A DNA stretch of 33,904 bases from Pseudomonadota bacterium (GTDB taxonomy: Bacteria > Myxococcota_A > UBA796 > GCA-2862545), in the NCBI GenBank assembly GCA_023954855.1, contig JAGSGY010000061.1, positions 1 to 33,904 on the forward strand, in the 5' to 3' direction. This document shows, piece after piece, positions 1-33,904 of the stretch. Position 1 is the stretch's first letter. Each line of letters begins with the position of its first letter. The notes under the pieces were generated by a model, which was given only the letters and a program-made list of their open reading frames with translations, searched no databases and had not been told where the DNA came from. The translations under genes were made by a program, and so were the position numbers.

Positions 1-2
1 CC

Positions 3-2882
3 TCGCCCACCCTCACGGGACAGTACGACCCCACCGACCTGGACTCGCTGTCCGTGACCGTGGATGGGACCACCTACACCACCGGCGCCGACGCCGAGCT
101 GACCGTGGACGGCAACGGAAACTGGTCCCTCGATCTACAGACCGCAGGACAGTCTCTTGCCGAAGGCCTGTTCGACATCACGGTCGAGCAGACCGATGGC
201 AGCGGCACCACGGTGTCCGACGGAACCACCGACGAGGTCGAGATCGACCTGACCACACCCGTCCCGACCGTCAACGCGCAGACCGACAGCACCGGCCGCC
301 CGACCGTCACCGGCACCTACGACGCCTCGGACTTCGGCACCAACGGCCTCTCCGTGACCATCGGCGGCGTCACCTACACGCTCGGAACCGACGCCGAGCT
401 GACCGTCGACGGCAGCGGAAACTGGTCGCTTGACCTCTCGGGCCTGGCCACGCCCCTGCCGACTGGAGTCTATGACGCAGCCGCAGATCAGAGCGATGCC
501 GCCGGCAACATCGGCGGAGACATCACCACCGACGAGATCGAGATCTTGCTCGATAGCGACGGCGACGGCCTCCTCGACGAGGTCGAGACCCTGGTCTACG
601 GCACCGACCCGAACGACCCTGACTCGGACGCCGACGGCCTCACCGACGGCGAGGAAGTCCTCAACATCGGCACCGACCCGCTCGACCCCGACTCCGACAA
701 CGACGGCCTCACCGATGGCGCCGAGGTCGACGGCCCCGACGGCAGCCCCGGAAACGGCGACGACACCGACCCCCTCGACCCTGACAGCGACGACGACGGC
801 CTCTCCGACGGCGACGAGGTGCTCACGCACATCACCGATCCGAACGATGCCGACACCGACAACGACGGCTTAGACGACGGCTCCGAGGTCTTGACCCACG
901 GCTCCGACCCGCTTGTGCCCGACACCGACGCGGACGGCCTCACCGACGGCGAAGAAGTCAACACCTACGGCACCGACCCCACCGACGCCGACACCGACAA
1001 CGACGGCCTCAGCGATGGGGACGAGGTCGACACGCACACCACCGACCCGCTCGACGCCGACACCGATGACGACGGGCTCGAAGACGGCGAAGAGCTGGTG
1101 GGCGCGGACGGCACCGCATCGACCGGCGACGAGACCGACCCGCTCGACGCCGACACCGACGACGGAACGGTGGGTGATGGCATCGAAGTGCTCGTCAACG
1201 GCACCGACCCGAACGACGGAACCGACGACGTGCCGAGCACCGTCGACACCGACGGAGACGGCCTCACCGACGACTTCGAAGACGCCATCGGCACCGACCC
1301 GACCAACCCCGACACCGACGGCGACGGACTCACCGACGGCACGGAAGTGCTCACCGAGAGCACCGACCCGCTGCGCCCAGACACCGACGGCGACGGACTC
1401 ACCGACGGCGAAGAGGTCAACGACGAGCTCACCGACCCTCTCGACCCCGACACCGACGATGACGGGCTCTCGGATGGCGAAGAAGTCGACATCACCGCCA
1501 CGGACCCGCTCGACCCCGACACCGATGGCGACAACCTCACCGACGGCGACGAAGTCGCGGTCCACGACACCGACCCGCTTGACCGCGACACCGACGACGA
1601 TGGTCTTGAAGACGGCGCAGAAGTCGACACCCACAGCACCGACCCGCTGGTGCCCGACACGGACGGAGACGGCCTGTCCGACGGCGACGAAGTCAACGTC
1701 CACAGCACCGACCCGAACGACGTCGACACCGACGACGGCGGCGTGCAGGACGGCGTCGAGGTGGCAGATGGAACCGACCCGCTCGACCCAGTCGACGATG
1801 TGCCGGACCTCACCGACACCGACGGCGACGGCCTGACCGACGACGAAGAAGACGCCATCGGCACCGACCCGAACGACCCCGACTCGGATGACGACGGCCT
1901 CGATGACGGCGTCGAGGTGATCGACGAGGGTACCGATCCCCTCAACCCCGACACCGACGGCGACAACCTCTCCGACGGCGACGAGGTCAACACCCACAAC
2001 ACCGACCCGCTCGACCCCGACACCGACGGCGACCTGATCGACGACGGCGACGAGCTCGACGGTGAGGACGGCACGCCGAACACAGGCGACGAGACCGACC
2101 CACTCGACCCCGACAGCGACGATGACGGCCTCACCGACGGCGAAGAAGTCTTCGTCTACGACACCGACCCCAACGACGACGACAGCGACGACGACACGCT
2201 GCTCGACGGCGAAGAGGTCAACGACCACGGCACCGACCCCCTCGATGACGACACCGACGACGGCGGCATTCCCGACGGAACCGAAGTCGACAACGGCATG
2301 GACCCCCTCGATCCACGGGACGACGGGGAGCTCATCGACAGCGATGACGACGGCCTCACCGACCGAGAAGAGGAAGACCTCGGAACCGACCCGAACGACG
2401 CCGACTCCGACAATGACGGCGTCGACGACGGCGATGAAGTCAACGACGAGCTCACCGACCCGCTCGACCCCGACACTGACGACGACGGCCTCACCGACGG
2501 CGAAGAGGTGAACGACGAGCTCACCGATCCGCTCGACCCCGACACCGACGAAGACGGCCTCACCGACGGCGACGAGGTCAATGAGCACGGAACCGACCCG
2601 CTCATCGACGACACCGACGAAGACGGCCTCACCGACGGCGAAGAGATCAACGACCACGGCACCGACCCGCTCGACGAGGACACGGACGGTGGCGGCGTTC
2701 CCGACGGCGAAGAGGTCGACCGAGGCACCGACCCGAATGACCCGGACGACGACTTCGAGGACGACGCCGGTGAGTTCTACGGCGGTGCGTGTGGCTGCAC
2801 AAGCGCGAGCCCGACGCCGATGACCGGACTGTGGATGCTCGGCGCCCTTGGACTGATTCTCCGCCGTCGAGGTGCCAAGTGA
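3..2882 (+). CDS. Surface protein with Ig-like and thrombospondin type 3 repeats and a MYXO-CTERM tail, 5'-truncated
   Basis: The reading frame is open to the left edge, and the residues before the first possible internal start (GTG at 54) already match the repeat that follows, so the true start lies outside the window. Two Ig-like units of about 90 residues come first (roughly nt 12-270 and 285-550, sharing TVTG.YD and GNWSLDL). Then comes a long run of acidic 23-residue units of the type [13 protein letters not shown]...TDPLDP, which are thrombospondin type 3-like and expected to bind calcium through the Asp ladders. The protein ends in CGC, a Thr/Pro spacer, a hydrophobic helix and RRR, the MYXO-CTERM sorting signal known from Myxococcota and processed by myxosortase. 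I infer a calcium-stabilised stalk displayed at the cell surface. The stop overlaps the next start, so it is probably co-translated with the OmpA-like gene. Ligand and exact role cannot be read. Confidence 0.88.
552..2756 (+). repeat. 69-bp tandem coding repeats (thrombospondin type 3-like)
   Basis: About thirty consecutive units of 23 codons encode DxDxDGLxDGxEV..xGTDPxDP, with occasional longer variants. Neighbouring copies at about 2440-2508 and 2509-2577 are almost identical at base level, which suggests recent duplication. A different cassette (DTDxGGVPDGxEV, then a DD linker, then DTDGDGLTD and GTDPNDP) recurs starting at 1152, 1725 and 2250, and its first half appears again at 2679, so there is a second, longer order of repetition. 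Confidence 0.9.
2784..2879 (+). other. MYXO-CTERM sorting signal (coding)
   Basis: The last 32 residues contain Cys-Gly-Cys (codons at 2790 and 2796), a short Ser/Pro/Thr spacer, one hydrophobic segment ([11 protein letters not shown]) and the basic end RRRGAK. This is the usual MYXO-CTERM layout, in which cleavage and lipid attachment near the Cys pair is expected. No myxosortase gene is visible in the window. Confidence 0.85.
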
Positions 2883-4975
2883 GCGCCCTTCTCGCACTCG
2901 TCCTGACCGCGGCGACCGCCCAGGAAGCCAACAACGTCAACGCCCAGCTCTACGCACCGCCGATTGACAGCACTCGCACCCTGTGGCTCGAGGACAGCGT
3001 CATGCTGCCCAACAAGTCCGTCGTGGCCCGCGGCATGTTCAGCTACACCAACAAGCCGCTGGTCTACGTCAAGAACGGCGAGACGACCAACATCGTCAGC
3101 GACGTGCTTCAGCTCGATCTCGCGGCCGGCATGACCTTCGGACGCGTGCGCTTCGGCGTGGATGTGCCGGTCTACCTGCTGAGCTCGGGTGAGGCCCAGA
3201 CGGGGGCGGGTCTCGGTGACCTGCGCCTCGACGCGAAGCTCGGCATCCTCGACCACGATGAGGCCCCTCTCGGGCTCGCCCTCACTGGCCGCACCGACCT
3301 GCCCACCGCCACCGTCGACCTACCCCTCGGAAGCGGCAAAGTAGCTGGCGAATTCGCCGTCGTTGTCGACCGTCCGATTGGCGACTTGCTGCTCGCCGCG
3401 GATGTCGGCCTGCGCATTCGCCCCGAAGCCGTGCTCGAGAACGTGACGCTCAACGACGCGTTGATCTACCGTTTCGGTGGTGCCTACGCGTTCAGCGACG
3501 AAGCTGGCGCCTCCCTCGAGTTTGCGGGCAACACCGGCTTCGGCACCCAGGGCACCGGAGCCGGCTCCCCTCTCGAGGGTCTGGTGGGCGGCTACTACCG
3601 CATGCCGACCGGGCTGACCTTTCGGGGTGGTGTCGGCACCGGCATCACCCGTGGCATCGGCTCGCCGCTGGCCCGCGTCATGTTCATGCTCGGCTACGAG
3701 CCCCGCGCAGCCGAAGACATGGACCTGGACGGGCTTGTCGACGACATCGACAACTGTCCGCAGGATCCCGAGGACTTCGACGAGTACGAGGACACCGACG
3801 GCTGCCCCGACCCCGACAACGACGGGGACGGCCTGCTCGACACCGCCGACACCTGCCCGATGGAGCCCGAGGACATGGACTCCTGGGAAGACGAAGATGG
3901 CTGTCCCGAGCCCGAGTTCCTCGTGCGTTGGTCCGTCGTTGACCCCGCCGGGAACGCCGTCTCCGGCGCCCGCTACGTGCTTCCAGATGGCGATAGCTTC
4001 GAGGCCCCGACCGAGGCCGGCTGGCTGCCCGGCATCTACGAAGTCAGCGCCGAGGCCGAGGGCTACGACACCAACACCCGCGATGTGACGCTCGAGATGC
4101 CTGGCCCGCAGGATCTCGTGACCGTGCTCACGCCCAAGGTCACCATGGGCACGCTCACGGTCAAGGTCGTCGACAAGAACGGCGAGCCCGTCGAGGGCGC
4201 GAGCTTCTCGCTGGTCGGTGTGCAGGGCGACCACGCCACCGGCAGCACGCTCTCCCTGGCTCCCGCCGACATTCAGGTCATCGCGAGCGCCGAGGGCTAC
4301 GCGGAGGTCAAGGACAGCGGCACCATCAAGGCCGACACCCAGACGGACCTGACCATCGAGCTTGCACGCATTGCCGGTGAGCTGCTCGTCGAGGTCGTCG
4401 GTCCGGACGGCAAGCCCATCGAGGGCGCCACCTTCACCCTCGACGAAGAGGGTGAGAACCAGAGCCCAGGTGAAGCCGTGGAGGTCGCTCCCGGCGAGCT
4501 GACCGTCATTGCCCGGGCCGAGGGCTACGCGCCCGGCAAGGCCACAGCGACCGTGGTTGCGGACGAGGCCGTCACCGTGCGCATCGCCCTCGAGGCCTCG
4601 CGCATCAAGGTCACCAAGACCCAGATCACCCTCGAAGAGAAGGTGTTCTTCAAGACCGGTCGCGCCGACATCCAGTCGCAGAGCTTTGCGATGCTCGACG
4701 AGTTGGCTCAGGTGATCCAGGACCACCCCGAGCTGACGAAGATCAAGATCGAGGGCCACACCGACAGCCGCGGTAGCGAGTCGTCGAACCTCGCACTGTC
4801 CGAGCGCCGGGCCGCGAGCGTGCGGACCTACCTGATCGGCAAGGGCGTCGAAGGCGAGCGTCTCGTCAGCGAAGGCTACGGCGAGAGCAAGCCGCTCGAC
4901 CCCGCCGAGAACGCCGAGGCCTGGGAGAAGAACCGCCGCGTGGACATCTTCATCCTCGAGCGCGACGACGACTAG
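2879..4975 (+). CDS. OmpA-family outer membrane protein with thrombospondin type 3 and peptidase-regulatory-like repeats
   Basis: I chose the GTG at 2879 because it follows a GAGGTG ribosome site, overlaps the upstream stop as GTGA and gives a clean signal peptide ([15 protein letters not shown]). The 698-residue product has a probable beta-barrel region (about 20-275), two Asp-rich thrombospondin type 3 units with paired Cys (about 280-345), at least three Ig-like or carboxypeptidase-regulatory-like modules (about 350-585, each starting like [16 protein letters not shown]) and an OmpA C-terminal domain (about 588-698) with GHTDSRG, LSERRA and NRRVDI. The Asp and Arg of those motifs normally bind diaminopimelate in peptidoglycan. 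It should tie the outer membrane to the cell wall. Shared repeat type and coupling with the upstream gene suggest the two products work together. Confidence 0.9.
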
Positions 4976-4981
4976 GCTGGC

Positions 4982-5830
4982 CTACAGCTCGGTCTCGATC
5001 CACCGCAGGTCGAAGTCCACCGTCATGTCGAACTGCGAGTTGCAGCCGAAGTCGCAGTTCCCGCTCAAGCAGAACATCGTGAAGGCCGCCGACCCTGCCA
5101 CCTGGCGGGGCGTGTGGTCGATCCTGCGGATGTCCGCCAAGGTAGATCCCTGGTAGCTGCACAGGTTTCCGTCCACGTTCTCGATCAAGCCCGCCTCGAG
5201 CAGGGTCGTGTACGGAGCGGGTCCTGCATCTGGCGGAAGCCCAAACGCGAAGTCGGTTCCGCTGGTGTTGGCGCTGAAGTAGAGCCGCTCCTGGATACGC
5301 TCAGCCCGTACAACGGGGTCATCCCCCGTCGCCGTGATCGGCGAGCCCCCGTGAAAGGTGACGGTCACCGTACCCCCCGATGGCGGCACCGTGTGGGCAT
5401 CACAGCCGGGCGCGCACCAGTCGCCGGCGTCCGTGTTTCCGTCGTCGCAGACCTCGCCATACTCGACGTTGCCATTGCCGCAGTCCGGCGGGTCGCTGAA
5501 GCAGAACGAACCCATGTTGTCGTCGGCCTCGACGCAGCTGTACCCGTCGGGACAGGACACGTCGCAGGCCAGTGAGCAGTATGCGGTCATCAGGTTGCCG
5601 TCCCACAGACAGAAGCCGCCTTCACAGTCTTCGTTCTCGAGCGCGCACAGCGTCTCGGTGCAGCCGCCGGCGCAGTTCACACCCAGATCGGTAGGACGCT
5701 CAACCGTCGTAGGTTCCCCCGAGTCCGTTCCGGAGTCCACGACTTCCGTGGTTCCACAGGCCATCAACGCGCCGAGGCCAAGGCCCCAGAACACTTGGAT
5801 GGGGCGACGAAACCGGACGCGGAGATGCAT
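4982..5830 (-). CDS. Lipoprotein with Myxococcus cysteine-rich repeat
   Basis: A 282-residue protein with a basic N-terminus, hydrophobic segment and lipobox LMAC, then an acidic Ser/Thr linker. The middle is rich in Cys and contains CGNGNVEYGEVCDDGN followed by CAPGC, the Myxococcus cysteine-rich repeat (DUF4215-like), found in secreted or surface proteins of this phylum. The last 130 residues form an uncharacterised domain with further Cys pairs, probably beta-rich. The ATG at 5828-5830 is preceded by an AGGAAGG ribosome site. It converges with the OmpA-family gene, 6 bases apart, and diverges from the gene at 5944. Ligand and function are unknown. Confidence 0.82.
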   Translation of the reverse strand: MHLRVRFRRPIQVFWGLGLGALMACGTTEVVDSGTDSGEPTTVERPTDLGVNCAGGCTETLCALENEDCEGGFCLWDGNLMTAYCSLACDVSCPDGYSCVEADDNMGSFCFSDPPDCGNGNVEYGEVCDDGNTDAGDWCAPGCDAHTVPPSGGTVTVTFHGGSPITATGDDPVVRAERIQERLYFSANTSGTDFAFGLPPDAGPAPYTTLLEAGLIENVDGNLCSYQGSTLADIRRIDHTPRQVAGSAAFTMFCLSGNCDFGCNSQFDMTVDFDLRWIETEL

Positions 5831-5851
5831 GCTTTCCTTCCTGGATGCCAG

Positions 5852-5857
5852 ACCCTA
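5852..5857 (-). promoter_or_regulatory. Possible -10 box (TAGGGT) of the cysteine-rich lipoprotein
   Basis: TAGGGT on the minus strand lies about 22 bases before the start codon and about 9 bases before the ribosome site. It fits the TAnnnT pattern seen before many genes of this window. No clear -35 is visible. Confidence 0.4.
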
Positions 5858-5943
5858 CCGGAACCGCGAGGCTCCCGCCGCTCAACAACCACTTGCGCAC
5901 CCCCTCTGACAATGTGAAAGCGGCCGCCAGAAGGGAGCGGGCG

Positions 5944-7086
5944 ATGAGCACCACCGCAGTGATCGCAGTGCGACACGGAGAGGAATGGACCGGCGTCTAC
6001 GTCGCAGACCGCGGCGGCGTGGCGCAGACCGGCGCCGCCATTCTCCAGGCGCTAGTCCACTGCGAAGGCGAGTTCGACGTCTTCGAGTCGCGTTTCATCA
6101 AGCGCGGTTCCGGCCCCTACCAGGACTTCCCAGGCGAGAAGCTCCAAGGCTCGGAGATTCCGTCGCTGATCACGCCGCGTAACCTCGTGAAAGCCAGCCC
6201 CAACTGGCTGTACATGATCGACGCCCGCAAACGAAAGATTCAGGCCATGGTGCCCCGCGGCGGCGGCTTCTCGAAGCACGAGCAGCTCACGATTGGCCCG
6301 GACGGCACCACCACACCTGCGGCCTTCGGTCCCTACGACCAGTTCGCGGACCTCGAGGTCGTCAAGGGCTGGCCGAAGTGCGACGTACACTGGACGGGCA
6401 TCAACGTGCCCCGTCGCGTCGCCATCACCGCCAAGCTCGCCGCGGCCGCTACAGCCGCCGGAAGCAGCGCCGAGGCGTGGCGCGCCCTCGTCACAACGGT
6501 ATTCAGCACCCACGTGGGCCCAGGAGCGCTCTGTCACCCGCGCACCATGGGCTTGGGCGACCTGCTGCTCGTGAAGCTCGACAACGGCTCTCTGCGCTAC
6601 CCGTTCAACAGCCTGGGTCGTCGCAACGCCGCTGGATGTGAGCTGCGGGGCGAGGACGGCGGCAAGCGACCGGTCGACCTGTCCTGGGAGGCCCTTCGCG
6701 CCCCCCTCGCCGAGGTGCTCGACATCGACGCCTTCGAGCTCGCCCTGGCGAGCGGGATGTACCCAGAGCAGAGCTTCCGGCGCGACGGTGAGGGCCAACT
6801 CGAGCGCCAGATCAAGGCCGAAGAGGACTTCACGCCCTACGCCTTCGACACCGGCTGGACCGAGGCAGCAGCGTGCGCGATGCTCGACTGGCTGCGTGGG
6901 TTCGAGGTGCTCGAGGCGCACATGCTCGAGGATCCCTTCGCGGAGCTCCGGGCCAAAGCGGCGGCGGTGAGCCCAGCCAAGCTGCAGGAGCTCGAGGCCA
7001 TCCTCGAAGACCTCGAGAGCAAGGATGCGACCGTCCGCCGCAATGCCGACACCACGCTGTTCCGCTTCAAGCGCCGGCTCCGCTAG
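5944..7086 (+). CDS. Conserved-looking protein of unknown function
   Basis: I chose the ATG at 5944, preceded by a GGGAGCGGG ribosome site, rather than the in-frame ATG at 5845 whose extra 33 residues are of low complexity. The 380-residue product has no signal peptide and no membrane segment, so it is probably cytoplasmic. It begins with a beta-rich stretch (AVIAVRHGEEWTGVYVADRG), contains SLITPRNLVKASPNWLYMID, and ends in a Leu/Glu-rich helical tail that could form a short coiled coil. I do not recognise the family. The N-terminal quarter, where small hydrophobic strands alternate with GG and DRGG turns, might be a proteasome-like (Ntn) or other alpha/beta fold, but this is a guess. It stands alone, divergent from the cysteine-rich lipoprotein and convergent with the ATPase regulator. 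Confidence 0.75.
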   Translation: MSTTAVIAVRHGEEWTGVYVADRGGVAQTGAAILQALVHCEGEFDVFESRFIKRGSGPYQDFPGEKLQGSEIPSLITPRNLVKASPNWLYMIDARKRKIQAMVPRGGGFSKHEQLTIGPDGTTTPAAFGPYDQFADLEVVKGWPKCDVHWTGINVPRRVAITAKLAAAATAAGSSAEAWRALVTTVFSTHVGPGALCHPRTMGLGDLLLVKLDNGSLRYPFNSLGRRNAAGCELRGEDGGKRPVDLSWEALRAPLAEVLDIDAFELALASGMYPEQSFRRDGEGQLERQIKAEEDFTPYAFDTGWTEAAACAMLDWLRGFEVLEAHMLEDPFAELRAKAAAVSPAKLQELEAILEDLESKDATVRRNADTTLFRFKRRLR

Positions 7087-7095
7087 ACCCGGACG

Positions 7096-9684
7096 CTAGG
7101 CGCCGCTCGTCGCGCCCTCGAGGATCTGTACCAGACCCGCCAGGGCTGGGTCTTGGCGAGCTGCATCGAGCACAGCGTCGAGGTCTTCGAGACCCGGCAC
7201 ATGCGCACGGCAGAGTCGCACGGCGAGGCCGACCTGCGGGCCGAGCCCCTCGTCGGCCAGCCCCACCCGTTCAAAGGTCTGTCGGGCGCCTTCCTCGTCC
7301 CCGGACCGGACCTGGGCGACGCCGAGATAGGCGAGCCCGAGCGTCCAGAGCACCCCACTGGACTGCCTTCCGATCCGCGCAAGCCCCCCAGACAGGCGGC
7401 TAACGCCTTCGTCCCAGCGGCCGAGCATGAGCGAGAGAAGCCCCGCGTTGACGCGCTGGGTCCCTGCAACCGCACGTCCACCGACACGCCTCACTTCGTC
7501 GAAGAGCTCCTCGTACAGGGTGTCGGCCTCCTCGAGTTGGCCGGCTTCCAGACACCGTGAAGCGCGCACGCTCTTGATGCTGTGGAGCACGGCGAGGTCA
7601 TCGAAGCGGAGCGCGAGCTCTTCGGCCTTCTGGAGCGCCTCTTCGCGCGCATCGGGGTCATCCAGGCAGGCGCCCACGTTGCCCCAGGCGACTGCCGCGA
7701 CGCGGAGCGCGCCGAGCCCCGTCGCCAGGTCCACAGCGCGGCGGTAATGCTCGAGCGCCTCGTCGACGCGTAGCAGGTAGTGAAGCGCCACCCCGGCGGC
7801 GACCTCCATCTTCGCCTCGCGTACGACCCAGCCCCCCTGCGCGGCGAGTCGAATGCCCCGAAGCGACAACTCGAGCCCCTCTGCAAGCCGCCCTTCCCGC
7901 TGCAACATCAGCGCCTTGGCCTTGATGTGCTGCACGTCGAGAATCGAGCCCTCGGGGAGCTCTGGCAGCGCTTCGACGACATCCTGATCATCACTGCGAA
8001 ACGGCCGGTCGAGCGACGTCAGCACATCGATCTTGCGCAGCTGCATGAGAGCTTGGTCATCGGACGACAGGTCGGGAATCGCAAGAACCTGGTCCAGCCG
8101 CTGCAGGTAGTCGGAGGGCAGCCCATGGCTGAGCTGCACGGGCCACAGGTGGTTGGCGAGCGCGGCGGCCTGGGGAACCCCCAACCAGGTCATGTGCTCG
8201 AGGGCGGCAAGCACATTGTCCAGTTCGTCCCGCAGGAACCGGCCGCCCTCTGGCGAGAAGTCATAGGCCGCGGCCGCGGCCTCGGCGCGAAGTGCAAACC
8301 AGGCGGCGTGACGGGCACTCGCGCTCGACCGGACGTCGGCCTGGGTGTGCTCCCGAGCGAACTGCCGCACGCTCTCGAGCGACGAGAAGCGAAGGCCCGT
8401 CGGCCCAGGGACAGCCCGAAGCATCGACTTGTCGAGCAGGGCGCCGGCGAGCAGCTGGCTCTCCTCCCCAGCCGTGCAGATCGCAGCCATGCTCTCGAGA
8501 GTCGCACCACCGCGAAAGCCGGAGAGCTCACCGAGTAGCTGCTGCTCGTCAGCGGACAACAGCTCCCAAGACCAGGCGATGGCCTGCGCGAGGGACGACT
8601 GGCGTCCGATGGCATCGCGACGATCACTGGCAAGCTCGCCGATGTGCTCATCGAGTCGCTCTGCCAGCTGCTCGAGCGGCGTGAACCGAAGACGGGCCGC
8701 GGCGAGTTCGAGCGCGAGAGGCACCCCATCGAGGCGTCGAACGACGCGGTTGACGGTGTCGGCGTCGAGCTCGATTCCCGGTCGGACGGCTTCGGCGCGG
8801 GCCAAGAACAGCGCCTGCCCTTCGGCCTCGACGAGGGGATCGAGTGCGAGCACGTGCTCTCCGCCCACCCTCAAGCGCTCTCTCGATGTGGCGAGGACAC
8901 GCAGCTCTGCGCTGGCCGACTGCAAGCGCGGGACTGCCCTGGCCACCACGTCGGCAAGCTGCTCGACATTGTCGAGGACGAGAAGCCCGGGACTGCGAGC
9001 GGCCAGCGCACGCACGACCAGAGCCGAGACGTCGGACTGCCCGACCGCCACCACGCCGAGCACCCGCGCGAGCTGCGACCAGAACGCATCCACGGTCCGC
9101 GCCTCGGAGAGATCACAGAACCAAGCATCCCCTCGCTCTTCGTTCAACCACGCACGAGCGATGCGACCCGCGAGACGAGTCTTGCCGACGCCAGGTCCGC
9201 CAAGGAGAGTAAGCCACTGGGCCGTGCCGCACAGCAGCTGCAGGGCCTCTGCAAGGGCAGGCTCCCGTCCCACCCAGGCATCGCGCTCCACAGGAAGGCT
9301 CGCACCCAGCTCCTCGGCGGTGAGCACGGCGACGATGGTCTGTCCCTCGCCGATCAAGGCCGCGAGCCGCTTGCGCAGCGCCTCGATTTCTTCGCTGACG
9401 CCCTGCGCTCCCGGTGGGTTCAGCTGATAGCCCTGACCGCGGACATTGAGCAGCACCGCCGGCTTGGATGGGTTCGGCTCGATCTTCGCGCGGACCCGCT
9501 GGACGGTCGACTCGACGGTGCGCGTGCGCGTCTTGGGGCTGTACCCCCACACCTCGCGAAGCAGCTCACCCTTGTTGGCGTAGCGATGCCGCGTCCCGAA
9601 CAAGTAGCCGAGCAGGGCCTGCTCCACTCGGGTGAAGGCCACGCCTGGAAAGGCCTCGGCTAGTCGTGGGTCGATAGCGCTCAT
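7096..9684 (-). CDS. Winged-helix transcriptional regulator with NTPase and TPR-like domains
   Basis: I chose the ATG at 9682-9684 (MSAIDPRLAEAFPG) because it directly precedes the DNA-binding domain; the in-frame extension beyond it overlaps the upstream gene. The 862-residue product has an OmpR/PhoB-type winged helix (about 15-90, ending VRGQGYQLNPPG), a STAND/AfsR-like NTPase with Walker A GGPGVGKT (162-169) and a Walker B-like LLVLDNVEQL, and a long Leu/Ala-rich C-terminal half with TPR-like helical pairs. The architecture resembles COG3903-type predicted ATPase regulators, in which nucleotide binding and the TPR region gate DNA binding. It is the last gene of a probable three-gene minus-strand operon, so it may control that operon or a distant target. 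The inducer is unknown. Confidence 0.85.
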   Translation of the reverse strand: MSAIDPRLAEAFPGVAFTRVEQALLGYLFGTRHRYANKGELLREVWGYSPKTRTRTVESTVQRVRAKIEPNPSKPAVLLNVRGQGYQLNPPGAQGVSEEIEALRKRLAALIGEGQTIVAVLTAEELGASLPVERDAWVGREPALAEALQLLCGTAQWLTLLGGPGVGKTRLAGRIARAWLNEERGDAWFCDLSEARTVDAFWSQLARVLGVVAVGQSDVSALVVRALAARSPGLLVLDNVEQLADVVARAVPRLQSASAELRVLATSRERLRVGGEHVLALDPLVEAEGQALFLARAEAVRPGIELDADTVNRVVRRLDGVPLALELAAARLRFTPLEQLAERLDEHIGELASDRRDAIGRQSSLAQAIAWSWELLSADEQQLLGELSGFRGGATLESMAAICTAGEESQLLAGALLDKSMLRAVPGPTGLRFSSLESVRQFAREHTQADVRSSASARHAAWFALRAEAAAAAYDFSPEGGRFLRDELDNVLAALEHMTWLGVPQAAALANHLWPVQLSHGLPSDYLQRLDQVLAIPDLSSDDQALMQLRKIDVLTSLDRPFRSDDQDVVEALPELPEGSILDVQHIKAKALMLQREGRLAEGLELSLRGIRLAAQGGWVVREAKMEVAAGVALHYLLRVDEALEHYRRAVDLATGLGALRVAAVAWGNVGACLDDPDAREEALQKAEELALRFDDLAVLHSIKSVRASRCLEAGQLEEADTLYEELFDEVRRVGGRAVAGTQRVNAGLLSLMLGRWDEGVSRLSGGLARIGRQSSGVLWTLGLAYLGVAQVRSGDEEGARQTFERVGLADEGLGPQVGLAVRLCRAHVPGLEDLDAVLDAARQDPALAGLVQILEGATSGA

Positions 9685-9713
9685 CGGCCACAACCTACCG
9701 CCGGCGACGGCGC

Positions 9714-10142
9714 TTAGCGAGTGCCCTTTGCAGCTCGCGCAAGTCGACCGAGAGAGCCCCGCAACGCGACCTGGCTGGCCGCCTCGACGACCGGCCACAT
9801 CTCGTCAGGCCACGCCTCCATGGCGGGCGACCGCTCACTCAGCGTCACCCGCGATTTTCCGGCGTCCTCGACGAGTCTCCAGGTCGTGCGGCAGCCCAGA
9901 GAGTCTTCGACGGCAAACTGGTGGGGACGGTCTGACTCGACGACCGTCTGCGTGAGCAGCCTCGGCTCGCCAGACACGACGCCGATCATCCGCCAATGCG
10001 TTCCCACATCTCCGCGGCCGGAAGTGTCGCGAATGGTGCGCGCTGAAGGGCCCCACACGTCGGCCATGTCGGGATCCGAGAGGACGCGCCACAGGCTCGC
10101 GATCGGCAGCTCGAAGACCTCTTGTACGCTCGTGGACCGCAT
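9714..10142 (-). CDS. SRPBCC (START-like/polyketide cyclase-like) family protein
   Basis: A 142-residue protein beginning MRSTSVQEVFELPIASLWRVLSDPD, the typical first strand and helix of SRPBCC proteins, followed by GTHWRM and a DAGKSRVTLSE strand and ending in a long C-terminal helix. Such proteins bind small hydrophobic ligands in a deep cavity, but the ligand varies widely and cannot be read here. The ATG at 10142 lies one base after the stop of the lipoprotein gene upstream, which implies co-transcription, and the regulator starts 29 bases downstream. It has no signal peptide and is probably cytoplasmic. Confidence 0.8.
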   Translation of the reverse strand: MRSTSVQEVFELPIASLWRVLSDPDMADVWGPSARTIRDTSGRGDVGTHWRMIGVVSGEPRLLTQTVVESDRPHQFAVEDSLGCRTTWRLVEDAGKSRVTLSERSPAMEAWPDEMWPVVEAASQVALRGSLGRLARAAKGTR

Positions 10143-10143
10143 C

Positions 10144-11097
10144 CTAGCGCCCCTTCGGGCTGAAGCGGTACGCCACCGAGCAGTCCGCGCGAAGCCAGCC
10201 AAGCTCGGTGAAGGGGCGCTCGAGAGCACAGCCAACCCGCACGCCGTGTGGCTTGGCGAGCAGCACGTCGTAGCCGACGCCCAGCCGAAGATAGACGTCC
10301 ATCGAGCCATCCCGCCGCACGGAGCTCACGAACTGCTCGAAGGGAACCTCCGACCCGTCCTCGCCGGTCATCATCCCCGTCACCGTGTAGCTTGGCACCT
10401 CAAAGGACGGGATGTGGCCAGCGCCAAGTCCGCCGAGCGCGGACAGACGCGGCATCATCGGTAGGCGCAACCGACCGTACACCGTGGCGTAGGGCGCCCA
10501 CTGGTCCTTGAGGTGGATGTCCGGCACGGTGAGCTGCCCGGCATAGAGCTGACCGAAGGTGAGGACGCGCCGGGCTTCTGCGCTCAGTCCAAACTCGACC
10601 AGACGGCTCGGGCGGTACGCCGCCCCCAGCCCGAGCCGCATCGCCGACGAGGTCTCGCGCAAGTCCACGCGATTCCGGTAGAACGGCCTTCGTCCGCCCT
10701 CACCTTCGGCGTAGAGCGCCGTGTCGTTGACGAACCCGCCACCGTGACCGAAGGTCGCCTCAACCGCGACCGTGCCCGGCTCCGGAGCGGCCGTGACGTA
10801 CTGATTTAGGGCCACCATGGAGTCAGGGGTCCTGTCGACCATGGCGTAGCCGCGTGCCTTCATGCAGGCCGAGTAGAGCTGGACATCGACCTCGTCGCCG
10901 GCCGACGCGCTGTAGCCACCGCTCCCGGCACTCGAGCGCCTCTTGAAGCTGGTGTTCTCCTTCATGCACTCGTACGAGTCGACCTCGCGCGAAGCCTCGT
11001 CACCGAGCTCAGCGTGCTCCCAGCGTTCGATCTGAAAGGGCTTGGGCGAGCAACCCGCGGCGACAAAGAGAGCGGCGAAAACCAGAGTGCGAGACAT
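10144..11097 (-). CDS. Outer-membrane lipoprotein with probable beta-barrel region
   Basis: The N-terminus MSRTLVFAALFVAAGC carries a lipobox (AAGC). I placed the start at the second ATG (11097), which has GGATGG upstream; an in-frame ATG at 11106 would add three residues. After a Cys-containing N-terminal region (ECMKEN, YSACMKARGYAM), the rest alternates polar and hydrophobic residues with many Tyr, Arg and Gly (AMRLGLGAAYRPS, YLRLGVGYDVLL) and ends SVAYRFSPKGR, as expected of outer-membrane beta-strands. The segment ACMKARGY resembles the C-x(n)-C-M-x-A-K/R-G-Y pattern of small envelope lipoproteins. It is the first gene of the lipoprotein-SRPBCC-regulator operon. Its function is unknown. 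Confidence 0.78.
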   Translation of the reverse strand: MSRTLVFAALFVAAGCSPKPFQIERWEHAELGDEASREVDSYECMKENTSFKRRSSAGSGGYSASAGDEVDVQLYSACMKARGYAMVDRTPDSMVALNQYVTAAPEPGTVAVEATFGHGGGFVNDTALYAEGEGGRRPFYRNRVDLRETSSAMRLGLGAAYRPSRLVEFGLSAEARRVLTFGQLYAGQLTVPDIHLKDQWAPYATVYGRLRLPMMPRLSALGGLGAGHIPSFEVPSYTVTGMMTGEDGSEVPFEQFVSSVRRDGSMDVYLRLGVGYDVLLAKPHGVRVGCALERPFTELGWLRADCSVAYRFSPKGR

Positions 11098-11171
11098 GAG
11101 AACCATCCAAAGAGTGAAGGATGCCGCTCACTAGGCGCGTCTCACGGGCGCTGCCTCTCCGAAGCTCGATT

Positions 11172-11187
11172 TGTGACCCGGGTCACA
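11172..11187. promoter_or_regulatory. Perfect CRP/FNR-type palindrome
   Basis: TGTGACCCGGGTCACA is a perfect 16-base palindrome that matches the CRP consensus TGTGA-N6-TCACA. It lies about 82 bases (centre) before the lipoprotein start at 11097 and just after the 3' end of the PH-domain gene, in the only 106-base gap of this minus-strand block. A CRP-family regulator probably binds here. Confidence 0.6.
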
Positions 11188-11203
11188 GAACGCCGACTGC
11201 GCC

Positions 11204-13561
11204 TCACCCCTTGCCGTAGTTCTTGCGAATCGTATCGTAGACCTCGGCGTAGTCCGGCACGTTGGCGACCGTCAGATCTGGCGCACTGCTCCCCGCCGTC
11301 AGGATGGTCACTTGCCCATTACCGAAGGCCTTGCCGAGCGCGCCTTGGTTCTGCTGAATCGAGTCGATGCGGTTGAACAGCACCGAGGTCACCGACTTGA
11401 AGAAGATGCCGCGCCGCATGACCACGCGGTCGGTCTCGATCTCGTACTGGGCCACGTGCGTCTGCCAGGCCACAAGCGGAGCGAACGGCCACAATGGCGG
11501 GAAGATCAGGAAGGGTGCCACCGCATTCGGAATCGCGGGCTTGGTCGTGGTGAGCACGTCGTCGTTCTGCGGGTGCTCTTCTTCGATCGCGCTTGGCTCG
11601 ATGAGGCCGAGCAACAGCGCGTCCATCGCGCCCACCTTGATGGCGATGTCCTCGATGTAGGCGCCCTCGAGGGCGTAGGGCACCTTGATGCCTCCGCCTG
11701 GCTGCTGGGCCTGCTGGCCCTGCTGCTGCATCACCCGCTCACCGGCGATGTAGACCTTGAAGCGGCCCTGCTCGGTGAAGGGAATGGCGGTGGTCTCGAC
11801 CTTCTTGATGTTGTCGTAGCGCGCGTAGATGTGCTGCTTGAAGAAGATGCCGGTCTGGGCCTCGATGTGCTGGCCGTGAAAGGTGATGCGCTGCTTCTTG
11901 ACCCGCATCGCGGTGATGGCCGCCATGGGCGCTGGCAGGAGCAGCAACACGGGGATGAGCAACAACACCGGCCAGAACGCGACGGCCGCCACCAAGAGCG
12001 CAGCCGCGACCATCGCGAGGAAGATCAGCAGGAAGGCATTCTGGATGAGCCAGACCTTGGGCCCGAAGGACTGCTTCAGCTCGCCTTGGACCTCGTCTTC
12101 ATCGATGCCGCACTGCCGCAGCAGGGCGCCGAGGTCGATGTCGTCGACCGCCACGTTCGAGAACGTCAGCGGCTGCGGCGAGCCAATCGACCAGATCTGC
12201 ACCGTGAGGGTCTTGAAGAAGTCGTCGAGGGGTGAACGCGACACCTGCACGCCGGTGACCTTGTCGTAGGCGAACTCCTGCTGCTTGGTGCCGAGGAAGT
12301 TGTACTCGCTGGACATCGAGTGCGTGCCGACCGTGTAGGTCGTGTTGCTCGCCTTGATGAACATGCCAATGGTCGCAATCAACCAGGCGGGGGGCACAAG
12401 AATCGAGGCCAGCAGCGGCACGAGCGAGCGCGCGACGTTCATCTTGAACTCGCCCGTCCACGCGTCATCGGCCGAGACGAGCTCGCGCTTCTGCACCGCC
12501 TTCGCAACCGGCTTGGCCTCCGCTTCATCCTCGCCTTCTGGGGTCGCAGCTTCCGCGACCTCACCCGGCTTGACGGTGATGGCGCTGGCGTTCGCGACGA
12601 GGGTGGCGATGGCCTCTTTCAGCTCGGGGCCCCGCGACAAGCGGCGAAAGTGAATCTCGCTGCCGCTGCCCTGGCAGCTCACCGACACGTCGTACAAGCC
12701 GAGCATCTGGTCGATGAACGTCCGGTTGATTGCCGCGTCGGCGATGTTCTCGTAGGGAATGAAGGCGTTGTCGCGGGTCAGAAAGCCCTCGGTGTACGAG
12801 ACCGTGTCGTCGTAGACCGTGTACGTGCGCCGCGTCAGGTCGAGGTAGCGCACGACCAGGCCCGCGAGGGTGAGCAGCACGCTGCCGCCCGCGAATCCGA
12901 TGCCCAGCACCGACACCACACCGCCGGCGACCGGTCCAGCCGACTCGATGATGCCCATGGTGAGGCCAAAGGTCGCTCCGAACAGCCAGATCATCGTGAA
13001 GGCCACACCGAAGACCGTCTTGACGATGTCGGTCACCGCACCCATGGCGGTCGGCGACTCTTCGTGAAGCACCTCTGCGCGCTTCATGGAGTAGCCGTTG
13101 GCCCGCATCAGCTCCTGCACCTGCTCGTAGACGTCGACCGGGTTCTGAATCGCCTCGAAGGTGATCTCAGAGGCCGCACTTCCGGCCGATTCGATGCGTA
13201 CATCGCCGATCTTGAAGAAGCGATGGCGAAGCCAGGGAAGGCGAAGACGAACGTGGGTCACGTTGCGGAGCTCGAGCTCGGTGCGTCCGTCCGAGAGCAG
13301 CCCGCCGCGGTGGCAGACGAGGTGATTCGCGTGAATCTCGTAGCGCTCTTTGGTGTAGGCCACGTGGGCGCCGTAGAGCATGGGAAGAAGCAGGAAGAGC
13401 CAGACCACGGGCAAGGCCGCCATCAGCCACCAGGCTGGCACGAGCAAGGCCGCCACCACGATGCCCACCGACAGCAGCGTCGTCAGCACCAGGGCGCCGA
13501 CCACGCGCGGCCACATGAATGCCGTTCGCCTCGGCGTAAACTCCTGCACTTCAGCGACCAA
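11204..13561 (-). CDS. Membrane protein with repeated bacterial PH domains (bPH2/DUF304, YdbT-like)
   Basis: The product is about 785 residues from a TTG at 13561, chosen for the GGGAGG ribosome site 5 bases upstream; a GTG at 13603 would add 14 residues but has no clear ribosome site. Several hydrophobic hairpins (about 16-60, 180-230, 390-420, 510-550 and one near 700) alternate with soluble beta-rich modules of bPH2 type, recognisable by RYEIHANHLVCHRGGLLSD, RTYTVYDDTVSYTEGFLTRD, YTVGTHSMSSEYNFLG, QRITFHGQHIEAQTGIFFKQ and YEIETDRVVMRRGIFF, each followed by an 'I..N/D.I' strand. YdbT-like proteins usually carry three such units; I count four or five. A Glu/Ala-rich linker lies near 345-375. 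The role is unknown; membrane-surface scaffolding is an inference. Confidence 0.82.
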   Translation of the reverse strand: MVAEVQEFTPRRTAFMWPRVVGALVLTTLLSVGIVVAALLVPAWWLMAALPVVWLFLLLPMLYGAHVAYTKERYEIHANHLVCHRGGLLSDGRTELELRNVTHVRLRLPWLRHRFFKIGDVRIESAGSAASEITFEAIQNPVDVYEQVQELMRANGYSMKRAEVLHEESPTAMGAVTDIVKTVFGVAFTMIWLFGATFGLTMGIIESAGPVAGGVVSVLGIGFAGGSVLLTLAGLVVRYLDLTRRTYTVYDDTVSYTEGFLTRDNAFIPYENIADAAINRTFIDQMLGLYDVSVSCQGSGSEIHFRRLSRGPELKEAIATLVANASAITVKPGEVAEAATPEGEDEAEAKPVAKAVQKRELVSADDAWTGEFKMNVARSLVPLLASILVPPAWLIATIGMFIKASNTTYTVGTHSMSSEYNFLGTKQQEFAYDKVTGVQVSRSPLDDFFKTLTVQIWSIGSPQPLTFSNVAVDDIDLGALLRQCGIDEDEVQGELKQSFGPKVWLIQNAFLLIFLAMVAAALLVAAVAFWPVLLLIPVLLLLPAPMAAITAMRVKKQRITFHGQHIEAQTGIFFKQHIYARYDNIKKVETTAIPFTEQGRFKVYIAGERVMQQQGQQAQQPGGGIKVPYALEGAYIEDIAIKVGAMDALLLGLIEPSAIEEEHPQNDDVLTTTKPAIPNAVAPFLIFPPLWPFAPLVAWQTHVAQYEIETDRVVMRRGIFFKSVTSVLFNRIDSIQQNQGALGKAFGNGQVTILTAGSSAPDLTVANVPDYAEVYDTIRKNYGKG

Positions 13562-13626
13562 AGTCACCTCCCAGCCAGGTGTAATCCGTTGTGGGTGCTC
13601 CACTTGGTCTCGCCGGCCTTCAGACC

Positions 13627-13632
13627 TATGCT
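13627..13632 (+). promoter_or_regulatory. Possible -10 box (TATGCT) of the DUF952 gene
   Basis: TATGCT lies 22 bases before the GTG at 13654 with the ribosome site between them. It fits the TAnnnT pattern of this window. No convincing -35 is seen. Confidence 0.35.
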
Positions 13633-13653
13633 CACCACACAGACGAGGGCCAA

Positions 13654-14001
13654 GTGCAGATCTACAAGTTGCTTCACCCGAACGAATACGCGGCCCTCCG
13701 GACCGATGCCGAGACCCTGGGCGCGCCCGTGGATCTCGCCGATGGCTTCATTCACTTCTCGACCGCCGACCAGCTGCAAGAGACCGCCCGGCGGCACTTC
13801 AGTCAGGCGACGGTTCTCTGGGTTCTCGGGGTCGATACCGGGAGTCTGGGCGATACGCTGAAGTGGGAGCCCTCACGTGGAGGAGCGCTATTCCCGCACC
13901 TGTACGGCAAGCTGCTCCTGTCGCACATCCGCGATGAGCGCGAGGTGCACCGGGCCCCCGGCGAGCTCTGGTCGCTCGAGGACGCCGCCGTCGACCGCTG
14001 A
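13654..14001 (+). CDS. DUF952 family protein
   Basis: A 115-residue protein from the GTG at 13654, preceded by GAGGG; the longer in-frame ATG at 13591 would add 21 unrelated residues overlapping the divergent promoter region. The sequence matches the DUF952 pattern closely: IYKLLHPNEYAAL at the start, then DLADGFIHFSTADQLQETA, then LKWEPSRGGALFPHLYG. The family is small, cytoplasmic and of unknown biochemical role; the conserved His, Arg and Glu residues suggest a binding or catalytic pocket. It is transcribed away from the PH-domain gene and is followed by a 165-base gap holding the operator at 14074. Confidence 0.9.
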   Translation: MQIYKLLHPNEYAALRTDAETLGAPVDLADGFIHFSTADQLQETARRHFSQATVLWVLGVDTGSLGDTLKWEPSRGGALFPHLYGKLLLSHIRDEREVHRAPGELWSLEDAAVDR

Positions 14002-14073
14002 CACCGCGCTCGATGGCCCAAACCAAGCCTCGACAAGCTCTCGACAAGTGCGGAAAACGCCGTCCCGACCACC

Positions 14074-14103
14074 ATACGGTACCGTATCGATACGGTGGCG
14101 TAT
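14074..14103. promoter_or_regulatory. Compound palindromic operator of four half-sites
   Basis: ATACGGT at 14074-14080, its exact inverse ACCGTAT at 14081-14087, ATACGGT again at 14090-14096 and an imperfect inverse GGCGTAT at 14097-14103. The first pair is a perfect 14-base palindrome; the middle pair is also perfect (14081-14096, 16 bases). The unit repeats every 16 bases. It ends 8 bases before the -35 of the promoter at 14112, so its centre lies near -59 from the predicted transcription start, a place more usual for activator binding. TetR-type or other dimeric regulators use sites of this shape; the regulator is not identifiable. Confidence 0.7.
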
Positions 14104-14111
14104 GTTTTTCC

Positions 14112-14140
14112 TTGCACTAGAGAAACCTCGACTTTAGCCT
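14112..14140 (+). promoter_or_regulatory. Sigma-70-type promoter (TTGCAC-N17-TAGCCT)
   Basis: TTGCAC at 14112-14117 and TAGCCT at 14135-14140 are separated by exactly 17 bases. Transcription would start near 14147, leaving about 20 untranslated bases that include the GAGGTG ribosome site of the gene at 14167. It is the best-formed sigma-70 promoter I see in the window. Confidence 0.6.
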
Positions 14141-14166
14141 CCGCGCACCTTCCAATGAGGTGCTCT

Positions 14167-14715
14167 ATGACTCTCGCTTTCTCTCGGCCCCTCGGCCTTC
14201 TCTTCTTCCTTGCAGCCTGCAGCTCGGCAGAGCCGGTGACCGCCACCGACACCGACTCCAGCGCGAGCGTCGACACCGGCGAAACGCAGACCGGGGACAC
14301 CGACACCGGCAGTAGCGCTGATAGCGGCTCGAGCAGCACAGCGAGCCTTAGCGGCACCATCGACCGCTCGGCAGAACCCAGCAACGGGGGCGTGGGCCAT
14401 CTGTACGTGGTGGTGATGGAGGAGAACCCGATGACCGGAGGCGGCGATGCCCTCGGTGCCGTGATCATCGAGAACGCCGACTTCACGAGCTCCGGCGCCA
14501 GCTACGACTACACGATCAGCGGCATCGAGCCGGGCACCGCCGAGGTCTTCGTGACTGCGTTTCTCGACGACAACGCGAATGCCGACGCCACCGAGCCAGG
14601 CCCCGACATGGGCGACCTGGTGTCCATGGAGGGCGTGTCCTTCCCGAGCATCGTGATCGACCAGGCGACCGCCTACGACCTCGATCTCACGCTCTCCTTC
14701 TCGATGCCGTTCTAG
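14167..14715 (+). CDS. Small lipoprotein with acidic Thr/Ser/Asp linker
   Basis: The ATG at 14167 follows GAGGTG; an in-frame ATG at 14155 would overlap that site. The signal ends with lipobox LAAC (Cys18). A low-complexity linker of Asp, Thr, Ser and Gly (about 22-60) is followed by a beta-rich domain (about 62-182) with LYVVVMEENP, a DDNANADATEPGPDMGD loop that resembles a calcium-binding or EF-hand-like acidic loop, and LDLTLSF at the end. The fold resembles small transthyretin- or peptidase-regulatory-like modules, but I do not recognise a family. It is the first gene of a three-gene operon (9- and 8-base gaps) with the peroxidase-like gene last, so it may support that protein at the same membrane. 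Confidence 0.78.
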   Translation: MTLAFSRPLGLLFFLAACSSAEPVTATDTDSSASVDTGETQTGDTDTGSSADSGSSSTASLSGTIDRSAEPSNGGVGHLYVVVMEENPMTGGGDALGAVIIENADFTSSGASYDYTISGIEPGTAEVFVTAFLDDNANADATEPGPDMGDLVSMEGVSFPSIVIDQATAYDLDLTLSFSMPF

Positions 14716-14724
14716 GGGGCCGCC

Positions 14725-15306
14725 ATGCGTATCGCCATTCTTGTCTCGCTCGCGCTCGCAGCCTGCTCCTCTGAGCCGCAGATCCACATCAGCACGCAGT
14801 TCGCCGCTACTGCAGGCGAAGTCTCCTTCTTGCTTCCCAACGGCACCACCCAAGCGGTCGCGGCGAGCGATCTGGTCGGAAAACCCTACGTGGTCTCGGT
14901 CTTCGAGGGCGGCTTCTCGCAGGGCAACGACGACCCGCTCGATCTGGAGTGGGGCACGGTCCCCGACCACCTGACCATCGACTTCACTTCGACGGTGGGC
15001 TTCGAGCCGGGCCCGTACGACGCGAGCGTCATCGTCTACGTCAACACCCCTGTGGCCTCCGAGGACATGCAAGCGGACGCCGCCTTCGAGCCCGAGGCGC
15101 CGGTCGGCGGAGACCTGTCGGCCTTTACCTTGGACGAGGGCGACATCCTTCCAGGAGACCCGAGCTTCGAGGCCGGGGTGGTCCGCATCAACGTGATCGA
15201 CGGTGAGGGCGACGCGTCCAAGCACCTCTCGAACCGCACAGCTGCGCCAGACAACAGCGACGCACTGCTCGAGGCCTTCACCGACACCATCCTGCTGGTC
15301 CCCTAG
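14725..15306 (+). CDS. Lipoprotein of unknown function
   Basis: A 193-residue lipoprotein (MRIAILVSLALAACSS; lipobox LAAC, Cys14) preceded by AGGGGGC. The mature part looks beta-rich, with an N-terminal VSFLLPNGTTQAV strand pair, a central DFTSTVGFEPGPYDASVIVYV region and an acidic C-terminal third. It holds no Cys beyond the lipid-bearing one and no haem motif. Its place between the acidic-linker lipoprotein and the di-haem peroxidase-like gene suggests a partner role. I checked for the metal-binding MbnP pattern that sometimes accompanies di-haem proteins of this type and could not see it. Confidence 0.75.
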   Translation: MRIAILVSLALAACSSEPQIHISTQFAATAGEVSFLLPNGTTQAVAASDLVGKPYVVSVFEGGFSQGNDDPLDLEWGTVPDHLTIDFTSTVGFEPGPYDASVIVYVNTPVASEDMQADAAFEPEAPVGGDLSAFTLDEGDILPGDPSFEAGVVRINVIDGEGDASKHLSNRTAAPDNSDALLEAFTDTILLVP

Positions 15307-15314
15307 GAGGTTTC

Positions 15315-16427
15315 ATGCGCATCTTCTCCATTCTGGTGGTGCTCACGGGCTGCTCCAGCGTCGAGCGGTGGCCGGTCGACCCCCAGACAGGCATTCGCGT
15401 GCGGGGCCTCGAGCCTGTGCCGACCCTCGAGGACTGGCCAGACAACCCTTACAGCGACGCCAAGCGCGAGCTCGGTGTACTGCTGTTCAACGACACCCGG
15501 CTTTCAGGAAGCGGCCAGACCAACTGCTCGACCTGCCACTTCGCGCCGACGAAGTTCCAGTCGAACACCCCGTTCGACCTACCCGATCGGTCCGTCGAGA
15601 CCCTCGAGCCGGTGCTGCCTCGCAATGCGCCCTCCCTACTGAACCTGGTCCACGCGCCGGTGTTTCGCTGGGATGGCTCGCTCGGTGATGACTTGTACGA
15701 GCAGATGGTCATCCCATTCGCCGAGGCGAACATGGACATCGCCGACCGACTCGACGCCGAGCACGTACACGACCTCGACTTCGAGGGCGCCAAGCCCGCG
15801 CTCCACCAACGTCTCTCGGTCGACATCGCCGGCTACGTGCCCCTGTTTGACGAGGCCTTCGGCGTCGACATCCGCTCGTCGACGGACGAAGAAGTGTGGA
15901 CGCTCTCGGGCAAGGCCCTGGCCATCTACATGCGCGAGGTCGTCTCGAGCGACTCGGCCTTTGACCGATGGAACGCGGGAGGCGAGGCGCTCGGCGATGA
16001 AGCGCTACGCGGACTGGAGCTGTTCGTCGGCGAGGGCCGCTGCGCGATGTGCCACTCGGGGCCCCTGTTCAGCGACTTCGAGTTTCACAACGTGGGCACC
16101 GCCGTACCCGACGCAGACGGCGTCCGCGTCGACGAAGGCCGGTTCCTGGTCACCGGCGACGAAGCGGACCGCGGGCGCTTCTTGACCCCCACTCTGCGCT
16201 CTGTCGCTCGGACCTCGCCCTACTTCCACGATGCAAGCGAGATTGGCATCGCCGGCGTGATTCGCCGTCACATCAACCCCGTCGACCCCCTGCACGACCC
16301 CATCCTGGACGGCGTGGTACTCGATGATTCGCAGGTCGACGACCTGATCGAGTTCCTCAAGACGCTGGACGGTGCGCCCCTCTCCGCCGAGACGACCGCG
16401 CTTGTGATCGACCTTCCATCGCAGTGA
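15315..16427 (+). CDS. Di-haem cytochrome c peroxidase family lipoprotein
   Basis: The 370-residue product has a short lipobox signal (VVLTGC, Cys13) and two c-type haem sites, CSTCH (71-75) and CAMCH (243-247), about 170 residues apart as in bacterial di-haem peroxidases and MauG. Family landmarks are LGVLLFNDTRLSGSGQTNCSTCH, RNAPSLLN, RWDGS and the C-terminal FLTPTLRSVARTSPYFHD. Such proteins reduce hydrogen peroxide or oxidise protein or metal partners using electrons from small cytochromes, outside the cytoplasm. AGGAGG precedes the ATG. It ends the operon begun at 14167 and lies 73 bases before the MopE-repeat gene, an arrangement like the copper-responsive SACCP-MopE pair of Methylococcus capsulatus. 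The substrate cannot be read. Confidence 0.9.
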   Translation: MRIFSILVVLTGCSSVERWPVDPQTGIRVRGLEPVPTLEDWPDNPYSDAKRELGVLLFNDTRLSGSGQTNCSTCHFAPTKFQSNTPFDLPDRSVETLEPVLPRNAPSLLNLVHAPVFRWDGSLGDDLYEQMVIPFAEANMDIADRLDAEHVHDLDFEGAKPALHQRLSVDIAGYVPLFDEAFGVDIRSSTDEEVWTLSGKALAIYMREVVSSDSAFDRWNAGGEALGDEALRGLELFVGEGRCAMCHSGPLFSDFEFHNVGTAVPDADGVRVDEGRFLVTGDEADRGRFLTPTLRSVARTSPYFHDASEIGIAGVIRRHINPVDPLHDPILDGVVLDDSQVDDLIEFLKTLDGAPLSAETTALVIDLPSQ

Positions 16428-16469
16428 CCGCGAGATGGAAAGTGGGCCGGCGGCCTCACCTTCGGCGGG

Positions 16470-16491
16470 GTAGGGTGCGCCTGCGCCCTAC
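16470..16491 (+). repeat. Hairpin-forming inverted repeat in the leader of the MopE-repeat gene
   Basis: GTAGGG (16470-16475) and CCCTAC (16486-16491) can pair across a 10-base segment that itself can pair partly. It lies between the peroxidase stop and the ribosome site (GGAG) at about 16492. It has no T-run, so it is unlikely to be a strong intrinsic terminator; it could be a 5' mRNA hairpin. The left arm also contains the -10-like TAGGGT (16471-16476), so the two readings compete. Confidence 0.4.
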
Positions 16492-16500
16492 GGAGTCCCG

Positions 16501-19500
16501 ATGCGTCTGCTGATGATGGTCACCCTGCTCACCCTTGCCGCCTGCAAGGGCGATGATGAACCCGCCGCCACCGACACCGGTGTCGTCACCGTCGACAGTG
16601 GCGACGAAGACCGCGACGGCGACGGCGTTCCCGCGTCCGAGGACTGCGACGACGACCCAGCCGAGTGCGGAGCCGACTGCAGCCCCGAGCTGACCGCCGA
16701 CGATTGCGACGGCTACGACAACGACTGCGACGACCAGGTCGACGAAGACAACGGCGCGAGCTGGTACGCCGACTGCGATGGCGACGGCGACTTCTCAGCG
16801 ACGGCCGACGTCGCATGTGGCGAGCCCACCACCCACAGCTGTGACGACGGCGCGGCGCCAGACGGTGGCTACACCTCGACCGCTCCGACCACCGCGGACT
16901 GCGACGACGAAGACGCGACGCAGAACCACGATGATGCCGATGGCGACGGCACCTCCACCTGCGACGGCGACTGCGACGACGACCCGAACGCTTGCGGTTC
17001 GCTCTGCGAGCCCGGCAACACCACCGCCGACACCTGCGACGGCTTCGATGTCGACTGCGACGGCACCATCGGCGAGGATGACGGCCGCGCCTGGTACCCC
17101 GACTGCGACGGCGACGGTGACCCCTCCGGCACGGGTGTGAATGCCTGTGACGAGCCGACCACTTCGCCGTGCACCGACGGCCAGGCCCCCGACGGCGGCT
17201 GGACCGCATCGGTCCCCTCCTCGCCCGACTGCGACGACGAAGACGCGGACCTCAACCACGACGACGTCGACACGGACGGCGAGTCGACCTGCGACGGCGA
17301 CTGCGATGACGACCCGAATGCCTGTGGTGCGGACTGCCGCTCAGACCTGACCGTGGACGGCTGCGACGGCTACGACAACGACTGCGACGGCGGTTCTGAC
17401 GAAGACCCCGACCTCACCTGGTACCTCGACGACGACCAGGACGGCTCGACCGTCGGCACCGGCACCCTGCAGTGCACCTCGCCCTCGTCGAAGCACGTCT
17501 CGACGGCTAGCGCCACGATCGACTGCAACGACGCCGACGCCGCCCTCAACACACGCGACGACGATGGCGACGGTGAGAGCACCTGTGCGGGCGACTGCGA
17601 CGACGACCCGAACGTCTGCGGCGACCAGTGCAAGAGCACCAACACCCTCGACGGCTGCGACACCTACGACAACGACTGCGATGGTAGCTACGACGAGGAC
17701 CCGGGCTCCACCGTCTGGTACCTCGACGACGACAGCGACGGGTGGATCGCCAGCACGACCGGCGTCGGGCAGTGCACCAGCCCCGGCGCGAAGTACACGA
17801 CCCGCCTCACGACCGTGGACTGCAACGATGGCGACGCGAGCCTGAACCACGACGATGCCGACAACGACAGCGTGAGCACCTGTGCTGGCGACTGCGATGA
17901 CGACCCGAACGCCTGTGGCGCCGCCTGCTCGCCGGACCTGACCGTCGACGCCTGCGATGGCGAGAACAATGACTGCGACAACCAGACCGACGAGGACCCA
18001 CCGCGCTGGTTCTTCGACGGCGACCAAGACGGCTGGACCTCGATGGCCGGCTGGGTCGACGCCTGCGACTCGCCCGGCGCCAAGTACTCTCAGGACCGCT
18101 CGCTGCTGACGGACTGCGATGACGTCGATGCCACCGCGAATCACGACGACGAAGACGGCGACAACGTCAGCAGCTGCGACGGCGACTGCGACGACGACCC
18201 CCTCGCCTGCGGTGCCGCCTGCTCCCCCGACCTCAACGTCGACGCCTGCGACCCCAACCAGTACGACAACGACTGCGACGATACCTCTGACGAAGACGCC
18301 CCCACCTGGTTTGAAGACGACGACCAGGACGGCTGGAGCGCCGACCTCACTGGACAGGCCAGCTGTGATGCACCCGGCCCCCGCTGGAGCCAGACGGCCA
18401 GCGCACAGGCCGACTGCGATGACGACCTCGCGTCCCAGAACCACGACGACGCCGACAGCGACAACCACTCGACCTGCGACGGCGACTGCGACGACGACAC
18501 CAGCACCTGCGGTGCCGGCTGCTTCCCCGGCAACTCCGCAGACGACATCTGCGATGACTACAACCAGGACTGCGACGGCGATCTCGACGAAGACCCCGAC
18601 CGCACCTGGTTCCTCGACGACGACCAAGACGGCTGGAGCGCCGACCTCACCGGCCAGGCCGCCTGCGACTCGCCCGGCGCCGACTGGAGCCAGACCGCCA
18701 GCGCCCAGGCCGACTGCGACGACGCCCTCGCCTCGCTGAACCACGACGATGCCGACGGCGACAACCACTCCACCTGCGACGGCGACTGCGACGACGACAC
18801 CAACGCGTGCGGCGCCGGCTGCTTCCCCGAGAACCCCGCCGCCGACGTGTGCGACGGCGACAACCAGGACTGCGACAGCAACGTCGATGAGAATCCCGAG
18901 ATCGACTGGTTTGTCGACGCGGACCGCGACGGCTGGACCACCACCGTCTCGACCTTTGCCTGTGTGAGCCCCGGCACCGACTACCAGGCCGACCAGTCCA
19001 ACCCACTCGACTGTGACGACACCACCGCCATTCTGAACCACGACGACACCGACAACGACGGCACGAGCAGCTGCGATGGCGACTGCGTCGACGCAGATGC
19101 GAACCTGTCGCAGGCCGCCCTCGATGCCAACCTCACTGCGGCAGACATCGAGCCCGGAGCGAGCGAGGCCTGGTACGACGGCGTTGACCAAGACTGTCTC
19201 GAAGACAACGACTTCGACCAAGACGGCGACGGCTACGTCGCCACCGCGCACAACAGCGAGGCCGGGGGCACGGCCCCGAGCACCGGCGACTGCGACGACA
19301 ATCCGACCGATGACGCGTCGGGCTGGACCCGCGCCAACGAGACCTACCCGGGTGCCAATGAACACTGCGACGGGCTCGACAACAACTGCAACGGCAACAT
19401 CGACGAGTCCGGCTCGAACGGCGCCAAGGCCAGCTTCATCCCCGACACCGGCTATGCCACCCGCTACACCAACGAGGACGTGGTGCTCGATGAACCCGGC

Positions 19501-20535
19501 GAGTTCCGCATCTGCACCCAGTACAGCGGCGACATCACCGTCGACAGCAACGACGTCAGCGTACTGAGCCCGACGTTCGGCCCGAGCGTCACCGGCGCCA
19601 TTACCTGGAACGCCAACCGCACCGGAGGCGGCCTCGAGCGCCTGAAGATCGACCACACTCTCGACGTCGGCGCGAATGCCGTGGTGCTGACCGCCATCTC
19701 AGCGACCCTCGACGGCACCGCCACCATCGACGGTTCCTGGGACGCGAGCAACGTCAGCTACGCCGGCATCAACCCGGGCACCATCGTCAACGAGAGCGGC
19801 TACCTGCGCGCAAACCAGTGGGCCATTCAGTTCATCGGCACGAGCTCGCAGAGTGGCGTCCTGGTCCATGGAACGGCGGACCTGCTCGACCTGTACGCGA
19901 ACGGATCGAGCGTCTCGACACAAGACGGAGCCATCCTCTCGGTCTCGTCCACGGGCTCGGCCTACCTGTTCAGCCCGATCATCTTCGACAACCGGGCCGG
20001 CACCTACGGCGGCGCGATTGCCACCGACGGCGCGGTGACCATCGAGTACGGCAACATCAACGGCAACTGGACCATCGGTGACGGCGCGAACATCTACGTG
20101 GGCCCCGAGGGCAGCCTGAACGCGAGCTTCCTCGTGCTCGACGACCACATCGGATGGGACGGCACCACGCGCAATGCCACCGCGGCGTCGATCCTCAACC
20201 ACGGCGAGTTGACGATGAATGGCGGAACGATCAGCGCCACCAACAACGCCAGCTTCGGGTTGCGCACCACCGAGCCCGTAACGCTCACCAACACGCGCTT
20301 CGTCAAGAACCGGACGGGCGGCATCTTGCTCACCGGCACCGCCACCGCGGCGATGACGAGTGTGTACTTCGAGGACACGCCCGACCCGAACGTCTCGATC
20401 GTCAGCTGCTTCGGCGGGCACTCGAGCCTGCAGCTCAACAATGGCTCGCACCTGTACTTGGGCGCAGACCCCATCACCGTGACCAGCACCTGCGGCACCA
20501 GCTGCACGCCGAGCTACACCGACTACTGCCCGTAG
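16501..20535 (+). CDS. Giant lipoprotein with MopE-type metal-binding repeats and a probable beta-helix
   Basis: A 1344-residue lipoprotein (lipobox LAAC, Cys15, followed by KGDDE) with eight full units and one terminal unit of about 110 residues (nt 16704 onwards). Each has CDGYDNDCDG..DEDP, an aromatic WY/WF turn, an Asp ladder, a Cys-Pro segment, DCDDxDAxxNHDD and STCDGDCDDDPNACG. This is the putative metal-binding motif of the MopE family, where the Cys are expected to form disulfides and the Asp ladders to bind calcium or copper. The last 370 residues have repeated short strands and Gly/Asn turns typical of a right-handed parallel beta-helix and end in Cys-containing YTDYCP. It is probably displayed at the surface. 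Metal identity and partner are inferences. It follows the di-haem peroxidase-like gene. Confidence 0.86.
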   Translation: MRLLMMVTLLTLAACKGDDEPAATDTGVVTVDSGDEDRDGDGVPASEDCDDDPAECGADCSPELTADDCDGYDNDCDDQVDEDNGASWYADCDGDGDFSATADVACGEPTTHSCDDGAAPDGGYTSTAPTTADCDDEDATQNHDDADGDGTSTCDGDCDDDPNACGSLCEPGNTTADTCDGFDVDCDGTIGEDDGRAWYPDCDGDGDPSGTGVNACDEPTTSPCTDGQAPDGGWTASVPSSPDCDDEDADLNHDDVDTDGESTCDGDCDDDPNACGADCRSDLTVDGCDGYDNDCDGGSDEDPDLTWYLDDDQDGSTVGTGTLQCTSPSSKHVSTASATIDCNDADAALNTRDDDGDGESTCAGDCDDDPNVCGDQCKSTNTLDGCDTYDNDCDGSYDEDPGSTVWYLDDDSDGWIASTTGVGQCTSPGAKYTTRLTTVDCNDGDASLNHDDADNDSVSTCAGDCDDDPNACGAACSPDLTVDACDGENNDCDNQTDEDPPRWFFDGDQDGWTSMAGWVDACDSPGAKYSQDRSLLTDCDDVDATANHDDEDGDNVSSCDGDCDDDPLACGAACSPDLNVDACDPNQYDNDCDDTSDEDAPTWFEDDDQDGWSADLTGQASCDAPGPRWSQTASAQADCDDDLASQNHDDADSDNHSTCDGDCDDDTSTCGAGCFPGNSADDICDDYNQDCDGDLDEDPDRTWFLDDDQDGWSADLTGQAACDSPGADWSQTASAQADCDDALASLNHDDADGDNHSTCDGDCDDDTNACGAGCFPENPAADVCDGDNQDCDSNVDENPEIDWFVDADRDGWTTTVSTFACVSPGTDYQADQSNPLDCDDTTAILNHDDTDNDGTSSCDGDCVDADANLSQAALDANLTAADIEPGASEAWYDGVDQDCLEDNDFDQDGDGYVATAHNSEAGGTAPSTGDCDDNPTDDASGWTRANETYPGANEHCDGLDNNCNGNIDESGSNGAKASFIPDTGYATRYTNEDVVLDEPGEFRICTQYSGDITVDSNDVSVLSPTFGPSVTGAITWNANRTGGGLERLKIDHTLDVGANAVVLTAISATLDGTATIDGSWDASNVSYAGINPGTIVNESGYLRANQWAIQFIGTSSQSGVLVHGTADLLDLYANGSSVSTQDGAILSVSSTGSAYLFSPIIFDNRAGTYGGAIATDGAVTIEYGNINGNWTIGDGANIYVGPEGSLNASFLVLDDHIGWDGTTRNATAASILNHGELTMNGGTISATNNASFGLRTTEPVTLTNTRFVKNRTGGILLTGTATAAMTSVYFEDTPDPNVSIVSCFGGHSSLQLNNGSHLYLGADPITVTSTCGTSCTPSYTDYCP
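16704..19420 (+). repeat. About 330-bp tandem coding repeats of MopE-type
   Basis: Nine copies of CDGxDNDCD-type starts, spaced about 330 bases. Units seven and eight (about 18560-18900) are nearly identical at base level across the WSADLTGQA and DWSQTASAQADCDD segments, showing recent duplication; earlier units are more diverged. Confidence 0.85.
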
Positions 20536-20545
20536 CTTCGGTGCC

Positions 20546-21091
20546 CTAGGGCTCACACTCCACGGCTTCACCAGATTCGGGGAAGGCGGTCACCGCCCCC
20601 CAAGAGGAGCCTGGCATCGCCGTGAACGCCTTGCAGCGCGTGCACCAGCCCGCGTCGCCGCAGCGGTACAGCCATGCGCTCGCGAGGGGCGCGGCCTCTG
20701 GATCGTCGTTCGCCATTCCGAGCACGCCGTCCGACGCGATGACCCAGTACACGCCGTCGACCTCCTGCGGACCGTCGAGTCCCGCGAGCAGCGCGGTGCT
20801 TGCAGCGCAGCCCAATCCGCCGACGAGTAGGCCCACGACCAGGGTGAACCACAGCCGGTGTCTGGCAAAGAAGCCCCCGGACACCACAGCCACCGCGCCG
20901 GTCGCGGCGAGCGCCAACGCCAGCTTCGGAGCACTCCGGACAATCGGGTAGTAGATCGACTGCTGCCCCGGAAGCGAGAGGAGAAGCGCGAGGCCGAGGC
21001 CGATCGGGACGACCGCAAGCAGGGGCGGCAACCACCAGCGCCAGGCCAGTGGTCCACCCTGCTCTCTCCATCCTTCATCCATTTCGCCCAT
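20546..21091 (-). CDS. Small membrane protein with three transmembrane segments
   Basis: A 181-residue protein with three hydrophobic segments (about 17-40, 57-76 and 79-100) and a C-terminal soluble part with Cys residues in CGDAGWCTRC and AVECEP. I placed the start at the ATG of 21091; an ATG three codons further (21082) is possible. TATGCT at 21098-21103 lies only 6 bases before the start codon, and no ribosome site is seen, so the message may be leaderless. The family is unknown. It converges with the MopE-repeat gene and lies downstream of the beta-barrel-like gene at 21181. Confidence 0.68.
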   Translation of the reverse strand: MGEMDEGWREQGGPLAWRWWLPPLLAVVPIGLGLALLLSLPGQQSIYYPIVRSAPKLALALAATGAVAVVSGGFFARHRLWFTLVVGLLVGGLGCAASTALLAGLDGPQEVDGVYWVIASDGVLGMANDDPEAAPLASAWLYRCGDAGWCTRCKAFTAMPGSSWGAVTAFPESGEAVECEP

Positions 21092-21097
21092 GCGCAA

Positions 21098-21103
21098 AGC
21101 ATA
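21098..21103 (-). promoter_or_regulatory. Possible -10 box (TATGCT) giving a leaderless message
   Basis: TATGCT on the minus strand ends 6 bases before the ATG at 21091, so the transcript would begin at about the start codon. A 7-base inverted repeat (GAGCGTC, 5-base loop, GACGCTC; 21108-21126) sits where the -35 would be and could be an operator or a terminator of the upstream gene. Confidence 0.35.
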
Positions 21104-21107
21104 CCGA

Positions 21108-21126
21108 GAGCGTCCCGTCGACGCTC
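21108..21126. repeat. Inverted repeat upstream of the small membrane protein
   Basis: GAGCGTC and GACGCTC are perfect inverse arms around CCGTC. The site lies 54 bases downstream of the stop of the gene at 21181 and overlaps the -35 region of the gene ending at 20546. It has no T-run. Confidence 0.35.
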
Positions 21127-21180
21127 GCTGCCACGAACTCAAAGCTGTGGGGGCAAGCGCCTACCCGCACGAACGCCGAC

Positions 21181-21861
21181 TCACCAGGTCACGCCCACCT
21201 CAACGGCGGCCACGTTGACGAACAACGTAGGAAGGAGCGAGGCGGTCATCCACCACCGCTGCTCGACGTAGGACCACGAGGGGACCGTTGCGAAACGGAA
21301 TCGCCCTCGCCCCCTCGGACCGATGAGCGAAACCCCAACGTCGGGGGGTAGCCACTGCAGCACCCATGGCTGCTCAATTCGAGCGTTCTCACGCCGGTCG
21401 CGCCAATAGCCCACTTCGACAGGCGCGTAGCTCATGTCAAACAGGACCCGGTCGCCGCCAGCCTCGAGGGCCATCCCCGGCGCGAGTCCGACCATCCGAG
21501 CGTGGCCGTACTGAGGAGACCTGGCGACTTGAACGCGCGTCGATGCCACGGCAAACGCAGCCAGACGCACGGACGGCGTCTCCACGAGCGAGGCCCGCCC
21601 ACTCAGGGCCAACAGGCCGGCAGGCCCCGCCGTCGACGAGCCCGAGCCCCCCAGCACACCCTGCACGACGAAGCGCTGGGAGGGCGCAACAGCGACGCTG
21701 ACTCCGCTCCACGCCACCCACGGCATCCCCCAGGTCAGGTAGTTCGCACCGCCCCCACCTAGTGACGCGTGCCCGGCGAAGTCGATGGGTGAGGCGCTGG
21801 GAAGGAGTCCTCGCTGGGAGGGAGATGCTGCAGCCAACCACGCGAACAAGATGAGCTGCAC
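21181..21861 (-). CDS. Secreted protein, probable outer-membrane beta-barrel
   Basis: The GTG at 21861 follows GAGGAG with a 5-base gap and gives MQLILFAWLAAASPSQ, a short signal peptide; a GTG two codons earlier (21867) overlaps that ribosome site. The 226-residue product is rich in Gly, Ala, Trp and Tyr with alternating hydrophobic residues (RFVVQGVLGGSGSS, RLAAFAVASTRVQVAR, DRVLFDMSYAPVEVGYW) and ends VAAVEVGVTW, with the terminal aromatic residue typical of outer-membrane barrels. No Cys is present in the mature part. The function is unknown. Confidence 0.68.
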   Translation of the reverse strand: MQLILFAWLAAASPSQRGLLPSASPIDFAGHASLGGGGANYLTWGMPWVAWSGVSVAVAPSQRFVVQGVLGGSGSSTAGPAGLLALSGRASLVETPSVRLAAFAVASTRVQVARSPQYGHARMVGLAPGMALEAGGDRVLFDMSYAPVEVGYWRDRRENARIEQPWVLQWLPPDVGVSLIGPRGRGRFRFATVPSWSYVEQRWWMTASLLPTLFVNVAAVEVGVTW

Positions 21862-21962
21862 AGTCACTCCTCAAGGGCTGATCACGGGTCTACCACAGCG
21901 TTGCCCTAGAGGGGCAGAAGCGACATTGACGTGCTGTGACCCACGGACCCAGGTTGACGGGG

Positions 21963-21968
21963 TAGGTT
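21963..21968 (+). promoter_or_regulatory. Possible -10 box (TAGGTT) of the thioredoxin-like lipoprotein
   Basis: TAGGTT lies 19 bases before the ATG at 21988, with CGGAG between. A TTGACG lies three bases upstream and another at 21926, but neither is at a usual -35 distance. Confidence 0.35.
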
Positions 21969-21987
21969 CGCCGCCAACGGAGAAATC

Positions 21988-22638
21988 ATGCGCATCACCG
22001 CCCTCGCTCTTGCCCTCGCCGCCTGCGGCGCCGACGCCCCGACCGAAGAACCTGCCGCACCCCCGGTTGCCGAGGAAGCCACGGAAGAAGTCCAGGAGGC
22101 GGCCACCCCAGCTGCGACCGCCCCAAACTTCGAGCTCACCGACCTCGACGGCACGACCCACACCCTCGAGAGCCTGCGCGGAAAGGTCGTCGTGCTCGAG
22201 TGGTTCAACCCTGGCTGCCCCTTTGTCGTTGCCGCCCACGACGGCGGACCGCTGGGTGACATGGCGTCGCGCTGGGGCGACAAGGAAGTCGTCTGGCTCG
22301 CCGTCAACTCCGGCGCTCCGGGCAAGCAGGGACACGGTCTCGACGTGAACCGCGAAGCCGCCGGCACCTGGAACATGGGCCACCCCATCCTGCTCGACGA
22401 GAGCGGCGAGGTCGGAAAGCTGTTCGGTGCCAAGACCACACCACAGATGGTGGTGATTGATCCCGAGGGCCAGATTGCCTACGAAGGCGCGCTCGACAAC
22501 GCCCCGAGGGGCGAGGTCAAGGGCGGCGGCGACCGGGTTCCATACACCGACAATGCCCTGACGAACGTGGTCGCCGGAGAGGCTGCAAGGCCGGCGCAGA
22601 CCACACCGTGGGGCTGCTCGGTGAAGTACGCGTCCTAA
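21988..22638 (+). CDS. Thioredoxin-fold (redoxin, AhpC/TSA-like) lipoprotein
   Basis: Lipobox LAAC (Cys13) is followed by an Ala/Glu/Pro-rich spacer (about 17-45) and a thioredoxin-like domain starting APNFELTDLDGTTHTLESLRG. The active-site strand is VVLEWFNPGCPFV with a single Cys77, so the usual CxxC pair is absent and the chemistry is more peroxiredoxin-like. The protein ends TPWGCSVKY, a tail with Cys210 that recurs in this family of periplasmic redoxins and may be the resolving Cys. It should act in the periplasm on peroxides or disulfides; the substrate is unknown. It stands alone between the beta-barrel-like gene and the sigma-54-driven lipoprotein. Confidence 0.87.
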   Translation: MRITALALALAACGADAPTEEPAAPPVAEEATEEVQEAATPAATAPNFELTDLDGTTHTLESLRGKVVVLEWFNPGCPFVVAAHDGGPLGDMASRWGDKEVVWLAVNSGAPGKQGHGLDVNREAAGTWNMGHPILLDESGEVGKLFGAKTTPQMVVIDPEGQIAYEGALDNAPRGEVKGGGDRVPYTDNALTNVVAGEAARPAQTTPWGCSVKYAS

Positions 22639-22650
22639 GAGGCGGATCCA

Positions 22651-22668
22651 CGCGACAGCGATGTCGCG
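22651..22668. repeat. Inverted repeat (CGCGACA-N4-TGTCGCG)
   Basis: Perfect 7-base arms (22651-22657 and 22662-22668) around GCGA. It lies 13 bases past the stop of the thioredoxin-like gene and about 54 bases upstream of the sigma-54 -24 element. It could be a terminator without T-run, or an activator site. Confidence 0.5.
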
Positions 22669-22688
22669 ATTGGAGGCTGGCTCCCGCT

Positions 22689-22712
22689 CCATCGGCCCGG
22701 AGATGCCGATGG
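22689..22712. repeat. Inverted repeat (CCATCGGC-N8-GCCGATGG)
   Basis: Perfect 8-base arms (22689-22696 and 22705-22712) around CCGGAGAT. It ends 8 bases before the sigma-54 -24 element. Either an enhancer-binding protein site placed unusually close, or a hairpin ending upstream transcripts. Confidence 0.5.
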
Positions 22713-22720
22713 TTACGGGC

Positions 22721-22736
22721 TGGCACGGCAGTTGCT
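22721..22736 (+). promoter_or_regulatory. Sigma-54 (RpoN) promoter
   Basis: TGGCACGGCAGTTGCT matches the sigma-54 consensus TGGCACG-N4-TTGCW at every fixed position, with GG at 22722-22723 and GC at 22734-22735 ten bases apart. Transcription should begin near 22747, so the leader is about 12 bases and still contains AGGAG. It drives the lipoprotein at 22759 and would need an ATP-using enhancer-binding protein. Confidence 0.8.
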
Positions 22737-22758
22737 TTGGCCAAGACAGGAGCCACAC

Positions 22759-23409
22759 ATGCCACAGCGTCCACTGATCGCCCTCGTCCTCGCATCCGCT
22801 ACCCTCGCCGGGTGTCCGCAGCAGACCACCTGCACCGCCGAAGCACGTGTCTCGGTGATGGTCGAGGTCATCGACGCCGCCGGAGACCTCGTGGTCGACC
22901 CCGTCGGCACCTACACCGTCGATGGTGGTGCCGAAGCCGACTGCGAGTCGTGGGGGGACGGCATGCTTGCCTGCGGCTGGGAGGTGCCCGGTGAGTTCTC
23001 GATCACCGTCGATGGGTTCGGATTCACCCCCGAAACGGTCAGCGCCACGGTGACCGGGGACACCTGCCACGTCGGAACCGAGGACGTGACCGTCACGCTC
23101 GAAGGTGTGGATTGCACCGACTCCATCGAAGCCAGCGTGCTTGTGACAGTGACGGATGGACAAGGCGCCCAGGTCACCGCCGGCGACGTGGTGTGGAACA
23201 TGGCCGACGAAGATGACCTACCCGAGGCCTGCGACAGTATTGGCGGCAACCAGTGGCACTGCGGCTACGAGGTCGCCGGCGACATCCGCATCGACATCTC
23301 GAATGCGGGCCCATACGAGGCCTACTCCCAGGTGGTGACTGTGGAAGAGGGCGAGTGCCATGTGGTCACCGAGTCGCTCGCCGCTGTGCTCGAGTACTTG
23401 CCGGACTGA
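22759..23409 (+). CDS. Sigma-54-controlled lipoprotein with duplicated beta domain
   Basis: The ATG at 22759 has AGGAG upstream and gives MPQRPLIALVLASATLAGC, a clear lipoprotein signal (Cys19); an upstream in-frame start at 22732 would overlap the promoter. The mature protein is two related halves, each with a Val/Thr-rich strand region (VSVMVEVIDAAGD; ASVLVTVTDGQGA), a Cys, then CGWEVPG or CGYEVAG and a second strand set ending GDTCHVGTE or GECHVVTE. The repeated Cys suggest one or two disulfides per half. The fold resembles small carboxypeptidase-regulatory or Ig-like domains. Ligand and role are unknown; the sigma-54 promoter suggests conditional expression. Confidence 0.82.
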   Translation: MPQRPLIALVLASATLAGCPQQTTCTAEARVSVMVEVIDAAGDLVVDPVGTYTVDGGAEADCESWGDGMLACGWEVPGEFSITVDGFGFTPETVSATVTGDTCHVGTEDVTVTLEGVDCTDSIEASVLVTVTDGQGAQVTAGDVVWNMADEDDLPEACDSIGGNQWHCGYEVAGDIRIDISNAGPYEAYSQVVTVEEGECHVVTESLAAVLEYLPD

Positions 23410-23418
23410 GCCCCGCGG

Positions 23419-23424
23419 TACCCT
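23419..23424 (+). promoter_or_regulatory. Possible -10 box (TACCCT) of the GFA-family gene
   Basis: TACCCT lies 18 bases before the ATG at 23443 with GGAGGG between. TTGCCG at 23398-23403 lies 15 bases upstream, slightly too close for a usual -35. Confidence 0.4.
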
Positions 23425-23442
23425 TCGCGCCTGGAGGGTCCG

Positions 23443-23880
23443 ATGACGACCAGAACCGGCCAATGCATGTGCGGCGCCGTCCGCTTTTCGACCGAAGAGC
23501 TCGCGGAGCACTTCGCGATCTGCCATTGCAAGACCTGCCAGCGCTGGGCTGGCACGTCGTTCAAGGGTGTCTCCGCGCCCACCGCCACGCTCGAGATCGA
23601 AGGCCGCGAGCACATCGCTGTGTTCAAGAGCTCGGGCTTCGCCGAGCGCGCCCACTGCCGAAGCTGTGGCTCGACGCTTTGGTATCGCCTCACCGCCGGC
23701 CCGTACGTGGGCAAGACCAGCCTCGCTGTGGGACTGCTCGACCACACCGATGGGCTCACCGTCGCCCACGAGTACTTCTCGGACCGAACCGACAGCACCC
23801 ACACGCTGACCGGCGAGCACAAGCAGTTCACCGCCGCCGACGTGCTGGCCATGGCGGCGGCCTTCGAGGACGACGCCTGA
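23443..23880 (+). CDS. GFA-family (glutathione-dependent formaldehyde-activating enzyme-like) protein
   Basis: A 145-residue protein with the GFA/CENP-V zinc pattern: GQCMCGAVRF (Cys8, Cys10), CHCKTCQRWAG (Cys27, Cys29, Cys32) and HCRSCGSTLWYR (Cys72, Cys75). The family binds zinc through these Cys and was first described as condensing formaldehyde with glutathione, although most members have no proven substrate. GGAGGG precedes the ATG. No signal peptide, so cytoplasmic. It lies about 5 kb upstream of frmA-frmB, which use the same adduct, but separate promoters and intervening genes mean the link is only suggestive. Confidence 0.9.
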   Translation: MTTRTGQCMCGAVRFSTEELAEHFAICHCKTCQRWAGTSFKGVSAPTATLEIEGREHIAVFKSSGFAERAHCRSCGSTLWYRLTAGPYVGKTSLAVGLLDHTDGLTVAHEYFSDRTDSTHTLTGEHKQFTAADVLAMAAAFEDDA

Positions 23881-23887
23881 CCTGCGC

Positions 23888-23893
23888 TACCCT
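23888..23893 (+). promoter_or_regulatory. -10 box (TACCCT) predicting a leaderless message
   Basis: TACCCT ends 6 bases before the ATG at 23900, in the 19-base gap after the GFA gene, and no ribosome site is present. Transcription would start at the A of the start codon. Confidence 0.45.
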
Positions 23894-23899
23894 GACGGC

Positions 23900-25207
23900 A
23901 TGACTCGCTTTTTCCTCATGCTCTCGCTGGCCGCCTGCAATCCTCAGCCGGACAGGCCCATGGACGACGAGCCGGTCGACACCGACACGTCCGACACCGA
24001 CGACACCGGCACCGCCGCAGTCGTTGGCCTCTGCGACGTGCTGCCGGAGCCCACCGGCGATGTGGTGAACATCAGCCCTAGCGATGACCTCGAAGCCGCA
24101 CTCGAAGCGCTCACCACCGGCCAAACCGCACTGCTCGCAGCGGGAACCTACGCCCTCGCATCGGACGCCTACATCTCGCTCCGAGCCGACGGGGTGACCG
24201 TGCGCGGTGCCACCGGACGAGCCGAAGACGTCGTCATCGACGGCAACTGGCAGACGCAATTCGGTCTGTCGGTCAACGCCAGCGACGTGGTGATCTCGGA
24301 CCTCACACTCCAGCGCTTCTACTACCACCCTGTCCATGTGACGCCGAGTGCCGGACGCAGCATCTCGGGGGTGCGCCTGTACCGTCTGCGCATCATCGAT
24401 GGGGCCGAACAGGCCATCAAGATCAACACGGGCGACAACGGCACCCTGTTCGCGGACGACGGCGAGGTGGCCTGCTCGCATCTTGAGCTCACCGACGATG
24501 GGCGCCCACACGTGCGCAACAACTGCTACACCGGTGGCGTCGATGCCCACCAAGCCCGTGGTTGGGGCATTCGCGACAACCACATCGAGGGCTTCTGGTG
24601 CGACAGCGGTCTCTCCGAGCACGGCGTGCACTTCTGGCGGGGAGGCCGCGACACCGTCATCGAGCGCAACACGCTGGTGAACAACGCCCGGGGTATCGGC
24701 CTCGGCCTCGGCCAAGACACCGTCGGCCGCCGCTACTCCGACTCGCCGTGTGGGGGTGCCATCGCGCAGTCCTACGCCGAGACGGCCGTCAACAACCTGA
24801 TCTTCGCGGACGACGCTGCGCTGTTCGCCTCGACATCGGGCTTTGACGCCGGCATCTCGCTCGAGTCGGCCTGCGATGCGACCGTGCTGCACAACACCGT
24901 GGTGTCGACACAAGCGCCGTTCTCGTCGATCGAGTACCGCTTCGACACCACCCGCGGCACCGTGGCCAACAACCTGGTGTCGCACAATGTGCGGGACCGT
25001 GGTGTGGGTGGACCGCTCACGGTCGCGGCGAACCTCGCAGATGCCCCCTCGAGCTGCTTTGCGAGCGTGGGTGCCGGAAACCTTCACCTCGCTGCAGGAT
25101 GCGCGGCCATCGACGCGGCAGACGCGGGCCACACCGTTCCGCGCGACGTCGACGACACGCTGCGCGACAGCACGCCAGACATCGGCGCCGACGAGTTCGA
25201 GGACTAG
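23900..25207 (+). CDS. Lipoprotein with right-handed parallel beta-helix
   Basis: MTRFFLMLSLAACNP gives a lipobox (LAAC, Cys13), followed by an Asp/Thr-rich linker (about 25-38). The rest shows the pattern of pectate lyase-like or NosD-like beta-helices: LEAALEALTTGQTALLAAGTY, then DGVTVRGATG and repeated short strands with stacked Asn (SDVVISDLTLQ, GWGIRDNHIEGF, RDTVIERNTLVNN, TVLHNTVVST, TVANNLVSHN). It ends in DIGADEFED, which is common at the end of such secreted proteins. It may bind or cleave a polysaccharide, but no catalytic set can be assigned. It starts 19 bases after the GFA gene with no ribosome site, so a leaderless message is likely. Confidence 0.85.
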   Translation: MTRFFLMLSLAACNPQPDRPMDDEPVDTDTSDTDDTGTAAVVGLCDVLPEPTGDVVNISPSDDLEAALEALTTGQTALLAAGTYALASDAYISLRADGVTVRGATGRAEDVVIDGNWQTQFGLSVNASDVVISDLTLQRFYYHPVHVTPSAGRSISGVRLYRLRIIDGAEQAIKINTGDNGTLFADDGEVACSHLELTDDGRPHVRNNCYTGGVDAHQARGWGIRDNHIEGFWCDSGLSEHGVHFWRGGRDTVIERNTLVNNARGIGLGLGQDTVGRRYSDSPCGGAIAQSYAETAVNNLIFADDAALFASTSGFDAGISLESACDATVLHNTVVSTQAPFSSIEYRFDTTRGTVANNLVSHNVRDRGVGGPLTVAANLADAPSSCFASVGAGNLHLAAGCAAIDAADAGHTVPRDVDDTLRDSTPDIGADEFED

Positions 25208-25284
25208 GGCGAGCACGAACAGGAGAACGCCGGTAGCGCTTTCCGGCAGCGGTGGTGTCCAAGGAGCAAGACCCGGAGACCCCC

Positions 25285-26094
25285 ATGCTTGCCATCCTGC
25301 TCACTCTGCTCGGCACCGCCGAGGCCAGCGCCGACCTCGAGCTTCAGACGAACCTCCCCGTGGTGGTGTTCGTCGGCGACGAGCGCACCCCCCTCACCGT
25401 CAAGCGGCAGCGCACACTCGAGGACCTCGAGCCGGGAGTCCATCAGGTCCGCGTCGAGAGCGTGTTCGGGAGCGTGCTCCAACAGACGAGCATCGAGCTC
25501 ACCGACGACACCCTCACCACCGCGCGCTGGAGCCGAGGCAACCTCGAGGTGACCGGGACCGAAGCGACGGGCGAAGCGCCCGCAGTGCCGCCCGCGGAAC
25601 TCCCGACGACCGCACAGGCCGATGCACCGCAGGAGGCTGATGAGGCCGTCGTCGAGGACGTCGCGGTGGCCGAAGACCCCATTGTGGCCGAGGACCTCGC
25701 AGTCGCCGAGACCGCCGAGACCGACGCCTCCGAGCCAGTGCCGGAGTCGCCCCCCGCGCTGGAGCCCGAGGTGTTGGCGTCTGCTGAGCCGGTCGACCTT
25801 CCCGACCCAGAGAGCGCCCGTATTGGCTTCGTCCCCGAAGGCCTCACCGAGGGTCTCGCGGACCCGGACAACGAGCCGCTCCCGGAGCTCACCCCCATCC
25901 GCGAGCTCGCCATTCCCGCGAGCATCCCGGCAGAGACACAGTCCCCAGCGTCCTCACGTCGCGTCACGCTCGAGGCAAAGCAGGACTGGACCATCGCCAT
26001 CGAACACGAGGGGCGCACGCTGCTGGTCCACGTCATTGACGGAGGCTTTGTGGTCGAAGACGAGCAGGGCCTTCGCATGGCGCTCGCCGACTAG
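25285..26094 (+). CDS. Secreted acidic protein with PEGA-like N-terminal domain
   Basis: The ATG at 25285 follows CGGAG and gives the signal peptide MLAILLTLLGTAEASA; in-frame codons before it are polar. Residues about 17-95 look like a PEGA-type beta domain (LELQTNLPVVVFVGDERTPLTV, LEDLEPGVHQVRVES). A long Ala/Glu/Pro/Val-rich disordered linker (about 100-225) follows, and then a compact C-terminal domain (about 226-269) with RRVTLEAKQDWTIAIEHEGR. No lipobox is present. The MscS channel gene begins 24 bases downstream, so the two are probably co-transcribed; a periplasmic partner of the channel is one guess, without direct evidence. Confidence 0.75.
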   Translation: MLAILLTLLGTAEASADLELQTNLPVVVFVGDERTPLTVKRQRTLEDLEPGVHQVRVESVFGSVLQQTSIELTDDTLTTARWSRGNLEVTGTEATGEAPAVPPAELPTTAQADAPQEADEAVVEDVAVAEDPIVAEDLAVAETAETDASEPVPESPPALEPEVLASAEPVDLPDPESARIGFVPEGLTEGLADPDNEPLPELTPIRELAIPASIPAETQSPASSRRVTLEAKQDWTIAIEHEGRTLLVHVIDGGFVVEDEQGLRMALAD

Positions 26095-26118
26095 GAGCGC
26101 CCCGAGCGAGGAGTGGGT

Positions 26119-27219
26119 ATGCGGGTGGCCGGAGGCTCCATGATGATGCTCAAGGAACTGCTCGCCCAAGACCTGGTCTACGGCAACACCGTCAGCAACT
26201 TCGCGTTGTTCGGCGGCGTCGTCTTTCTCACCTTGGTGCTGTCCAAGGTGATTCAGTCGGTGTTCCGCAATCAGCTGAAGCGCCTGGCCCGCTCGAGCGC
26301 GACGATGCTCGACGACATCCTGCTCGAGACGCTGGACCGGCCGCTGTACTGGATTCTCCTCGTCGCCGGCGTGCAGATCAGCTTCAACACGCTGCTGCTG
26401 CCCAAGCAGCTCACGAGTATGGTGCACAACACCTCGACCGTCGTGATCACGATGTTCGTCACCTGGGCGGCGAGCAACCTGATCAGCGCGATGCGGGCCC
26501 ACTACCTGGACCCGATGATCGAGAAGAGCGAGTCCAAGCTCGACGACCAGCTCGTGCCGATCATGGAGAAGGCGTTCAAGGCCGCGCTGTGGACCTTCGC
26601 CATCCTCATCGTGTTCTCGAACATGGGCTACGACATCCTGTCCCTGCTCACAGGACTCGGCATCGGCGGTCTGGCCATCGCGATGGCCGCCCAAGAGACG
26701 CTGTCGAACGTGTTCGGCAGCATCACCATCTTCACCGACCAGCCATTCCAGGTCGGCGACCTGATCACCGTCGAGGGCCACACCGGCATCGTCGAGGAAG
26801 TCGGCCTGCGCACGAGCCGCATGAAGACCGCATCCGGGGTCGCCATCACGATTCCGAACAGCCACATGGTCGCCGGGGCCGTCATCAACCACTCTGTCGA
26901 GACCCTGCGTCGACAGGAAGTCGTCCTGGGACTCGTCTACGACACCACCGCCGAGGAGCTTCGCGCCGCCATGGCCCTGGGCGAGGACATTGTACAGGCC
27001 CACCCCGTGGCTACCGACGCCAGCAGCGGCTTCATCCGCTTTGCCGACTGCGCTCTCGAGATCGCGATTCGCTTCGGCGTGCCCGAGCACGAGAACTACG
27101 GCGCCGTCTGTTCCGAGATCAACCTGCAGATCAAGGAGCAGTTCGACGCCGCAGGCTACGACATGGCCTTCCCGACGATGACCCTCGACGGCCTCAAGGC
27201 GCTGTCGAAGGTAGCCTAG
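26119..27219 (+). CDS. Small-conductance mechanosensitive channel (MscS family)
   Basis: A 366-residue membrane protein with hydrophobic segments at about 17-41, 68-88, 94-116 and 146-180. The last includes the pore-lining sequence GLGIGGLAIAMAAQETLS, whose Gly/Ala pattern is diagnostic of MscS, followed by FTDQPFQVGDLITV and VEEVGLRTSRMKT of the beta domain and a mixed C-terminal domain. Such channels open under membrane tension and release solutes during osmotic downshock. I chose the ATG at 26119 (GAGGAG upstream); a run of ATGs at 26140-26148 with GGAGG before it is an alternative. It lies in an apparent operon with the PEGA-like secreted protein. Confidence 0.92.
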   Translation: MRVAGGSMMMLKELLAQDLVYGNTVSNFALFGGVVFLTLVLSKVIQSVFRNQLKRLARSSATMLDDILLETLDRPLYWILLVAGVQISFNTLLLPKQLTSMVHNTSTVVITMFVTWAASNLISAMRAHYLDPMIEKSESKLDDQLVPIMEKAFKAALWTFAILIVFSNMGYDILSLLTGLGIGGLAIAMAAQETLSNVFGSITIFTDQPFQVGDLITVEGHTGIVEEVGLRTSRMKTASGVAITIPNSHMVAGAVINHSVETLRRQEVVLGLVYDTTAEELRAAMALGEDIVQAHPVATDASSGFIRFADCALEIAIRFGVPEHENYGAVCSEINLQIKEQFDAAGYDMAFPTMTLDGLKALSKVA

Positions 27220-27231
27220 GACTTCACGCGC

Positions 27232-27237
27232 TACAGT
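27232..27237 (+). promoter_or_regulatory. Possible -10 box (TACAGT) of the CTG-start lipoprotein
   Basis: TACAGT lies 28 bases before the proposed CTG start at 27265, followed by the TTGGAG ribosome site. It sits 12 bases after the MscS stop. Confidence 0.4.
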
Positions 27238-27264
27238 GCGGCATCCCTTGTACTTGGAGTTCCC

Positions 27265-29637
<2,373 letters not shown>

Positions 29638-29638
<1 letters not shown>

Positions 29639-30468
29639 TGGAGCGCGTCGAACGAAGGGCGAGCTTCGGAGGCTGGCAAGAGGTCTGGGAGCACCGCTCC
29701 GAGGTGCTCGACTGCACGATGCGCTTTGGGGTGTACCTGCCCCCCCAGGCGGCCTCGGGACCGTGTCCGGTGCTCTACTGGCTCTCAGGACTCACCTGCA
29801 GCGAGCAGAACTTCCTGACCAAGGCGGGGGCCCAGCGCTACGCCGCCGAGCACGGCCTGATCCTGGTCGCACCCGACACGTCTCCCCGCGGCGACGACGT
29901 TGCGGACGACGAGGGCTGGGACCTCGGAAAGGGCGCTGGCTTCTACATCAACGCCACCGAAGCCCCGTGGAGCGCGCACTACCGCATGTACGACTACGTC
30001 TGCGATGAGCTCCCGGCCTTGGTCGAGGGCCAGTTCCCGACGACGCGGGCACGCGGGGTGTCGGGGCACTCGATGGGAGGCCACGGCGCGCTGATTGTCG
30101 CGCTGAAGAATCCGGGCCGCTACCGCAGCGTGTCCGCCTTCGCACCGATTGTCGCGCCCACCGCCGTCCCGTGGGGACACAAGGCCTTCGCCGCCTACCT
30201 GGGTCCCGACGAGGGCAGCTGGCGGGCTTGGGATAGCTGCGCGCTGATCGCCGACGCGAGCGAGCGTCTGCCTCTGCTCATCGACCAGGGCACCGCTGAC
30301 GGCTTTCTCGACGAGCAGCTGCAGCCCGAGCGTATCGAGGCGGCATGCCAAGACGCGGGTCATCCCCTGCTCCTGAACCGACGGCCCAGCTACGACCACA
30401 GCTACTATTTCGTGGCCTCGTTCATCGGCGCGCACATCGCCCATCACGCGGCAGCACTGAAGTCCTGA
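29638..30468 (+). CDS. frmB: S-formylglutathione hydrolase
   Basis: A 276-residue esterase-D-type alpha/beta hydrolase. The nucleophile is Ser145 in GHSMGG, and Asp221 (QGTADGF) and His254 (SYDHSYYF) complete the triad. Family landmarks are [14 protein letters not shown] near 47-60 and [18 protein letters not shown] near 94-111. It hydrolyses S-formylglutathione to formate and glutathione, completing detoxification after FrmA. The ATG shares one base with the frmA stop, so it is translated from the same message. Another accepted name for this enzyme is FghA. Confidence 0.96.
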
Positions 30469-30520
30469 CGCAGCCCCTCGAGAAGACGGCGTCGCGCACG
30501 TGAGCAGCTTAGAAGCCGGC

Positions 30521-33500
30521 ATGGCTCACCTCACGCTGCGCGGCGCCCAGACCCACAACCTCAAGCAGATCGACCTCGACCTGCCACTCGGCACGTGGAT
30601 AGCGCTCACGGGTCTGTCCGGGTCGGGCAAGACCACCCTGGCCTTCGACGTACTGCACCGCGAAGGACAGCGCCGCTACCTGGGTGCGCTGTCGGCAAAA
30701 GCCCGCCACTACCTTGGAAAGCTCGGCGCTGCGGACCTCGAGACGCTGACAGGTCTACCCGTCACGCTAGCCACCGGACAAGGAGCGCTGACCCCCAGCC
30801 CGCGCTCCACGGTCGGAACACTGACCGGGCTGCTCGACCTGCTCCGCCTGCTCTACGCACGCGATGGCGTGCATCCTACGGCGACCGACCTGTCCCGCAG
30901 CGACTTCAGCTTCAACCAAGATAGGGGCGCGTGTGCCGCCTGCAAGGGCCTTGGCATCGAGGACCTCGTCGACCCACTGTTGCTCGTGGCGGACGGTTCA
31001 AGGAGCCTTCGCGACGGCGCACTCAGGCCCACCCTGGCGAATGGCTACACGGTGTACAGCCAGGTCACGCTCGAGGTGATGAACACCATCTGCGCCGCCC
31101 ACGGCTTCGACGTGGACACGCCGTGGCAGCAGCTCTCGGATGCCCAACGAGACGTCATCTTCTACGGCACCAAAGCGCTCACCGTTCCGTTCGGCAAGCA
31201 CAGCATCGCCTCGCGCATGAAGTGGGAGGGCATCACCGCCCGCCCTCGCGAAGAGGGCTTCTACCGCGGTCTGATCCCGGTCATCGAGGAGACCCTGAAG
31301 CGCGACCGAAATCCGAACATCCTACGCTTCGTGCGCTCGGTGGACTGCAGCGTGTGCGACGGAACGCGTCTCGGCCCCATCGGCAGAGAGACGACGGTCG
31401 GCCCGTGGACCCTGCCCGAGCTGCTCGCGAAGCCTGCGACAGCGCTCAGCGCCACGCTCGACCAGTTGCCCGCTTCGGCCGTGCTCGACGCGCTGCGACC
31501 GGCAGTGGACCGCCGTCTGCGTCGCATGGGGCAGCTCTCGTTAGGCCACCTGGCCCTGAATCGAATCAGCACCACGCTCTCCGGAGGTGAGGGTCAACGG
31601 CTTCGGCTCGCGGCCCAGCTCAACGCCCAGCTCGGCGGCATGCTGGTCATCCTGGATGAACCGACTCTCGGCCTGCATCCGAGCGCCCAGCAAGGCATGG
31701 CCGAGATCCTGGAGGAGCTTCGCGCTCTCGGCAACACGCTGCTGGTGGTCGACCACGACCCGCACATGGTGCAGCGCGCGGACCACTGGCTCGCCCTCGG
31801 CCCTGGAGCCGGCCCGCACGGCGGAGAGGTGACCCACGCAGGCCCCATGCCCGACAAGGCCCTCCAACACGGGCTCAGCAAGCCCGTGGACCGAGAGCAC
31901 GTCGGCCAGATACGCCTCAGCGGTGCGAGCCTGCACAACCTCGACGGGGTGGAGCTGAGCGTGCCTCTGTCGGCGCTCACGGTGCTGAGTGGCCCCTCGG
32001 GAGCGGGCAAGAGCTCTCTCGTCTTCGGCACACTGCTTCCCGCGCTTCAGGGCAAGCCGGGAGGCCCGTATGTCGCCCTCCACGGCGTGCCCGACAGTCT
32101 GAGCGTGCAGTGGGTGGACGCCAAGCCCATCGGCCGCACGCCCCGCAGCACGCCGGCGACCTACACCGGCCTGTTCGACCTTGTGCGCAAGCGCTTCGCC
32201 GCGACTCCAGCCGCCAAGTCGAGGGGCTTCAAGGCCAGTCACTTCTCATACAACGCCAAGGCCGGCCGATGCCCGGTCTGTGAGGGTCTGGGTCTTCAGC
32301 GCGTCGGCTTGCATCTGCTCCAGGATGTCGAGGTGCCTTGCCCCGCCTGCGCCGGCCAGCGCTACGCCGCTGAGGTGCTTCAGGTCGAGCTCCGGGGACA
32401 GCACATCGGGGCGGTGCTCGACCTCACGGTGGACGAAGCTGAGGCCTTCTTCGCCGACGACCCGCCGATTCACGCCATCTGTGTGGCGTTGTCGCAGCTG
32501 GGCCTCGGCTACCTGCACCTCGGGCAAGCTTCGAGCACCCTGTCGCGCGGTGAGGCCCAGCGGGTCAGGCTCGCGACCCTGCTCGGCAAGCCGCCGCGGT
32601 CGGCGTCGGTGGTGCTACTCGATGAGCCCGACCGGGGGCTGCACCCCGACGATGTCGCCCGGCTGCTCACCTGTCTCGGCCAGCTGGTGGAAGCCGGACA
32701 CACCGTGCTTGCGGTCTCGCATCACCCCATGGTGTGGAGTGCCGCGGACCACAGAGTCGCGTTGCGCGACGGTAGGCTCGCCTCACCCGATGCGGTTCCC
32801 TCGCATCCACCACGCGCCGAGCGCCCGCCGGCGCACCTGCCGAAGCAAATCACCCTTCGCGGTGTGCGCACCCACAATCTCGCCAACCTCGACGTATGCA
32901 TTCCCCATGGGCAGATCACCGCGATCACGGGCGTCTCCGGGAGCGGAAAGACCTCGCTCGCCTACGACACGCTGGCGGCGGCGGCCTGGTCGCGCTTCGC
33001 CGAGAGTCTGCCGTTTCAGGTCCGGCGCTTCATGCGGCAGCTGCCGGCCCCTAACCTCGACAGCGCTGAGGGCCTGACCCCAGTGCTCGCGCTAAAGCAA
33101 GGCCAAGGTCGCGCCGGTCCACGCGCCACCGTGGGCACCCTCAGCGAGATCGATGCGGGTCTGCGCTTGCTGTGGTCCCGCCTGGGTGTCGACGAGGGCC
33201 AGCCCACCGGGCTCAGCGCCAGCCACTTCTCGCCCAACCAGACCATGGGTGCCTGTCCCAGCTGTGCGGGACGAGGCTCGGTACTGCGCTGCGACCCCGA
33301 GCGACTGGTCACGCAGCCCGAGCGCGCCCTCGATGAAGGAGCCATGGAGGGCACGAAGCCCGGTGCCTTCTTTGGCGAGCCCGACGGTCAGTACATGCAG
33401 ACGCTGCGCGCCGCCGCCAAGTCGGCGGGCCTCGATGTCGACGTGCCCTACGCGGACCTCACGCCGGCCGCGCGGCAGCTCGCGCTGTTCGGCGCGGGCG

Positions 33501-33904
33501 AGGCCGTGTTCGATGTCGAGTGGAACTACCGACGCGGCAAGCGCACCGGGTCCCACAGCTTCAAGGGGCCATGGCTTGGACTGAACGCTCTGGTCGAGCA
33601 CGAGGCCAAGGTCCGCGCAAAGCGCAAGAACGCCGCAGAGTGGGCGGTGCCGCTTGCCCCGAGTCCCTGCAACGAATGCGACGGCGAGCGCCTCAGCGAG
33701 GAGGCACGCCGGGTCACGGTGGGCCCGCTTCGACTTCCACAGGCTTCGGCGCTGGAGCTCGAAGCCCTCGACCGAGCCCTCTCGGATCTGCAGCTGCCCC
33801 AGGCCCAGACCGCAGTCGTCGAGGCCATACGCCCGGGCCTCCAGGCGAAGCTCTCGACGCTGATCGAGCTCGGCCTCGGCCATCTGACCCTGGCTCGCCC
33901 GAGC
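30521..33904 (+). CDS. Tandem UvrA-like ATPase lacking UvrB-binding domains, 3'-truncated
   Basis: The frame stays open for 1128 codons to the window end. I start at the ATG of 30521 (MAHLTLRGAQTHNL, the usual UvrA beginning); a GTG at 30500 is an alternative. Unit one has Walker A GLSGSGKTT (31-39), Cys138/Cys141 and CSVCDGTRLG (276-279), signature LSGGEGQR (about 353) and LDEPTLGLHP (about 377), then a second Walker A GPSGAGKSS (491-499), CPVCEGLG (584-587), LSRGEAQR (674) and LDEPDRGLHP (about 701). A second unit begins near 790 (ITLRGVRTHNLANL) with Walker A GVSGSGKTS (804-812). Normal UvrA is about 940 residues with two ATPase halves; this carries at least three. The UvrB-binding segment is missing in both units, as in class II UvrA-like proteins. 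A role in lesion tolerance or drug resistance is inferred. Confidence 0.9.
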   Translation, partial: MAHLTLRGAQTHNLKQIDLDLPLGTWIALTGLSGSGKTTLAFDVLHREGQRRYLGALSAKARHYLGKLGAADLETLTGLPVTLATGQGALTPSPRSTVGTLTGLLDLLRLLYARDGVHPTATDLSRSDFSFNQDRGACAACKGLGIEDLVDPLLLVADGSRSLRDGALRPTLANGYTVYSQVTLEVMNTICAAHGFDVDTPWQQLSDAQRDVIFYGTKALTVPFGKHSIASRMKWEGITARPREEGFYRGLIPVIEETLKRDRNPNILRFVRSVDCSVCDGTRLGPIGRETTVGPWTLPELLAKPATALSATLDQLPASAVLDALRPAVDRRLRRMGQLSLGHLALNRISTTLSGGEGQRLRLAAQLNAQLGGMLVILDEPTLGLHPSAQQGMAEILEELRALGNTLLVVDHDPHMVQRADHWLALGPGAGPHGGEVTHAGPMPDKALQHGLSKPVDREHVGQIRLSGASLHNLDGVELSVPLSALTVLSGPSGAGKSSLVFGTLLPALQGKPGGPYVALHGVPDSLSVQWVDAKPIGRTPRSTPATYTGLFDLVRKRFAATPAAKSRGFKASHFSYNAKAGRCPVCEGLGLQRVGLHLLQDVEVPCPACAGQRYAAEVLQVELRGQHIGAVLDLTVDEAEAFFADDPPIHAICVALSQLGLGYLHLGQASSTLSRGEAQRVRLATLLGKPPRSASVVLLDEPDRGLHPDDVARLLTCLGQLVEAGHTVLAVSHHPMVWSAADHRVALRDGRLASPDAVPSHPPRAERPPAHLPKQITLRGVRTHNLANLDVCIPHGQITAITGVSGSGKTSLAYDTLAAAAWSRFAESLPFQVRRFMRQLPAPNLDSAEGLTPVLALKQGQGRAGPRATVGTLSEIDAGLRLLWSRLGVDEGQPTGLSASHFSPNQTMGACPSCAGRGSVLRCDPERLVTQPERALDEGAMEGTKPGAFFGEPDGQYMQTLRAAAKSAGLDVDVPYADLTPAARQLALFGAGEAVFDVEWNYRRGKRTGSHSFKGPWLGLNALVEHEAKVRAKRKNAAEWAVPLAPSPCNECDGERLSEEARRVTVGPLRLPQASALELEALDRALSDLQLPQAQTAVVEAIRPGLQAKLSTLIELGLGHLTLARPS

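Follow-up and report, generated by a model that had tools for sequence, protein, structure and literature searches.

A fused pair of UvrA-like units, each lacking the UvrB-binding domain, in a family found in many distantly related bacteria

Class I UvrA, as known from E. coli, Geobacillus, Thermotoga and C. thermocellum, is a single dimerising unit that carries a UvrB-binding domain. Class II UvrAs (UvrA2 of Deinococcus radiodurans, Ecm16, DrrC and MtrX) are also single units, of 756-874 aa (PMC10192343), with two ABC halves and two zinc modules per unit (PMC5128194); they keep the insertion domain, have lost the UvrB-binding domain together with zinc module 1, and work without UvrB (PMC10192343, PMC5128194). 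Ecm16, which lacks the same domain, requires its insertion domain and its ATPase (PMC10192343). The protein analysed here resembles class I UvrA in its unit fold, ATPase motifs, insertion domain and zinc modules 2 and 3, but carries four ATPase halves in one chain without a UvrB-binding domain. Each of its units agrees with class II UvrA in having two ABC halves, in the number of zinc modules and in the domains kept and lost, whereas the chain, at 1,533 aa, holds two such units. Two UvrA units per chain are also a feature of the canonical tandem UvrAs (NF001885/PRK00635, the chlamydial-type long UvrA), among them a 1,882-aa protein of the same genome; unlike the protein under study, these retain the UvrB-binding domain. 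A search of open papers on tandem, fused or class III UvrA returned nothing relevant, and a UvrA family that is fused, asymmetric and class II-like is apparently undescribed in the open literature searched; the 2008 review by Goosen and Moolenaar is said to classify UvrAs and could mention fused ones.

The window, i.e. the whole stretch of 33,904 nt that was analysed, is contig C29 in full, and comes from a genome of 6.1 Mb in 178 contigs that is 97% complete. The tandem gene starts at a GTG at 30500 or, as an alternative, at an ATG at 30521, and its frame runs without a stop through position 33904 and past the end of C29. Comparison of the contigs of this one assembly showed that the first 111 nt of contig C174 are identical to window positions 33794-33904, and that C174 extends the frame by 398 residues to a stop at C174:1308. 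The joined protein contains four ABC ATPase halves, i.e. two UvrA units. The join, for which the evidence is the 111-nt overlap together with a layout colinear with that of relatives, is the one weak step in the reconstruction of the gene in this genome. A shared end of 111 nt inside the tandem gene is what an assembly-graph overlap would produce. Since C174 completes the reading frame, the fourth ATPase half that the first-pass annotation had expected beyond the window is present, and the early stop that it had named as contrary evidence does not occur within the 398 further residues. The coordinates of the features are collected in Table 1.

Table 1. Positions of the tandem gene, its parts and related features; positions without a contig or locus name refer to the window
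Feature	Position	Strand	Remark
S-(hydroxymethyl)glutathione dehydrogenase (frmA type)	28529..29638	+	TIGR02818 above cut-off
S-formylglutathione hydrolase (frmB/fghA)	29638..30468	+	TIGR02821 above cut-off
Tandem UvrA-like gene	30500..33904, then C174:112-1308	+	5' 1135 codons of 1533 in the window
Unit A (residues 10-783): NBD-I, insertion domain, signature I, NBD-II, signature II	30527..32848	+	AlphaFold match to UvrA
Walker A, half 1 (GLSGSGKT)	30611..30634	+	
Unit A junction, UvrB-binding domain and zinc module 1 absent (LLRLLYARDG..DFSFNQ)	30839..30919	+	
Unit A zinc module 2 Cys pairs (30932-30943, 31346-31357) around insertion domain	30932..31357	+	PF17755 E ~1e-13
Signature LSGGE and Walker B, half 1	31577..31669	+	
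Walker A, half 2 (GPSGAGKS)	31991..32014	+	
Unit A conserved loop of signature domain II, PIGRTPRSTPATY, unconserved in unit B	32126..32164	+	
Unit A zinc module 3 (CPVC, CPAC)	32270..32350	+	
Half 2 altered signature LSRGE and Walker B LLDEPDRGLH	32540..32635	+	
Proline-rich linker, unit A to unit B	32765..32848	+	
Unit B 5' part (residues 784-1135)	32849..33904	+	Remainder of half 3 and whole of half 4 on C174
Unit B junction without UvrB-binding domain (LRLLWSRLG..HFSPNQ)	33161..33241	+	
Unit B zinc module 2 Cys pairs and insertion domain	33254..33679	+	PF17755 E ~1e-12
Canonical tandem UvrA	L011:4635-10283 (G000:C157)	-	Two full units, both with UvrB-binding-domain-length inserts

Each unit of the joined protein comprises about 750-780 residues in the order NBD-I, insertion domain, signature I, NBD-II and signature II with a zinc hairpin. 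Walker A motifs lie at residues 38, 498, 811 and 1270, and signature motifs at residues 360, 681, 1138 and 1443; the Walker B motif, LDEP, also occurs four times, and there are eight CxxC pairs. The zinc cysteine pairs (145/283 and 591/614 in unit A, 919/1057 and 1354/1377 in unit B) make up two modules per unit. With Pfam profiles, both units matched PF17755, the DNA-binding insertion domain, and neither matched PF17760, the UvrB-binding domain; a canonical tandem UvrA taken as a control did match PF17760. The spacing from the RLLxAR motif to FSFN/FSPN is 14-15 residues in both units, compared with 148-166 in canonical UvrAs. The loss of the UvrB-binding domain from both units, which had been read from the window alone, was thus borne out by the profile search and by the junctions.

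AlphaFold models of the window open reading frame (1,128 aa, covering unit A and part of unit B; mean pLDDT 88.0) and of unit B of an orthologue (742 aa; pLDDT 89.4) were both confident, and UvrA, D. radiodurans UvrA2 and Ecm16 were the best structural matches of both. Z scores were 32.7 for Ecm16 (7sh1) and 34.8 for UvrA2 (2vf7), with class I UvrAs about equal. Against NF001885 (1,809 positions, cut-off 3,054 bits), the part of the protein in the window scored 499 bits and the complete orthologue L065 scored 743, both below the cut-off. The window part scored 826 bits against TIGR00630, above the NCBIfam equivalog cut-off of 729.8; this score is summed over four stretches and two units, and is therefore no proof of orthology. 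Under this standard profile the fused branch would simply pass for 'excinuclease ABC subunit UvrA', a label that may lead the annotation of repair genes astray.

A gene divided over two contigs of a draft assembly could be the product of an assembly or sequencing error, or an inactive relic, yet this is hardly credible here. The overlap of C29 and C174 is exact over 111 nt, the ATPase motifs are conserved in both units, and six relatives in the same order, 47-70% identical, carry the full fusion on a single contig (others are partial). Because these close relatives have the entire fusion within one contig, the fusion is not an artefact of assembly, and the concern that a sequencing error had merged two adjacent genes is also answered by them. 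Among 84,980 species genomes scanned, 274 candidate relatives were found, and the best 80 of them were kept. Single frames that are complete and no shorter than 1,500 aa make up 58 of these 80; their lengths are 1,509-1,946 aa, with possibly untranslated upstream extensions counted in the longest, and some come from genomes that are themselves complete, those of Poly30 and Sulfidibacter corallicola. The artefact reading is refuted at the family level. Carriers are labelled Deltaproteobacteria/Polyangia, Planctomycetota, Bacteroidota/Chlorobiota/Ignavibacteriales, UBP6 and rumen bacteria, together with the Acidobacteriota Sulfidibacter corallicola and Acanthopleuribacter pedis, and the presence of relatives in so many distantly related bacteria argues that the family is real and not a glitch. 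Within the order of the window genome the distribution is patchy: 10 of the 58 genomes searched have the fusion, and a genome of the same genus (G001) is without it. Split versions at three loci (L091, L114 and L124) were considered as separate genes and rejected, as they have the appearance of frameshifts or runs of N.

The two units are not equivalent. In the sampled family, a near-invariant loop of signature domain II, PIGRTPRSNPATY, is kept in A units and is lost or scrambled in B units; the ATPase motifs are conserved in both. In UvrA structures, this loop presumably contacts DNA. The units of the window protein are unequal in the same way, since unit B is without the loop that unit A retains, and the first-pass annotation had indeed supposed two unequal parts. 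Judged from the sequences, the inequality goes beyond mere divergence. Signature domain II contains residues critical for contacts with both DNA and UvrB (PMC6486640; compare PMC7835731). In addition, the second signature of unit A reads LSRGE rather than LSGGE in the subclade of the window protein; the signature at this position has been assigned to the proximal ATP site (PMC6486640), so that the proximal site of unit A may be altered.

In the trees, all A units fell in one clade and all B units in another, and the distances among A units were correlated with those among B units (r = 0.92; Mantel test with 35 proteins, none of 2000 permutations as high). Separate A and B clades and parallel distances show that the family stems from one old fusion, inherited whole across phyla. 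A mixture-model tree placed the A units beside the A units of the canonical tandems (support 99) and the B units beside their B units (support 91), which suggests that both tandem types may have descended from one fused UvrA; the AU p for a single-duplication origin was 0.16, with the alternative not rejected. Unlike the mixture-model tree, a first FastTree run placed the canonical-tandem A units with monomeric UvrA. In the best trees the two units of the window family formed clades of their own, apart from the UvrA2-like rows of class II, with a forced grouping not rejected (AU p 0.106). Across the alternative topologies AU p values ranged from 0.08 to 0.16.

The RLLxAR-FSFN gap is usually 8-22 residues across the family, and among 35 sampled proteins the UvrB-binding domain is gone from both units, except for unit A of L106 (an Acidobacteriota MAG) and a few zinc stubs. 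A second case, from outside this sample, is L099 (a Chlorobiota MAG); in both proteins PF17760 is present in full in unit A and missing from unit B, and the two fall in different clades of the tree. Stubs of 32-43 residues with the cysteines of zinc module 1 occur in unit A of G006, G031, L098 and L107 and in unit B of L116, L120, L127, L137 and G031. The full domains and the stubs make it probable that the UvrB-binding domain was lost repeatedly in the family, which is to us the simplest reading; the tree requires three or more changes of state and by itself does not separate loss from regain. Regain by recombination in L099 and L106 was considered and rejected, as their domains are no nearer to the canonical UvrA of their own genome than to others.

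UvrB independence is not family-wide, because L099 and L106 each keep one UvrB-binding domain, and some interaction with UvrB could survive elsewhere, given that signature domain II is a further site at which UvrB and UvrA touch. These two points, and the presence of UvrB and UvrC genes in the window genome, would fit a protein that still serves nucleotide excision repair, recognising damage and then either recruiting UvrB through signature domain II or letting the canonical tandem UvrA take over the lesion, in which case the fusion would add only specificity. We consider such a role unlikely, since the UvrB-binding domain is absent in all other sampled members through what looks like repeated loss, and class II UvrAs without the domain function without UvrB. 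A separate normal uvrA, for which the first-pass annotation had advised a search, was found on contig C157 and is itself a tandem. Similarly, all 30 other carrier genomes tested have another UvrA-type gene, which is complete in nearly all of them and in two of the 30 was found only as pieces at contig ends.

Further UvrA-type genes were seen in these genomes and their relatives. In the order of the window genome and in Planctomycetota, full canonical tandems, about 1,880-2,060 aa long, were met repeatedly. A third UvrA-like protein of the window genome (L012:4440-7298, on G000:C123) consists of one unit of about 750 aa in which PF17760 is present and the insertion domain was not found. Another family of the order has tandem UvrAs of about 1,660-1,680 aa (L205:2551-7551, L206:2006-6982 and L208:1075-6126) in which inserts of UvrB-binding-domain length are kept and the insertion domain is lost in both units, a mirror image of the loss described above.

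With modest confidence, we favour the reading that the tandem protein is a single-chain, asymmetric, UvrB-independent UvrA of a fused class II type that serves tolerance of DNA adducts or ligands. In it, two UvrA units are fused head to tail and would be differently specialised; these would fold together like a UvrA homodimer, with one DNA groove and four ATP sites. Unit A, with its loop intact, would make strong, damage-dependent contacts with DNA, and unit B, having lost the loop, would act as a partner or regulator. As the UvrB docking domain is absent, normal loading of UvrB would not be expected of the protein. It would on its own bind DNA that is damaged or carries a ligand, and release it again, driven by ATP, which is how the class II proteins UvrA2, Ecm16 and DrrC are thought to act. 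Its role in the cell might then be tolerance of adducts or DNA-bound compounds alongside standard excision repair. That it displaces drugs is a guess by analogy with Ecm16 and DrrC. Overall, what the first-pass annotation had observed is confirmed, and what it had made of the observation is supported in part.

Self-resistance to a specific DNA-binding natural product, with the drug displaced from DNA as for Ecm16, DrrC and MtrX, would agree with the domain loss shared with Ecm16, the fold match to it (Z 32.7) and the patchy distribution. We regard this more specific role as doubtful, however, and somewhat less probable than excision repair: no neighbour recurs among the 80 loci beyond close kin, nothing resembling a biosynthetic cluster lies beside the window gene, and many carrier lineages (rumen bacteria, Bacteroidales) are not known as antibiotic producers. 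A plasmid-borne resistance gene was also rejected as an explanation, as no plasmid record reached 60% identity and the best among the matches listed was 40%. An anti-phage defence function was set aside as well; the PADLOC matches (best mad3) span only ABC-ATPase stretches and were read as generic.

Neighbouring genes raise one more explanation, namely protection from damage by small electrophiles (formaldehyde or alkyl adducts, crosslinks). The formaldehyde detoxification genes frmA-frmB lie immediately upstream in the window genome, with 31 nt between the end of frmB/fghA and the GTG of the tandem gene, and the frmA-type gene is probably co-transcribed with the latter. In four related Planctomycetota-type genomes an Ogt/MGMT-type alkyltransferase gene overlaps the tandem start; at these loci (L080, L084, L087 and L090) the overlap is 3-99 nt long, and the gene is of the O6-methylguanine methyltransferase type (PF01035, VPCHRV). 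Among the relatives examined the frmA-frmB adjacency was not seen, and neither adjacency is conserved elsewhere; the two may be coincidences, and we think this explanation improbable. Assignment of function by neighbouring genes was rejected in general, as no neighbour recurs past close kin.

Returning to the fused class II type, we tentatively propose, as a possibility short of a probability, that the family is a distinct and ancient one of single-chain, asymmetric UvrA pseudo-dimers whose two-fold symmetry is broken, such that one unit reads DNA and the other does not, the UvrB site having been lost from B and then repeatedly from A. If so, it would represent a UvrB-independent, possibly strand-oriented, DNA-damage machine, and the UvrB-free UvrAs, best known for antibiotic self-resistance, would include a fused branch spanning several phyla. 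How a symmetric UvrA dimer chooses a strand or side is an open question. A natural covalent heterodimer, with one unit that reads DNA and one that is degenerate, opens it to experiment, since mutations can be put into either unit of the same polypeptide independently. The one-domain intermediates L099:321-5624 and L106:7209-12491, with a UvrB-binding domain in the first unit, might on this proposal load just one UvrB each, as naturally asymmetric loaders.
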